Shown: piece after piece, positions 1 to 64,000 of the stretch | Position numbering within the stretch: the stretch's first letter is position 1 | How the letters are laid out: every line of letters begins with the position of its first letter | Assembly: GCF_022227765.1 (NCBI RefSeq) | Contig: NZ_JAJMLZ010000007.1 | Location: forward strand, 1 to 64,000 | Source: Ectothiorhodospira shaposhnikovii | GTDB taxonomy: Bacteria > Pseudomonadota > Gammaproteobacteria > Ectothiorhodospirales > Ectothiorhodospiraceae | Length of the DNA: 64,000 bases | Direction of reading: 5' to 3' | Program-made: the position numbers and the translations under genes | The notes under the pieces: model-generated | Databases searched by the model: none | What the model was told of the DNA's origin: nothing | What the model saw: the letters and a program-made list of their open reading frames with translations, nothing else

Positions 1-1
1 C

Positions 2-253
2 CTGCAGATGCCCGCAGACCTTCCTCCGGCCGCTGTCCAGGCCATCGGCACACAGGAATCGGTTGAGAAACTGACGGGGGTTCCCTGGCTGGTCGCCTCT
101 TTGCTCTACGGGACCGGCATGAGACTGATGGAATGCCTGCGGCTTCGCGTACAGGACGTGGAATTTGACCGGGGATTGATTATGGTGAGATGCGGCGAAG
201 GGAACAGGGGCCGTCGCGGCGGTCTCGCCGTCAGAAGCCCGCTGGATGCCTGA
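2..253 (+). pseudogene. Fragment of an integron-type tyrosine recombinase (IntI/XerCD family)
   Basis: The frame is open at the left edge, with an ATG at 8, and stops at 253. It reads TGVPWLVASLLYGTGMRLME followed by CLRLRVQDVEFDRG. This is the first part of the catalytic domain of integron integrases, including the conserved Arg in the GMRLMECLRL block. After that the expected VRDGKGxKDRVT stretch is degraded (VRCGEGNRGRR), the frame ends, and no downstream His-x-x-Arg or catalytic Tyr segment is visible. It is therefore a decayed remnant, probably of a chromosomal IntI-like gene. No attC or attI site was recognised beside it. The upstream part may lie outside the window. Confidence 0.7.
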
Positions 254-434
254 AGCACTTCGCGCCCCTCGCTGCCTGTCCAGCGGGGGCTTCCTTGGAT
301 AGCCGCCCTCTCCTGCCCTGCCCCATTCGGGTCGCACGGGTTCCCTGTACTCCATGTCCCTTTCCGCTGCTTGATCCTGGGGTCGAGATTAGCGAATTTT
401 GTGACCCATTTCCTGTTTCAGGTCAGGTTTGCCA

Positions 435-472
435 CGCCCACCTGAGCATTCCGCTCAGGGTAGGCATGGGCG
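435..472. repeat. Inverted repeat downstream of secF
   Basis: CCTGAGC at 441-447 pairs with GCTCAGG at 453-459 around a 5-base loop. An outer pair, CGCCCA at 435-440 and TGGGCG at 467-472, extends the stem with bulges. It lies just past the 3' end of secF (minus strand) and may be an intrinsic stop for the sec operon, but there is no clear T-tract. The rest of 254-508 shows nothing recognisable. Confidence 0.4.
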
Positions 473-508
473 GGACCGGGACAGGCTTGCCGAGGATGAG
501 GGTTCACC

Positions 509-1447
509 TCACGGCCGCTCGTCCAGTTCCGCCCCTTCCTTCTTCACCGGCAGCATGACGCTGCGATCCACGCCCATCACCAGGGCCACGGCCGCCGCCA
601 CATAAATGGATGAGTAGGTGCCCACCACGATGCCGATGATCAGGGCCAGGGCAAAGTTCTGGATCACGGCGCCGCCCAGCAGGTACAGCGCCAGCAGCAC
701 CAGCAGGGTGGTCACGCCGGTAATGATGGTGCGGGCCAGGGTCTCGTTCACGGAGAGGTTCATCACCTGCTCCGCCCCCTGCTTGCGCAGCTTGCGGAAG
801 TTCTCGCGGATGCGGTCATAGACCACGATGGTGTCGTTGAGTGAATATCCGATCACCGCCAGCACCGCCGCCAGCACCGAGAGATCGAATTCCAGCCAGA
901 ACAGGGAGAAGATCCCCAGGGTGATGATGACGTCGTGGACCAGGGCGGCCACCGCCCCCACCGAGAAGCGCCATTCAAAGCGCAGGGCCACGTAGATGAG
1001 GATCCCGATGAGGGCGTAGATCATCGCCAGACCGCCCTGCTCCCGCAGTTCCTCGCCCACCTGGGGTCCGACGAACTCCACCCGGCGCAGTTCCACGCCC
1101 GCCGGACCGCCGCTGCGCAGCACGTCAAGCACTTCCTCGGACAGTTCCGCGGTGTTCTCGCCCTCGCGGGGCGCGAGCCGGATCAGCACGTCCCGGGAGG
1201 TGCCGAAGTACTGCACCGTGGCCCGGCCGAAACCACCCGCCTCCAGTTGATTGCGGACTTCCTCCAGTTCCACCGCCTCCGGGTACCCCACCTCGATGAG
1301 GGTACCGCCGGTGAAGTCGATGCCGAAGTTCAGGCCGCGGAACCCCAGCAGCAGCAGGGAAGCGACGATGAGCACCAGCGAGACCGCCAGGGCGATACGG
1401 CGCTGCCCCAGAAAATCGATATTGGCCTTGGCAAAGTTGAGCTTCAT
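509..1447 (-). CDS. secF: Protein translocase subunit SecF
   Basis: 312 residues, the usual SecF length. Inner-membrane RND-like partner of SecD. The SecDF complex uses the proton gradient to help pull secreted proteins through SecYEG from the periplasmic side. A first membrane helix (about residues 18-36) is followed by the SecF signature LNFGIDFTGGTLIEVGYPE, a periplasmic domain, and five C-terminal helices with the family motif YSLNDTIVVYDRIREN. It lies 13 bp downstream of secD, so the two are surely co-transcribed. The C-terminus is charged and ordinary. Confidence 0.97.
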   Translation of the reverse strand: MKLNFAKANIDFLGQRRIALAVSLVLIVASLLLLGFRGLNFGIDFTGGTLIEVGYPEAVELEEVRNQLEAGGFGRATVQYFGTSRDVLIRLAPREGENTAELSEEVLDVLRSGGPAGVELRRVEFVGPQVGEELREQGGLAMIYALIGILIYVALRFEWRFSVGAVAALVHDVIITLGIFSLFWLEFDLSVLAAVLAVIGYSLNDTIVVYDRIRENFRKLRKQGAEQVMNLSVNETLARTIITGVTTLLVLLALYLLGGAVIQNFALALIIGIVVGTYSSIYVAAAVALVMGVDRSVMLPVKKEGAELDERP

Positions 1448-1460
1448 GGTCGTCCCCGGG

Positions 1461-3323
1461 TCAGATGGCCAGCGTCTTGAGGCGACGCTGACGTCCGTAG
1501 GTCAGGTTGATGATGGCGCGCGTCACCACGATGGCCGTGAACATGGACACCAGGATGCCGATGGACAGGGTGACCGCGAAGCCCTTGATGGGGCCGGTAC
1601 CGAACATGAACAGCACCAGGGCCGCGATCAGGGTGGTGATGTTGGCATCGGCAATGGTCGAGAAGGCCCGGTCATAGCCGGCCTTGATCGCCGCCTGGGG
1701 TGAATTGCCGTTGCGCAACTCCTCCCGTATGCGTTCGAAGATGAGTACGTTGGCATCCACCGCCATGCCCACCGTGAGCACGATGCCGGCAATCCCCGGC
1801 AGGGTGAGGGTGGCCTGGAGCATGGACAGGATGGCCACGATCAGGATCAGGTTCAGGGTCAGGGCCACGTTGGCCACCAGGCCGAACACCCGGTAGTACA
1901 GGGCCATGAAAATCAGCACCAGGACAAAGCCGATGGCCACCGAGTTGAACCCCCGCTCGATGTTGTCGCGACCCAGGCTCGGGCCGACGGTGCGTTCCTC
2001 GACGATGCTCATGGGCGCGGCCAGGGCACCGGCACGCAGCAACAGGGCGAGGTTGCGGGCCTCGCGGGTGCTTTCAAGCCCAGTGATCTGGAAACGGCGG
2101 CCCAGCTGTTCCTGAATGCGGGCCACGTTGATGACCTCTTCCGTGCGGACGGTGCGCCGGACCAGTTCACCGTCCTCTTCCACCGTCTCGGTGCTGGTCT
2201 CGATGAAGACCACGCCCATCAGGCGGCCCACGTTCTCACCGGTGACCCGGCTGAAGATGCGGGCACCCTGGGCATCCAGGTTGATGAACACCGCCGGGCT
2301 GCCGCTGTCCTGGGCGATGCCGGAAGAGGCATCATTGATGAAGTCGCCGGTGAGCATCACCTGGCGCTGCAACAGCACCGGGGTGCCGTCACGTTCGAAA
2401 TAGAGCCGGGAATTGGCCGGGGAGCGTCCGGTTTCAGCCGCGGTGAAGGGGTCGTTGCTCTCGTCCACCAGACGGAATTCCAGGGTGGCGGTGGCACCCA
2501 GGATTTCCTTGGCCCGGGCGGTGTCCTGCACGCCGGGCAACTGGACCACGATGCGGTCCTCGCCCTGCTGCTGGATCACCGGTTCCGCCACGCCCAGTTC
2601 GTCCACCCGGTTGCGCAGGGTGGTGATGTTCTGCTGCAGGGCCAGGCGCCGCTGGGCCGACAGATAGTCGGAGGTCACGGTACCGCTGAGGCGGAACACC
2701 TCGCCGGACTGGGTGGTACGGAAGTCCAGATCCCCCCGGTATTCCCGCCGCAGTACCCGCAGGGCCTCGTCACGGCTGTCGGCATCGGCAAAGCGGGCAT
2801 GCACGCCGTCGGCATCCCGCTCCACGCTCAGGTAGCGGATGCGGGCATCCCGCAACTGGGTGCGAAATTCGCTGGTGTAGCGCTCATAGATGTTGTCGGC
2901 CACGGCATCCATGTCCACTTCCATCAGGAAATGGACCCCACCCCGCAGGTCCAGGCCCAGGGACATGGGGCGGGCGTTGATGGCGCGCAGCCAGCCGGGG
3001 GTGGCGGGGGCCAGGTTCAGCCCCACCACATGGTTCCCCGGCAGGGCCGTGCGCAGGATGTCCGCCGCCAGCAGCTGGTCATCGGCGCTGTTGAAGCGCA
3101 GCATGAACTGGGCCCCGTCGAACTCCGTGGACTTCACGTCCACGCCCCGCCCTTCCAGCACGGCCTGGATCTGCAGTCGGGTGTCTGCGTCCACCACGTC
3201 CGTGGCGGAATTGGCCACCTGTACCACCGGATCCTCCGGATACAGGTTGGGGAGCGAGTAGATCACGCCCACCAGCATGACGACCACGATCAGGACATAC
3301 TTCCAGTAGGGGTATTGGTTCAT
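1461..3323 (-). CDS. secD: Protein translocase subunit SecD
   Basis: 620 residues, close to the E. coli length. The N-terminal membrane anchor (about residues 8-26) is followed by the large periplasmic P1 domain, which contains the SecD motif SLGLDLRGGVHFLMEVD (about 117-133). Six C-terminal helices include GIVLTVGMAVDANVLIFERI, which carries the conserved Asp of the proton path. Partner of SecF, with which it forms the SecDF booster of the Sec translocon. It sits between yajC and secF in the widespread yajC-secD-secF order. Confidence 0.97.
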   Translation of the reverse strand: MNQYPYWKYVLIVVVMLVGVIYSLPNLYPEDPVVQVANSATDVVDADTRLQIQAVLEGRGVDVKSTEFDGAQFMLRFNSADDQLLAADILRTALPGNHVVGLNLAPATPGWLRAINARPMSLGLDLRGGVHFLMEVDMDAVADNIYERYTSEFRTQLRDARIRYLSVERDADGVHARFADADSRDEALRVLRREYRGDLDFRTTQSGEVFRLSGTVTSDYLSAQRRLALQQNITTLRNRVDELGVAEPVIQQQGEDRIVVQLPGVQDTARAKEILGATATLEFRLVDESNDPFTAAETGRSPANSRLYFERDGTPVLLQRQVMLTGDFINDASSGIAQDSGSPAVFINLDAQGARIFSRVTGENVGRLMGVVFIETSTETVEEDGELVRRTVRTEEVINVARIQEQLGRRFQITGLESTREARNLALLLRAGALAAPMSIVEERTVGPSLGRDNIERGFNSVAIGFVLVLIFMALYYRVFGLVANVALTLNLILIVAILSMLQATLTLPGIAGIVLTVGMAVDANVLIFERIREELRNGNSPQAAIKAGYDRAFSTIADANITTLIAALVLFMFGTGPIKGFAVTLSIGILVSMFTAIVVTRAIINLTYGRQRRLKTLAI

Positions 3324-3363
3324 GACGGGACCAGATGGGGACTGATGAAATGAAAAGGTCGGA

Positions 3364-3693
3364 TCAGATGTCCTTGATCGAACCCTTGGGCATCACGGTG
3401 GCCACGGCCTGGCGCTGGACGTTGACCACGACGCCTTCGGAGACTTCCACCTTGATGAAGTTTTCGGTCACCTGGGTGATCTTGCCCACCAGGCCGCCGT
3501 TGGTGACGATCTCGTCGCCCTTGTTCAGGCCGTCCACCATGGACTTGTGTTCCTTGGCGCGCTTGCTCTGGGGACGGATGATGAGGAAGTACATGATCGC
3601 GAAGAAGATCACGATCATGATCAGGAATTCGATGAAACCACCGCCGGCGGGCTGCCCGGTCTGGGCGTAGGCATCGGAAATGAAGAAGTTCAT
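3364..3693 (-). CDS. yajC: Sec translocon accessory protein YajC
   Basis: 109 residues. One strongly hydrophobic N-terminal helix (about residues 20-40) runs into the YajC signature FLIIRPQSKRAKEH, followed by a small soluble domain with GDEIVTNGGLVGKI. YajC associates with SecDF in the inner membrane. First gene of the yajC-secDF unit and just downstream of tgt, which is the standard gammaproteobacterial queA-tgt-yajC-secDF order. Confidence 0.96.
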   Translation of the reverse strand: MNFFISDAYAQTGQPAGGGFIEFLIMIVIFFAIMYFLIIRPQSKRAKEHKSMVDGLNKGDEIVTNGGLVGKITQVTENFIKVEVSEGVVVNVQRQAVATVMPKGSIKDI

Positions 3694-3754
3694 GGGCGGG
3701 ACTCCTTGAATTGAATGGATAATCGGTACGGTTGGGGATGCTTGAAGGGCGCCA

Positions 3755-4873
<1,119 letters not shown>

Positions 4874-5917
4874 TCAAGGTTCCGTTGGTTCAAGGGGCCG
4901 GCGGGTCATGAACATGGCGTCGCCGTAACTGAAAAACCGGTAACGCTCGCGCACCGCGTGCCGGTAGGCCGCGAGCACCTGATCCCGGCCGGCAAAGGCG
5001 CTCACCAGCATCAGCAGGGTGGATTCGGGCAGATGGAAATTGGTCACCAGGGCGTCCACCACCCGATAATCGTAACCGGGCACGATGAACAAACGGGTGT
5101 CGCCCTCGAACGGCGCCAGCGCGCCACCCCGGGCGGCGCTTTCCAGGCTGCGCACGCTGGTGGTGCCCACCGCCACCACCCTGCCGCCCCGGGCCTTGCA
5201 GGCCGCCACCTGGTCACAGGTCCGTGCCGATACCTGTACCCATTCGGCGTGCATCACATGTTCCCGGATGTCCTGCACCCGTACCGGCTGGAAGGTGCCC
5301 GCCCCCACATGCAGGGTCACGGAAGCCGTTTCGACCCCGCGGGCGCGAATCCGTTCCAGCAGGGCTTCATCGAAATGCAGACCGGCCGTGGGCGCGGCCA
5401 CGGCCCCGGGGGCGCGGGCAAACACGGTCTGGTAGCGCCGGCGGTCGTCCTGGGTATCGGGACGATCAATATAAGGTGGCAAGGGCATGTGGCCATGCCG
5501 CTCCAGCACCTCCAGCACGGGATCGGTGAAGCGCAGCCGGAACAGGTCGCCCTCCCGGCCCAGTACCTGGGCCTCGGCCGCCTCTTCCAGCCACAGCCAG
5601 ACGCCGGCACCGGGGGATTTGCTGGCGCGCAGATGGGCCAGCACCTGATGCCGGTCCTCCAGCCGCTCCACCAGCACCTCCACCCGTCCGCCGGAGTCAC
5701 GCTTGCGGCCGTGCAGGCGCGCGGGGATCACGCGGGTGTCATTGAATACCAGCAGATCGCCGGGCCGCAGCAGATCCGGCAGGTCGCGGACATGTCGGTC
5801 GGCCAGCGCGCCGGAGGCGCCGTCCAGGTGCAGCAACCGGGAGGCGCTGCGCTCCGGCAATGGCGCCTGGGCGATCAGTTCGGGGGGGAGATCAAAGGTA
5901 AAGTCACTGACTTGCAT
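4874..5917 (-). CDS. queA: S-adenosylmethionine:tRNA ribosyltransferase-isomerase
   Basis: 347 residues. QueA transfers the ribosyl group of SAM to preQ1-modified tRNA, giving epoxyqueuosine. Typical motifs are the N-terminal [36 protein letters not shown], the central [11 protein letters not shown], and [19 protein letters not shown] near the C-terminus. It is upstream of tgt and divergent from the tRNA-Leu/deaD side. The tRNA promoter starts about 80 bp beyond its start codon. Confidence 0.97.
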
Positions 5918-5995
5918 GGCGCGCGATGGTATCAGGAACCGTGGAGGGGGGCCATCGACATGATAGGGACCCGATCGGTCGGCACCAAAATACTA

Positions 5996-6025
5996 TTGGC
6001 GAAGACCATGCCCGATCGTTATAAT
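5996..6025 (+). promoter_or_regulatory. Sigma-70 promoter of tRNA-Leu
   Basis: A -35-like TTGGCG (5996-6001) is followed after 18 bases by a perfect TATAAT (6020-6025). The -10 ends 16 bases before the first base of the tRNA, as expected for a stable-RNA promoter. Confidence 0.75.
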
Positions 6026-6041
6026 GCTCAATCCCCACCTT

Positions 6042-6128
6042 GCCGGGATGGCGGAACTGGTAGACGCGCCGGACTCAAAATCCGGTTCTGGAAACAGAGT
6101 GCGAGTTCGATTCTCGCTCCCGGCACCA
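6042..6128 (+). tRNA. tRNA-Leu (CAA anticodon)
   Basis: 87 bases including an encoded CCA. Acceptor arms GCCGGGA and TCCCGGC pair fully. The anticodon loop CTCAAAA (6074-6080) gives anticodon CAA (6076-6078), which reads UUG. There is a long variable arm, and the T-loop is GTTCGATTC. The class II shape with the long variable arm fits tRNA-Leu. Confidence 0.97.
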
Positions 6129-6286
6129 TGAGAAACCCAAAAGGTCTGCGTGGCAGCACGGTGCCTGACAACAGGACACCCATGCCACCTCCGGCCTTTC
6201 AAGCGGCCACCGCCACGAGGAGCGCGGATGTCCGCTTCATCACGACATCCATCCCCATCCGCTTTTCGCGTTTCGCAGGTATTCCC

Positions 6287-8140
6287 TTGAATCAAGTACA
6301 GACCAATTCGGCCGATTTCCGTGCCCTGGGCCTCATTGAGCCCGTTCTGACCGCCCTGAACGAGGCCGGTTACGAAGTCCCCACCCCCATCCAGGCCCAG
6401 AGCATCCCGCCGCTGCTGGCCGGGCAGGACCTGCTGGGCCAGGCCCAGACCGGTACCGGCAAGACCGCGGCATTTGCCCTGCCCCTGCTCTCGCGCCTGG
6501 ACCTGAGCCGCAAGGACACGCAGATCCTGGTGCTGGCCCCCACCCGCGAGTTGGCCATCCAGGTGGCCGAGGCCTTCCAGACCTACGCCCGGCATCTGCC
6601 CGACTTCCATGTCATGCCCATTTACGGTGGTCAGTCCTACAGCGTGCAGCTGCGTCAGTTGCGTCGGGGCGCCCAGGTGGTGGTAGGCACCCCCGGCCGG
6701 GTCATGGACCACATGCGCCGGGGCACCCTGAATCTGGAGGGCCTGACCGCCCTGGTGCTGGACGAAGCCGACGAGATGCTGCGCATGGGCTTCATCGACG
6801 ATGTGGAATGGGTGCTGGAACAGACCCCCCAGAGCTGCCAGCTGGCCCTGTTCTCCGCCACCATGCCCGACGTGATCCGCCGCGTGGCGCGCAAGCACCT
6901 GAAATCGCCCCACGAAGTGCGCATCGCCGCCACCACCACCACCGCCAATACCATTCGCCAGCGTTACTGGCGGGTCAGCGGTCTGCACAAGCTGGATGCC
7001 CTCACCCGCCTGCTGGAGCACGAGGACTTCGAGGCCATGATGGTGTTCGTGCGGACCAAGACCGAGACGGTGGAGATCGCTGAAAAGCTCACCGCCCGGG
7101 GTTACGCCGCCGAGGCCCTGAACGGGGACATCCCCCAGAAGCTGCGGGAGCGCACCGTGGATCGGCTCAAGCGTGCCCAGCTGGATATCGTGGTGGCCAC
7201 GGACGTGGCCGCCCGCGGCCTGGATGTGGAACGCATCAGTCACGTGGTCAATTACGACATCCCCCACGATACCGAGTCCTATGTCCATCGCATCGGTCGA
7301 ACCGGCCGCGCCGGTCGCAAGGGCGAGGCCATCCTGTTCGTGGCACCCCGGGAGCAGCGCATGCTGCAGGCCATCGAACGGGCCACCCGCCAGCCCATCG
7401 AACCCATGCACATGCCCTCCGCCCGGGACGTGAACGAGCGTCGCATCGAGCGCTTCAAGCAGACCATCACCGACACCCTGGTGGGCGAGGACCTGTCCTT
7501 CTTCCAGAATCTGGTGGCCGAATACGTTCAGGAACATGATGCCGATCCCCGGGAAGTGGCCGCCGCCCTGGCCCACATGGCCCAGGGTAACTCCCCCTTC
7601 CTGCTGGATGAGCGCTCAACTCGCGCCATGGAGCCGGAGCGTGAACGTGAACGTGCCCCCATGGCCCGGGAACGCGGCCCCAGGGAACGGGATGCCGGCC
7701 CGCGTCGTGCCCCCAGGGGTGCCGGACGCGGCGGGGAAGATACCGGCATGCAGAGCTACCGGGTCAATGTGGGTCATGTCCATGGCCTCAAGCCCGGCAA
7801 CCTGGTGGGCGCCATCGCCAACGAGGCGGGACTGGACAACCAGAACATCGGCCGCATCAACATCGGCCCTGAGTCTTCCACCGTGGACCTGCCGGCCGAC
7901 CTGCCCCGGGAGTTGCTGCAACATCTGAAGCAGGTCTGGGTGTGCGGACAGCGGCTGAACCTGGCGCCCGCCGACGGCCGGGAAGAGGTCGGCGGCTTCG
8001 GCGGCGGCTTCCGTGACCGTCGCGGCCCCGGTGGTCCCGGCGGCAAGCCGCCCCGCGGCGCAGGCCCGAGAAAGCCCGGCGGACGTCCCGGCAAGCCCGG
8101 CATGGACCGCCCCGGCAAGCCCCGCCGTCGCGGCATGTAA
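6287..8140 (+). CDS. deaD: ATP-dependent RNA helicase, DEAD box, CsdA/DeaD type
   Basis: 617 residues from the chosen start. DEAD-box helicase acting on structured RNA, in E. coli in ribosome assembly and cold adaptation. Helicase motifs in order: Q-motif PTPIQ, AQTGTGKTAAF, PTRELAIQ, VLDEADEML, SAT, and HRIGRTGRAGR. A CsdA-type RNA-binding domain follows (MQSYRVNVGHVHGLKPGNLVGAI), then a Gly/Pro/Arg-rich tail. The frame is open far upstream, through the tRNA and queA. TTG at 6287 is preferred because GCAGGT lies 6 bases before it and the protein then begins as family members do. ATGs at 6128 and 6182 are alternatives. Confidence 0.93.
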   Translation: MNQVQTNSADFRALGLIEPVLTALNEAGYEVPTPIQAQSIPPLLAGQDLLGQAQTGTGKTAAFALPLLSRLDLSRKDTQILVLAPTRELAIQVAEAFQTYARHLPDFHVMPIYGGQSYSVQLRQLRRGAQVVVGTPGRVMDHMRRGTLNLEGLTALVLDEADEMLRMGFIDDVEWVLEQTPQSCQLALFSATMPDVIRRVARKHLKSPHEVRIAATTTTANTIRQRYWRVSGLHKLDALTRLLEHEDFEAMMVFVRTKTETVEIAEKLTARGYAAEALNGDIPQKLRERTVDRLKRAQLDIVVATDVAARGLDVERISHVVNYDIPHDTESYVHRIGRTGRAGRKGEAILFVAPREQRMLQAIERATRQPIEPMHMPSARDVNERRIERFKQTITDTLVGEDLSFFQNLVAEYVQEHDADPREVAAALAHMAQGNSPFLLDERSTRAMEPERERERAPMARERGPRERDAGPRRAPRGAGRGGEDTGMQSYRVNVGHVHGLKPGNLVGAIANEAGLDNQNIGRINIGPESSTVDLPADLPRELLQHLKQVWVCGQRLNLAPADGREEVGGFGGGFRDRRGPGGPGGKPPRGAGPRKPGGRPGKPGMDRPGKPRRRGM

Positions 8141-8170
8141 GCACCGGATCCGGCCCCGGCCGGACCGACC

Positions 8171-8210
8171 AAAGCCCGGTTCCGCCCGATCAGCGGACCG
8201 GGCTTTTTTA
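8171..8210 (+). terminator. Rho-independent terminator of deaD
   Basis: AAAGCCCGGTTCCGC pairs with GCGGACCGGGCTTTTTT across a short loop, ending in a run of T. It lies 30 bases after the helicase stop codon. Confidence 0.85.
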
Positions 8211-8324
8211 TTGCCCGCCATCATCAATGAAGCGTGCCTGTCTGATAAAAAAAATCTTGTTGCAGTTTTCTGCACAAGGTTTATAAGGCGTCGTAAATCA
8301 CAACAACCGTGGAGATACGACAGC

Positions 8325-8516
8325 ATGGCAAGGGCCCCCGATTCCCTTCTGGCGGATGATGAGGACGATAGCGTTGACTGGAAGGAATCCGATAGCTCCG
8401 CACGCCTTTCGGCGCGCCGCTCCCTGGAGCTGCTTCTGGAGCGCAGGGCCCTGAAGCGTCAGCTGGAAGATACCTTCGACGAGAATGGTTCGGGTCTGCA
8501 AGACCTGGACTGGTAA
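8325..8516 (+). CDS. Small acidic protein, PA3496-like
   Basis: 63 residues, start ATG 8325 with GGAG 10 bases upstream. The protein is highly charged: an acidic N-terminus (ADDEDDSVDW) and a C-terminal half with ARRSLELLLERRALKRQLED, a short amphipathic helix rich in Arg and Leu. The pattern resembles the small PA3496 family of gammaproteobacteria (proposed envelope-integrity proteins), but I assign it only from that pattern. It has no membrane helix. It is monocistronic, separated from deaD by a terminator, and convergent with the motB-like gene 16 bp away. Confidence 0.6.
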   Translation: MARAPDSLLADDEDDSVDWKESDSSARLSARRSLELLLERRALKRQLEDTFDENGSGLQDLDW

Positions 8517-8532
8517 GTAGTTTGCAAATTGA

Positions 8533-9381
8533 TCAAGGCTCGGGAAGCCCGTCCGGCGCCATCTGCAGGACCAGGGACACACGGCGATTCTGTGCCCTGC
8601 CCTGAGGGGTGTCGTTATCCGCCACCGGCTGCGTGTCGGCGAACCCCGTTGCCTGCAGGCGCTCGGGCGCCACGCCTTCACTGATCAGCTGACGCACCAC
8701 CACCGTGGCCCGGGCCACGGACAGCTCCCAGTTGGAAGGGAAGCGGTCGGTGGCGATGGGCACATTGTCCGTATGGCCCTCCACGGTCACCCGCGCCACC
8801 TCGGGCCCGAAGATGGGGGCCAGACGGCCGAGCAGCGCCACCCCCTCCCCCAGCAGCTCCGCCCGGCCACTGGCAAACAGGATGCCTTCACGCATCCGCA
8901 GCTCCACCTGACCCGGCGTGGTCAGCACTTCCACGTCTTCCAGACCACCGCTCTCGGCCAGGGACTCGGTCAGATCCCGGGCCAGGCGCTCCGCCTTGCC
9001 CGGGGAAGGGGCCGGAGGGATGGCCTCCACAATGGGAGGCACGATGGTTTCCTGACGGGGATAACCCAGCTCCACCGCCAGGGAGTCCACCAGCTTGAGG
9101 TGGCTTTCCGCATCCACGGTGGTATAGGCCAGCAGGATCACGAACAGCACCAGCACCAGGGTCAGCAGATCCACATAGATCAGCAGCCAGGCGTGATCAT
9201 CGTCCCGCTCCCCCGGCGGTTCCGCAAGGGAATCCCGCGACCAGGGCGGCGGGAAATGCGGGGCGGCCTCCAGCTCATCCTTGAGCAGCTGCCGCTGCAG
9301 ATCCTGATCTTCGCTGCCGCCCCCGGCCCCGACCGGATCAGCGGGAGCGGGGGGCGTCGGCCTTCGGGGAGGCAGGGTCAC
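8533..9381 (-). CDS. MotB-like flagellar motor stator protein (OmpA domain)
   Basis: 282 residues. A Pro-rich N-terminus is followed by one membrane helix (about residues 66-86) preceded by the MotB-type motif YVDLLTLVLVLFVILL, whose Asp is the expected ion-binding residue. The C-terminal OmpA/MotB peptidoglycan-binding domain has VEGHTDNVPI and NWELSVARA. The start is GTG at 9379-9381, supported by AAGGAGG (9388-9394) six bases upstream, which places it inside the end of the motA-like gene (44 bp overlap). With its neighbour it should form an ion-driven stator. H+ versus Na+ use cannot be told from sequence. Confidence 0.88.
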   Translation of the reverse strand: MTLPPRRPTPPAPADPVGAGGGSEDQDLQRQLLKDELEAAPHFPPPWSRDSLAEPPGERDDDHAWLLIYVDLLTLVLVLFVILLAYTTVDAESHLKLVDSLAVELGYPRQETIVPPIVEAIPPAPSPGKAERLARDLTESLAESGGLEDVEVLTTPGQVELRMREGILFASGRAELLGEGVALLGRLAPIFGPEVARVTVEGHTDNVPIATDRFPSNWELSVARATVVVRQLISEGVAPERLQATGFADTQPVADNDTPQGRAQNRRVSLVLQMAPDGLPEP

Positions 9382-10162
9382 GACGTTCCTCCTTCATCCT
9401 CAGATCGTCCTGATGATGGGCCATGAAGGACTTGAGGGTCTCCCGGATATAGGCCGGTGAACGCCCCTTGCGCATCAGGGTGACCCCTTCGAGCACCATG
9501 TTCATCAGGATGATGCGCTCTTCCGTGCGTCGCTCCAGTTTGATGGCAATGGGCTTGAAGACCAGATTGGCCAGGATCAGGCCATAGAAGGTGGTGATGA
9601 GGGCCACCCCCAGATTCACCGCAATCACCGCAAAGTCATTGGTATCGGTGGCCAGCAGCATGTTGATCAGGCCGATCAGGGTACCCAGCATGCCGAAGGC
9701 GGGGGCATACATGGCCATGGTGCGGAAGATCTGGGCCTCGGCATGCTCGCGCCGTCGCAACTGGTTCATGCGCCATTGCAGCAGGTCGTTGATGTCTTCC
9801 ATGGGAGTGCCGTCGATGACCAACTGCACCCCGGTGCGCAGGAACGGGTTGCGAATCCCGTCGAGCCGGTTGTCCACCGCCGCCAGCTTGCCGCTGAACC
9901 AGAGCCTGGACACCTCGACGATCTCTTCCATGTCCTCGCGGAAGAAATAGCGCTCATTGCGCAGCACCAGCAGGAAGACCCGGAACACCCGCACCACTTC
10001 ATGCAGGGGATAACTGAGCAGGGTGGCGGCGATGGTGCCGCCCACCACGATGCCCAGACCGGGCAGATTGAGGAACACCCCCAGATCCTGGGAGGTGAAG
10101 GCGATCACACTGGCCAGCAGCACTACGCCGCCGATCATGCCCAGCAAGGTGGAAGGGTTCAT
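9338..10162 (-). CDS. MotA/PomA-like flagellar motor stator protein
   Basis: 274 residues from the ATG at 10160-10162. Two N-terminal helices include LPGLGIVVGGTIAATLLSYP, the MotA/PomA signature. After a cytoplasmic loop two more helices follow (APAFGMLGTLIGLINML and the following VALITTFYGLILANLVFKP). The MLGTLIG segment and the basic cytoplasmic tail fit the PomA/MotC group. It overlaps the motB-like gene by 44 bp and starts 44 bp after ligA, possibly in the same transcript as smc-zipA-ligA. The longer upstream frame was rejected because it runs into ligA. Confidence 0.88.
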   Translation of the reverse strand: MNPSTLLGMIGGVVLLASVIAFTSQDLGVFLNLPGLGIVVGGTIAATLLSYPLHEVVRVFRVFLLVLRNERYFFREDMEEIVEVSRLWFSGKLAAVDNRLDGIRNPFLRTGVQLVIDGTPMEDINDLLQWRMNQLRRREHAEAQIFRTMAMYAPAFGMLGTLIGLINMLLATDTNDFAVIAVNLGVALITTFYGLILANLVFKPIAIKLERRTEERIILMNMVLEGVTLMRKGRSPAYIRETLKSFMAHHQDDLRMKEERRDPASPKADAPRSR

Positions 10163-10205
10163 GGGATCGAGTGTAATGCGGAGCAACGGTGAAACACCAG
10201 AAGGA

Positions 10206-12257
<2,052 letters not shown>

Positions 12258-13226
12258 TTATCGCCCCGCCGATCCCAGGCCCGCGCGCAACTGCCAGCGG
12301 CGGATGTCCTCGCGGATATGTTCGCTGCCCTGACGGGTCAGGACGCTGCGGGAGGCGTCCAGCACCTGCCCCTTGAGACGCTCCGCCAGGCCCTCGGCGC
12401 AGTGGTACATGGCATCGAAACTCTCCACCGCGTCGCAGGGTCCCGGCAACTGCAGGAACAGGGTCACCCCCGGGGTGGTGAATTCATCCATGAACCGGGG
12501 ATCGAACGTGCCCGGATTGAGCATGTTGGCCAGGCTGAAGACAGGCAACTGGCGTCGGCCATCCGTCACCAGGTAGTGATAAATGTTCATATCGCCGAAT
12601 TCCATCCCCTCCGCGGTCAGGGCCGTGGCCAGGTCCACGCCGAGGAAACGGTCGTCCTCGCCGGCGACCACATGCAGCACCACCAGCTTTTCCCGGGGCA
12701 CCTCCGGTTTCACGGGGCGCTCGGCCAGCGCCGCCGGGGCAGACGCCGGCGGCGGCTCCATGGCCTCGATGGGTTCCACGGGCTCGACCGAAGACGTCGC
12801 CGAGCCTGCCGATCCGGCCTTCGAGGTCTCCCGGACCGGTCGACGCGCCTCCGGCGCCCCGCCCAGGCCGGGGATCTTCGGCAACCGCCCCAGCAGACCG
12901 GAGCCGGATGCCTTGGCGGCGGACCGGGCGGTCTTTTCCTGTCGGGTCTGCGCGGTGGACGCGGCCTTCTTCACGGTCATGGCCACGGGTCGGTCCCGGA
13001 CCTCGTCCGCCACCAGATCCCCCAGGCCGTCCAGTTCATCTCCCGCGCGAGGCGGTTCCTGGAAGCCGTCATCGGCCCGGATGTGCACATGCTCCAGTTC
13101 ATCCGGCTCCAGCTTTTCCCGGGGCAACTCACGCCGTCGCCTGGGCGCCCGCATGCGGCCGGCCAGGTAGATGCCGACAAGAATCATGATCCCCAGTATC
13201 AACAGAATCCAGCGCAACGTATCCAT
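12258..13226 (-). CDS. zipA: Cell division protein ZipA
   Basis: 322 residues from the ATG at 13224-13226 (AAGGA 8 bases upstream). The N-terminal membrane anchor LRWILLILGIMILVGIYLAG is followed by a basic stretch and a long Pro/Ala/charged linker. The C-terminal FtsZ-binding domain spans about residues 185-315 (VLHVVAGEDDRFLGVDL, FGDMNIYHYL, SLANMLNPGTFD). Tethers FtsZ filaments to the inner membrane at division. It lies between smc and ligA. A longer frame upstream overlaps smc and was not used. Confidence 0.94.
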   Translation of the reverse strand: MDTLRWILLILGIMILVGIYLAGRMRAPRRRRELPREKLEPDELEHVHIRADDGFQEPPRAGDELDGLGDLVADEVRDRPVAMTVKKAASTAQTRQEKTARSAAKASGSGLLGRLPKIPGLGGAPEARRPVRETSKAGSAGSATSSVEPVEPIEAMEPPPASAPAALAERPVKPEVPREKLVVLHVVAGEDDRFLGVDLATALTAEGMEFGDMNIYHYLVTDGRRQLPVFSLANMLNPGTFDPRFMDEFTTPGVTLFLQLPGPCDAVESFDAMYHCAEGLAERLKGQVLDASRSVLTRQGSEHIREDIRRWQLRAGLGSAGR

Positions 13227-13252
13227 CTCCCGGGTCCTTCTTGGTTGTGTCT

Positions 13253-16200
13253 TCAGGCAGTGGCCATCTGGGCGGCTTCTTCCACGTCCACGGTCACCAG
13301 ACGGGAAACCCCCGGTTCCCGCATGGTCACGCCCACCAGTTGATCGGCCAGCTCCATGGTTGTCTTGTTGTGGGTGATGAAGATGAACTGTACCCGTTCC
13401 GACATCTCCCGTACCAATGCGCAAAAACGCCCCACGTTGGCTTCATCCAGAGGGGCGTCCACCTCGTCCAGCATACAGAACGGCGCCGGGTTCAGCTCGA
13501 AGATGGCGAACACCAGGGCCACGGCCGTGAGCGCCTTTTCGCCACCGGACATGAGGTGAATGGTGGACAGACGCTTGCCCGGCGGACGGGCCATCACCGC
13601 GATCCCGGTGGACAGCAGATCATCCCCGGTCATCTCCAGATGGGCCTGCCCGCCGCCGAACAGGCGGGGGAACATCTCCTGCAGCCGTCCGTTCACCCGC
13701 TCAAAGGTATCGCGAAAACGGCTCCGGGTCTCCCGGTCGATGCGCTGAATGGCATTTTCCAGGGTCTCCAGGGCCTGCATCAGGTCATTGTACTGGGCAT
13801 CCAGGTAGGTCTTGCGCTCGCTCTGGGCCTTGTACTCATCAATGGCCGCCAGGTTGATGGGGCCAAGGCGCGCAATCCGCTGCCCCAGATCGTCCACCTG
13901 ACGTTGCCGATCCGCCACCGTGGCCGCCGGGTCCAGGTCCTCAAGCAACGGGGCAAGGGTGAAACCGGTGTCTTGCAACTGCTCCAGAACCGTCTGTCTG
14001 CGCACCTTAATCTCCTGCCAAGCCATGCGCAATTCATCCAGATGGCCGCGCAGGGTTTCCGCCTCCCGCTCGGTCCCCAGGCGTTGCTGGTCCTTGTCCC
14101 GCATCCCGGCCTCCAGGGCCTGGACCCCGGCACGGGCCTGGCTCAGGGCATGTTCCACGTCCATGCGGTCCTCCACCAGGGTGGCCAGGGTGTCTTCCAG
14201 CTCACCGATGGGAGCCTCGGCATCGTCCAGGGCGGTCTGCAGGTCTTCCAGACGAGCCTGCAGCTGACCGGACTGGCCCCGCAGGCGCTCCAGGGCCTGA
14301 CGGGTGGCATCCCGGGCGGCCCGCAGGGTCTGCAGGGTCAGGGCCATGCGATGCACCGCCTCCCGGCGGGCCTGGGCCTCGGTCCGGATCATGTCCAGGT
14401 CACGGCGCAGGCCATCCCGGTCCTGCTCCAGGGACTCCCGTTCCCGGGCCAGCACCTCCATCCGGGTAACGGCCTCATTGCGGCGACGGGTGGCCTGCTG
14501 CAGGGCTTCCTGTTCCTGCAGGCGCTGGGCACGCACCTCGGTGATCTCACCTTCCACCCGCTGCATGCGGGTCTCCACCTGCTCCAGGCGGGTGCGGCGG
14601 TTGCTGAGCTGGGCATCCAGCTCACTGGCGGCCCGGTGGGCCTGGTTCAGTTCCACCTGGGCCTGGTCACGCCCGGCCTCCAGCTCGCGCAGGCCTTCAC
14701 GCCCCTCTTCCAGATCCTGCTGCCGGCTCTCCAGCGTCTCCTGCAGGGCCTGCATCTCTTCCCTGAGCTGGCGCAGTTCCCGGTCCCTGCCGATCAGACC
14801 CGCATGTTCGTCCCGGTCCCGGGCCACTCTGAGCCAGCGCCGTCCCAGCCAGATCCCCTCCGGGGTGATCACGGATTCCCCGGGGCCCAGGCGAGGGCGC
14901 AGGGCCAGGGCGGTCGCAAGGTCCGCGGCGACATGGACATCCGCCAGCAGGTCGAGCAGCGGAACGGGGCCGCGCACCCGGTCCGCCAGCCGGTCCGGGG
15001 CCGGGGCATCGTCGGCGCCGGTGATATCGCCGGTTTCCCAGGCCAGCAGATCCCCCTGTTCCAGGGAGGCGCAGACCTGGGCCACCGGGTCCAGGGCTGG
15101 CACGCAGATCGCTTCCAGGAACTGGCCCAGCACCGTCTCCACCGCCTTTTCCCAGCCGGGCGTCACGTCCAGCCCTTCTCCCAGACGGGGGGCATCCGCC
15201 AGTCCCTGCCGCTTGAGCCAGCCCATCACCGAGGCGGTCTGCTTGCCCAGGGCCGCCTGCTGCAGGGCTTCCAGGGAGGCCAGACGACCGCCCAGAGACT
15301 GGATGCGACGGCGCAGTTCATCCACCTGGCCTTGATGCAGACGGGTCTGTTCCCGGTTGTCATGAATCCGGTCGCGGGCCGACTGCAGCGCCTCGTCCAG
15401 GGTTTCCACCCGGGCATGGGCCAGCACGGACTGGTCTTCCAGTGTCAGGATCTCGGCGCGGAGGGCATCCGTGGACAGGGTTTCCCGCTCCTGGGTGAGG
15501 CGGGACAGGCGCTCATCCAGCGCGCGGATCTGGCGTTCCAGTTGTTCCATGCGGGTCCGCTCCACCTGGGCCGCCTGGCTGGGCTCGGCCGCCCGTCGGT
15601 TGAAGGCTTCCCAGCGGCCCTGCCAGGCCCCCATGGCCTGCTCCGCCTGCAACAGCTGTTCACCAATCTCTTCCAGGGCCTCGCTGCCCACGGCATGCTC
15701 CGGCTCCAGGGATTCCAGCTCGGTCAGCACCTCCACCAGGCGGGCTTCGTCATCCTGGATGTGGCGCCGGGTCTGGGCCAGGCCGTCCCGCACCTGCTCA
15801 AGCTCCCGGGACTGCCGTTCCCGCAGTTCCCGGTGATGCTGGATGGACTGCTCGGTGCGGGAGATTTCGCTGCCCAGGCGGTAATAGCGGCCTTGGACTT
15901 CATTGAAGGTCTCGTTGGCATCCACCAGGGCCTCCCGGTCCTGCTCCAGCCCGGCTTCCAGCTGCCGCTGCCGGGCCACCGTGGCCTCCAGGCGGGTTTC
16001 CTGCGCCCGCAGTTCCTGCTCCCGATGCCCGGACTCCGTTTCCAGATCCCTGAGTCGCAGGGCCATCAGTTCCGCCTTGAGACGGCGTTCTTCGTCCCGC
16101 CAGGCCTTGTAGCGCTCGGCCACGTCCGCCTGGCGCTGCAGGTGGCGCAGCTGCTTGTCCACCTCGTCGCGCAGATCCTGCAGGCGTTCGAGATTCTCGC

Positions 16201-16762
16201 GGGTATGGCGGATGCGGGTTTCGGTCTCTCGTCGCCGTTCCTTGTACTTTGAGATGCCCGCGGCCTCTTCCAGGTAGACCCGCAATTCTTCCGGTCTGGC
16301 CTCGATGATGCGGGAGATCATCCCCTGCTCGATGATGGCGTAGCTGCGGGGTCCCAGTCCGGTGCCCAGGAAGATGTCGGTGATATCCCGCCGCCGGCAA
16401 CGGGTGCCGTTGAGAAAATACTGGGACTGGCCGTCCCGTGAGACGCGGCGCCTGATGGAGATCTCGGCGTACTGGGCGTACTGCCCCCCCAGCACCCCCT
16501 GACTGTTGTCGAACACCAGTTCGATGGAGGCCTGACCGACGGGCTGACGGGTGGAGGAGCCGTTGAAAATGACGTCTTCCATGGAGTCGCCGCGCAGATA
16601 GCGGGCGGAGGACTCCCCCATCACCCAGCGCACGGCATCGATGGTATTGGACTTGCCGCAGCCGTTCGGCCCCACGATGCCCACCCGGTTGCTGGGCAGC
16701 AGGATGGTGGTGGGATCGACAAAGGATTTAAAGCCGGCCAGTTTGATCTTGCTCAGTCGCAT
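13253..16762 (-). CDS. smc: Chromosome segregation ATPase SMC
   Basis: 1169 residues from the ATG at 16760-16762, where the family N-terminus [20 protein letters not shown] begins. Walker A is GPNGCGKSN. Two very long coiled coils flank a globular hinge (about residues 515-640). The C-terminal head has the ABC signature [18 protein letters not shown] and Walker [12 protein letters not shown]. Bacterial condensin subunit that compacts and aligns the chromosome. Its partners ScpA and ScpB are not in this window. It is followed by zipA after 26 bp. Confidence 0.97.
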
Positions 16763-16866
16763 CGAGAGGCGATTATTCCCAGTACGGTAGACGGGTTCCG
16801 GCACATTGGTGCAAAGGCGTAGAATATCAGGCTGTACCCACCACTGATGACCGGATATCGAACAGC

Positions 16867-17256
16867 ATGTCGAGCCAGCCTAGCAAGAACCTGGAAACCT
16901 TTGAAAACCCCCAGAAGGACCGGGATTATACCATTCGCATCCGGGTGCCGGAGTTCACCTGCCTCTGCCCCAAGACCGGCCAGCCGGACTTTGCCGAACT
17001 GCGACTGGAATACGTGCCCGACGAGCGGTGCGTGGAACTCAAGTCCCTGAAGATGTACGTGTGGTCGTTCCGGGATGAAGGTGCCTTTCACGAGGCGGTG
17101 ACCAACCGCATCCTCGGCGACCTGGTGGCGGCCACGGCGCCCCGCTTCATGCGTCTGACGGCGGAATTCAACGTACGCGGTGGTGTGTATACCACCGTGA
17201 CCGCTGAGCACCGTGCCCCCGACTGGCAGCCGCCGCTGGAAGTGAAGCTGCCCTGA
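16867..17256 (+). CDS. queF: NADPH-dependent 7-cyano-7-deazaguanine reductase QueF
   Basis: 129 residues, the short unimodal QueF form. Reduces preQ0 to preQ1 in the cytoplasm. Signatures are [14 protein letters not shown] with the catalytic Cys that forms the thioimide with the substrate nitrile, and the QueF motif [20 protein letters not shown]. It diverges from smc. Together with tgt and queA at the left of the window it covers the middle and late steps of queuosine formation, though the genes are not in one operon. Confidence 0.96.
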
Positions 17257-17285
17257 CAGCCGGGTGCCCCGGTTGACCTGAGTCC

Positions 17286-17355
17286 GGCATTCCCGCGCAA
17301 GCGGGAACGCCCTCAGTGTAGAACCCTCTGGACTCCCGCTTTCGCGGGAGTGACG
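17286..17355. repeat. Pair of REP-like palindromes
   Basis: Two imperfect palindromes in tandem: CATTCCCGCGCAAGCGGGAA (17288-17307) and ACTCCCGCTTTCGCGGGAGT (17332-17351). Both share the CCCGC-loop-GCGGG core. They sit between the convergent queF and coiled-coil genes. This is the arrangement of a BIME-like intergenic repeat and may also stabilise 3' ends. Confidence 0.7.
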
Positions 17356-17378
17356 GCAAAGGGGGCATCGGCACTTCC

Positions 17379-17666
17379 CTACCGGAAGCGATTCATGGCG
17401 TCCTTGAAGGCCTTCGACATGTGCTCCCAGGCCGACTCCATGCCTTCGCGCATGTGTTCCCAGGCATCCTCGCTGGCATCCTGCAACTCGTGCATCCTTT
17501 CGCGGGCCTTGTCCCGCTGCTCCCGCATGGCCGAGAGCTGTTCCTCGTACTGGATCTTCATGTCCGCCTGGGCAGCCTGGGCCTTGGCCTCCAGCTTGTG
17601 GATCTCGGCATTCCACTCATCCAGTCTGGCCTTGAGCTTTTCGATGTGAGCTTCGCGTTGACTCAT
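17379..17666 (-). CDS. Small coiled-coil protein, sll1863-like stress family
   Basis: 95 residues, almost wholly predicted alpha-helical coiled coil, rich in Glu, Lys, Ala and Met. It begins SQREAHIEKLKARLDEWNAE and continues with repeated heptads to the C-terminal AFKDAMNRFR. There is no signal peptide or membrane segment. Such proteins are common in proteobacteria and are grouped with the sll1863 stress-response family. I infer that group from the composition and the KLKARLDEWNAEI opening only. It is monocistronic, with AGGAGG just upstream of the start. Confidence 0.65.
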   Translation of the reverse strand: MSQREAHIEKLKARLDEWNAEIHKLEAKAQAAQADMKIQYEEQLSAMREQRDKARERMHELQDASEDAWEHMREGMESAWEHMSKAFKDAMNRFR

Positions 17667-17755
17667 GGTGACCTCCTTGATTCATTGATCGACGGCACAA
17701 GCGTTGCTTCACCGTCCCATGAGTCTAGACCATAGGCAGGGCGGCCGATCCGGGC

Positions 17756-19543
17756 CTATTTCACAGACTGCTGCAGCTGGCTCTGCCAGAGTCCGGCATA
17801 GACCCCCTGCCGGGCCAGGAGGGCATCATGGGTGCCCTGCTCCACCACCTGCCCTTGATCCAGCACAATGATGTGATCCGCATCCTGGATGGTGGAGAGC
17901 CGATGGGCGATGGCCAGGGTGGTGCGCGCCCGGGCAATCTCCTTCAAGGCCCCCATGATGGCCTGCTCCGAATGGGAATCCAGGGATGAAGTGGCCTCGT
18001 CAAGGATCAGGATGGGCGGGTCCTTGAGGATCACCCGGGCAATGGCGATGCGCTGTTTCTCGCCACCGGAGAGCTTGAGTCCCCGCTCCCCCACCACGGT
18101 GTCATATCCCTGGGGCAGGCGGGCAATGAAGTCTTCCAGATGGGCCAGACGGGCGGCCCGCCGCACGGCGGCTTCCGTGGCGCCGGGGCAGCCGTAGGCG
18201 ATGTTGTAACGGATGCTGTCGTTGAACAGCACCGTATCCTGGGGCACCACGCCGATGGCCGCCCGCAGGCTGTCCTGGGTCACGTCCCGGATATCCTGCC
18301 CATGGATGCAGATACTGCCCTGATCCACATCGTAAAACCGGAACAGCAGCCGGGCCAGGGTGGACTTGCCGGCACCGCTGGCGCCGACGATGGCCACCTT
18401 GTGCCCGGCGGGTACATGAAAGCTCACCCGGTCCAGGATCCGCCGATCCGGGCCATAGCCGAAACAGACGTCCGTGAACCGGATCTCTCCGCCATCGGCC
18501 ACCAGCGCGCCCGCCCCGGGGCGATCCACCACCTTGGGCGGCTTGTCCATGAGACCGAACAGACGCTCGATGTTGATCAGGGATTCGCGGATCTCACGGT
18601 ACACAAAGCCCAGGAAGTTCAGCGGGATGAACAGCTGGATCATGTAGGCGTTGACCATCACCAGATCCCCCACCGTCATCTCCCCGGCGGCCACCCGTGA
18701 GGACGCCATGATCATCATGACCGTGATGCCGCCGGCAATGATCAGGGCCTGGCCGGAGTTGAGCGCCGCCAGGGACAGGCGATTCTTCATCCGCGCCGAC
18801 TCCCAGGCCTCCAGATCCGCGTCATAGCGACGGGCCTCGAAGGCCTCGTTGCCGAAGTATTTCACCGTTTCGTAGTTGAGCAGGCTGTCCACGGCGCGGG
18901 TGTTGGATCGGTTGTCCATCTGGTTGGCCTCACGCACGAAGCGGTTGCGCCACTCGGTCACGAAGATGGAAAAGATCACATAGATGCCCACCGACAGAAC
19001 CATGGTCACGGCAAAACCCGGACTCAGGATGAGCATCAGGATCACCGCCACCATGGCGATCTCCAACAGGGTGGGGATGATGTTGAAGACGGTGAAGCGC
19101 AGCAGGAAGCTGATGCCGGTGGTGCCCCGCTCGATGTCGCGGGTCAGGCCGCCGGTCCGCCGGGACAGGTGAAATCCCAGGTCCATCCGGTGCAGATGCT
19201 CGAACACCCGCAGGGAAACCCGCCGCATGGCCCGCTCCGCCACCCGGGCAAAGACCGCGTCCCGCAACTCGCCGAAGAACACCGAGCCGAACCGCAACAG
19301 GCCGTAGGCCAGCAACAGCCCCAGGGGAATGGCCACCAGGGCCGCCTCCACCGAGGGATCGAAGTGGTCCACGATGTACTTGAGGGCCACCGGCACCGCC
19401 ACGTTGGCCAGCTTGGCCAGGGTAAGAAAGACCACGGCCAGGGCCACCCGCCCCCGGAATTCCATCAGGTAGGGCAGCAGACTGCGCAGTATGCGCCAGT
19501 TGATGGGTTGATCGGAGTAGGCGTAGTCGGAGCGATGTCTCAC
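17756..19543 (-). CDS. Atm1-type ABC exporter (fused permease and ATPase)
   Basis: 595 residues. Six-helix exporter membrane domain (about 20-310) fused to an ABC ATPase domain (about 340-590). The ATPase has Walker A GASGAGKST, signature LSGGEKQRIAIARVIL, Walker B ILILDEATSSLD, and the switch His in AIAHRLST. Features such as LNSGQALIIAGG and the N-terminal LMEFRGRVALAVVFL fit the ABCB7/Atm1/HMT1 group, which exports glutathione-linked sulfur or metal compounds. The substrate is not determined by sequence. It is divergent from pckA. Confidence 0.88.
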   Translation of the reverse strand: MRHRSDYAYSDQPINWRILRSLLPYLMEFRGRVALAVVFLTLAKLANVAVPVALKYIVDHFDPSVEAALVAIPLGLLLAYGLLRFGSVFFGELRDAVFARVAERAMRRVSLRVFEHLHRMDLGFHLSRRTGGLTRDIERGTTGISFLLRFTVFNIIPTLLEIAMVAVILMLILSPGFAVTMVLSVGIYVIFSIFVTEWRNRFVREANQMDNRSNTRAVDSLLNYETVKYFGNEAFEARRYDADLEAWESARMKNRLSLAALNSGQALIIAGGITVMMIMASSRVAAGEMTVGDLVMVNAYMIQLFIPLNFLGFVYREIRESLINIERLFGLMDKPPKVVDRPGAGALVADGGEIRFTDVCFGYGPDRRILDRVSFHVPAGHKVAIVGASGAGKSTLARLLFRFYDVDQGSICIHGQDIRDVTQDSLRAAIGVVPQDTVLFNDSIRYNIAYGCPGATEAAVRRAARLAHLEDFIARLPQGYDTVVGERGLKLSGGEKQRIAIARVILKDPPILILDEATSSLDSHSEQAIMGALKEIARARTTLAIAHRLSTIQDADHIIVLDQGQVVEQGTHDALLARQGVYAGLWQSQLQQSVK

Positions 19544-19696
19544 ATGATTTCCGGCAAGAGGGCAAAGCCTCCGTTATACCCAATGAGATCGATCAAGGAA
19601 ATATTCCAAAATGCCCGGTTTGCTGTTGTTTTGCGCAGTGCAACTGAATAATCTCTTATGGATCAGCCCTCTCCTCCCCACAGGAACACCCGCAAC

Positions 19697-21280
<1,584 letters not shown>

Positions 21281-21304
21281 GGCTTTTTCCTCCCCTCACC
21301 CCAA

Positions 21305-21329
21305 CCCCTCTCCCACAAGGGGAGAGGGG
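21305..21329. repeat. Palindromic intergenic repeat, pckA 3' side
   Basis: CCCCTCTCCC (21305-21314) and GGGGAGAGGGG (21319-21329) form a near-perfect hairpin between two convergent genes. The same type of element, with a similar CCTCA-CCCC lead-in, recurs at 25231-25268. It is probably a dispersed REP-type sequence that also serves as a shared 3' barrier. Confidence 0.65.
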
Positions 21330-22496
21330 CTACCGCAGGAAAGTCCGCAACCGCGCCACCGCCTGCTCCAGCACCGGCAGATCCCGGGTGTAGGCAAACC
21401 GCACATGGGAGCGGGCCAGGTGGTCGCCAAAATCCAGTCCGGGGGTGATGGCCACCCCCGCCACTTCCAGACAACGCTCCGCCAGGGCAAAGCTGTCCTC
21501 GCTGAAGGCGGTGCTGTCCCCGTAGAGGTAGAAGGCGCCACGAGGCGTCACTGGCACCTTCAGGCCCAGCTCCCGCAGGGCCGGCAACAGGAAATCCCGC
21601 CGGGCGCGAAAGGCCTCCCGGCGGGCCTCCAGAATCTCCATGCAGGCCGGGGTGAAGGCGGCCAGGGCCGCGTGCTGGGCCGGCGTGGAAGCCGCCAGGA
21701 ACAGGTTCTGGGCCAGCTTGTCCAGCTCCCGCACGCAGTCCCGGGGCGCCACCACCCAACCCAGGCGCCAGCCGGTCATGCCGAAAAACTTGGAGAAGCT
21801 GTTGATGACGAACAGGTCTTCGGACAGGGCCGCCGCGGTGCCGTTCTCCCCTTCATACACCAGCCCCTGATAGATCTCGTCCACGATCAGGGCGCCCCCC
21901 CGACCCTGGGTGAAGTCCAGCAGTTCGGACAGCAAGGCCCGGTCCGCCAGGGTACCGGTGGGATTGGACGGGGTGGCCACCATGGCCGCTACGGTCCGCT
22001 CCGACCAGTGCCGGGCCAGGTGGGCCGCCGTGAGCTGGTAATCCGTCTCCGGCCCCACCGGCACCGATACCGCCTCGCCTTCAAAGGTGCGGACAAAATG
22101 ACGATTGCAGGGGTAACCCGGATCGGTCATCACCACCTGGTCACCGGGATTGAGCAGGATCCCCATCACCAGCAGCAAGGCACCCGACGCCCCCGGGGTG
22201 ATCACGATGCGCTCGGGGGCCACGTCCGCGCCCAGGACATCCTGGTAGTAGCGGGCGATGGCCTCCCGCAGGGCGGGCAAGCCGGTGGCCGGGGTGTAAT
22301 GGGTGTGTCCCGCCCGCAGGGCGCGGATACCGGCCTCCACGATGGGGGCCGGGGTCTGAAAATCCGGTTCGCCGATCTCCAGATGGACGATATCCCGTCC
22401 CTGGGCTTCCAGACGCCGGGCGCGGGCCAGCAGGTCCATGACATGAAAGGGCTGGATGTGGGCCATCCGCCGGGCGATGGGGCGTGCGGGAGACAT
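21330..22496 (-). CDS. Class I pyridoxal-phosphate aminotransferase
   Basis: 388 residues from the ATG at 22494-22496. Fold-type I aminotransferase. EIGEPDFQTPAPIVEA and the substrate-binding ITPGASGALLLVMGIL are near the N-terminus. The central ATPSNPTGT contains the conserved Asn. The PLP Lys is in NSFSKFFGMTGWRLGW, and the C-terminal Arg region is ARSHVRFAYTRD. The amino acid used cannot be assigned. Aspartate or alanine-type specificity is plausible. It follows lysS by 7 bp, so it probably shares its transcript. Confidence 0.88.
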   Translation of the reverse strand: MSPARPIARRMAHIQPFHVMDLLARARRLEAQGRDIVHLEIGEPDFQTPAPIVEAGIRALRAGHTHYTPATGLPALREAIARYYQDVLGADVAPERIVITPGASGALLLVMGILLNPGDQVVMTDPGYPCNRHFVRTFEGEAVSVPVGPETDYQLTAAHLARHWSERTVAAMVATPSNPTGTLADRALLSELLDFTQGRGGALIVDEIYQGLVYEGENGTAAALSEDLFVINSFSKFFGMTGWRLGWVVAPRDCVRELDKLAQNLFLAASTPAQHAALAAFTPACMEILEARREAFRARRDFLLPALRELGLKVPVTPRGAFYLYGDSTAFSEDSFALAERCLEVAGVAITPGLDFGDHLARSHVRFAYTRDLPVLEQAVARLRTFLR

Positions 22497-22503
22497 GGCG
22501 ACG

Positions 22504-24000
<1,497 letters not shown>

Positions 24001-24047
24001 TGGCTTGATCGGGGTCCTGATAGGAATGCTGTGCGTGAAACGGCGGC

Positions 24048-25146
24048 TCAAAGCCCGCTCTTGAGGCTGGCTTCGATGAAGGGGTCCAGATCACCGTCCA
24101 GCACGGCCTGGGTGTTGCCCACTTCCACGCCGGTGCGCAGATCCTTGATGCGGGACTGGTCCAGCACATAGGAACGGATCTGGCTACCCCAGCCGATGTC
24201 GGCCTTGTTGTCTTCCATGGCCTGCTTCTCGGCGTTGCGCTTTTGCAGCTCCAGCTCATAGAGCTTGGCCTTGAGCTGCTTCATGGCCGTGTCCTTGTTC
24301 TTGTGCTGGGAACGGTCGTTCTGGCAGGCCGCCACCACGCCGGTGGGCACATGGGTGATACGCACGGCGGACTCGGTCCGGTTAACGTGCTGACCGCCGG
24401 CGCCGCTGGCGCGGTAGACGTCGATACGCAGGTCCGCCGGATTGATCTCGATGTCGATGTCGTCATCCACTTCCGGGGACACGAACACCGAGGTAAAGGA
24501 GGTATGACGGCGGTTGCCGGAGTCAAAGGGGGACTTTCGCACCAGACGGTGGACGCCGGTTTCGGTGCGCAGCCAGCCGAAGGCATAGGGGCCGTCAAAG
24601 CGGATGGTGGCACTCTTGATGCCCGCCACGTCCCCTTCGGAGACTTCCATCAGTTCGGTCTTGAAGCCGCGACGCTCACCCCAGCGCAGGTACATGCGCA
24701 GCAGCATCTCCGCCCAGTCCTGGGCCTCGGTGCCGCCGGAGCCTGCCTGGATGTCGAGGAAGGCGGCGCAGCCGTCCATCTCGCCGGCGAACATGCGCTG
24801 GAACTCCAGTTCGCCCACCTGCTGTTCGAACCGTTCCAGATCGGCCTCGACGGCCTGGACGGTGTCCTCGTCGTTCTCTTCCTGGGCCAGTTCCAGCAGC
24901 TCGCGGGTCTCGCTCAGGCTATCGGTGAGGGTGGCAAGGTTGCCGACCACATGGTCCAGCTGGGCACGTTCGCGCCCCAGGGACTGGGCCTTTTCGGGGT
25001 CGTTCCAGATGTTGGGGTCTTCCAGTTCCCGACTGACTTCTTCCAGGCGCTCGCGCTTGGCATCGAAGTCAAAGATACCCCCTCAGGGCTTCCACACGCC
25101 CTTGCAGATCCTTGATTTGGGAAAACAGCGGGTTGAGTTCCAGCAT
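24048..25146 (-). CDS. prfB: Peptide chain release factor 2, with programmed +1 frameshift
   Basis: 365 residues when both frames are joined. Translation starts at ATG 25144-25146 ([14 protein letters not shown]), reaches an in-frame TGA at codon 26 (25069-25071), and must shift +1 to continue as [16 protein letters not shown]. The slip site CTT TGA C is preceded by AGGGGG (25078-25083) at the same spacing as in E. coli. RF2 reads UGA and UAA. The tripeptide SPF and the catalytic GGQ ([12 protein letters not shown]) are present. The frameshift forms the autoregulatory loop in which scarce RF2 favours slipping. Followed by lysS. Confidence 0.97.
25066..25086 (-). promoter_or_regulatory. prfB frameshift signal
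   Basis: Internal Shine-Dalgarno-like AGGGGG, then TAT, then CTT TGA C on the minus strand. The TGA is codon 26 (25069-25071). The order and spacing equal the E. coli recoding signal. Confidence 0.95.
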
Positions 25147-25230
25147 CGCTCGGCCTTTCAACGCGGATGTGAATGGGGAAAAGCCGAACATTGTAGCAGA
25201 GCTGCCGGGGGACAGGTGGAGATGCAGTCG

Positions 25231-25268
25231 CCCTCATCCCCGCCCCTTCTCCCCCAAGGGGAGAAGGG
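25231..25268. repeat. Palindromic intergenic repeat upstream of prfB
   Basis: A CCCTCATCCCCG lead-in is followed by the hairpin arms CCCCTTCTCCCC (25243-25254) and GGGGAGAAGGG (25258-25268). It has the same build as the element at 21305-21329 and lies between flgL (3' end) and prfB (5' end), both on the minus strand. Confidence 0.65.
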
Positions 25269-25300
25269 AGTATCCGTGGCTGAACCTGGCTGCCCTCACG

Positions 25301-26215
25301 TCAACGCAGGTAGTCGAACAGGGACAGGCGCTGGACCTGCACATAGGTCTGCTGGGCCGCCTGCAGACTCACCTGTTGCAGGCTGAATCGGCTGATGGCC
25401 TCGGCATAGTCCAGGTCGCGGATCTGGGACAGGGTGGTCTCCAGCTGCAGGATCTGCTCGGCGTTGAGATTCTCCTGGGTTTCCACGCCGTTGAGCCGGG
25501 CGCCCAGGGTGGCCTGGATGTCCAGGATCCGGCCCAGGCTCTGATCCAGTTCGGTCAGCTTGTCACCCACGCCCCCGGCGGCCTGAAATGCGGCGGGATC
25601 TTCCAGAGTCAGGATCAGCTCGCCGATCTTCTCGAACAACGCCGTGTCGGATGCACCGTCACCGAACACCTCGCCGCCGGGATTGCCCAGATTGACCCGG
25701 CGCACGGGACTGATGTCCACCTCCCGGCTCATGTCCGCGCCGGAATAGGCGTAGTTACCGGCATCAATGTCGACATCAAACGGCCTGGCATCCGAGGCAT
25801 ATCCCGAGAAGATATATTCCCCGTTGGCATCCCGGGCATTGGCCAGATCCACCAGACCCGCCAGCACCTGGCGCATCTCGGCGGCGATGTAACGCCGGGT
25901 TTCGTCGGTCTCGGTGCCGTTGTTGGCCCGCACGGTCAGTTCCCGGATACGCTGCAGACCGTCGGTAACCCCTCCCAGGGTACTTTCCGTCAGTCGCAGA
26001 CGCTGCTCGGCCAGGGTGGCGTTGCGCTGGTACTGCTCGGTGCGCTCGATGCTGCTCTCGAACTTGAGGGTCTGCACGCTGCCGCTGGGATCATCGGACG
26101 GCCGCAGGATACGTCGACCGGTACTGAGCTGGTTCTGGGTCTTGGCCAGTTCCTGCTGCCGGCGCTGAATGACATCAATGCCATTCTGGAACATCTGACT
26201 GGTGGATATACGCAT
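25301..26215 (-). CDS. flgL: Flagellar hook-filament junction protein FlgL
   Basis: 304 residues. Flagellin-like ends: N-terminal RISTSQMFQNGIDVIQRRQQ and QNQLSTGRRILRPSDDPSG, and a C-terminal helix LEQTLSQIRDLDYAEAISRFS-type block ending in VQRLSLFDYLR. It forms the second junction ring (HAP3) between hook and filament and is exported by the flagellar type III system. It starts 2 bp after the flgK stop codon and ends the flg run. Confidence 0.95.
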   Translation of the reverse strand: MRISTSQMFQNGIDVIQRRQQELAKTQNQLSTGRRILRPSDDPSGSVQTLKFESSIERTEQYQRNATLAEQRLRLTESTLGGVTDGLQRIRELTVRANNGTETDETRRYIAAEMRQVLAGLVDLANARDANGEYIFSGYASDARPFDVDIDAGNYAYSGADMSREVDISPVRRVNLGNPGGEVFGDGASDTALFEKIGELILTLEDPAAFQAAGGVGDKLTELDQSLGRILDIQATLGARLNGVETQENLNAEQILQLETTLSQIRDLDYAEAISRFSLQQVSLQAAQQTYVQVQRLSLFDYLR

Positions 26216-26217
26216 GA

Positions 26218-27858
26218 CTAGCGCCTCACTGCCCCGATGAGGGTATCGAACAGGGTGTTGGTGATGGCAATGATCTGGGCCGACGCCTGGTAAGCCTGCT
26301 GATAGCGCAGCAGGTTGGCGGCTTCTTCATCCAGGTTCACGCCGGACACGCTTTCCCGCTGGGCCTTGGCATCCGCCAGCAGCCGCTCCTGGGCCAGGGA
26401 AGCCACCTCGGCCTGGCGGGTTCTCGTACCGATCCTGCCCACCAGTCCATCATAGGCCCCTTCCAGGGAGGTAGTACCGCCATTGAGGAAGTTGGTGGTC
26501 TGAACCTTCGCCAATGCCAGGGCATTGCGGTTGTCGCCGACGCCGCCCGGCTGGCCGGCCGCCGCGATCTCCTCGGGGTTCTTGATGGTCACGGCAATGT
26601 CCGCCGAGGCATTGCGGGTGGGACGGATGAGGAAACTGTCTCCAGCGGACCCCGAGGCAGGCATGGTGATGACCAGACCGTCCACCTTGATCTCATCCCC
26701 CGCGCCGTAACTCCCCAATTTCCGACCGTCCGACACACGGGTCAGATGCCACTCGCCACCTTCATGCGTCAACCGGTAGTCGCTGGCCTTGAGCTGCCCC
26801 CACTGACTCGGGTCGGTATCGAAAGTCACCGTGGGATTGGGGCCCGAGACCCCCTTGCCCGGCAACACTTCCGGGGTTGGCACCTTGAAAAACGCCTTGT
26901 CCGTCTCCCCCAGCAGATCATAACCTTGCCGATGCTGGTCATTGAACGCCAGGGCAAGCCCCACCGCCACCCGACCCAACTCGTTGTGGGCCACATCCAG
27001 CACGTTATTGCGGACTTCCAGCAGTCCTCCCAGCTGCCCACCCGTCATCTGACGGGTGATGTCGACGGCCTTGTCTCCCGTGCCGAGCCGGATTTCCAGG
27101 GGCATACCGGGGGTGGAAGGCACCGCGTTCAGGGGCGTTGCCCGGTTTCCCAGGACCACTCCCTGCCCACGCCCGATGAAGACATTCATCGCCCCATCGT
27201 CCTGCTCGACCGTGGTCACATCCACATAACCCGACAGCTCCAGGATCAGCTGATCCCGCTTGTCCAGGAGATCGTTGGGCGGCTGTCCCCGGCCCTGGGC
27301 ACTGACGATCTGGGCGTTCAAGCGTGCAAGGGCGTCGGTGATACTGTTGATTTCCTGGACCGAATCGCCGATCTGACCATCGACGATGAACTGCTGATCC
27401 TGGAATCGCTGATGCAGAAAATTGAACCGATCCACCAGCGATTCCGCTTCCGCGAGCAGCACGGTGCGGTTGGCACTGGAAGTGGGGTCGTTCGCCACCC
27501 CCTGCACCGCGGAAAAGAAACCCTGCAAGGCAGGGGCCAAACCCGCGGAGGGATCCGCCACCAGATTGTCCACCCGGCTCAGGGAGTCATAAAGCGTGTC
27601 GTAGTAGCGACTGGTGGAAGTGGTGTTGCGTAGCTGAGTCTGGATGAATTCGTCATACATGCGGCGGATGGTCGTACCCTGCACGCCCTTGCCGATGTAT
27701 CCCCCCCCCGAAAACTGAGCCGGCCGGGTGGCCACTTCCGCGCGCTGGCGGCTGTAACCCTCCGTGTTGACGTTGGCGATGTTATGCCCCGTGGTGTCCA
27801 GCGCCCGCTGGGCCGTGTTGAGTGCCGAGGTCGCAATGTTGAACAGTCCGCTGGTCAT
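26218..27858 (-). CDS. flgK: Flagellar hook-associated protein FlgK
   Basis: 546 residues from the ATG at 27856-27858. N-terminal rod/hook motif SALNTAQRALDTTGHNIANVNTEGYSRQ and a C-terminal helix ANLLRYQQAYQASAQIIAITNTLFDTLIGAVRR, both typical of HAP1. The first hook-filament junction protein, exported by the flagellar system. The upstream extension of the frame lacks family similarity and was dropped. It precedes flgL by 2 bp. Confidence 0.95.
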   Translation of the reverse strand: MTSGLFNIATSALNTAQRALDTTGHNIANVNTEGYSRQRAEVATRPAQFSGGGYIGKGVQGTTIRRMYDEFIQTQLRNTTSTSRYYDTLYDSLSRVDNLVADPSAGLAPALQGFFSAVQGVANDPTSSANRTVLLAEAESLVDRFNFLHQRFQDQQFIVDGQIGDSVQEINSITDALARLNAQIVSAQGRGQPPNDLLDKRDQLILELSGYVDVTTVEQDDGAMNVFIGRGQGVVLGNRATPLNAVPSTPGMPLEIRLGTGDKAVDITRQMTGGQLGGLLEVRNNVLDVAHNELGRVAVGLALAFNDQHRQGYDLLGETDKAFFKVPTPEVLPGKGVSGPNPTVTFDTDPSQWGQLKASDYRLTHEGGEWHLTRVSDGRKLGSYGAGDEIKVDGLVITMPASGSAGDSFLIRPTRNASADIAVTIKNPEEIAAAGQPGGVGDNRNALALAKVQTTNFLNGGTTSLEGAYDGLVGRIGTRTRQAEVASLAQERLLADAKAQRESVSGVNLDEEAANLLRYQQAYQASAQIIAITNTLFDTLIGAVRR

Positions 27859-27925
27859 GACAGCCTCCCGGCGAACCGCTCCGCCTGATACTCGATGTAA
27901 TACATGGACATGGTGCTTCCCTCCG

Positions 27926-28939
27926 TCAGATTGTCGGCGGCAAGGTGCCGGACTTGAGTGCCGCCAGGGTGTCACTCAAGGTGCCGCGTTCCAGGATATT
28001 GAGAATCTTGTCGGCATAGGCCGGGTCGGTGGCATAACCGGCCGCCTGCAGGCCCCTGACATAGGCCTCCGCATCCCCCGCCACTTCCAGGGCCTGGCGA
28101 TAGCGGGGATTGGTCTGCAGGAAGTTCACATAATCGGCAAAGCTTTCCGCCAGGCTGCCGTAGGAGCGAAAGGCCGCCCGCTGCAATTCGGGGACATCAT
28201 TCACATACTCCAGGGTCTGCACATGGGCCCGCTCTCCCTCCCAGCGGCGATCGGCCTTGATGCCGAACAGATTGTGACTGCTGCGGCCATCACCATGCCG
28301 GATGACGTGGCGCCCCCAGCCGGTCTCCAGGGCGGACTGGGCCACCAGCACCTCCGGGGCCACTCCCAGAGCCCTGGCGGCCCGCTGGGCATGGGGCCAG
28401 AGATCCCGGATGAACTCCCGTGGAGACCCCGGAGACCAGGGACCTTCGGCCGCCGTGCCATCACCCGCCCGGGCGGCCCTCGTCACCTTCGAGGCCCTCG
28501 CGGCATCCTTCACCGTCGCTGCCTCGGATGCCTTCGAGGCACCCGTCATCGCGGCTGCTTCGATTGCCGAGCGCACCACCGGGATCCGGTGCACGGGCAT
28601 GTTCAGTGCTCCCGTCGACATCGACCCGGCATCGGCGCCGATGCCCGTCAGCTCACGCATGACCTGCTCCCGTAGACCGATGCCGTTGCCCCGGGCCATG
28701 TCCAGGGCGATCTGCTGATCGAACATGCCCTGGAAGAAACGGGTGTGCTCGCCGGTGAGCCCACCATCCGTGGGCATGGCGGCCCGCATGCTCTTGAGCA
28801 TCTGCTGGATGAACAGGGCCTCGAACTGACGCGCCACCTCGTCCGACGCCTCCGCGGACCCGGACTGGGTACGGGCACGCAGTTCCGCCAGACCGTGCAT
28901 GTCGGTGTAGTGGTAACTGTCGGCGATGTGGCTGGTCAT
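27926..28939 (-). CDS. flgJ: Peptidoglycan hydrolase and rod-cap protein FlgJ
   Basis: 337 residues. N-terminal rod-binding domain (about 30-120, EVARQFEALFIQQMLKSMRAAMP and MFDQQIALDMARG). An Ala-rich linker with repeated EAA/ASK-type residues follows. The C-terminal glucosaminidase/muramidase domain (about 185-330) has PHAQRAARALGVAPEVLVAQSALETGWG, whose Glu is the expected catalytic acid. It opens the wall for the rod. The second Met at residue 14 is an alternative start. Confidence 0.94.
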   Translation of the reverse strand: MTSHIADSYHYTDMHGLAELRARTQSGSAEASDEVARQFEALFIQQMLKSMRAAMPTDGGLTGEHTRFFQGMFDQQIALDMARGNGIGLREQVMRELTGIGADAGSMSTGALNMPVHRIPVVRSAIEAAAMTGASKASEAATVKDAARASKVTRAARAGDGTAAEGPWSPGSPREFIRDLWPHAQRAARALGVAPEVLVAQSALETGWGRHVIRHGDGRSSHNLFGIKADRRWEGERAHVQTLEYVNDVPELQRAAFRSYGSLAESFADYVNFLQTNPRYRQALEVAGDAEAYVRGLQAAGYATDPAYADKILNILERGTLSDTLAALKSGTLPPTI

Positions 28940-28953
28940 GTGCGCTCCCCCCG

Positions 28954-30084
28954 TCAGATGACGATCAGCTCGGCGCGCAGGGCGCCGGCCTCGCGCAGGG
29001 CTTCCAGGATGGAGACCAGATCACCGGGAGCCGCGCCTACCTGATTCACGGCCCGGACGATTTCGTCCAGGGTCACGCCGGGATTGAACAGGAACATGCG
29101 GCCGTCTTCTTCCGTCACCTCGATATCCGTTTGCGGCGTCACCACCGTCTCGCCCTGCCCGAAGGGGGCGGGCTGGGAGACCTGGGCGCGCTCGGTGATG
29201 GTCACCGTCATGCTGCCGTGCGACACCGCCGCCGGCATCACCCGTACATTGCTGCCGATCACCACCGTGCCGGTGCGGGAGTTGACGATCACCTTGGCCG
29301 GCGGCTCACCGGGCTGGACCCGCAGGTTTTCCAGCACCGAGATGAAGGACACTCGCTGCCCCGGATCCCGCGGCGCGCTGACCCGTACCGAGGAACCGTC
29401 CATCGGCCGGGCGGTTCCGGGTCCCATGGCATCATTGATGGCATCACTCAGGCGATTGGCGGTGGTGAAGTCGTGGCGGTGCAGATTCAGGGTGACGTGA
29501 TCACCCTGGGCAAAGGCCGAGGGCACCTCGCGCTCCACCGTGGCACCATTGGGAATGCGGCCCACGCTGGGGACATTCACGCTGACCCGGGAGCCATCGG
29601 CGCCGGCCACGCCGAAGCCGCCCACGATCAGATTGCCCTGGGCAATGGCATAGGTCTGGCCGTCCGCCCCCTTGAGCGGGGTCATGAGCAGGGTGCCGCC
29701 CCGCAGGCTGCCGGCGTTGCCGATGGAAGATACCGTGACGTCGATGGTCTGGCCCTGCTTGGCAAAGGGCGGCAGGTCGGCATGGATCATCACCGCCGCC
29801 ACGTTGCGCAACTGGGGATTGACGTTGGGTGGCACGGTGACACCCAGCTGACCCAGCATGTTCTTGAGGCTTTGCACCGTGAACGGTGCCTGGGTGGTCT
29901 GGTCGCCGGTGCCGTCCAGACCCACGACAAGGCCGTAACCCACCAGCTGGTTGCTTCGGACGCCGGCCACCGAGGCCATGTCCTTGACACGCTCCGCCGC
30001 GCCCGCGCCGGAGGGGAGGATCAGGGACAGCACCAGCAGTGTCACGGCCCAGACGATCAGTACTGTACGTATGTTGTTAGACAT
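28954..30084 (-). CDS. flgI: Flagellar P-ring protein FlgI
   Basis: 376 residues, with a Sec signal peptide (about residues 1-29, ending AGA-A). Mature start [31 protein letters not shown] is the FlgI hallmark. The body contains [25 protein letters not shown] and [14 protein letters not shown]. Periplasmic bushing around the distal rod. It ends 14 bp before flgJ and starts 12 bp after flgH. Confidence 0.97.
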
Positions 30085-30096
30085 GGCGCGGCACTC

Positions 30097-30819
30097 CTAG
30101 AAAGGCCACACGGGGCTGTTGAAGAATCGGCTCAACCAGCCCTGGCGGTTGCTGTCGGCCAGGGCACCCCGCCCCCCATAGGCCACCTGGGCAGAGGCCA
30201 CCTGGGTGGAAAGGATGGTGTTGTCGGCGCGGATGTCCACGGGTCGGACGATTCCCCTTAGCCGGATGTACTCCTCGCCCTGGTTGATCTTCAGCCACTT
30301 CTCTCCCTGTACCACCAGGTTGCCGTTGGGCAGCACCTCCGACACCATCACGGTGATGGAGCCGTCCAGCCGGTTGCTCTGGGAAGCATTGCCCTGGCCG
30401 TCGAAATCCCGGTTGCCACTGATCTCGGTGTTGAGCAGGGGACGGCCGTTGTGGGTGACCGGTCGCCCCAGGATGGTGGGGTTGGCCATGCTCACACTGG
30501 ACTCCTTGCTGGTGGAGGTACTGGCCGACTTGCTGGCCTGGGTCCTTTCCGCCAACAGCACCGTGAGGACATCCCCCACCTGGCGAGCCTTGTAGTCGGC
30601 AAACAGGCCCTGCACCGCCGTGGGCTGGAAGATGGCGCCGTTGTTGTGTTCCGGCGGTATGGGCATGGGCGGCATGACGGTGGCGAAGTTGGGATTGTCG
30701 CCCCGCTCCACCGGCTTCACCGTGGCGCAGCCGCTCATGACCACCAGAAGACATGCCAGGGGCAGGCCCGCAAGGGCAAGCGGCGGCCGCATTGGAGTTT
30801 TCAGGTTTCGGGTGTTCAT
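30097..30819 (-). CDS. flgH: Flagellar L-ring lipoprotein FlgH
   Basis: 240 residues. Lipoprotein signal with the lipobox LVVMSGC (Cys about residue 31). FlgH blocks include GAIFQPTAVQGLFADYKARQVGDVLTVLL, the Ser/Thr-rich ASKSASTSTSKES, and GEKWLKINQGEEYIRLRGIVRP. Forms the outer-membrane ring. It is located between flgG and flgI. The alternative Met at residue 10 would shorten the signal peptide only. Confidence 0.96.
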   Translation of the reverse strand: MNTRNLKTPMRPPLALAGLPLACLLVVMSGCATVKPVERGDNPNFATVMPPMPIPPEHNNGAIFQPTAVQGLFADYKARQVGDVLTVLLAERTQASKSASTSTSKESSVSMANPTILGRPVTHNGRPLLNTEISGNRDFDGQGNASQSNRLDGSITVMVSEVLPNGNLVVQGEKWLKINQGEEYIRLRGIVRPVDIRADNTILSTQVASAQVAYGGRGALADSNRQGWLSRFFNSPVWPF

Positions 30820-30853
30820 GATGGGCTACCTTCGGTCATGAATCGGGCCGGGA

Positions 30854-31642
30854 TCACAGATTGTTGTTGATGTACTGCATCATCTGGTCGGAGGTGGAAA
30901 TGGCCTTGGAATTGATCTCGTAGGCCCGCTGGGTCTCGATCATGTTCACCAGCTCCTCGGCGATGTTCACGTTGGAACTCTCCAGGGAGCCTTGCATCAG
31001 ACGGCCCAGACCGTCCTGGCCGGGATTGCCCTGCTGGGGCGCGCCGCTGGCGGCGGTTTCGATGAACAGGTTCTGGCCGATGGGCTGCAGGCCGGCGGGA
31101 TTGATGAAGTCGGCCAGCTGGATGTTGCCCACTTCCACCGGGGCATTTTCCTGACCGGCCAGGGTGACGCTGACGATACCGTCCTGGCTGACGGTGATGC
31201 TGGTGGCGCCTTCCGGAATGAAGATGCCCGGCTGCAGCTCAAAGCCGTTGGACATGACCACCTGACCATCGGCATTGAGCTGGAAGCTGCCGTCCCGGGT
31301 ATAGGCGATGTTGCCCTCGGGAGTCAGGATCTCGAAGAACCCCCGCCCCTGAACGGAGATGTCCAGGGCATTGTCGGTCTGGATATGGTTGCCCTGGGTG
31401 AAGATCTTGTCGGTGGCCACGGTGCGCACCCCTACCCCGGTCATCAGACCGGTGGGCAGCTGATTGTTCTGCGCCGCCTGGGCACCCGGCTGGCGCACGG
31501 TCTGGTAGATCAGATCCTCGAACGAGGCGCGCCCCTTCTTGAAGCCCGTGGTATTCACGTTGGCCAGGTTGTTGGAGACCACCGACATGCGGGTCTGCTG
31601 GGCATCCAGCCCGGTCTTGGCAATCCAGAGTGCTTGATTCAT
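30854..31642 (-). CDS. flgG: Flagellar distal rod protein FlgG
   Basis: 262 residues. Begins NQALWIAKTGLDAQQTRMSV and contains SNNLANVNTTGFKKGRASFEDLIYQ, the FlgG N-terminal signature. The C-terminus ESSNVNIAEELVNMIETQRAYEINSKAI is the shared rod/hook helix. Distal rod subunit, exported through the flagellar apparatus. It lies between flgF and flgH. Confidence 0.97.
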   Translation of the reverse strand: MNQALWIAKTGLDAQQTRMSVVSNNLANVNTTGFKKGRASFEDLIYQTVRQPGAQAAQNNQLPTGLMTGVGVRTVATDKIFTQGNHIQTDNALDISVQGRGFFEILTPEGNIAYTRDGSFQLNADGQVVMSNGFELQPGIFIPEGATSITVSQDGIVSVTLAGQENAPVEVGNIQLADFINPAGLQPIGQNLFIETAASGAPQQGNPGQDGLGRLMQGSLESSNVNIAEELVNMIETQRAYEINSKAISTSDQMMQYINNNL

Positions 31643-31675
31643 GATCTTGTCCTCCTGCTAGGCATGGCCGGCCGA

Positions 31676-32416
31676 TCAGGACATGCGCAACAGCTGGGCG
31701 CTGCTGCGATCCAGATCTTCGGCGGTCTTCATGAGCTTCACGTAGGTTTCGTAATTCCGTGCCAGCTCGATCATGTTGACCATGGCTTCCACGGTGTTGA
31801 CGTTGCTGCCTTCGAGCATCCCGGAGGTCAGTGAAACGGCGGCATCGGCCGGCTCCACCTGGCCGTCTCCCCGACGAAACAGGCCGTCCTCGCCCCGCGC
31901 CAGTGCCTCCAGGGGCGGATTGACCAACTTCACTCGTCCCACTTCGGCCAGGACGTTGGCCTCCTGGCCGAGGGGGCGGATGCTGATGGTGCCGTCACCG
32001 CCGACGAGAATGGTCTCGAAGGGCGGGATGGCGATGGGACCGTCCTCGCCCAGTACCGGCAGGTCATCACCGGTGGTGAGCAGGCCCACGTTGTTCACCT
32101 TGAAATTGCCTGCCCGGGTGTAGGCCTCGGTACCGTCCAGGGCCTGGACCGCAATCCAGCCGTCACCCTGCACCGCCACGTCCAGATCCCGGCCGGTGGC
32201 AACCTGCGGACCGTGGGTGAAGTCCGCCTCCACGGCCTGAAGCTGGGCATAGTCCCGGCTGTCGAACACCGGCCCCCGCAGGGGATGGTTGGTGAACACC
32301 TCCAGGCTCTTGCGAAACCCGGTGGTGTTGGCATTGGCCAGGTTGTGGGTGTTGACCTGCTGGGAGTGCGCGGCCTCCCGAGCGCCGGTCATGGCGATGT
32401 AGAGCATGCGGTCCAT
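31676..32416 (-). CDS. flgF: Flagellar proximal rod protein FlgF
   Basis: 246 residues. N-terminus MDRMLYIAMTGAREAAHSQQVNTH with HNLANANTTGFRKSLEVF, and C-terminal LEGSNVNTVEAMVNMIELARNYETYVKLM. Proximal rod subunit. It is followed by flgG after 33 bp and preceded by flgE 15 bp upstream. Confidence 0.96.
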   Translation of the reverse strand: MDRMLYIAMTGAREAAHSQQVNTHNLANANTTGFRKSLEVFTNHPLRGPVFDSRDYAQLQAVEADFTHGPQVATGRDLDVAVQGDGWIAVQALDGTEAYTRAGNFKVNNVGLLTTGDDLPVLGEDGPIAIPPFETILVGGDGTISIRPLGQEANVLAEVGRVKLVNPPLEALARGEDGLFRRGDGQVEPADAAVSLTSGMLEGSNVNTVEAMVNMIELARNYETYVKLMKTAEDLDRSSAQLLRMS

Positions 32417-32431
32417 CAGTCGTTACCTCCG

Positions 32432-34186
32432 TTAACGGATGTTGATGATGGTCTGCGTCAGGGTGTCGGCGGTGCTGATCACCTGGGCATTGGCCTGGAA
32501 GTTGCGCTGGGCGGTGATGAGCTTGACCAGCTGATCGGCGATGTTGACGTTGGCCGCCTCATAGGCGCCGCCCTGGATCAGTCCGAAATTGGACTCGCCA
32601 CCACGCCCCAGCAGGGGCTCGCCGGAGCTGGACGACACCACCCAGTTGGTCCCGCCCACAGGCTGCAGCCCCTGGGGGTTGTCGAAGTTGGCCAGCGCCA
32701 CCTGCCCCAGCGGACGATTCGCGCCGTTGGAATAGCGGGCAAACACGGTACCGTCCGTGTCCACGTCCACGCTCACCAGCTGGCCGGCGGCATAACCGTC
32801 CTGCCTCAACGCGGCGACGCTGAATTTGTTGCCATACTGGGTGGTCTGGCCGAAGTCCACTTCGATGTTCAGGTCCGCTGCACCGTTGGGCAATCCGGAA
32901 GCACTGAGAACCAACGGCTGGGTGGCGGTTTTGTCCAGTGTGCCGTCGTTCTTGAATGCCAACTTGCTCTCGCCCACCTTGACCTGCTCTCCGCCGATAT
33001 CCATGTAGGCGGCCACGTCCCAGGTCTTTTCCTCGGGTGGAGGCTGGCGCTGCACGAACAGGGACACCGTCCGGGCAGACCCCAGCGAATCATAGACGGT
33101 CAGTGAAGTTGAATAGTTGAAGGTATCCGGATCCTGGGGGTCTATCGCCTGGACTTCACCGGCCGATGTCAGGGTAATGAATTGACCGGGCTCCATGTCG
33201 TCAATGTCGGCGGCCGTGATGGACCCCGAATCCGAAGTGCCAAGACTGAATTCCCCGCCGGGGAAGTTGATCGTCACGGGATTGCTGGTGTTGTTGGTGA
33301 CGTTGATGGATCCGTCCGCTTGCGCCACCGCCGTCACACCGGGAATAAGGCCGCTGATCGCCGCCTCAAGATAATTTGCCGTCACTGTCGCCGGCAGCTC
33401 GCTGGTGCGACCCGTACCGAGATCCCCATCGAAATTCCACGTCAGACGCTGTCCCGGCTGCAAAACCGAAGCATCCAGCGGCGTGGCAGTGCCGTCACCC
33501 GGTACCACGACATTGCTGGGTGAACCAAATCTCAGTTCCTGGCCCGTATTGTTCTGAATTTCCACTTCGCCCGCGGCATTCAATGCAATCGTGATGTCGT
33601 CAATATCGTTGAGTCCGCCCGGCACGGTCAGGACATTCAACAGTTCCTGTGGCGTCACCTCCCCTCTCAGGTTGACATGTTGAACACCACCGAGGGGATC
33701 GGCCTCGGAGCTGAGGTTCATCAAGGCATCAATGGTCGTGGTCGGACGCGGTGCGGCGTCACCCGTCGTGAGCCGGATCGGCTGCAGCAGGTTTCCGCCG
33801 TCGGGCGGATACCCCATCAGGCGCTGCCCGGCGGCATTGACCATGAAGCCTTCCCGATCCACCTGGAACTGTCCGGCGCGGGTGTATTCAGTGATGCCGC
33901 CGCGGTCCAGGATGAAAAAGCCCTGACCATTGATGGCCAGATCCAGGTTATTGTCCGTAAAGTTCAGGTCACCCTGGGTGAACTGCTGGGTCACGGACGC
34001 CAGATTCACGCCGCTCCCGGTGGCGGTCTTCGAGACCCCGGTATAGGACAGCGCAAACACATCCGCGAACTCGGCACGGGAGCGCTTGAAACCCGCCGTG
34101 GAGGAGTTGGCGATGTTATGCCCCGTCACCTGCAGATCCGATGAGGCCGCGTTCAGACCGGTCAGACCGATATTGAATGATGGCAT
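32432..34186 (-). CDS. flgE: Flagellar hook protein FlgE, enlarged
   Basis: 584 residues, clearly longer than the roughly 400-residue enterobacterial hook protein. Conserved ends are SFNIGLTGLNAASSDLQVTG with HNIANSSTAGFKRSRAEFADVF at the N-terminus and AANVNIADQLVKLITAQRNFQANAQVIS at the C-terminus. The extra length is in the middle (about residues 185-350), a Thr/Asn/Gly-rich stretch that should be surface-exposed and whose coding sequence looks less GC-rich than its surroundings. Forms the universal joint of the flagellum. Confidence 0.95.
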   Translation of the reverse strand: MPSFNIGLTGLNAASSDLQVTGHNIANSSTAGFKRSRAEFADVFALSYTGVSKTATGSGVNLASVTQQFTQGDLNFTDNNLDLAINGQGFFILDRGGITEYTRAGQFQVDREGFMVNAAGQRLMGYPPDGGNLLQPIRLTTGDAAPRPTTTIDALMNLSSEADPLGGVQHVNLRGEVTPQELLNVLTVPGGLNDIDDITIALNAAGEVEIQNNTGQELRFGSPSNVVVPGDGTATPLDASVLQPGQRLTWNFDGDLGTGRTSELPATVTANYLEAAISGLIPGVTAVAQADGSINVTNNTSNPVTINFPGGEFSLGTSDSGSITAADIDDMEPGQFITLTSAGEVQAIDPQDPDTFNYSTSLTVYDSLGSARTVSLFVQRQPPPEEKTWDVAAYMDIGGEQVKVGESKLAFKNDGTLDKTATQPLVLSASGLPNGAADLNIEVDFGQTTQYGNKFSVAALRQDGYAAGQLVSVDVDTDGTVFARYSNGANRPLGQVALANFDNPQGLQPVGGTNWVVSSSSGEPLLGRGGESNFGLIQGGAYEAANVNIADQLVKLITAQRNFQANAQVISTADTLTQTIINIR

Positions 34187-34229
34187 GGTGTAACCCTCAG
34201 TTTATTGGCTTGTTTCTAAAAGACGCGTC

Positions 34230-34907
34230 TCAACCGATCTGCCGGACCGTGGCCAGGTCGATCTCACCGAAACCTTCCACGATCAGCGTGACTCCCCCGC
34301 CGGCCTGCCCGGTACGCACACTGTCCACCCGTGCATTGAGCAGGGTCTGGGGCTGGCTGGTCTGGCCGTCGAGTTGGGCCTCGGCACGAAACTCATACAC
34401 CCCCGGTGGTGCCCGCTCGCCGTCCGTGGTGATGCCGTCCCAGACAAAGGATTTCATGCCACTCCCCTGCCCACCCATGGGGATGCGACGCACCAGTACA
34501 CCCGCCTCGTTGTAGACGTTCACCGTCAAATCATTGGCGGAGGCTTTCAGATCCACCCCGCCGCGGATACCGCCCTCCTCACCCAGCACCGCCAGATCCA
34601 CCGGAATCAGCACCTCGCGATCCACCAGGGCGGCGGCCTGCAGGGTCTGATTGGCCTGCATGGCCTGGGCAATGCCGTCAAAGGATTTCTGCAGCTCACC
34701 AATTCCGTTGACCGTGCCGAACTGGGCGATCTGGCCCAGAAAATCACCACTTTCCATGGGTTCGAAGGGGTCCTGGTTCTGCAACTGGGTGATCATCAGC
34801 TTGAAGAAATCCGCCTGTCCCAATTCGTCCCGGCTGGACTCCTTTTTCTGTCCGGCGGCCGAGGTCAGGCCCAGACTGGCCAGGGTGTTGGCATCAATGA
34901 CGCTCAT
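34230..34907 (-). CDS. flgD: Flagellar hook-capping protein FlgD
   Basis: 225 residues. The FlgD domain opens with DELGQADFFKLMITQLQNQDPFEPMESGDFLGQIAQFG. A FlgD Ig-like domain follows (VRRIPMGGQGSGMKSFVWDGITTDGERAPPG). Scaffold that caps the growing hook so FlgE can polymerise. It lies directly between flgC and flgE. Confidence 0.96.
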   Translation of the reverse strand: MSVIDANTLASLGLTSAAGQKKESSRDELGQADFFKLMITQLQNQDPFEPMESGDFLGQIAQFGTVNGIGELQKSFDGIAQAMQANQTLQAAALVDREVLIPVDLAVLGEEGGIRGGVDLKASANDLTVNVYNEAGVLVRRIPMGGQGSGMKSFVWDGITTDGERAPPGVYEFRAEAQLDGQTSQPQTLLNARVDSVRTGQAGGGVTLIVEGFGEIDLATVRQIG

Positions 34908-34919
34908 GGTTCATCCCTC

Positions 34920-35339
34920 CTATGACTGGCCCAGTTGCAGAGTTCGCAATAGCAATTGCTTGGTGGTATTCATCACTTCCACGTTGTTCTCGTAGCTACG
35001 GGACGCGGAAATCATGTTGGCCATCTCGTCCACCAGATTGACGTTGGGCATGTAGACATACCCTTGTTCATTGGCCAGCGGATGATGAGGCTCATATTTC
35101 ACAAAGGGCTCGGCCTGGCTCTCGACGATGCCGGCCACCCGTACCGGGGAAGTGGACGCACTGCCGCCGAACTGGTCCATCACGGTCTGGAACACCGGCT
35201 GCTTGGAGCGGTAGGCCTGCTCGGGGGTGGTGCTGGCCACCTGGGCATTGGCCATGTTGCTGGCGATGGTATTCAAACGTACCGACTGGGCGCTCAGCGC
35301 CGAACCGGAGACGTCGAAGATCTTGAACATGTTGCTCAT
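34920..35339 (-). CDS. flgC: Flagellar proximal rod protein FlgC
   Basis: 139 residues. Begins MFKIFDVSGSALSAQSVRLN and continues with TIASNMANAQVASTTPEQAYR. The C-terminus PNVNLVDEMANMISASRSYENNVEVMNTTKQLLL is the rod helix. Proximal rod. It follows flgB by 16 bp. Confidence 0.97.
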   Translation of the reverse strand: MSNMFKIFDVSGSALSAQSVRLNTIASNMANAQVASTTPEQAYRSKQPVFQTVMDQFGGSASTSPVRVAGIVESQAEPFVKYEPHHPLANEQGYVYMPNVNLVDEMANMISASRSYENNVEVMNTTKQLLLRTLQLGQS

Positions 35340-35355
35340 GACTTAATCTCCCGGC

Positions 35356-35754
35356 CTATTCGCCTTTGAGGGCCGTGCGCAGGCCGCTGAATTTCTTGCT
35401 GAGAAAATCCAGGCTGGCCTGATACTGCACGGTATTTTCGGCAAAGGCCGCCTGCTCCAGCTGGGGGTCCACCGTGTTGCCATCCAGGGATGGCTGGGTG
35501 GGCACCCGATAGAGCGGCTCACCCAGAGCCTGACCCGAGGCATCAGTGGCAATATGGGCGGCGTGGGTAAGGCGCAGGCCCAGGGCATCGGGCTGATGCG
35601 CACGACTGAGCACCTGACGAAAATCCAGGTCCCGTGCCTTGTAGTTGGGGGTGTCGGAATTGGCGATGTTGGAGGCGAGCAACTCCAGGCGCTTTGAGCG
35701 CACCTGCAGCGCATCGCCGTGGATACCAATGGCCCTGTCTATGGAAAGTGGCAT
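35356..35754 (-). CDS. flgB: Flagellar proximal rod protein FlgB
   Basis: 132 residues from the ATG at 35752-35754. The start is set by GAGGT seven bases upstream and by the family N-terminus SIDRAIGIHGDALQVRSKR. The rod motif LELLASNIANSDTPNYKARD follows, and the C-terminus has QASLDFLSKKFSGLRTALKGE. First gene of the flgBCDEFGHIJKL run, about 28 bases downstream of the inferred sigma-54 transcription start. Confidence 0.96.
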   Translation of the reverse strand: MPLSIDRAIGIHGDALQVRSKRLELLASNIANSDTPNYKARDLDFRQVLSRAHQPDALGLRLTHAAHIATDASGQALGEPLYRVPTQPSLDGNTVDPQLEQAAFAENTVQYQASLDFLSKKFSGLRTALKGE

Positions 35755-35792
35755 GGACTCGACCTCAAGAAATGTTCCTGAAGGTCGAAAAT

Positions 35793-35807
35793 GCAATCAA
35801 CGTGCCA
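35793..35807 (-). promoter_or_regulatory. Sigma-54 promoter of the flgB operon
   Basis: Minus strand TGGCAC (35802-35807), five bases, TTGC (35793-35796): an exact match to the RpoN -24/-12 consensus with the invariant GG and GC. Transcription would start near 35782, just ahead of the flgB ribosome site. An enhancer-binding activator (FlrC/FleR type) would be required and is not in the window. Confidence 0.85.
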
Positions 35808-35938
35808 TAAAAGAAAGTCTCGTTATTTTAGAGACTTAAGGGAAAGGCACCCGGAATCGGAGAGGCTGCCACGGCAAGATACCGCCGTTCGCAAGGTCCC
35901 GGCCCATGGAGCGGGTCGGGTTATTGACGCCTGTGCTT

Positions 35939-36769
35939 TCAGCGCAGGCGATATACAACGCCCGGATTGCAACGCACCATTTCAAAGGCGTCGGAATAAT
36001 TGGCCATGGACTCGGAGGCCCCTAGGAAAAGATAACCACCCGGATTGAGAATCTGGGAGATACGCTTGAGAATCAGCTTCTTGGAGTCAATGGAAAAGTA
36101 GATCAGGACATTGCGACAGAACACCACATCAAAACGCCCCAGCAGGGTGTAGCTGTCCATGAGATTGAATTCACGGAAGGTGGCGCGGGCCTTGATGTCG
36201 GGCCGGAGAGACCAGCGATCGCCATTCTGCACGAAGAAACGTTGGCGTCGCTCAAGGGACAGGCCGCGGGCGACGGCCAGGGAATCGTAGCTGGCCTCTC
36301 GCGCTTCCTTGAGCACCGCGCCGGAGATGTCCGTGCCCAGGATCTGCACATCCCGCAGGCTGCCGGGGCGGGATTGCTGGTATTCACTGAACCCCATGCT
36401 GATGGAATAGGCTTCCTGTCCGGATGAGCAGGCGGCAGACCAGATGCGCGGGGCGTATCCCGCCCCCTTCTGCTTTGCCAGTTCCGGATAGATCTGGTTC
36501 TTGAGGATCTCAAAGGGAAACACGTCCCGAAACCAGTAGGTTTCGTTGGTGGTCATGGCCTCGATCACCCGCTCTCGCAGCCCGGGATTCCGCCCCAGCT
36601 TGAGCTGCCTGAGCAGCTCGCTCACGGAAGAAACCGAGAACTCGCCCATGAGCCGCGACAGGCGGCTGTTCACCAGGTAGTGCTTGTTTTCCCCCAGGAC
36701 CAGTCCACAGGACTTCTCCAGAAACAGCCTGAAATCCTCGTAATCCTGAGATTCGATAGGGCCTGACAA
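35939..36769 (-). CDS. cheR: Chemotaxis protein methyltransferase CheR
   Basis: 276 residues. Uses SAM to methylate glutamates of chemoreceptors. N-terminal helical domain (about 1-75). The catalytic domain carries TTNETYWFRDVFPFEIL, the SAM-binding IWSAACSSGQEAYSISM, LGTDISGAVLKEA, and FDVVFCRNVLIYFSIDSKK. It has no C-terminal NWETF-tether requirement visible. It is downstream of cheV (gap about 170 bp with a hairpin) and upstream of flgB, as in Vibrio and Pseudomonas. Confidence 0.96.
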   Translation of the reverse strand: MSGPIESQDYEDFRLFLEKSCGLVLGENKHYLVNSRLSRLMGEFSVSSVSELLRQLKLGRNPGLRERVIEAMTTNETYWFRDVFPFEILKNQIYPELAKQKGAGYAPRIWSAACSSGQEAYSISMGFSEYQQSRPGSLRDVQILGTDISGAVLKEAREASYDSLAVARGLSLERRQRFFVQNGDRWSLRPDIKARATFREFNLMDSYTLLGRFDVVFCRNVLIYFSIDSKKLILKRISQILNPGGYLFLGASESMANYSDAFEMVRCNPGVVYRLR

Positions 36770-36846
36770 GGTGGTTTCCTGTTATGGATCAATCTTTCGT
36801 TATAGAACACAAACCATCGAACGGCATATGGATGGTACACAGTATA

Positions 36847-36865
36847 CCTTCGGGATCCCCCGAAG
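36847..36865. repeat. Inverted repeat between cheV and cheR
   Basis: CCTTCGGG (36847-36854) and CCCGAAGG (36858-36865) can pair in the cheV-cheR gap. No T-tract follows on the minus strand, so attenuation rather than full termination is possible. Confidence 0.4.
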
Positions 36866-36939
36866 GGGGTATGCCGAACCACCGTTCAAGGGGCACGCAA
36901 TGACCGCCGGGCGGCATGATCCTGCCGACCGTGACGTTC

Positions 36940-37872
36940 TCATTGAGCGGCATCATCCCCCTGAAGGTATCCCAGCACGACCTCCGCCAGCTCATCCGGA
37001 CTGAACTTGGGCAGAAAACGGTCTGCTCCCGCCCTGCGGACCAGGGTTTCGTTGAAGGTTCCACTCAGGGAGGAATGCAGCACCACATGCAGACGGGACA
37101 GGGCCGGCTCCTTGCGGATGGTGGAGGACAGCGTGTAACCATCCATCTCAGGCATCTCGATATCCGAGATCACCAACCCGATCTGCTGCTCGATGGGACC
37201 TTGGGCAGCCAGTTCCAGTAACTTGTCCAGCGCCTGCCTGCCGTCGTTCACCACCACGGATTCCACGCCCATCTGGGTCAGGGCACGCACGATCTGCCTG
37301 CGCGCCACTGCCGAATCGTCGGCGACCAAGGCTCGACGCACCCTCCCCCCTTCCTGAATGTTGGACAGCAGCGAGTCACTGACGTCCCTTGCCGGACCGG
37401 TGATCATCTCCAGCACCTTTTCCACGTCGATGATCTCCACCAGACGATTATCGACCTGGGTCACGGCCGTCAGGAAACTGTCCTTGTGCGTGCCCCGGGG
37501 AGGTGGATGAATCTGATCCCAGTTGAGATTGATGATGCGATCCACCGACGCCACCAGAAGCCCCTGTACGGAACGGTTGAACTCGGTAAGAATGACAAAT
37601 GAACCGCCCTCTCTGGAGGGAATGGGGGGCATGCCCAGTGCTTGCGCCAGATCGACCACGGACACGGTCTTGCCTCGCAACGTGGCCACGCCGCGGATGA
37701 TGGGGTGGGCACTGGGAAGCCGGTTCAAGGCGGGACAGGTGATGACCTCGCGCACCTTGAAGACATTGATGGCAAATAACTGACGGCTACCCAGGGTGAA
37801 GAGGAGCAGTTCCAGACGATTCTGCCCCACCATCTGGGTCCGACGATCGACGTCATCCAGCAAGCTGCTCAT
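36940..37872 (-). CDS. cheV: Chemotaxis coupling protein CheV
   Basis: 310 residues from the ATG at 37870-37872. N-terminal CheW domain (about 15-165; LLLFTLGSRQLFAINVFKVREVI, RGVATLRGKTVSVVDLAQAL). C-terminal receiver domain (about 185-305), with paired acidic residues in VADDSAVARRQIV, phospho-acceptor Asp in VISDIEMPEMDGY, and the conserved Lys in DRFLPKFSPDEL. Couples receptors to CheA and can be phosphorylated. A few extra residues upstream of this Met are also open. Confidence 0.95.
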   Translation of the reverse strand: MSSLLDDVDRRTQMVGQNRLELLLFTLGSRQLFAINVFKVREVITCPALNRLPSAHPIIRGVATLRGKTVSVVDLAQALGMPPIPSREGGSFVILTEFNRSVQGLLVASVDRIINLNWDQIHPPPRGTHKDSFLTAVTQVDNRLVEIIDVEKVLEMITGPARDVSDSLLSNIQEGGRVRRALVADDSAVARRQIVRALTQMGVESVVVNDGRQALDKLLELAAQGPIEQQIGLVISDIEMPEMDGYTLSSTIRKEPALSRLHVVLHSSLSGTFNETLVRRAGADRFLPKFSPDELAEVVLGYLQGDDAAQ

Positions 37873-37921
37873 CAGGCTCTCCCGCGGGTGTTTGCAGATC
37901 ATACCCTCTCATCCAGAAGTA

Positions 37922-37948
37922 TGATCGGCCACGGCGAAGATTTCTTGA
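37922..37948 (-). promoter_or_regulatory. Putative sigma-28 (FliA) promoter of cheV
   Basis: Minus strand TCAAGAAA (37941-37948), 11 bases, GCCGATCA (37922-37929). The -10 differs from GCCGATAA at one base. The -35 is a partial match. It lies about 50 bp ahead of cheV. Confidence 0.5.
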
Positions 37949-37956
37949 AAATTTTC

Positions 37957-37971
37957 TGGCCCTCATCTTGC
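37957..37971 (+). promoter_or_regulatory. Sigma-54 promoter of flgA
   Basis: TGGCCC (37957-37962), five bases, TTGC (37968-37971), followed by A. The invariant GG/GC pairs are present. One mismatch from TGGCAC. The start point would be about 85 bp ahead of flgA. Confidence 0.65.
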
Positions 37972-38068
37972 AACCTATCTCCCCAGGGACATCATGCGCC
38001 ACAGATCCGGCGCTTCTTGAAATACCCCCGGGTATGGGTGATGAACCATCCAGCGAGGTAGCAGCACG

Positions 38069-38803
38069 ATGTTTTTCAACTTCCGGAAGCGCCGCCACGG
38101 GATCAGCCTGAGTCTTTTCACGAGTTTGCTGATCTGCGCCCCCATCAATCTCATGGCGGTCGAAACGCAGTCGCACGACAGCATTTTGACGGCCGCCGGC
38201 GCATTTCTCGGTCAACAGGCACGCGCCCACCACGGCGAGTATGTGGACGTACGTATCAACCGGGGTTCACTGGACCCGCGTCTGCGACTCAGGGCCTGCG
38301 ATGGACCACTGGAAACCTTTCTGCCGCCGGGCACCAGGATGACCGGTCATACCACCGTGGGCGTTCGCTGCACCACTCCATCGCCCTGGAGCCTTTTCGT
38401 ACCCATGCAGATTGTCGTCCGTGGCGAGGTCGTGGTTCTGGAAAGAGCCCTGCCCCGGGGCACCCTGATCTCCGAGGGTGACATCCGGCTCGAACTGCGT
38501 GACCTGGGCAGCATGCACGGCGGGTATCTCACGGAACCCACGGCAGTCACCAACATGGTCCTCAGACGGGCCCTGCCCGCCGGTACGGCCCTGAGTCCCC
38601 AGATGGTGGAACCTCAGCGGCTGGTGCAGCGAGGACAGAAAGTCATGCTGGTGGCACAAAACACCGCCATCTCCGTGCGCATGGAGGGACAGGCGCTCGC
38701 GGACGGCGCCTATGGTGACCGGGTTCAGGTTCGCAATCTGTCCTCCCGGCGCATTGTGGAAGGTCGAGTGCTGTCAGCCGGGGTGGTGGGTGTTAATATG
38801 TGA
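38069..38803 (+). CDS. flgA: P-ring assembly chaperone FlgA
   Basis: 244 residues. A long basic N-terminus is followed by a hydrophobic export signal (ISLSLFTSLLICAPINLMAVE). The mature part holds a SAF-type fold with YVDVRINRGSLDPRLRLRACDGPLE, VERALPRGTLISEGDI and the C-terminal VRMEGQALADGAYGDRVQVRNLSS typical of FlgA. Periplasmic helper for FlgI ring formation. Divergent from cheV. Confidence 0.93.
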   Translation: MFFNFRKRRHGISLSLFTSLLICAPINLMAVETQSHDSILTAAGAFLGQQARAHHGEYVDVRINRGSLDPRLRLRACDGPLETFLPPGTRMTGHTTVGVRCTTPSPWSLFVPMQIVVRGEVVVLERALPRGTLISEGDIRLELRDLGSMHGGYLTEPTAVTNMVLRRALPAGTALSPQMVEPQRLVQRGQKVMLVAQNTAISVRMEGQALADGAYGDRVQVRNLSSRRIVEGRVLSAGVVGVNM

Positions 38804-38834
38804 GTCAAATTGCACTGACTGCCCCTACTGCCCC

Positions 38835-38861
38835 TAAAGAAACCCGCGAATCGGCCGATAC
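38835..38861 (+). promoter_or_regulatory. Sigma-28 (FliA) promoter of flgM
   Basis: TAAAGAAA (38835-38842), 11 bases, GCCGATAC (38854-38861), near-consensus for FliA. It lies in the flgA-flgM gap, 43 bp before the flgM start, so flgM can be made both from flgA read-through and as a class III gene. Confidence 0.85.
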
Positions 38862-38904
38862 GATTTCTAAGAAGTGGCCGTTCAGTGCACGCGAGGAACG
38901 CAAT

Positions 38905-39213
38905 ATGTCCATCGACATCAAGAATTTAACCCAGACTCAGCCGCGCAGCGCCGGGGAGAGCCGTGGTGCCTCCGACGTGGCCAAAGGCGCGCGCTCGGGC
39001 GGTGGCACGGGATTTTCCGGTCCGGTGGGCGACAAGGTCACCCTGACCGAAACCGCCCGGCGCCTGAGCACGCTGGAGCAGAACGCCAGGGCACAACCCT
39101 CCGTCGATCAGGAAAAGGTGACGGCTATCCGTCAGGCCATCCAGGAAGGGCGCTATGAGATCAACGCCGAGTCCGTGGCCAGCAAAATCCTGAAGACTGA
39201 AGACCTGTTCTAG
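38905..39213 (+). CDS. flgM: Anti-sigma-28 factor FlgM
   Basis: 102 residues from the ATG at 38905 (GAGGAA about 7 bases upstream). The N-terminal half is Gly/Ser-rich and disordered. The C-terminal half carries the FliA-binding helices (TLTETARRLSTLEQNARA, then VTAIRQAIQEGRYEINAESVASKIL). Holds sigma-28 inactive until the hook is finished, when FlgM is exported. It lies 2 bp from flgN. Confidence 0.94.
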   Translation: MSIDIKNLTQTQPRSAGESRGASDVAKGARSGGGTGFSGPVGDKVTLTETARRLSTLEQNARAQPSVDQEKVTAIRQAIQEGRYEINAESVASKILKTEDLF

Positions 39214-39215
39214 CC

Positions 39216-39701
39216 ATGAACATGCGCTCGTTTCCGGAGCAACTGGATCAGATCCTGACCCATTCGGTGCGGGAAGCCTCTGCCCTGGAACATGCCCTGC
39301 AACTGGAAGGACAGGCCCTGAGCACCCGGGATCTGGAAACCCTTAACCTGGCCATCGCTCAAAAGCAGCAACAGGTTGAGCGACTGGAGCAACTGACCCG
39401 TGATCAGGGTGCCCTGCTCAAGCGGGAGGGGTATGAGAACAATGCCCAGGGCATGGCCCGCTGCCTGCGCGACTGGGATGCCGAGGGCGTCCTGGCGCCG
39501 ATATGGGATCGACTGGTGGACCTCATGACCCGTTGCCGTCAGCTGAATCTTGCCAACGGCGGCGTAGTGGAAACCAAGCGGCGCCATGTGGAACAGGCGC
39601 TGCACATCCTGCGAGGCGAGGACCCCCGCACCGAGTTGTACGGCCCCCGCGGGCAACCCACCTCCGCCGGGGGAAAGTCCCGCACCATCACCAAGGCCTG
39701 A
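39216..39701 (+). CDS. flgN: Flagellar export chaperone FlgN
   Basis: 161 residues, helical. Typical opening with LDQILTHSVREASALEHALQ and heptads KQQQVERLEQLTRDQGALL. The ending with RRHVEQALHILRG and a Gly/Ser tail also fits. Cytoplasmic chaperone for FlgK and FlgL, both encoded in the divergent flg operon here. Co-transcribed with flgM. Confidence 0.9.
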   Translation: MNMRSFPEQLDQILTHSVREASALEHALQLEGQALSTRDLETLNLAIAQKQQQVERLEQLTRDQGALLKREGYENNAQGMARCLRDWDAEGVLAPIWDRLVDLMTRCRQLNLANGGVVETKRRHVEQALHILRGEDPRTELYGPRGQPTSAGGKSRTITKA

Positions 39702-39833
39702 CCTCTCTCAGGCATCCGCCCCCCTTGCGTGCGCACGAAAGGGCTGATTCTTTCCCAGACTGTGCTAGCCTCAGTATAGGCTCCAGAAAAAGCATATACC
39801 TGGAGGTGTCATAGAGCGCGGAGGGTCCGGCCC

Positions 39834-40616
39834 ATGAATCAGCCCATCAATCAGACATCGGCGACCACCCACAGTCCCCCGCCGGGCTCACGGCGAGAAC
39901 ATATCCCTCGGCAGGAGCGCATCAATGCTCTACTCAGGGACCTGGAAGCGCGTCGCGCCTCCATCAGCATACGCTTCGGCCAGGATCAGGAGTTTTTCCA
40001 TGGCACCCTGAATCGGATGGATCCGTCACGGGGATGGCTTTTCCTGAGCGAGCTGACCCCTTATCAGGGCAATCTGCGCATGGCTGCAGGGCAGCAAATC
40101 CATATGTATGCAGTACTCAACGCGTCCTGCCTGCACTTTCGCGCCGAAGCGCTTCACTCCGGAGAGCACGATGGCGAAGCCTTCCATGTGGTCTCCATGC
40201 CCACCGAACTGGACAGCGAGCAGAAACGCGCCCACTTCCGTGCCCCCGTTGATGACTCACCCGGCACGCCCGTCACCCTGGTGGACAGGGACGGACGCCA
40301 GTTCACCGGCAACCTGGTGGATATATCGCTGGGAGGACTGCGCGCCATGTTCCCGCTCAAGACCCCTATTCACGCCAGGGATCTGTTAACCCTCAGCAAA
40401 CTCGCTTTTTCGGACATCGAGCTTGTCCAGTGTGGCATTCAGATCCGCTTTGCTTCCGACGACAAGGAAACCGGCACAAGGCTGGTTGGCGGAAGATTTT
40501 ATGATCTTTCCCAGTCGGATGAGCAGGCACTGCTGCGAACCCTGCTATTCATGGAGCGTGAAAGGGTTCAGCAGTGCGAACCTGAACACAGGACCTTTTA
40601 TCCGCCCGGGCAATAG
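39834..40616 (+). CDS. YcgR-like PilZ protein, cyclic-di-GMP flagellar brake
   Basis: 260 residues. N-terminal YcgR domain (about 25-125), then a PilZ domain (about 130-245). The c-di-GMP signature is complete: RxxxR at residues 132-136 (RAHFR) and DISLGG at 163-168. In E. coli YcgR binds the motor and slows swimming when c-di-GMP is high. The ribosome site is GGAGGG (39821-39826). Its position after flgMN supports a motility role. A diguanylate cyclase lies at 50373-53561. Confidence 0.85.
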   Translation: MNQPINQTSATTHSPPPGSRREHIPRQERINALLRDLEARRASISIRFGQDQEFFHGTLNRMDPSRGWLFLSELTPYQGNLRMAAGQQIHMYAVLNASCLHFRAEALHSGEHDGEAFHVVSMPTELDSEQKRAHFRAPVDDSPGTPVTLVDRDGRQFTGNLVDISLGGLRAMFPLKTPIHARDLLTLSKLAFSDIELVQCGIQIRFASDDKETGTRLVGGRFYDLSQSDEQALLRTLLFMERERVQQCEPEHRTFYPPGQ

Positions 40617-40823
40617 GGGAAGTCAAGGTCAAAAGGCGGGCGGCAAGAAGCCAACAGGCGATAAAGAGAGACGCAGAAGGATGTGTACTGAAAACAAGGA
40701 AGGTAGAGGGGCCTGAAAGCCCGTATGGCATCGGCCTCTGCAAAGTCACGATGCGACATACTTTTTGGGTATTTTCAAGCCACCTCTACCTGCACTGCTG
40801 ATACTGCAACTGCCAAGACCTTC

Positions 40824-40961
40824 TTAGTAGAAGGGTCTCCACAGGAACACCAGGAAGTGAGCAGCAGCAGCAATCACCATGAACACGGTGAAGGTGGTCT
40901 TGAACTGCTCGTGGAATTCCTTGGCTTGCTCTTCGCTCAGGCCGGAGATGCTGTCATTCAT
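40824..40961 (-). CDS. pucB: Light-harvesting complex 2 beta subunit, first pair
   Basis: 45 residues, too short for most gene callers. Single-helix antenna polypeptide: N-terminal SGLSEEQAKEFHEQFKTTF, then a membrane helix containing AAAAHFL, whose His is the axial ligand of a bacteriochlorophyll, then WRPFY at the C-terminus. The GLTEEEA...HDQFKTTF pattern is that of the Phaeospirillum molischianum LH2 beta chain, as I recall it. It follows its alpha partner by 17 bp, so this pair is in alpha-beta order, the reverse of the usual puc order. Confidence 0.92.
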   Translation of the reverse strand: MNDSISGLSEEQAKEFHEQFKTTFTVFMVIAAAAHFLVFLWRPFY

Positions 40962-40978
40962 GGTCTATTCCCCTTTCG

Positions 40979-41179
40979 TTACTCAGAAGCTTCAACAGCG
41001 CTGGCGTCGAAGGTCAGCGGGTTGTAGTTGTCATTGGCATACACGAAAGCGTGCACAGCCAGAGCCACGACGAGAACAGCCATCAGGATCGGCATCAGCC
41101 AGGTGCCGGGATTGACCACCAGCCACAGCTTCCAATCGTCTTTGGGATTGCTCGGCTTGCTCGGTCTGTATTCACTCAT
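40979..41179 (-). CDS. pucA: Light-harvesting complex 2 alpha subunit, first pair
   Basis: 66 residues. N-terminal cytoplasmic PSNPKDDWKLWLVVNPGTW resembles the molischianum-type LH2 alpha chain (SNPKDD...IWLVINPSTW, from memory). One membrane helix follows with the ligand His in ALAVHAFVYA, then a polar C-terminus. A ribosome site GAGGG lies 8 bases ahead. The membrane core is identical to that of the second alpha at 41867-42073, while the N- and C-terminal ends differ. The inner-membrane antenna passes energy to LH1 and the reaction centre, neither of which is encoded here. Confidence 0.93.
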   Translation of the reverse strand: MSEYRPSKPSNPKDDWKLWLVVNPGTWLMPILMAVLVVALAVHAFVYANDNYNPLTFDASAVEASE

Positions 41180-41414
41180 TGATATTGCCCTCTTGGTTTA
41201 TAACCTTGGCCATCATGGATGACCAGGATGTTTGCAACCACCGCTTATTCTAACGGTTAAGGTTGTCTCAAAGTGCTCTTGAATCACCCAGTCTCCATGT
41301 CCTTTTCTTTACTTTTCTCAAGACACTTCGACTGAAGTCTCCCTGATCGGGTTTTATATTCTGCCTTGCTGACCGAAGAAGAGTAAGCACCTTCGGATAC
41401 CGCTGCGGCATGGT

Positions 41415-41446
41415 TGTAAGTCTACGTTGACAGACATAAATGTCAA
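41415..41446 (-). promoter_or_regulatory. Promoter of the first LH2 pair with CrtJ/PpsR-type site
   Basis: Minus strand TTGACA (41441-41446), 16 bases, TAGACT (41419-41424). The palindrome TGT-N12-ACA (41415-41432) covers the -10. This is the sequence class bound by the redox-sensing repressor CrtJ/PpsR. The same arrangement occurs at 42411-42442. Confidence 0.75.
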
Positions 41447-41798
41447 GGCGACCCACCACACCCCGACAGCCTTCGAAAAGCCCTAAAAAAACCACCATTA
41501 CCCTTTTAAAAACATGAAGTTAAAAAATCCGCACTCAAACGCCGGCATGCACCGACAATGCGATCGACGGACCTTTTACTGACGCAGATCAGTTTCTCAA
41601 AAAGGCGTCTTAAAGGGCGTCAGAACAGTTTCAAGCTCACGAATCCCACACATCAAAAGGCGCAAGAAAATGCCCTTACAAGCCCCTGAAAACCTCTGTC
41701 AGGCCTGCTGAGCATTGATAAAGGGGGCTATACCAGGTCAATCATGAGATGCATCCCACGGAGCCTGGTTGCTTTAGCTTTTAAAAGCGATATGACAG

Positions 41799-41834
41799 AA
41801 AAAAAACGGCCGGCGAATACTCGCCGGCCGTTTC
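41799..41834 (-). terminator. Rho-independent terminator of the second LH2 pair
   Basis: AAACGGCCGGCGA and TCGCCGGCCGTTT form a 13-bp perfect stem around a 4-base loop. On the minus strand it is followed by a run of T (eight A on plus, 41799-41806). It lies 32 bp past the alpha stop codon and separates the two antenna units. Confidence 0.93.
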
Positions 41835-41866
41835 TACAATCACACTGAAAAGCCGTGGTCGGCTTA

Positions 41867-42073
41867 TCAGGCAACTTCCTCAGCCTGCACAGTGGTCACG
41901 TCGCTGCGCAGCGGGTTGTAGTTGTCATTGGCATACACGAAGGCGTGCACAGCCAGGGCAACCACCAGAACAGCCATCAGGATCGGCATCAGCCAGGTGC
42001 CGGGGTTAACCACCAGCCACAGCTTCCAATCGTCGGAGGGGTTGCTCGGCCGCTTTGCTCTGTATTCGCTCAT
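41867..42073 (-). CDS. pucA: Light-harvesting complex 2 alpha subunit, second pair
   Basis: 68 residues from the ATG at 42071-42073 (AGGGTG about 8 bases upstream). A longer open frame exists but the shared MSEYR start fixes it. The membrane core WKLWLVVNPGTWLMPILMA with the ligand His in AVHAFVYANDNYNP is the same as the first alpha. The N-terminus has AKRPSNPSDD and the C-terminus SDVTTVQAEEVA. It follows its beta partner by 76 bp, i.e. canonical beta-alpha order. Confidence 0.93.
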   Translation of the reverse strand: MSEYRAKRPSNPSDDWKLWLVVNPGTWLMPILMAVLVVALAVHAFVYANDNYNPLRSDVTTVQAEEVA

Positions 42074-42149
42074 TGAAATCACCCTGTCAATTTTTTCGAA
42101 CTGAAACTCAGTCAAAGCCACACGGAATCACCGTGCGGTGTTACCGTTC

Positions 42150-42299
42150 TTAGTAGAACGGTCTCCACACGTAGACGAGGAAGTGGGCAGCAGCGGCAAG
42201 CGCCATGAACACGGTGAAGGTGGTCTTGAACTGCTCGTGGAATTCCTTGGCCTGCTCTTCGGTAAGACCGGAAATGCTCTGCACGTATTCGTCGGACAT
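42150..42299 (-). CDS. pucB: Light-harvesting complex 2 beta subunit, second pair
   Basis: 49 residues. SDEYVQSISGLTEEQAKEF leads into HEQFKTTFTVFMALAAAAHF with the bacteriochlorophyll-ligand His, ending LVYVWRPFY. It differs from the first beta mainly at the N-terminus (four extra residues) and at a few helix positions. First gene of its unit, about 110 bases after the inferred transcription start. Confidence 0.92.
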   Translation of the reverse strand: MSDEYVQSISGLTEEQAKEFHEQFKTTFTVFMALAAAAHFLVYVWRPFY

Positions 42300-42410
42300 T
42301 CAAAGACCCTCCATAGGGTTTGCTGTGACTACTCGAATTCATCGACTCCAGCAGCGGTATTCGCTTCGTAGCCCTGAATTCGGGCTTCAATCCCCTGCCT
42401 TGAGTCTGGT

Positions 42411-42442
42411 TGTAAGTCTACGCTGACACATTTCCATGTCAA
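42411..42442 (-). promoter_or_regulatory. Promoter of the second LH2 pair with CrtJ/PpsR-type site
   Basis: Minus strand TTGACA (42437-42442), 16 bases, TAGACT (42415-42420). TGT-N12-ACA (42411-42428) overlaps the -10. It matches the element of the first pair in 17 of 18 palindrome bases and in spacing. Confidence 0.78.
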
Positions 42443-42482
42443 CGGGGGAGAACAGAGTTTCGGAGCAAATGCGACGCTGCCG

Positions 42483-42496
42483 TTGACCGGGGTCAA
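42483..42496. promoter_or_regulatory. FNR-like palindrome upstream of the second LH2 promoter
   Basis: TTGAC-CGGG-GTCAA, a perfect 14-base palindrome with the half-site spacing of FNR/ANR boxes (TTGAT-N4-ATCAA). Its centre is about 80 bases before the inferred start. Oxygen control of antenna genes by an FnrL-type regulator would fit, but the match is not exact. Confidence 0.4.
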
Positions 42497-42509
42497 GTTT
42501 TTCGCCTCC

Positions 42510-42549
42510 CCTCCTCTCCCCGTTCATAAACCGGAACGGGAAGAGGAGG
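42510..42549. repeat. 16-bp inverted repeat at the 3' end of the pucC-like gene
   Basis: CCTCCTCTCCCCGTTC (42510-42525) pairs with GAACGGGAAGAGGAGG (42534-42549), one mismatch, 8-base loop. It lies 20 bp beyond the pucC-like stop codon. There is no T-run on the minus strand, so it is a likely mRNA 3' barrier rather than a textbook terminator. Confidence 0.6.
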
Positions 42550-42569
42550 ATAAAGGTTTCAAACCGGCC

Positions 42570-44015
42570 TCAGACAGTCGGGAAATCGGTCATACCGAAC
42601 TTACCCTGTGGACCGGTGGCAGGCGGCTCTTCCTTGGCACGCAGCAGAGGAATCATCACCACCAGCACGGCCAGCAGCAAGGCGATCTCCAGATAGTAGA
42701 CCGCCAGGTATCCGGTGGCCGGCGCCGCCAGGGTCTCTCCCAGCCAGCCGTTGCCCGTGATCCAGCCGACCAGATCGCGAATGGCCCCTCCCAGGAAGAT
42801 GGCGCCACCGGCGGCGGTGGCCTGCACCGCCCCCCAGGCACCCACCGCCATGCCGCTTTGCTCATTGCGGGCAAACCCCATCATGGCCAGCAGGGTGGAG
42901 ACTGCAAACAACCCGCCGCCAAAGCCGATCAGGAAGGCACCGACACGGAACACAATGGTGGAGTCCATCGGTACGGCGATCACGACCACGATGAAGGCCA
43001 GAACGCCGACTGCGGCCCCCACGGTGGCAATCCTGTAGCAATTGGCGCCGCGGGTCAGCAACCTTGCCGCCAGTGCAAACGCGATCAGCATGCCGGTGGC
43101 CCATGTGGCAGTCAGAGTGGTGGTGGCCGCCACCGACATGCCCAGGATCTCGCCGCCGTAGGGTTCCAGCAGGATGTCCTGCATGTTGAACCCGGCGGTT
43201 CCCAGGGCGATCACCACCAGCAGGCGGCGAATATGCCCGATGCCGCTGAAGGATCGCCAAGCCTCCATGAAGGGAACACCGGGCTCATGCCTGGCCTTGG
43301 CCCGCTGCTGATTGATGGCCTCCTGCTTCCACAGGGCCGCCAGGTTCAGCAGGATGGTCAGCACGGCCACGCCCTGCAGCACTTCGATCAGACGCCCCGG
43401 CGTGTAATCGGTCAACAGGAAACCGAAGACGGAGGACGCCAGCACCATGCCCAGCAGCAGCACCACGTACAGCAATGCCACGACACGGGGACGCTGCTCG
43501 GGAGCCGCCAGGTCCGTGGCCAGGGCCAGACCGGCGGTCTGGGTCATATGCATGCCCGCCCCCACCAGCAGGAAGGCGATGGCGGCCGACAGCGGCCCCA
43601 GGAAGGCCGGTCCGCTGCCGTCCGCCAGTACCAGCAGGGCAAAGGGCATGATGGCCAGGCCGCTGAACTGCAACAGTGTCCCCATCCACAGATAGGGCAC
43701 CCGCCGCCAGCCGAAAGCGGAGCGGTGATTGTCTGATCGATGCCCCATCAGCGCCCGCAAGGGCGCGAACAACAGGGGCAACGACACCATCAAGGCCACG
43801 ATCCAGGCAGAGACCCCCTGCTCCACCACCATGACCCGGTTCAGGGTCCCGGTGAGCAGCACCATGGACATGGCCACGGCCACCTGGAACAGGGCCAGAC
43901 GTAACAGCCGCGGCAGCGGCAACTCCTTGGTGGCCGCATCGGCAAACGGCAGGATCTTGGTGCCGAACCGACCGAGCAGCCCCATGAAAGCACCGGATAC
44001 ACCCTTGCTCATCAC
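42570..44015 (-). CDS. Antenna assembly transporter, PucC/LhaA (BCH2) family
   Basis: 481 residues, about 12 membrane helices, major facilitator fold. Family features are LNRVMVVEQGVSAWIVALMV, LPLLFAPLRALMGHRSDNHR, AFGWRRVPYLWMGTLLQFSG, MHMTQTAGLALATDLA, and NMQDILLEPYGGEILGMSV. Members are needed for assembly of LH1 (LhaA) or LH2 (PucC), perhaps by delivering bacteriochlorophyll. Which complex it serves is inferred from its place beside LH2 genes. It lies 43 bp downstream of bchL and probably shares its transcript. Confidence 0.92.
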   Translation of the reverse strand: MMSKGVSGAFMGLLGRFGTKILPFADAATKELPLPRLLRLALFQVAVAMSMVLLTGTLNRVMVVEQGVSAWIVALMVSLPLLFAPLRALMGHRSDNHRSAFGWRRVPYLWMGTLLQFSGLAIMPFALLVLADGSGPAFLGPLSAAIAFLLVGAGMHMTQTAGLALATDLAAPEQRPRVVALLYVVLLLGMVLASSVFGFLLTDYTPGRLIEVLQGVAVLTILLNLAALWKQEAINQQRAKARHEPGVPFMEAWRSFSGIGHIRRLLVVIALGTAGFNMQDILLEPYGGEILGMSVAATTTLTATWATGMLIAFALAARLLTRGANCYRIATVGAAVGVLAFIVVVIAVPMDSTIVFRVGAFLIGFGGGLFAVSTLLAMMGFARNEQSGMAVGAWGAVQATAAGGAIFLGGAIRDLVGWITGNGWLGETLAAPATGYLAVYYLEIALLLAVLVVMIPLLRAKEEPPATGPQGKFGMTDFPTV

Positions 44016-44058
44016 CAGGACTCCCCGTAGGTGGATTGAACGGATACGTTAGCACTCA

Positions 44059-44988
<930 letters not shown>

Positions 44989-45098
44989 TCATCAAGAATC
45001 CCGCCGAGAAAACGAGACGTGGAAAACGGGGAAAAAGGCCTGCCGGCCATCCCGGGCCGGGACCAGTGCGGCAGAAACGCTGCCCCGGGCGGTTTTCT

Positions 45099-45524
45099 TC
45101 AACCGCCCAGCTTGCGGTGGTACCAGAGGTTTCTGGCTTCGTTGTAGAACAGCCAGATGATACCCGCATAGACCATGATATCAGCGATATAGAAGACCAG
45201 TGCGCGACCTTCATCACCACTGGTCCCCATGAAGCTCTTCATGCCCATACCCAGACTCAGGCCACCGAAGAAAAGCAGCACCGACATGATGCGATGGCGC
45301 TGAACCCGGTCGGTAAAGGCCAGGTATTCCTGCTCGCCACGCAGCCATTCCTCGTCCACCTCCGGCTCTTGCTGTGCCGGGGTGGGCTGGACCGACTCCT
45401 GGACGGTATCCTGCCAGGATGTGGATTCGGCGGATTCCAGGGCAATGGGCGCACCGCAACCCGGGCAGGTGGGCGCCTTGTCCGAGACCTGACGTCCGCA
45501 TTCAGGACAGTCTATCAATGCCAT
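45099..45524 (-). CDS. Zinc-ribbon membrane protein of unknown function
   Basis: 141 residues from the ATG at 45522-45524, with AGGGGA upstream. N-terminal zinc ribbon with Cys at 6, 9, 20 and 23 (CPECG...CPGCG). A Gln/Glu-rich linker follows, then two hydrophobic helices (about 78-98 and 107-126) and a basic C-terminus (NLWYHRKLGG). No family was recognised beyond the ribbon. It lies 143 bp upstream of bchL on the same strand and could belong to that transcript. No photosynthetic role can be claimed from sequence. Confidence 0.75.
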   Translation of the reverse strand: MALIDCPECGRQVSDKAPTCPGCGAPIALESAESTSWQDTVQESVQPTPAQQEPEVDEEWLRGEQEYLAFTDRVQRHRIMSVLLFFGGLSLGMGMKSFMGTSGDEGRALVFYIADIMVYAGIIWLFYNEARNLWYHRKLGG

Positions 45525-45716
45525 TTCTGATCCCCTGTAGAATTGATTGCCATGCATTCCGGCAGCCGGGTAAACACAACGGTGTATCCGACCCGAGCCA
45601 GATGGCGTAGCCAGCCATGATACTAGGCGATCTGCAACGGGTGAATAGGCACAGGGCGGCAAGTGGCTTTACCGGTGTGACACAGGTCATTGGCAGGGCA
45701 ATCAACAGGAGAGGAC

Positions 45717-48317
45717 ATGATGAATCGGGACAACAGGGTTTCCACCGGACTGGACGGTCTGGACGCCGTGATCGACAGCCTTCGCATCGGCGACAACGTG
45801 GTCTGGCGCGTGGACCACATGGATGACTACCGGCGCTTCATCGATCCCTTTCTTGCCGCGGCCCGGGAACGCCGGCGTGCCATCATCTACCTGCGCTTCG
45901 GTCGCCATGCCCCCCTGGTGGAGGCCGGGCCCGATGTCCATATCGTGCAGCTGGATGCCCTGTGCGGCTTCGAGGCTTTTACCTGTCACGTCTACCAGTT
46001 GATCACCGACCATGGCAGGGGGGCATTCTATGTCTTTGACTGTCTCTCCGACCTGCTCTCCGCCTGGGCCACGGACCTGATGGTGGGCAACTTCTTCCAG
46101 GTGGTCTGCCCCTATCTGTATGAGCTGGACACGGTGGCCTACTTCGGTCTTCTGCGCCATCGCCATTCCCATCACACCGTGGCCCGCATCCGGCGGACGA
46201 CCCAGGTCCTGATCGATGTGCGCCGCACCCGCGAGGAATGTCATGTCCAGCCGGTCAAGGTCTGGAAGCGCCACTCGCCCACCATGTTCCTGCCCCATCG
46301 CTGGCGGGACGACCGATTTTCCCCCGTGATCGACAGCAGCGATGCCACCCGGGTACAGACCGCCCTGGAGCGGGATCATGTACAGGAACCGCAACGTCAT
46401 CTGGACTACTGGAATGCCCTGTTTCTGGAAGCCGCGGCACAACTGCAAACCTCCGGTGACGAGGCCGGACGGGCCGCCCAGGTGGAACGACTGTGCCGCG
46501 TGATGCTGGGTCGGGACGAACGCATCCTCGACATGGCCCACCGGTATTTCCACCTGGAGGATCTCATGGCCATCCGTGCCCGCATGATCGGCAGCGGTCA
46601 TATCGGCGGCAAGGCAGTGGGGATGCTCCTGGCACGGCAAATCCTGCGGCGGGAAGACCCGGATACCTGGGAACGGAGCCTGGAGCCCCATGATTCCTTC
46701 TTTCTGGGTACCGATGTCTACTACTCCTTTCTGGTACACAACGGCTGGTGGCCCAGGATCATGCGTCAGCGCACGCCGGACGGCTATTACAGCGAGGGCC
46801 AGGCCCTGCACGAGCGCATGCTCCATGGTCGCCTGCCCGATGAAATCCGCGAGGAGCTGGCCAGGATGCTGGACTACTTCGGCCAGTATCCCATCCTGGT
46901 GCGTTCCAGCAGCCTGCTGGAGGATGGCTTCGGCAATGCCTTCGCCGGCAAATACGACAGCGTCTTCTGCGTCAACCAGGGCACCCCGGAGGAACGGCTC
47001 GAAGCCCTGGAACAGGCCATCTGCCGGGTCTTTGCCAGCGCCATGAGCGAAGACGCCCTGGTCTACCGCAGCCAGCGGGGCCTTGCCGACCTGGAGGAGC
47101 CCATGGCCCTGCTGCTGCAGCGGGTCAACGGCCGTTACCATGGCCGTCATTACCTGCCGGATGCCGCCGGCGTCGGTGTTTCCCGCAACATCTTTGCCTG
47201 GGACCGGGACATGGACCCGGCGGCGGGCATGGTACGCCTGGTCATGGGGCTGGGTACGCGGGCCGTGGATCGCAACGATAGCGACCATGCCTGCATCATT
47301 GCCCTGGATCACCCGCTCAAGCGGCCCTTTGCCCATGCCGACGATGGTCGTTTCTGCCAGCACAAGGTGGACACCCTGGACGTGCTGGACAATGAACTAC
47401 TCAGTCGCCCCTTGCGGGATCTGGTCGAGGCGGACATGGATCATGTGCTGCAATGGTGCGGGGAACCGGACCGGGAAGCCAGCGAGCAATCCCGAAGCCT
47501 GGGTGGACCACCGATGTGGCGACTGACCTTCCGGCCGTTACTGGAGAAGACATCCTTCGTGCCCATGATTCAGGGGCTTTTACAAACACTGGAGTCGGTG
47601 TATGCCTATCCGGTGGATGTGGAATTCACCGTTCATCTGGGAGCGGACGGCAGCCCTTCATTCAATCTGGTGCAGTGCCGCCCCCTGCAGACCCAGGGCG
47701 GCAACCACCAGGTCCGGATCCCCGCTACCGTCGATGACGACGCGATCCTGTTCCGCAGCCAGGGGCACTTCATGGGCGGCAGTCTGGATCAACCCATCGC
47801 ACGCATCATCCGCGTGGATGGTGAACGCTACAGCGCCCTGACTCTGCAACAAAAATACACCGTGGCCCGTCTGGTGGGACAACTCAACCGGCGCATGTCG
47901 GATCGGGATGACCAGCCTACCCTGCTGATCGGCCCGGGACGCTGGGGCACCAGCACGCCGGAACTGGGCGTGCCGATCCGTTTTGCCGATATCAGTCGTA
48001 TGGCGGTCCTGATCGAGGTCGCCGAACTGGGCGGCGGCGTGATTCCGGATTTGTCCTATGGTTCCCACTTTTTCCAGGATCTGGTGGAATCCGGCATTGC
48101 CTATGTGGCCCTCCGTCCCCGGGAGGCCCATACGGACTACCGGCCGGACCGGCTCCACCAGGCCGTTCGGGAAGCGATTGATCCCGATCTGGTGGAAGGC
48201 CTGAACGAGACCGTACTCGCGACCGTGGAGATCCACGATGTGCGTGCCCTGGACATGAAACTGCTGGCGGACGTCATCAGCCAGCAGGTCCTGTGCTGTG
48301 CATTCAGACGCATCTAA
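45717..48317 (+). CDS. PEP/pyruvate-binding (PPDK-type ATP-grasp) protein with KaiC-like N-terminus
   Basis: 866 residues. The start ATG at 45717 (or 45720) follows AGGAG. Residues 1-200 look like a KaiC/RecA fold (STGLDGLDAVIDSLRIGDNV), but the P-loop GxxxxGKT is absent. Residues about 300-690 form a pyruvate-phosphate-dikinase N-terminal nucleotide domain (GHIGGKAVGMLLARQIL, YPILVRSSSLLEDGFGNAFAGKYDSVF, EEPMALLLQRVNG, then DVEFTVHLGADGSPSFNLVQCRPLQ). No swivelling His domain or PEP-binding barrel follows. The C-terminal 200 residues are unassigned. Function unknown. Probably a signalling or phosphotransfer-type protein. Confidence 0.8.
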   Translation: MMNRDNRVSTGLDGLDAVIDSLRIGDNVVWRVDHMDDYRRFIDPFLAAARERRRAIIYLRFGRHAPLVEAGPDVHIVQLDALCGFEAFTCHVYQLITDHGRGAFYVFDCLSDLLSAWATDLMVGNFFQVVCPYLYELDTVAYFGLLRHRHSHHTVARIRRTTQVLIDVRRTREECHVQPVKVWKRHSPTMFLPHRWRDDRFSPVIDSSDATRVQTALERDHVQEPQRHLDYWNALFLEAAAQLQTSGDEAGRAAQVERLCRVMLGRDERILDMAHRYFHLEDLMAIRARMIGSGHIGGKAVGMLLARQILRREDPDTWERSLEPHDSFFLGTDVYYSFLVHNGWWPRIMRQRTPDGYYSEGQALHERMLHGRLPDEIREELARMLDYFGQYPILVRSSSLLEDGFGNAFAGKYDSVFCVNQGTPEERLEALEQAICRVFASAMSEDALVYRSQRGLADLEEPMALLLQRVNGRYHGRHYLPDAAGVGVSRNIFAWDRDMDPAAGMVRLVMGLGTRAVDRNDSDHACIIALDHPLKRPFAHADDGRFCQHKVDTLDVLDNELLSRPLRDLVEADMDHVLQWCGEPDREASEQSRSLGGPPMWRLTFRPLLEKTSFVPMIQGLLQTLESVYAYPVDVEFTVHLGADGSPSFNLVQCRPLQTQGGNHQVRIPATVDDDAILFRSQGHFMGGSLDQPIARIIRVDGERYSALTLQQKYTVARLVGQLNRRMSDRDDQPTLLIGPGRWGTSTPELGVPIRFADISRMAVLIEVAELGGGVIPDLSYGSHFFQDLVESGIAYVALRPREAHTDYRPDRLHQAVREAIDPDLVEGLNETVLATVEIHDVRALDMKLLADVISQQVLCCAFRRI

Positions 48318-48335
48318 GCGCCGCGCAAAATGATG

Positions 48336-48373
48336 AAAAAAAGCCCCGGGTTCCCACGCGGGGAACCCGGGGC
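48336..48373 (-). terminator. Rho-independent terminator of gdhA
   Basis: GCCCCGGGTTCCC and GGGAACCCGGGGC form a 13-bp stem (48343-48373) with a run of seven T on the minus strand (A on plus, 48336-48342). It lies between convergent gdhA and the PPDK-like gene. Confidence 0.88.
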
Positions 48374-48405
48374 CGGGGTCTTGCAGCCCGATCAGGACGA
48401 ACGGA

Positions 48406-49758
<1,353 letters not shown>

Positions 49759-49879
49759 TTATTTCTCCAGCACAGCCGGGCTCGACCAGGGGACGGAGCA
49801 CGGCGTGCAGTTGGTGTTTGAAGAGAGCCGTTTGCGCCCGCACGGGGCAAGCGCGGCACGGAACTAGAAAATCAGAGCT

Positions 49880-50293
49880 TCAGCGATGGAAATCTCCGGC
49901 GCTTTCAGGCTGATAGAGGATTTCATCGATACGGACCCTGATGACCCCACCTCCCGGCCGGGGCCATTCGATCTGATCGCCGACGGACAGTCCCAGCAAC
50001 GCGCTACCCACCGGGGCCAGGATGGACACCTTGTCCGCCTGCCCGGTGCTGTCCTTGGGGTAGACCAGCGTCATGCAGAAGCTCTCGCCGGTACTGTCCA
50101 TGACGAAACGCACGGTGGAATTCATGGTCACCACCGTCGGCGGAATCTGCTCTGGATCGACCACCTCGGCACGGTCCAGTTCGGCCTGCAAGGCCGCCTT
50201 ACCCGGAAAGGCAGTTTCCGAAATCGACGCCAGCAGGCTGTCCAGCCTGTCGTAATCCTGCGAAGATAGGACGATATTGGGTTTGCTATTCAC
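49880..50293 (-). CDS. rnk: Regulator of nucleoside diphosphate kinase, Rnk (GreA C-domain family)
   Basis: 137 residues. A short N-terminal helical region (about 1-45) with IVLSSQDYDRLDSLL is followed by a GreA/GreB-type C-terminal domain (about 50-130) with STVRFVMDSTGESFCMTLVYP, VSILAPVGSALLGLSVGDQIEW. It is too short to be a full GreA, because the long acidic coiled coil is missing. Rnk proteins bind RNA polymerase without the transcript-cleavage function. Confidence 0.9.
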   Translation of the reverse strand: MNSKPNIVLSSQDYDRLDSLLASISETAFPGKAALQAELDRAEVVDPEQIPPTVVTMNSTVRFVMDSTGESFCMTLVYPKDSTGQADKVSILAPVGSALLGLSVGDQIEWPRPGGGVIRVRIDEILYQPESAGDFHR

Positions 50294-50372
50294 GCTGATG
50301 AACTCTGAACATCCTTAAATTAGAGGACGGGGCATTCTATCCCGAAATCTCGTATTTTTCGCCCCCCCAGGC

Positions 50373-53300
50373 TCAGGCCCCCTTGGGCAAGGGGGATGGA
50401 GCCTTCACTTCCACACGGTTGCGACCGGCATTCTTGGCCCGGTACAAGGCCTCGTCGGCCCGTTGCAGGACATGGTCCGGTAGGATGTCACACCCTGCCA
50501 GGCTGGTAATGCCGATGCTCACCGTGATCGGGATTTCCAGCTCATCCGTGCGCACGGGGATGCGGGCAATGCGCTTTCTGAGGCGTTCAGCCAGGGCCCT
50601 CGCGGCCTGCAGATCGGTATCCGGCAACAGGACCGCGAACTCCTCTCCCCCCATGCGCCCGGCAAAATCGCTCTTGCGCAGACAATAGCGAACCAGTGAC
50701 GCAAAATGCCTGAGCACCGTGTCGCCGGTGGAGTGGCCATGGGTATCGTTCACATGTTTGAAATGATCCAGGTCCAGCATCATGACGGCGGCCCGGTGAT
50801 CGGGATTGCGGTCCATTCGCAGGATCTCCTCCCGCATCCGTTCGAGAAAATGACGCCGATTGGAAAGCCCGGTGAGGTGATCGGTGGTCGCCATCTCCCT
50901 GAGTTCCTGCTCCATGCGCTTGCGGTCGGTGATGTCGGAAATGGTCCCCACCATGCGCAGGGGGTTCCCCTTGGGATCACGTCTCACCACCAGTCCGCGG
51001 GCCAGGATCCAACGCCAACCACCTTCCTTGCCATGCACGCGATGCTCGGTCTCGTAGTGAGCCGAGCTGCCATCCAGATGTCGCCGCAGATGCTCCCGCA
51101 CATGATGACGGTCATCCGGATGCACATGCCGGAACCACTCCTCAGCCCGGGAACACACAAACTCATCCTCACTGTACCCCAGAATCTCTCCACAGCGCCG
51201 GGACTGGATCAGGGTATCGGCCTGCACGTTCCAGTCAAACACAGCATCACCGGCCGCCTCCAGGGCAAAACGCCAGCGCTCGGCATTTTCCTCCAGAGTT
51301 TGCAGGTTTCCTGTGCGTTCGATGGCAATGGCGGCAAGATTGGCAAATTCTCGGATCGAACGGATTTCACTTTCAGACGGGCTATGAATCCGGCGCCGAA
51401 ACAGGCTGACATGACCCAGCAGCCCCCCTTGTGATGACGGGATCGGAACCGACCAGCAGGAGGCGAGCCCGCGCTCCATGGCCGGCGCCTTGAGATCGGC
51501 CCACCGGGGGTCCGAGTGAATGTCGGTCGAGATGAGGATCTGTCGCCGACCTGCCGACCCGCAGGCCGGCGGCCCGACAATCCCGTTACCGAAATGATCT
51601 GAAACCGCCCGCTGAAAATCCGCATCCAGGCTGGGTGCCGCGGCCGGCACCATGCGCTGTTGCGTCTCGTCCATCAAGGAAATGAGGCACAGGATCTCGG
51701 GATCCTCAAGCTCCACACTCCGGGCCAGGGAATCCAGTATCACGGGCAGTTCGGCGCCACCGGCCAGCAGGGAAAGTACCCGATTCCTTCCCGCCTCGCG
51801 CTGCTCGTGTCGCTTGCGATCCGAAATATCCGCCAGCGCACCCTCAAAGTGCAGCATATTGCCGTGCGCATCATATTCAACAACCGTATGATCCTCGATC
51901 CAGAGGGTCTTGCCCGTGCTGGTGACAATCCGATACTGCTGACGAAACTGCTTGCGATTGTGTCGTATATATCGTCCCAGCTCGGCGATCAGGCGCTCAC
52001 GATCATCCGGATGAACCAGATCGATGAACCGCTTTTCACCCGACATCATCTCCGCCGCCGAATACCCCCAGCGTGACACATTGGCGGAAATGTAATCCAC
52101 CGGCCATCCCGGATCGGCCAGCCAGCGGCAGAGTATCACCACACCGGACTCCACCACCCGGTTGACCGACTTGAGCAACTCCATGGCCTGCAGGCGTTCC
52201 AATGCCACCGAGAGGTCCCGCACCATCTCCCGCAACAGGGACACCGTCCTACCGGAAAAGGCTCGTGACTGGGCGCTGAAAAGATTCAGTGTTCCACTCA
52301 TTTTTCCCGATGGGGTCACGGCAAACCTGGCCAATGACCGCATCCCCGCGGCCAGGGCTTCCCCGGCATCATGCAACCCGGCATTTTCGGCGCTTAAGGT
52401 ATCGATCACGATATGTGGCGCATGACCCGACACATCATCGCTTGCATTCGCCGTTAGCCATCGCATTGAACATTGCTGAGGCTCGATATCACCCACGTCA
52501 TCACCGGCACGGGCAAACAGGCGCAATTTACGGGCATCCCCGGCTTCCCACAGCCCGATCCACGCCGCACTGAAACCACCCCGGCTCACCAGGATTTCGC
52601 ACACCGCATGAATCAGCGCCTTGCGATCATGGTGGCGGACAATGGCCTGATTCACACGAATCATCATGTCCTGTAATTGCTCATGCTGTTGCCGGGCAAA
52701 CCGATCACCTTCGTCTTGCCCGACACCCCGCAGAACAACGAAATAGGCGCTGGGGCCACCGTCGGCATGACGCACGGCGCGCACACACACGGAGGCCGCA
52801 ATGACCTTGCCGTCGGCGCGCACGAAGGCCTTGTTGCATTCAAATTGATCAATGCTCCCCGATACCAGACGGGAAAACTCGCGGGCCTCGTCTTCAAGGC
52901 CCTCACTGAGGGAAACGGACTGCCAGGTCATTCCCAACAGCTGATCCCGGGAATGGCCCAACATTTCGACCAGGCGCTGGTTGACGGCGGTCCAGCGATA
53001 ATCCTTGGGGGAGAGCATGCCCAAGGCAACAAAGTGCAGACTGTAGAAATAGTCCATCAAAGGACTGTCGATCAATGCATGGACGTGCCGCACGGGCCGT
53101 TCTGCCAGGGTGACGGCAAAGCATGGGGACATGCCGGAGGGCTTACGGCCATTTTTGGCCACATGGACATCAGCATGGAACACACGCCCCTGCCCGCTTC
53201 TGAACAGCAGACCCTCTTCCAGCACACTGCCGATGTTGCCGGCCCGGACAACGAGATCCGTGATCGAAGGGCAGCCTTCCCGGGGTAACTGGAAATCCGC

Positions 53301-53561
53301 CAGATTCAGTGCCGGGACCAACCGTTCCTTGGCATCATCCCCCCACAACAAATCCAGGGCCACTGCATTGCCCTGCAGGATCAATCCATTACCGTCCACC
53401 AGCAGTTCGGCAACGGGAGACTCAAACCGCAACCCTTCGGCTGCGTTGCCAACGGAGGAAGATACCGCGGACACGGCAGATGTCAGAGGCAGGGTATGCC
53501 TGTCTGTCGGCAAGGCCATGCAAGGGTCCTTGGCACCACGGCCACGCAGGAAAAGCATCAT
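50373..53561 (-). CDS. Soluble multi-sensor diguanylate cyclase (PAS/GAF/GGDEF)
   Basis: 1062 residues, no membrane helix or signal peptide. Approximate order: PAS 45-160, PAS 165-290, GAF 300-460, PAS 470-590, GAF 600-765, PAS with PAC 770-890, GGDEF 895-1055. The active site is GGEEF, and the product-inhibition I-site RKSD stands five residues ahead of it, so a regulated active enzyme is expected. It makes cyclic-di-GMP, the ligand of the YcgR-like protein at 39834-40616. No EAL domain. Signals sensed by the PAS/GAF modules are unknown. Confidence 0.92.
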   Translation of the reverse strand: MMLFLRGRGAKDPCMALPTDRHTLPLTSAVSAVSSSVGNAAEGLRFESPVAELLVDGNGLILQGNAVALDLLWGDDAKERLVPALNLADFQLPREGCPSITDLVVRAGNIGSVLEEGLLFRSGQGRVFHADVHVAKNGRKPSGMSPCFAVTLAERPVRHVHALIDSPLMDYFYSLHFVALGMLSPKDYRWTAVNQRLVEMLGHSRDQLLGMTWQSVSLSEGLEDEAREFSRLVSGSIDQFECNKAFVRADGKVIAASVCVRAVRHADGGPSAYFVVLRGVGQDEGDRFARQQHEQLQDMMIRVNQAIVRHHDRKALIHAVCEILVSRGGFSAAWIGLWEAGDARKLRLFARAGDDVGDIEPQQCSMRWLTANASDDVSGHAPHIVIDTLSAENAGLHDAGEALAAGMRSLARFAVTPSGKMSGTLNLFSAQSRAFSGRTVSLLREMVRDLSVALERLQAMELLKSVNRVVESGVVILCRWLADPGWPVDYISANVSRWGYSAAEMMSGEKRFIDLVHPDDRERLIAELGRYIRHNRKQFRQQYRIVTSTGKTLWIEDHTVVEYDAHGNMLHFEGALADISDRKRHEQREAGRNRVLSLLAGGAELPVILDSLARSVELEDPEILCLISLMDETQQRMVPAAAPSLDADFQRAVSDHFGNGIVGPPACGSAGRRQILISTDIHSDPRWADLKAPAMERGLASCWSVPIPSSQGGLLGHVSLFRRRIHSPSESEIRSIREFANLAAIAIERTGNLQTLEENAERWRFALEAAGDAVFDWNVQADTLIQSRRCGEILGYSEDEFVCSRAEEWFRHVHPDDRHHVREHLRRHLDGSSAHYETEHRVHGKEGGWRWILARGLVVRRDPKGNPLRMVGTISDITDRKRMEQELREMATTDHLTGLSNRRHFLERMREEILRMDRNPDHRAAVMMLDLDHFKHVNDTHGHSTGDTVLRHFASLVRYCLRKSDFAGRMGGEEFAVLLPDTDLQAARALAERLRKRIARIPVRTDELEIPITVSIGITSLAGCDILPDHVLQRADEALYRAKNAGRNRVEVKAPSPLPKGA

Positions 53562-53655
53562 TGCTTACCAAGACTGTAGCAGAAACCCCGTAGTCCACGG
53601 ATCCCGCTGAAGAGAATCAAAGAAGGACGGTAGGATTTTTCAGACACGCAGACGC

Positions 53656-53683
53656 AAAAAGACCCCTTTAAAGGGGTCTTTTT
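53656..53683. terminator. Bidirectional terminator downstream of tRNA-Glu
   Basis: AAAAAGACCCCTTT and AAAGGGGTCTTTTT form a perfect palindrome with T-runs in both directions. It lies between tRNA-Glu and the GGDEF gene, both on the minus strand, so it should stop the tRNA transcript. Confidence 0.9.
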
Positions 53684-53737
53684 GTTTGACTGCCTTGGCA
53701 GGATCAACATCCATCAGGATGAAACCTTGCCTTTGTA

Positions 53738-53813
53738 TGGCGTCCCCACGGGGATTCGAACCCCGGTCGCCGCCGTGAAAGGGCGGTGTCCTAGGCCTCT
53801 AGACGATGGGGAC
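53738..53813 (-). tRNA. tRNA-Glu (TTC anticodon)
   Basis: 76 bases with encoded CCA (53738-53740). 5' GTCCCCA and 3' GGGGAC arms pair. Anticodon loop CTTTCAC gives TTC (53777-53779). T-loop GTTCGAATC. A perfect TATAAT on the minus strand (53826-53831) stands 12 bases before its 5' end. Its synthetase gene gltX lies nearby at 54302-55708. Confidence 0.97.
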
Positions 53814-53825
53814 TAGGAAAACAGC

Positions 53826-53831
53826 ATTATA
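53826..53831 (-). promoter_or_regulatory. -10 element of tRNA-Glu
   Basis: TATAAT on the minus strand, well placed for tRNA-Glu. The region 17 bases further up is T-rich (CTTTTT) and is a poor -35. Confidence 0.55.
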
Positions 53832-53891
53832 GCAGATCAGCGGAAAATAAAAAGCTTTTATTTTACTCTGCCTGCCTTACAGCTAAACTTC

Positions 53892-54095
53892 TTATTGGCG
53901 CTTTTCGTGTCTCTGCTCTGTCAGAACCACCGTGACCAACCCGGTGAATACCATCAGAACACCCAAAGGCACCAGAGACAGAAAATACTTTGCAAGCTCA
54001 TCGGTTCCGTAAAACAACGCACCGAAACCGACGACCATGCCTGCCAACGTAAGCAGTGCCCCAACAACCATCGAGTATTGACCTATTCGATGCAT
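53892..54095 (-). CDS. Small two-helix membrane protein, unknown
   Basis: 67 residues. Two hydrophobic helices (about 9-29 and 39-58; MVVGALLTLAGMVVGFGALF and the following LVPLGVLMVFTGLVTVVL) and a basic C-terminus EQRHEKRQ. It lies between tRNA-Ala and tRNA-Glu on the same strand. Start chosen at the only ATG before the first helix. The ribosome site is weak. No family was recognised. The coherent membrane topology makes it a likely real gene. Confidence 0.6.
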   Translation of the reverse strand: MHRIGQYSMVVGALLTLAGMVVGFGALFYGTDELAKYFLSLVPLGVLMVFTGLVTVVLTEQRHEKRQ

Positions 54096-54130
54096 GCCGA
54101 ATCACTACCCGGCCCGCCGAAGCGGAAATT

Positions 54131-54206
<76 letters not shown>

Positions 54207-54264
54207 GAAAGCTTCATGACCGTTTCGCTGTTGCCGTGTTGGTCATGTCCCTCAGAAGCTGCGT

Positions 54265-54293
54265 ACTATACGGATCCTTCAGGATGCTGTCAA
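54265..54293 (-). promoter_or_regulatory. Sigma-70 promoter of tRNA-Ala
   Basis: Minus strand TTGACA (54288-54293), 17 bases, TATAGT (54265-54270). Perfect -35 with ideal spacing. It lies between gltX and tRNA-Ala. Confidence 0.85.
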
Positions 54294-54301
54294 CAGTTTT
54301 T

Positions 54302-55708
54302 TTAAACTTTTTTCGACGCGATCCATTCAGCAGCTTTCTGAATCCTCGACAGGGTTCGCTCCCGTCCGATCAGCATCAGGGTCTGATCAATGGACGGCGA
54401 AACCGAGCCGCCGGTCACCGCCACACGCAGCGGCTGAGCGACCTTGCCCAATTTTACTTGTAACCTTTCTGAAACACCAGTCACGGATTCGTGGATCTGC
54501 TCCGCGCTCCACTCCCCCAAGGCATCCAGCGCGGCATGCAGGGCCTGCAGCACCGGCAGGGCATCAGGCGTCAGGTTCTTCTGCGCTGCCTTTTCATCGT
54601 ACTCATCGAACTCCTTGAAGAAGTACACGCTCTGGTCGGCCATCTCCACCAGGGTCTTGGCGCGGTCACGCAGGATCTCCACCACGTCACGCAGGGGCGG
54701 CGGCGTGGAAGGATCCACGTCCCGCTGGCCCATGTGCCAGGACAACTGCCGGGCCACGTAGTCGGAGGTCTGGGTCTTGATGTAGTGCTGGTTCAGCCAC
54801 AGGAGCTTTTCCGGATTGATGGCCGAGGCGGAATGATTCACGTCGGCGATGTCGAACAACTCGATCAGTTCGTCCAGGCTGAAGATTTCCTGATCGCCAT
54901 GGGACCAACCCAGTCGCACCAGATAGTTGAGCAGCGCCTGGGGCAGATAGCCGTCATCCCGGTACTGCATCACGCTCACCGCCCCATGGCGCTTGGACAG
55001 CTTGGTGCCGTCGGGACCGAGGATCATGGGCAGATGGGCATAGCGGGGCGGTTCCACGCCCAGGGCCTTGAGGATGTTGATCTGGCGAGGGGTGTTGTTC
55101 AGGTGATCATCGCCACGGATCACGTGGGTGATCTGCATGTCCCAGTCGTCCACCACCACGGTGAGATTGTAGGTGGGGGTGCCGTCGGAACGGGCGATGA
55201 TCAGATCATCCAGTTCGGTATTCTGGAAGGTGACGCGGCCACGCACCATGTCGTCCACCACGGTAATGCCTTCGGCGGGGTTACGGAAGCGGATGACAGG
55301 ACTGACACCTTCCCGGGGCTCGCCCCGCAGGCGGCAGCGGCCGTCGTAGCGCGGCTTGACCTTCATCGCCATCTGCTGATCGCGCATGGCATCCAGCTCT
55401 TCCTTGGTGCAGTAGCAGTAATACGCGTGACCGGTATCCAGCAATTGCTGGATCACCTCTTTGTAGCGGTCAAAACGCTGGGTCTGGTAGAACGGGCCTT
55501 CATCGTATTCCAGGCCCAGCCAGTTCATGCCTTCCAGGATTGCATTCACCGATTCCGCATTGGAACGCGCCAGATCCGTATCCTCGATGCGCAGGACGAA
55601 ATCGCCACCGTGCTTGCGGGCATAGAGCCAGGAAAACAACGCCGTGCGGGCACCGCCGATGTGGAGATAACCGGTCGGACTGGGAGCGAATCGGGTGCGA
55701 ACTTTCAT
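54302..55708 (-). CDS. gltX: Glutamyl-tRNA synthetase
   Basis: 468 residues from the ATG at 55706-55708, where the family N-terminus [29 protein letters not shown] begins. Class I synthetase with HIGG (HIGH motif) and KLSKRHG (KMSKS motif). [17 protein letters not shown] fits the GltX active site, and a helical anticodon-binding domain follows (about 330-468). Charges tRNA-Glu, which is encoded just downstream. Longer upstream frame discarded. Confidence 0.97.
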
Positions 55709-55798
55709 GGAGTCACTCTGGCTTGGATGTATTGGAAGCGGCATAGAGTAGCAGACGACTTGCGGGGCTTCACCCGCTGCCTGCAATCAGGGCGCCTC

Positions 55799-56530
55799 TC
55801 ATTGCAAGGCCAGCACGACGGCGAGCAGTACCCCGGCCTCCACCAGCTCGATCAGTCCCCCGGCCGTATCCCCGGTGGTACCGCCGAGGCGATGCACCAT
55901 CCAGGCCCGACCGAGCAGGAAGACCAGTGCCGCGCCCGCCAGGGCCCAGACGCCGGCCATGCCGCCCAGGATGACGACGGCCAGCGCCACCCCCGCAGTG
56001 ACCAGCCACGCCCCCCGACGCGGCAGATGCCGGGCCAGCAACGTGGCCATGCCGGCGGAACGGACATACTCGGTCAGCAGGAACAGCGGCAGGATAGCGG
56101 CTCGTCCCAGCAGGGGCGCCAGGATCAGGGCCATCCAGCCCCCCGTCAGGGCCAGCAGTTCGAACACGGCGGCAAACTTCACCAGCACCAGCAGGATCAG
56201 GGCCGTGACACCGGCGGGACCGCAGCGGGGATCCTTCATGATCTCCAGGGTCCGCTCCCGGTCCCCCAGACCACCGATCCAGGCATCGGCGGTATCCGCC
56301 AAACCATCCATGTGCAAGAGCCCGGTCAACAGCACCCAGGCGGTGACGATCAGCGCCGCCGCCAGCACGCCCTCCCCCAGCGCCCACGCCAGCGCGGCCA
56401 GGGGTAGCCCCATGAGCAGGCCCACCAGGGGGTAGTACAGCATGGAGCGGCCCACCTCCTCATCGGTGGGCGAGTTCCAGCTCACGGGAAATCGGGTCAG
56501 AAAACGCAGGGCCACGAGAAAGGGTTTCAT
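55799..56530 (-). CDS. cobS: Adenosylcobinamide-GDP ribazoletransferase (cobalamin synthase)
   Basis: 243 residues, about six to seven membrane helices. Joins alpha-ribazole (phosphate) to adenosylcobinamide-GDP in the inner membrane, the closing step of nucleotide-loop assembly. Signatures are ALRFLTRFPVSW at the N-terminus and LLHMDGLADTADAWIGG, with the conserved acidic motif, followed by ILEIMKDPRCGPAGV-type residues. Its start overlaps the cobC stop by 4 bp (ATGA). Last gene of the operon. Confidence 0.95.
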   Translation of the reverse strand: MKPFLVALRFLTRFPVSWNSPTDEEVGRSMLYYPLVGLLMGLPLAALAWALGEGVLAAALIVTAWVLLTGLLHMDGLADTADAWIGGLGDRERTLEIMKDPRCGPAGVTALILLVLVKFAAVFELLALTGGWMALILAPLLGRAAILPLFLLTEYVRSAGMATLLARHLPRRGAWLVTAGVALAVVILGGMAGVWALAGAALVFLLGRAWMVHRLGGTTGDTAGGLIELVEAGVLLAVVLALQ

Positions 56531-57141
56531 GCCGCCCCCTCCCGGATTGGGCCATGTTCGTTACCCAGGGCCATGACCCGGGCGCCCCGCCCTGCCCTGC
56601 CGGGCGAAGTGATGCGATAGAGACAAGCGTGGGGCACCTCCAGACGCAGCAGATCCGACAGGGGGCGCTGCTGCACATGCAGCAGGATCAGACGGATCAC
56701 GCCGCCATGGGTCACCACCAACACCCGCTCGCCCATCGCGCTTTCACACACCTGTCGCCAGGCCGCCAGTACCCGATCCCGGAAATCCACCAGGGGTTCG
56801 GCACCGGGAGGGATGTGGTTGAGCGGGTCTTCCCAGAATCGGCCCAGGGCATCCGGTTCCGTTTCCATCAGTTCCGCCGCCGTGCGCCCCTCCCAGGTAC
56901 CGAAATGCATCTCCCGCAGATCCGGCTCCAGGGCCAGGGGCAGGGCATCGGCCCCGGCCCAGTCCCGGGCCGGGGCCGCACAGCGGCGCAGGGGCGAAGT
57001 GATGATCCGATCCCAGGGACCATGGCGCTCGTACCCCGCCTGCATGTGGGCGCGCCCCTGGTCGGTGAGCTCATCATCCAGGCTGCCACGGAAGGCAAAG
57101 CCCCCCGTGGTCTGGCCGTGGCGCATCAGATCAATCTGCAT
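56527..57141 (-). CDS. cobC: Alpha-ribazole phosphatase (histidine phosphatase family)
   Basis: 204 residues from the ATG at 57139-57141. Histidine phosphatase fold: catalytic LMRHGQTTGG, RIITSPLRRC, HFGTWEGRTAAEL and the second His in VLVVTHGGVIRLIL. Removes the phosphate from alpha-ribazole-5'-phosphate. Assignment to CobC rather than a general phosphoglycerate-mutase-like enzyme rests on its place between cobT and cobS. The longer frame overlaps cobT and was not used. Confidence 0.88.
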   Translation of the reverse strand: MQIDLMRHGQTTGGFAFRGSLDDELTDQGRAHMQAGYERHGPWDRIITSPLRRCAAPARDWAGADALPLALEPDLREMHFGTWEGRTAAELMETEPDALGRFWEDPLNHIPPGAEPLVDFRDRVLAAWRQVCESAMGERVLVVTHGGVIRLILLHVQQRPLSDLLRLEVPHACLYRITSPGRAGRGARVMALGNEHGPIREGAA

Positions 57142-57158
57142 GGATGGCAAGGGCACCT

Positions 57159-58220
57159 TCAGTGCGCCTCCGTCACCTGGGCCTCGGCGAAGGTGGCCAT
57201 GTGACAATGGATGTCGCAGGCCAGACGCAGCAGGGGCACCGCCGTAGCGGCACCGCTGGCCTCGCCCAGGCGCATGCCCAGATCCAGGACGGGATCCGCC
57301 GCCAGCGCCCCCACCAGCAGGCGATGACCCGGCTCGGCGGAAGCATGGGCAAACAGCATCCAGTCCCGGGCACCGGGACAGATGCGCACCGTGGCCAGGG
57401 CCGCGGCGGAACTGATGAAACCATCCACCAGGATGGGCATGCCCATCTGCGCGCAGGCCAGATACGCGCCACTCATGGCGGCAATCTCGAACCCCCCGAC
57501 CCGACGCAGGCATTCCACCGGGTCCGACAGGTTCTCCGCGCCATGCAAATGCAGGGCGCGACGCAACACCTCGACCTTGTGCCGGACACCCTCCTGATTG
57601 AGCCCGGTGCCGGGTCCCGCCAGCACCTCCGGGTCACGCTCCAAAAGCCCGCAGGACACGGCCGCCGCCGCCGTGGTGTTGCCGATGCCCATCTCTCCGG
57701 CCAGATAGAGCTGGGCACCGGCCAGGCGTGCCCGTTCGGCACTGTGACGGCCGGCATTCATGGCTTTGGCCAACTGATGGGCATCCATGGCGGGGCCTTC
57801 GACAAAATTGGCGGTCCCCGGTCCCAGACGCACATCCAGCACCTCGGACATGGGCTCCAGTTCCACCACGGTTCCCAGATTGATCACTTCCAGTGTCGCA
57901 CCGATGGAGCGCGCCAGGACACTGATCCCGGCCCCGCCGCGAGCAAAATTCCTGACCATCTCGGCGGTGACGGACTGGGGAAAGCGGGAAATCCCTTCGG
58001 CCGCCACGCCGTGATCACCGGCGAAGATGCTGATCCGCACCTGATCCACCCGCGGCTTGTCGGTACCCTGCATCCCGGCCAGTCGGGTGGCCAGGGTTTC
58101 CAGGCGGCCCAGGGAACCCAGGGGTTTGGTGAGCTGAGTCTGTCGATCTTCCGCGGCGCGGCGGGCGGTTTCATCGATCGGTGCGGCGGGGACCTGCAAC
58201 CAGGGGGTTTCGTGATTCAA
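57159..58220 (-). CDS. cobT: Nicotinate-nucleotide:dimethylbenzimidazole phosphoribosyltransferase
   Basis: 353 residues. Activates the lower ligand base to alpha-ribazole phosphate. Motifs are TQLTKPLGSLGRLETLA near the N-terminus, IFAGDHGVAAEGISRFPQSVT with the conserved Asp-His, GEMGIGNTTAAAA, and the C-terminal GMRLGEASGAATAVPLLRLA carrying the catalytic Glu. It starts overlapping the cobU stop codon by 4 bp. Confidence 0.97.
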   Translation of the reverse strand: MNHETPWLQVPAAPIDETARRAAEDRQTQLTKPLGSLGRLETLATRLAGMQGTDKPRVDQVRISIFAGDHGVAAEGISRFPQSVTAEMVRNFARGGAGISVLARSIGATLEVINLGTVVELEPMSEVLDVRLGPGTANFVEGPAMDAHQLAKAMNAGRHSAERARLAGAQLYLAGEMGIGNTTAAAAVSCGLLERDPEVLAGPGTGLNQEGVRHKVEVLRRALHLHGAENLSDPVECLRRVGGFEIAAMSGAYLACAQMGMPILVDGFISSAAALATVRICPGARDWMLFAHASAEPGHRLLVGALAADPVLDLGMRLGEASGAATAVPLLRLACDIHCHMATFAEAQVTEAH

Positions 58221-58741
58221 AGGGGTTCTCCTTTCAGGATATGTGGCAAGCCGGCCACGGTCAGGACGACGCGATCCGCACGGGCGGCCACCGCCTGATG
58301 CAGGCGTCCGGCATCATCGCAGAAACGTCGGGTCAGTTCTCCCAGGGGCACGATGCCCATGCTGGTCTCATTGCTGACCATGATCACACGGCCGGGCAGA
58401 CGGGGCAGCACCACCAGAAAGTCCTCCTGTTCACAGGCGCAGGTCTGTGCCTCCTCATCCCATAACAAATGGGTCAGCCAGAGGGTGAGGCAGTCCACCA
58501 GCAAACAATGCCCGGGACGGGCATGGCGGACCAGTGTCGCCGCCAGATCGGCCCCGCTCTCCACCAGCGTCCAGTCCGACGGACGGCGCTCACGGTGGTG
58601 GCGGATGCGCGCATGCATTTCCTCGTCGTCACCGGGTCGAGCGGTGGCCACATAGGTCACCGGCAGACCGCTCTCCAGGGCCAGACGCTCGGCCAGGGCG
58701 CTTTTGCCGGAACGGACACCGCCCAGGATCAGTTCTTTCAT
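58217..58741 (-). CDS. cobU: Adenosylcobinamide kinase / adenosylcobinamide-phosphate guanylyltransferase
   Basis: 174 residues. Bifunctional enzyme that phosphorylates and then guanylylates adenosylcobinamide. P-loop GGVRSGKSALAERLA at the N-terminus, YVATARPGDDEEMHARIRHHRERRP with the guanylyl-accepting His, DCLTLWLTHLL, and VSNETSMGIVPLGELTRRFCDDAGRLHQ-type C-terminal block. Overlaps its neighbours by 4 bp on both sides. Confidence 0.96.
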   Translation of the reverse strand: MKELILGGVRSGKSALAERLALESGLPVTYVATARPGDDEEMHARIRHHRERRPSDWTLVESGADLAATLVRHARPGHCLLVDCLTLWLTHLLWDEEAQTCACEQEDFLVVLPRLPGRVIMVSNETSMGIVPLGELTRRFCDDAGRLHQAVAARADRVVLTVAGLPHILKGEPL

Positions 58742-59784
58742 AGGTCAATACCTCGCTCATGCCCGGCATCCACCCTGCCCACCACCCAGGCCAGCGCAAC
58801 CTCCAGACGCTGCCATTGGGCCTCATCGGCCGGCAGACCAAAGCGTAGACTCAAGGGATCGGTGAACAACCGGGTAAGAATGGCTTCCCGGCGCAGCCCC
58901 TGATGGATCTGCCTGGCGTGGGGGGTACGCACCCACTGGAACACATCGGTCCCGCCGTCAGGCACCAGCCCGTGCGCGCTCAGGCAAGCTTGCAGACGCA
59001 GCCCGGAGGCGGCCAGTAAGGCCCGGGTCCGGATCTGCCAGTCCCGGTCTTCCAGCGCCCGGGTGGCCACCCAGCGCGAGGGACCGCTCAGGCACCAGGG
59101 TCCCAGGCGGGCGGACAGACGGGCCAGCAGGGGCGCCTCCGCCAGGACGAACCCCACCCGCGCCCCGGCCAGACCAAAGAACTTGCCCAGTGAGCGCAGG
59201 ACCACCAGGCCGGGCCGGGGACAAAGCGGGGCCAGACCCAGGTCCGGGGTGGCGTCCATGAAGGCCTCATCCACCACCAGCCAGCCACTCCGGACCGCCA
59301 GATCAGCCAGCCAGGCCTGCAGCCGGGACGGTGCGAAGGTGTCGCCGGTGGGGTTGTTGGGATGGACCAGCAGCAGCACATCCAGTCCGTCCAGACGGGA
59401 TTCGATCTCCTCCACGGCCAGCGGGATCACCTGGTGTCCCGCCAGGCGCCAGGCATGGGCATGCTCGGCATAGCTGGGATGCAGCATCCCCACCCGTCGC
59501 CCCGGCGGCAGCAGGCCTGGCAGGGCCTGGATCGCCGCCTGGGAACCGGCCACCGGCAACAGGGCATCCGTACCGTAATAGGCGGCCGCGGCCTGTTCCA
59601 GCCCATCGGCCTCCTCCGGCAGACGGGACCAGACCGACGCCGGCATCCCATCGGGCACCGGCCAGCCCACCGGATTGATGCCGGTGGACAGATCCAGCCA
59701 GCGGCTCAGGGGGATACCCTCTTCCCGCGCCGCCTGACGCAGGCGGCCGCCGTGGGGCAAGGTCACCGGAGTACTCATGTTCAT
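58738..59784 (-). CDS. cobD: Threonine-phosphate decarboxylase (PLP enzyme)
   Basis: 348 residues from the ATG at 59782-59784, which overlaps the cbiB stop as ATGA. Aminotransferase-like fold: [16 protein letters not shown] at the N-terminus, [11 protein letters not shown], and the PLP Lys in [17 protein letters not shown]. Makes (R)-1-amino-2-propanol phosphate, the arm attached to the corrin by CbiB. Named CobD in Salmonella and CobC in Pseudomonas. The context of cbiB-cobD-cobU excludes a histidinol-phosphate role. Confidence 0.94.
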
Positions 59785-60704
59785 GACAAAAAGCCCGTGA
59801 TAGGGAGAAGATGGCCGATCAGTATCAATAACATGAAGCACGCCAGCCAGATCCCCATCCCCCGTCGGATGAGATCCAGTGCCCGCCGGATGTCCTCGGG
59901 CCGGGCCGCCTGCCCCGCCCCCAGATCCGGACGCGGCTCCAGCCGGCCGTGGTAGACCGCCGCCCCGCCCAGACGGATGCCCAGCGCCCCGGCGCCGGCA
60001 GCCATCACCGGGCCGGCATTGGGGCTTTTCCAAACCCGTCCCTGCCGTCGCCAGCAGTCAAGGGCGACCCGGGTATGGCCCGCCAGGGCATAGGCCAGAG
60101 CGGTCAGGCGCGCCGGGATCCAATTCATCACATCGTCCAGCCGGGCCGCCGCCCAGCCAAAGCGACCATAGCGATCGGTGCGATACCCCCACATGGCATC
60201 CAGGGTGTTCACCAGCCGGTAGGCCACCACCCCGGGCGCTCCGGCCACCAGAAACCAGAACACCGGCGCAAACAGGGCATCGTTACCGTTTTCCAGCACG
60301 GATTCCAGGGTGGCCTTGCTGATGTCCTGCGCATCCAGGGTTCGGGTATCCCGGCTGACCAGAAAGGCGACCCGCTCGCGGGCCTGGTCAAGATGCCCCT
60401 GGGTCAGGGCGTCGGCGATACCCTTGCCGTGTTCGCCCAGGCTGCGCCAGCCGATGGCCAGATAGAGCAGGACCAGTTCGGCCACCCAGCCCCAGGGCGG
60501 CAGGGACACCAGCAGGGCCAGCAATACGAACGGGATCACCAGCATCGCCACCAGCCAGGCACCCCGGCGCCGGTCATCCCGATGGAAACGGCGTTCGGCG
60601 GCATCCACCAGGGCACCGAAACCCACCAGGGGGTGCCAGCGGGGAGGCTCACCCAGGAGCCGGTCCAGCAGCAGCGCGGACAGCAGCAGGACCAGGGTCA
60701 GCAT
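59781..60704 (-). CDS. cbiB: Adenosylcobinamide-phosphate synthase
   Basis: 307 residues from the ATG at 60702-60704, about five membrane helices. Attaches the aminopropanol arm to adenosylcobyric acid. [23 protein letters not shown] at the N-terminus and [25 protein letters not shown] are the family signatures, along with [16 protein letters not shown] and [14 protein letters not shown]. The first codons overlap the end of cobB by 7 bp. Called cobD in the aerobic nomenclature. Confidence 0.95.
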
Positions 60705-61999
60705 GGCCGGTGTCCGCCCAGCAGGTGGCCGATCGCCTCCGGGTTGGAGGGGAAATACAGATGGACATAGCTGGCCGTGACGGGACCGAGGCGATACACC
60801 GGCTCCGCCGTGGCTCGCCCGTTGGGGCTGCGGGCATGGGTCAGCGGCTCGATCCTCGCCGTCATGGCGGAATGATGGAAGGTATGTCCCCGCAACGTGC
60901 CTTCCGGCAACACGACTTCCTGGGGTCCCAGTCCGGCCAGCCGACCCTGCATCCGTGCCTCCCCCGGCAGCAGACCGGCCATGTCCGCCCCCTGCCCCGC
61001 CACATCCGACAATCGCTCCAGCAGATACAGCATGCCGCCGCACTCGGCCAGTATCGGGCGCCCGGCGCTGACGTGGGAAAGCAGGTCCTGTTTCAGCCGC
61101 TCATTGGCCGCCAGTGCGGGCAGATGCAACTCCGGATAGCCGCCCGGCAGATAGACCCCGTCGGCCTCGGGCAATCTTTCCCCCGCCACCGGCGAGAAAA
61201 AGCACAGCTCCGCGCCCAGTTTGGCAAGCACCTCCAGATTGGCCGGATAAATGAAGGCAAAGGCCGCATCCCGGGCCACCGCGATGCGCCGTCCCGCCAG
61301 CAGCCTGGGGGACGGGCTCCGGTCCACCGGCGCGAAGGACACCGGGGGCGGCAATCCACCCGCCGTCCACACCAGACGGCCGGCGGCAGCCTCCAGGCGC
61401 TGATCCAGATCCTGGATTTCCTCGGCCTGGACCAGCCCCAGATGCCGGCTGGGCAGGGCCGCGTCCGGCGCCTTGGGCAGATAGCCCAGGGCCGTCAGCC
61501 CCGGCGGCAGGTCTTCCAGCAGCATCCGATAGTGGCCCTCACTGCTCACCCGATTGGCAAAGACCCCGGCAAACGGCACGTCGGGCCGGAATGTGGACAA
61601 CCCGTGGGCGATGGCCCCGAAGGTCTGGGCCATGGCGGCACCGCTGATGGAGGCCAGCACGGGAATTCCCAGGGTTCGGGCAATATCCGCCGTGGAAGGG
61701 CGACCATCGAACAGGCCCATCACCCCTTCCACCAGGATCAGGTCCGCGTCCCCCGCCGCCTCAAAAAGACGCTGGCGGGCGTCGGCCTCGCCGGTCATCC
61801 ACATGTCGATGGAATGGACCTCGTGACCGCAGGCCTGGTGGTGAATCATGGGGTCGAGAAAATCCGGTCCGCCTTTGAACACCCGCACCCGCCGCCCCTG
61901 GTTGCGGTGATACCGGGCCAGGGCGGCGGTGACCGTGGTCTTGCCCTGCCCGGACGACGGGGCCGTGATCAACAGAGCTGGGCAATGGCGGGTGTTCAT
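60698..61999 (-). CDS. cobB: Cobyrinic acid a,c-diamide synthase
   Basis: 433 residues. ATP-dependent glutamine amidotransferase acting on side chains a and c of the corrin. N-terminal P-loop domain ([27 protein letters not shown]) and C-terminal triad-type amidotransferase domain with [12 protein letters not shown] and the nucleophilic Cys in [11 protein letters not shown]. CbiA in the anaerobic route is the same family. Oxygen dependence of the pathway cannot be read here. It follows btuB by 25 bp. Confidence 0.95.
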
Positions 62000-62024
62000 G
62001 GTCGTTGCGGGGCGGGCAGGCCCC

Positions 62025-63845
62025 TCATTGCTGGTAGTTGAGGGTCAGATAAAATGCCCGACCCGGCTGTTCATAATCAATGGCGTTATCACGGGCTGTG
62101 GCATAGTCACGGTCGAACACGTTGTTCAGGGTCGCCCGCACCGTCCAGGCCGGATTCACCTGATAAGCGGCCCGCAGATGCACCAACTCGTGACCGGCGA
62201 TGCGGTCGGTGTTGGCGGCATCATTGTAGCGCCGTCCCTCGGCAATGAGGGTGGTCCCGAAAGACCAGTCCTGCCATCGCCGGTCCAGATCCAGACGCGC
62301 GATCTCGTTGGGGCGACGCCGCAGCTCATGACCGGTATGGCGGTTCTCATGATCCAGCAAGGTCAGGGACAGGGTGGCCGACCAGTGGGCATGACGCATC
62401 CCCGTCTCCAGTTCCAGGCCACGGATACGCGCCTTTTCCACGTTCTGCGGCTGCCAGAAAAAGCTGCCGGGCACCGGCGCCCACTCGATCAGATCGTCGA
62501 TGTCAGACTGGAACACCGCCAGATCCGCATGAAAACCACCGGATTGATGACGCAGCCCCAGTTCATAGGTTTCGGAGGATTCCGGTGCCAGGTCCGGATT
62601 GCCACTACCGGGCCAGTACAGGTCGTTGAAGGTGGGCGCCTTGAAGGCCGTACCGCCGCTGGCACGGACCCGCCAGGCATCGGTGATCCGGTAGCCCCAG
62701 GCCAGCTGCCCGGTAGTTTCCTTGCCGAAGGCCTCGTTGTCATCCTGCCGCAGACTGCCGGTCAGGGCATGACGCCCCAGGTCCAGCTGGAGCTGGGCGT
62801 ATACACCCCAGTTGTCCCGCCGGGTCTCGTCATAATTGGTGGAACCACTCACTTTGTCGTCCTGGTAGTCCACCCCTGCCGTGAACAGGTGATCCCCCAG
62901 CAGGAGGTCGTTCTGCCAGGCGAACAGATATCGCGTCGTATCGATCCGTGACGAGGCCACCCCATTCTGGAAGGTTTCGTTCTCATCCCGGCTGTGGCTG
63001 ACGCTCAGTTCACTGAACCAAACCTCGTGGAGCTGCCCCCGGACGCCGATCCGGGAGGCATGATGGACGAAATCAATCCAGTCCCGAGCCGGGTCACCGA
63101 AGTCATAATCGGTCTCCCCAAGGGCGTGATGAAAAGAACCGAACAGCTCCAGACCCTCGGTAGCCTGGTGGGACAAACGTCCGGAGACACTGCTGTTGTG
63201 GAATCCGTCCCGACCGGAATCCCCCACCCCCCGCTGAACATCGATGCCATCGGTGCCGAAGTGACTGCCGGAGAGGCTGTAGCGGGTCCGGTCCTGGCTG
63301 CCGGAAACCCCAAGTCCGTATTCCCGGGTATTGAAGGAACCGGCCCCCATGTGCGCCCGCACCCGGGCCGGGCCGTCACCTTCGCGGGTAAAGATCTGGA
63401 TCACGCCGCCGATGGCATCGGAACCATAGAGACTGGTTCTGGGTCCGCGAACGATCTCCACCCGCTCGATCTCCGCCGGGGGCAGAAACTGCCAGGAGGC
63501 ACTGCCCAGGGTGGCGGAGCCCATGCGCACGCCGTCGATCAGCAACAGGGTGTGATCCGAAGCGGCGCCGCGCAGGAACAGGCCGGTGGTCTTGCCGAAG
63601 GGACCATTTTGAGACAGGGCAATGCCGGCCCGGGCCGCCAACAGATCCGCGAACGCCTTCGGCTGCAACCGCTCGATCTCTTCACGCTCGATCACGGTCA
63701 CGGACGCCAGGGTCTGATCCACGGTCTGGGCCGTGCGGGTGGGGGTCACCAGGATGGGATCGAGCCGGGCGATCATTTCCTGGGCAGACAGGGCATGGGG
63801 AAGGGCCAGCAGGATCGCGGCCGACAGCAGGGACTTCTTGTGCAT
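62025..63845 (-). CDS. btuB: TonB-dependent vitamin B12 outer-membrane receptor BtuB
   Basis: 606 residues, the usual BtuB size. Signal peptide (about 1-21, ending ALSA-Q), then a TonB-box-like DPILVTPTRT, a plug domain (about 45-150) with GLFLRGAASDHTLLLIDGVRMG and IERVEIVRGPRTSLYGSDAIGGVIQIFT, and a 22-strand barrel ending in Tyr-Gln-Gln rather than the usual terminal Phe. GGAGAG is upstream. First gene of the cobalamin operon. Specificity for cobalamin or cobinamide is inferred from size, the SLYGSDAIGGVI motif and context. Confidence 0.92.
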   Translation of the reverse strand: MHKKSLLSAAILLALPHALSAQEMIARLDPILVTPTRTAQTVDQTLASVTVIEREEIERLQPKAFADLLAARAGIALSQNGPFGKTTGLFLRGAASDHTLLLIDGVRMGSATLGSASWQFLPPAEIERVEIVRGPRTSLYGSDAIGGVIQIFTREGDGPARVRAHMGAGSFNTREYGLGVSGSQDRTRYSLSGSHFGTDGIDVQRGVGDSGRDGFHNSSVSGRLSHQATEGLELFGSFHHALGETDYDFGDPARDWIDFVHHASRIGVRGQLHEVWFSELSVSHSRDENETFQNGVASSRIDTTRYLFAWQNDLLLGDHLFTAGVDYQDDKVSGSTNYDETRRDNWGVYAQLQLDLGRHALTGSLRQDDNEAFGKETTGQLAWGYRITDAWRVRASGGTAFKAPTFNDLYWPGSGNPDLAPESSETYELGLRHQSGGFHADLAVFQSDIDDLIEWAPVPGSFFWQPQNVEKARIRGLELETGMRHAHWSATLSLTLLDHENRHTGHELRRRPNEIARLDLDRRWQDWSFGTTLIAEGRRYNDAANTDRIAGHELVHLRAAYQVNPAWTVRATLNNVFDRDYATARDNAIDYEQPGRAFYLTLNYQQ

Positions 63846-64000
63846 GGGGATACTCTCCGGCGCGCCGCCCGCGCGCCATGCGGTCTTGAATCAGGACGGC
63901 ATGCTGGAGAGCCAGGGGCGCGGGAAACCCGTCCTGGCACACGACCACGAACGGCACTTCCCTACCGGGGAACCCGAAGATATCGAGCCGCGCAAAGCCC
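63846..64000 (-). other. Leader region of btuB at the window edge
   Basis: 155 bases. A hairpin GCCAGG / CCTGGC (63900s on the minus strand) and a GGTTCCCC / GGGAA pair are visible, the latter recalling the P3 arm of a cobalamin riboswitch. The riboswitch core (CCCGC-n-ACTGT and the closing GCCAGGAGACC) was not found, but the window ends here. Confidence 0.4.

Follow-up and report, generated by a model that had tools for sequence, protein, structure and literature searches.

CrtJ/PpsR represses bacterial photosynthesis in response to oxygen and light. At the bchC promoter of R. capsulatus, CrtJ palindromes of the form TGT-N12-ACA lie over the -35 and over the -10, 8 bp apart, and have been footprinted at -47 to -30 and -21 to -4 (PMC5362033); in the same species the two puc sites are separated by 240 bp (PMC4452267). 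Rubrivivax gelatinosus carries tandem PpsR sites over the -35 and -10 of pucB, before its LH2 genes, with a spacing of 9 bp, and deletion of ppsR raises pucB about 190-fold in air, whereas no redox-dependent binding was seen at crtI, where the spacing is 8 bp (PMC4452267). In the gammaproteobacterium Congregibacter litoralis, tandem PpsR sites 7-8 nt apart overlap sigma-70-type promoters; these were mapped in the photosynthesis gene cluster and not in an LH2 multigene family (PMC2654016).

The window analysed here, a stretch of 64,000 nucleotides from the 3.34-Mb genome of Ectothiorhodospira shaposhnikovii (G000, with contigs designated C3, C5, C22, C35 and C36), contains two LH2 units, both on the minus strand. 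Unit 1 consists of an alpha gene (40979..41179, 66 aa) followed by a beta gene (40824..40961, 45 aa), and unit 2 of a beta gene (42150..42299, 49 aa) followed by an alpha gene (41867..42073), so the gene coordinates bear out the opposite internal order claimed in the original prediction. Directly upstream of unit 2 lies a transporter-family gene (42570..44015, minus strand), putatively pucC, for which NCBIfam yields a match to the MFS superfamily only; congeners likewise have a homologue of it next to their LH2 locus. An intrinsic terminator between units 2 and 1 (41835..41802, minus strand, with a 15-bp stem and a U tail; -27.3 kcal/mol, z -6.9) suggests that the two are probably separate transcription units.

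The encoded chains are LH2-like, their closest solved relatives being the B800-850 alpha and beta chains of 8z4v, and the units do not stand beside the reaction-centre genes, which are located on C22 with an LH1 pair of their own. Judged by sequence, units 1 and 2 are LH2 (puc) antenna genes, nearer to LH2 than to LH1 polypeptides. NCBIfam equivalog models label the chains in 40979-42299 as LH1 (pufA_517/pufB_517); after comparison with solved structures this label was rejected as a naming artefact. The genome also holds two LH1-type beta-alpha pairs (C3:89045-89369 and C22:35623-35947) that are 83% identical over 440 bp, the C3 pair being a solitary copy, since reaction-centre genes are found at C22 only.

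Each LH2 unit is preceded on the minus strand by TTGACA-N16-TAGACT (41446..41419 in unit 1, 42442..42415 in unit 2), with a TGT-N12-ACA palindrome over the -10. All promoter elements originally described are present, as is the single-base difference between the lower 18-mers of the two units (TGTCAACG/TGTCAGCG). The lower operators, TGTCAACGTAGACTTACA in unit 1 (41415..41432, minus strand, including the -10 hexamer TAGACT at 41424..41419) and TGTCAGCGTAGACTTACA in unit 2 (42411..42428, minus strand, with TAGACT at 42420..42415), agree with the consensus at 6/6 positions in both cases. That description was correct but incomplete, as it overlooked an upper operator over each -35: in both units the -35 hexamer forms the right end of a second TGT-N12-ACA located 8 bp upstream of the lower one. 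The upper site of unit 2, TGTTCTCCCCCGTTGACA (42437..42454, minus strand, including TTGACA at 42442..42437), is perfect (6/6), and that of unit 1, TGGTGGGTCGCCTTGACA (41441..41458, minus strand, including the -35 hexamer at 41446..41441), matches at 5/6 positions, with TGG in place of TGT. In relatives the corresponding position of the unit 1 upper site reads TGG in G002, TGT in G003 and AGT in G008. The full tandem is thus TGGTGGGTCGCCTTGACA-TTTATGTC-TGTCAACGTAGACTTACA in unit 1 and TGTTCTCCCCCGTTGACA-TGGAAATG-TGTCAGCGTAGACTTACA in unit 2, and the operator spacing is 8 bp in both units as well as in the copies on C5 and C35 and at bchC. By analogy with R. capsulatus bchC, transcription is predicted to start at an A in each unit (41411 in unit 1 and 42407 in unit 2, minus strand); among the 123 GTDB matches listed, 92 have a purine at the equivalent position.

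Taken singly, the parts of this arrangement are weak against chance: the window has 6 occurrences of TGT-N12-ACA alone where 8.3 are expected, and 2 of the hexamer pair, at up to two mismatches, where 1.3 are expected. Their combination is strong: the 32-bp core, allowing up to three mismatches, has five copies in 3.34 Mb, and its reversed-pattern control has none. A genome-wide search for this module had been proposed with the original prediction, and it recovers copies outside the window, at C5:28846 and C35:58941, each before an LH2 alpha-beta pair, and at C22:30059, before bchC. Pfam LHC identifies four LH2 pairs and two LH1 pairs in the genome; the module precedes 4/4 LH2 pairs, and none of the five core copies lies at either LH1 pair. 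The single-site pattern gave 17 matches in all, including weaker sites with two or three mismatches, compared with 30 for its reversed control.

The same core marks the same genes far more widely. Across GTDB genomes it has at least 123 matches; among the 123 listed, 62 lie before bchC and 57 before LH2 genes (119 in total), and two of the remaining four are at a contig end. The search pattern made no demand on the TGT of the upper palindrome, and TGT nevertheless stands at offset -12 in 103 of the 123 listed matches, against 0-22 at other offsets, which argues strongly for the module being a tandem operator. Within a family sample of 47 genomes, 11 with reaction-centre genes and 36 non-phototrophs, ppsR occurs in 9 of the 11 phototrophs, all nine of which carry at least four modules, and the module is absent from 36/36 non-phototrophs; as the relatives are closely related species, these counts do not represent independent events. 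In the phototrophic congener G007 (2.0 Mb, one contig) neither a PpsR match nor a tandem module was found, its bchC and LH2 promoters included, a double absence that fits PpsR as the reader of the sites. The phototroph G046 provides a counter-example, having one tandem-like site (two mismatches) before LH2 genes and no TIGR02040 match. LH2 alpha-beta units lacking the tandem also exist in G005 and G006 (L214, L217), where TTGACA-N16-TACACT lies further upstream, perhaps as a promoter outside CrtJ control.

Compared with the described systems, the bchC of this genome carries a module like that of R. capsulatus, and the difference lies in the presence of the module before the LH2 genes as well. 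In the latter respect the locus resembles Rubrivivax pucB, with 8 bp in place of 9 bp between the sites, and it shares with Congregibacter, another gammaproteobacterium, tandem sites built over sigma-70-type promoters. Identification of TGT-N12-ACA as the CrtJ/PpsR operator, as originally proposed, is well supported by this bchC-like geometry, by the recurrence before bchC and LH2 genes across GTDB and by the association with ppsR in the family, all directly observed, and the sites are best read as operators of the CrtJ/PpsR type. Very probably, each LH2 unit is driven by a sigma-70-type promoter set within tandem CrtJ/PpsR operators arranged as at bchC, which would allow cooperative repression. 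The 16-bp promoter spacer would be fixed by the operator spacing, the palindromes over the -35 and the -10 being separated by 8 bp. If the behaviour known from R. capsulatus and Rubrivivax applies, CrtJ/PpsR would bind cooperatively at both palindromes and exclude RNA polymerase, keeping LH2 and bchC off, and an AerR-type B12 partner encoded beside ppsR would relieve repression in the light without oxygen. The 8-bp spacing need not imply a redox switch here, as redox-dependent binding in Rubrivivax goes with the 9-bp and not the 8-bp spacing.

The control element thus appears real, conserved and of an already understood kind; the unexpected part is the repressor gene. A ppsR/crtJ homologue, on which the original prediction depended, does exist (TIGR02040, 495 bits). 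It is the sole PpsR above the TIGR02040 cut-off (C22:81471-82851) and is preceded by an AerR-like B12-binding gene, but it is split over two frames, the first covering profile positions 1-47 and the second 34-442, so that the shift falls after about position 47 of 442. This split results from an exact tandem duplication of 55 bp at C22:81558-81669 (positions 1558-1669 of locus L051; 57 bp identical with a period of 55), which is absent from all eight congeners aligned. Seven of these eight have ppsR in one full-length frame, and in G005 the gene is split over two contigs. With its repressor gene frameshifted in this assembly, the strain may have lost the switch in part or altogether, and the expectation of repression by oxygen or light, originally drawn from the position of the site over the -10, is consequently doubtful here.

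It is therefore worth weighing how far the operators are in use. It is conceivable, and a serious though lesser possibility, that they are genuine CrtJ/PpsR operators facing an inactive repressor, LH2 and bchC being expressed without CrtJ control. This would follow from the frameshifting duplication, which none of the eight congeners compared has, the intact frames of seven congeners and the lack of a second PpsR above the cut-off in the genome, together with the finding that in R. sphaeroides PpsR the N-domain comprises residues 6-120 and constructs without it fail to bind DNA (PMC3949515). The operators, however, show no decay, and translation could begin at an ATG inside the second copy of the repeat, giving a shortened protein that retains both PAS domains and the HTH. 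The duplication may also be an assembly error, the identity of its two copies implying that it is either recent or false; if it is genuine, the operators of this strain may go largely unread. This alternative qualifies the reading of cooperative CrtJ/PpsR repression at tandem operators and does not exclude it. It is tempting to speculate, although we regard this as rather unlikely, that CrtJ/PpsR control was lost recently through a duplication that can revert by loss of one copy, leaving five intact tandem operators behind. If true, antenna synthesis would have a naturally occurring on/off state, which would offer a ready test of what the operators do without their repressor present. No direct report of a natural ppsR frameshift emerged from the literature searched.

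Two further readings would dispense with PpsR. The tandem-like site of G046 and a 252-aa protein with PAS and Fis-type HTH domains at C36:247185 might suggest that the sites are read by some other regulator sharing the recognition sequence, but that protein matches PpsR weakly (E 1.5e-4), and the presence of modules in 9/9 ppsR-bearing genomes along with the double absence in G007 makes such a reader very improbable. The notion of plain sigma-70 promoters with a fortuitous palindrome draws on the chance-level frequency of the single palindrome in the window, and it deserves hardly any credence in view of the tandem arrangement, the restriction to LH2 and bchC genome-wide and the conservation across many Pseudomonadota; positional conservation already refutes it. 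CrtJ/PpsR thus remains the preferred reader of the sites.

The near-identity of the two promoters had originally suggested that the module may have been either copied or kept while the genes were rearranged, and these two options fare differently. Copying is not needed to account for the shared core, because the non-homologous bchC has it too and because the two units have leaders unrelated to each other (z 0.2). That one promoter was recently copied from the other, with or without its genes, is accordingly an improbable explanation, even though the match between the units takes in the core and a few bases after it (ACAACCA): the modules match by position between species and not within the genome, and, together with the unrelated leaders and the core at bchC, this makes the likeness mostly a matter of operator constraint. 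Modules of the unit 1 and unit 2 types are each conserved in G000, G002, G003 and G008, so that the pair is older than these species. An old duplication is plausible, since only in these four genomes does unit 2 stand between pucC and unit 1, and since its leader is similar to the one in front of the pucC-adjacent alpha-beta unit of G001, G004 and G009 (z 4.7-7.7, for three related genomes picked after looking). A single alpha-beta unit follows pucC in those three as well as in G005, G006 and G007. In a tree of concatenated LH2 proteins unit 2 is nested as a clade among the alpha-beta units of the genus (support 88/79), the outgroup units being beta-alpha. The second option therefore retains some support, and it is possible that the promoter was kept while the genes below it changed order. 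Among the loci read, alpha before beta is the rule in LH2 units of Ectothiorhodospira, the beta-alpha unit 2 being confined to the four genomes named above.

A well-studied form of regulation is thereby extended to Ectothiorhodospira and its LH2 multigene family, whose four units appear to be set jointly, along with bchC, by a single operator module. The occurrence of differing alpha-beta orders under the same control module offers a tractable case of operon rearrangement. The genus moreover provides its own contrasts, from species with an intact ppsR and modules, through G007 with neither, to the present genome, in which the modules stand beside a broken ppsR.

Follow-up and report, generated by a model that had tools for sequence, protein, structure and literature searches.

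A gene of Ectothiorhodospira shaposhnikovii that lies between bchL and gdhA raises the question of what is done by a protein in which a KaiC-like domain is joined to part of a PEP synthase. The gene is located in the window, by which the whole 64,000-nucleotide stretch of DNA analysed from the 3.34 Mb host assembly is meant, and its frame (45717-48317, + strand) is translated into 866 residues with no internal stop. The Shine-Dalgarno-like AGGAGAGG precedes the ATG at 45717, and a TTG upstream at 45690 is a possible alternative start. The features that are referred to below are as follows.

45717 to 48317, + strand: whole gene, 866-residue protein with a pseudo-KaiC domain, an ATP-grasp domain (PPDK_N) and a C-terminal GPGRWG/GSHFF module (translation, alignments A1 and A2)
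45720 to 46334, + strand: residues 2-206, KaiC/RecA-fold domain of the inactivated-KaiC type, without a P-loop (AlphaFold2, KaiC Z 21.4)
45789 to 45833, + strand: residues 25-39, conserved GDNVVWRVDHMDDYR in the place of the Walker A loop (profile alignment to KaiC/RadA)
46335 to 46583, + strand: residues 207-289, helical connector between the two domains (DSSP of the models)
46599 to 47729, + strand: residues 295-671, ATP-grasp domain, Pfam PPDK_N (PF01326), with invariant nucleotide-site residues
47730 to 48314, + strand: residues 672-866, C-terminal module with GPGRWG (739-744) and SYGSHFF (780-786), no Pfam family
48066 to 48068, + strand: H784, an invariant histidine and candidate phospho-carrier
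48406 to 49755, - strand: gdhA, NADP-specific glutamate dehydrogenase (GDH; NF006929, 778 bits against a cut-off of 536)

Near-full-length homologues range from 95% down to about 40% identity, and at least 559 relatives were confirmed in the named genome collection, which together indicate that the gene is real. The best 80 of these relatives were kept as named loci, and 76 of them were aligned with the window protein (alignment A2, 77 rows), across which the full architecture is conserved. It is nearly certain that this architecture combines a KaiC domain in inactivated form with an ATP-grasp domain that looks active.

The N-terminal domain was modelled with AlphaFold2 from 62 sequences (residues 1-291, mean pLDDT 88.3, pTM 0.82). 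KaiC chains rank first in the Foldseek search of this model (7s65_B, E 9.7e-11), and a second structural alignment superimposes residues 2-203 on the CII domain of KaiC (7s65_B) with Z 21.4 and an rmsd of 3.0 over 195 aligned residues. A Z of at least 8 is obtained with 997 of 998 chains, and FlaH, PH0186 and sso2452 score 18-19. The RecA/KaiC fold can thus be assigned with confidence, in the predicted model, to residues ~2-210. The first-pass annotation had recognised a KaiC/RadA-like start and a replaced nucleotide-binding loop by eye from STGLDGLDAVIDSL and GDNVVWRVDHMDD, both of which are found in the translation at residues 9-37, and both parts of its reading are borne out: neither an unrelated N-terminal fold nor a P-loop in the orthologues, the two outcomes that it had named as contrary, was encountered. 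Walker A is present in 0 of 77 sequences of A2 and 0 of 17 of A1, compared with 19 of 19 KaiC/RadA controls.

In place of Walker A, a conserved GDNVVW.VD....Y is present, in which GDN.VW is near-invariant in A2. Residues R60, H64, D108, D120, C131, Q163, K181, R185 and H194 are conserved in 76 or 77 of the 77 sequences, and together with the replacement motif they indicate that the pocket has been reshaped rather than has decayed. D108 is the Asp in the Walker B place (77 of 77), and, in the majority of the 12 most frequent variants shown, RF..H occupies what appears to be the site of the catalytic acidic pair that follows the second core strand.

Sequence profiles are less informative about this domain. 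In the single-sequence Pfam scan of the 866-residue protein at E <= 10, PF01326 is the sole family matched (residues 295-671, 1.1e-44), so that of the two profile searches that had been proposed, the one with PF01326 succeeded and the one with the KaiC profile PF06745 did not. PF06745 is also absent from the 25 of 29 Pfam families shown for the N-terminal domain of 62 members, in which the most frequent sub-threshold matches are DUF7090 (13 members), MEDS (7) and PAXNEB (6). PAXNEB/Elp4 likewise has a RecA-type fold. The profile comparison to KaiC/RadA keeps its register between STG and the Walker B Asp with E 0.0075-0.01, but an E as low as 0.004 was obtained with one of the 28 unrelated control families; KaiC kinship from sequence was consequently dropped, and the relation is drawn from the fold match.

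The ATP-grasp domain follows, as had been proposed. Residues K299, R396, S415, E636, Q653 and R655 are invariant in 77 of 77 sequences, and with its nucleotide site so conserved the domain looks active, as far as can be judged from residue patterns. K299, E636, Q653 and R655 presumably correspond, by pattern, to Lys22, Glu297 and the Q.R motif of rifampin phosphotransferase (RPH). R396 and S415 align to RPH Arg117 and Thr136, which contact the alpha-phosphate according to the available text of PMC4844700. When the full-length model (pLDDT 88.0) is superimposed on known structures, Z is 26.5 for rifampin phosphotransferase 5hv1 (rmsd 2.9 over 299 aligned residues) and 24.3 for PEP synthase 2ols (rmsd 3.1 over 297).

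The similarity to these enzymes is limited to this part of the protein. NCBIfam PEP synthase models give 17-54 bits against cut-offs above 590, with the match confined to the ATP-grasp part, and the RPH and PigC/RedH models match the same part weakly and far under cut-off. No RIF-binding domain is detected, with no NCBIfam RPH match above cut-off, and no C-terminal PEP/pyruvate-binding barrel is found by Pfam at E <= 10 in the 866-residue protein. The protein therefore shares with RPH-Lm and PEP synthase the ATP-grasp fold, whereas it is without the RIF-binding, the pyruvate-binding and any Pfam-recognisable swivel domain, bears an additional N-terminal pseudo-KaiC domain and ends in the GPGRWG/GSHFF module instead. 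The first-pass claim that phospho-His and PEP domains are lacking holds in that Pfam finds neither, but it passed over a C-terminal module with an invariant histidine.

This module, the ~195 residues that follow the ATP-grasp domain, carries a second strongly conserved motif block. G739, P740, G741, R742 and G744 are invariant in 77 of 77 sequences, and H784 is His in all 75 sequences of A2 that reach it, within S[FY]G[ST]HFF. For residues 661-866 of 61 members, Pfam at E <= 10 yields no meaningful match, PF00391 included, and only twelve single-member chance matches with E 0.02 or higher. In the full-length model the region contains a strand at 735-740, a strand at 764-768, a helix at 784-791 that begins at H784 and a strand at 795-799. 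Such a strand-strand-helix-strand order is known from swivel phospho-His domains.

The structural alignment enters the C-terminal region in 5hv2, where residue 799 is matched to 838, that is, 15 residues past H784 and 13 past His825, the catalytic His of RPH as given in the accessible portion of PMC4844700. It also does so in 5hv3 (862 to 866), and other structures are out of that register (2ols, 798 to 459; 5hv1, 857 to 750). Sequence comparison did not recover a hidden swivel domain: when the module was aligned by hhalign with 20 PEP-utiliser domains, the E was 0.08 in the wrong register, as against 0.037 for the best of 28 unrelated controls, and an ungapped profile scan ranks the H784 register at 24 to 91 of about 850. 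Since both sequence tests are negative, the idea of a swivel is drawn solely from the topology and the invariance of the His.

Two groups of known proteins help to place the N-terminal domain. KaiC/RadA-type ATPases likewise have a RecA-like core, an STG..GLD start and an Asp in the Walker B place (D108 here), whereas the present protein has a single such domain, has lost Walker A in 77 of 77 sequences and carries RF..H at the presumed place of the KaiC-like acidic residues. Inactivated KaiC domains (iKaiC; MEDS, DUF835) of archaeal two-component systems also combine a KaiC fold without ATPase motifs with another module; the term, its examples and the listing of MEDS as an inactivated KaiC are found in the available text of PMC5847659. 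The KaiC fold, the lost ATPase motif and the fusion to a signalling or enzymatic module that define iKaiC are all seen here. In contrast to the iKaiC sensors, which are fused to a histidine kinase or receiver, this mainly bacterial domain has a PPDK-type ATP-grasp as its fusion partner. The host genome (G000) also encodes, on contig C12 at 120666-122039, a two-domain KaiC-type ATPase with a P-loop in its first domain.

The protein is widespread and mainly bacterial, with the full architecture present from Gammaproteobacteria to Bacillota and Methanobrevibacter. Among the best 80 relatives are Ectothiorhodospiraceae, Thiobaca, Marinobacter, Methylophaga, many Desulfo- and Syntroph- bacteria, Planctomycetes, Omnitrophota, Spirochaetes, Bacillota and one Methanobrevibacter; the closest named relative among the matches listed is Ectothiorhodospira magna, whose protein is 83% identical. 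A near-full-length copy is present in 15 of 40 relatives (own genome counted), and within the family 29 of the 47 genomes yield a match at E <= 1e-60. The gene is rare in the even samples of the class (5 of 369 genomes) and the phylum (2 of 398), again with the own genome counted. This patchy, wide distribution suggests horizontal movement.

In the window, the gene is flanked on one side by the BchL gene (44059-44955, - strand; TIGR01281 above cut-off) and on the other by gdhA, which is convergent and lies 88 bp downstream. The photosynthesis-gdhA setting that had been described is thus correct here, but its photosynthesis side is local, whereas the gdhA and ammonium-assimilation side is conserved; this recurrent linkage, like the C-terminal block, was overlooked in the first-pass annotation. 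A strong GC-rich hairpin at 48343-48373, with an A-run on the + side, lies between the two convergent genes and, with its T-run on the - strand, is likely the terminator of gdhA as far as its sequence tells. Upstream of gdhA, a 1062-aa frame (50373-53561, - strand) has PAS/GAF-like and GGDEF (GGEEF) sequence by eye, and a GGDEF/EAL gene family is also seen near the gdhA and pseudo-KaiC/ATP-grasp pair in Marinobacter loci.

The conservation of the linkage was examined by clustering the flanking ORFs of the best 80 named loci and scoring GDH by tblastn. Glutamate dehydrogenase (PF00208/PF02812) forms the largest neighbour cluster; it is found in the flank of 42 of the 80 loci, in several phyla, and within 600 bp in 31. 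After the 76 loci of A2 are reduced at 70% identity to 41 clusters, 25 have GDH and 19 have it within 600 bp. By chance, assuming 1-2 GDH genes per 3.3 Mb, a 22.5-kb locus would contain one in ~1.4% of cases, or ~1 of 80. At least one strong neighbour for nitrogen assimilation or regulation (GDH, GltB, GltD, PII, AmtB, GlnA or NrpR, each thresholded) is present in 52 of 80 loci.

The neighbour representatives were identified by Pfam as GDH, a GltD-type oxidoreductase, a GAF/sigma-54 activator, NrpR, PII and AmtB. The sigma-54 activator with a GAF domain recurs in 10 loci and NrpR in 7; GltBD, PII/AmtB or NrpR are the neighbours in other loci, and the Omnitrophota neighbours include GltBD, CarAB and PyrG. 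Physical linkage to gdhA or other nitrogen-assimilation genes is therefore observed in distant lineages. A 192-aa family without a Pfam match (L108:4418-4993, +) is also found near gdhA in 5 of 80 loci, on Desulfobacteraceae-type contigs.

The arrangement of the two genes varies. Among the 31 loci with GDH within 600 bp, it is upstream and co-directional in 18, downstream and convergent in 10 and downstream and co-directional in 3; among all 42, the orientation is co-directional in 23 and opposite in 19, and 9 co-directional gaps are <= 50 bp. In Marinobacter, only 3-21 bp separate the gene from gdhA. These differences indicate that the pair is not one inherited block and that the association formed or was rearranged several times. 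In the genus of the window, GDH adjoins the gene in 8 of 8 genomes carrying it (within 170 bp in 7, at 2.5 kb in one). Two of the four distant genomes of the even samples also have the genes adjoining, at about 330 bp (G157) and 26 bp (G511). One genome (G007; L023, L026; C1:3546380-3550080) carries a second, frame-broken copy of the gene next to an additional gdhA that contains one internal stop; it seems that the two genes were duplicated as a pair and are now degenerating.

The linkage is not universal. No GDH is found in the flank of 38 of 80 loci, some of whose flanks are short, and no nitrogen gene in that of ten Bacillota and Methanobrevibacter loci (L095, L098-L102, L104-L106, L110). 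These ten keep the full architecture, with no common neighbour recognised, and the role of the protein in them may differ. In six genomes of the family (L197-L202), GDH is absent from flanks of up to 20 kb; five have it elsewhere, and one (81% complete) has no GDH match anywhere. Among 25 family genomes, 13 have both genes, 2 the gene alone, 4 GDH alone and 6 neither (Fisher p 0.028, uncorrected for kinship); of the 15 relatives that carry the gene, 2 (81 and 82% complete) thus lack GDH, which 4 of the 10 gene-less members possess. For the clades in which the gene is gdhA-linked, a functional link to GDH or ammonium assimilation is quite probable.

Three Bacteroidota relatives, found by tblastn against plasmid records, match the query from residue 291 onward only, at 25-29% identity. 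Over the shared core of ATP-grasp and C-terminal module, the identity is 21-25%. They keep the GPGRWG and G[ST]HFF blocks in all three cases, H784 included, and their heads give PF00072 response-receiver matches just below cut-off (E 2-5e-6). gdhA is adjacent and divergent in Parabacteroides and Phocaeicola and is not in the Prevotella locus. The heads are therefore swapped, KaiC-like here and receiver-like there, on one ATP-grasp/C-terminal core, and that this core retains its GDH partner while its sensory head changes speaks most strongly for a regulatory output. The available text of PMC5847659 also mentions REC-PPDK fusions. In the open-licence literature, nothing was found on the combination of a KaiC-like domain with ATP-grasp or on its gdhA link, and the available text of the Prevotella ammonium-response paper (PMC5552732) yielded nothing on this gene.

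The functional lead is thus nitrogen, not photosynthesis or time-keeping. Photosynthesis was rejected as the general function because most relatives, judging by their names, are not phototrophs. A clock function, which the first-pass annotation also denied, was rejected for want of evidence and in view of the genuine two-domain KaiC-type ATPase on contig C12. The first-pass suggestion that the protein may sense or transfer nucleotide state agrees with the data. The protein is most likely an ATP-dependent regulator or phosphotransferase that serves glutamate dehydrogenase and is gated by an interchangeable sensor head, and it probably controls ammonium uptake in response to energy or nitrogen state. 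More specifically, a three-part signalling or phosphotransfer protein dedicated to ammonium assimilation, with its output on GDH or the 2-oxoglutarate/glutamate branch point, is favoured tentatively, at slightly below an even chance. In this mechanism, the KaiC-fold domain, having lost P-loop ATP binding, would act as a sensor or docking head for a putative ligand or signal. The central ATP-grasp domain, of the PEP-synthase/rifampin-phosphotransferase class, would still bind and cleave ATP, the conserved C-terminal module would complete the catalytic or transmitting unit, and the output on NADP-glutamate dehydrogenase, the presumed target, or on the branch point would keep GDH activity in step with the energy and nitrogen state of the cell. 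It is doubtful that such proteins form a novel class of ATP-driven His phosphotransfer signalling proteins, in which swappable dead-KaiC or receiver heads control transfer from the ATP-grasp domain to H784, the would-be phospho-acceptor, on a strongly diverged swivel and the phosphoryl group or the phosphorylated state switches GDH; if it were true, many bacteria would possess a dedicated post-translational control of the GDH route.

The protein may instead belong to the PEPS/RPH/PigC class as a small-molecule phosphotransferase or ligase and phosphorylate or activate a metabolite near glutamate, with the pseudo-KaiC domain used for substrate binding or oligomerisation and the GDH link reflecting a pathway rather than regulation. 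The structural proximity of the ATP-grasp domain to rifampin phosphotransferase and PEP synthase, its intact nucleotide-site residues, the weak PigC/RedH and RPH matches and the Omnitrophota neighbours GltBD, CarAB and PyrG, all of amidotransfer or nitrogen metabolism, agree with this proposal, as does the description of RPH-class relatives as a wide family of small-molecule phosphotransferases in the available text of PMC4844700. However, no pathway gene recurs widely beyond GDH and the nitrogen-assimilation enzymes and regulators, and the receiver-like heads of Bacteroidota fit regulation better than substrate binding, so that such an enzyme is considered rather unlikely. A non-catalytic adaptor, in which the ATP-grasp domain senses ATP, ADP or AMP without phosphotransfer and inhibits or activates GDH by binding, would suit the lack of a phospho-His domain in Pfam and the negative sequence tests for a swivel, but the invariance of K299, R396, S415, E636, Q653, R655 and H784 is stricter than mere binding needs, and this too is improbable. 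That the protein is a PEP synthase, ordinary or in decay, which by chance became joined to a domain of unknown role, as the automatic name of a relative ('PEP/pyruvate-binding domain-containing protein') might suggest, is hardly credible; this reading, which the first-pass annotation had also doubted, was rejected, given the architecture conserved from Gammaproteobacteria to Bacillota and Methanobrevibacter, the match to PPDK_N only in Pfam, the NCBIfam scores far under cut-off and the separate gene with PPDK_N and PF00391 on contig C12, presumably the real PEP synthase of the host.

Glutamate dehydrogenase is one of the two points at which ammonium enters cell carbon, and to our knowledge the switching of bacteria between GDH and GS/GOGAT is poorly explained outside a few models. 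A conserved ATP-grasp protein that recurs beside gdhA, headed by either a dead KaiC or a receiver-like domain, offers a concrete candidate for the control of GDH, and Marinobacter is one of the culturable hosts in which this could be tested. The protein further provides a mainly bacterial instance of a KaiC domain that has become a non-ATPase part, as well as a PPDK-type enzyme that lacks the usual third domain.
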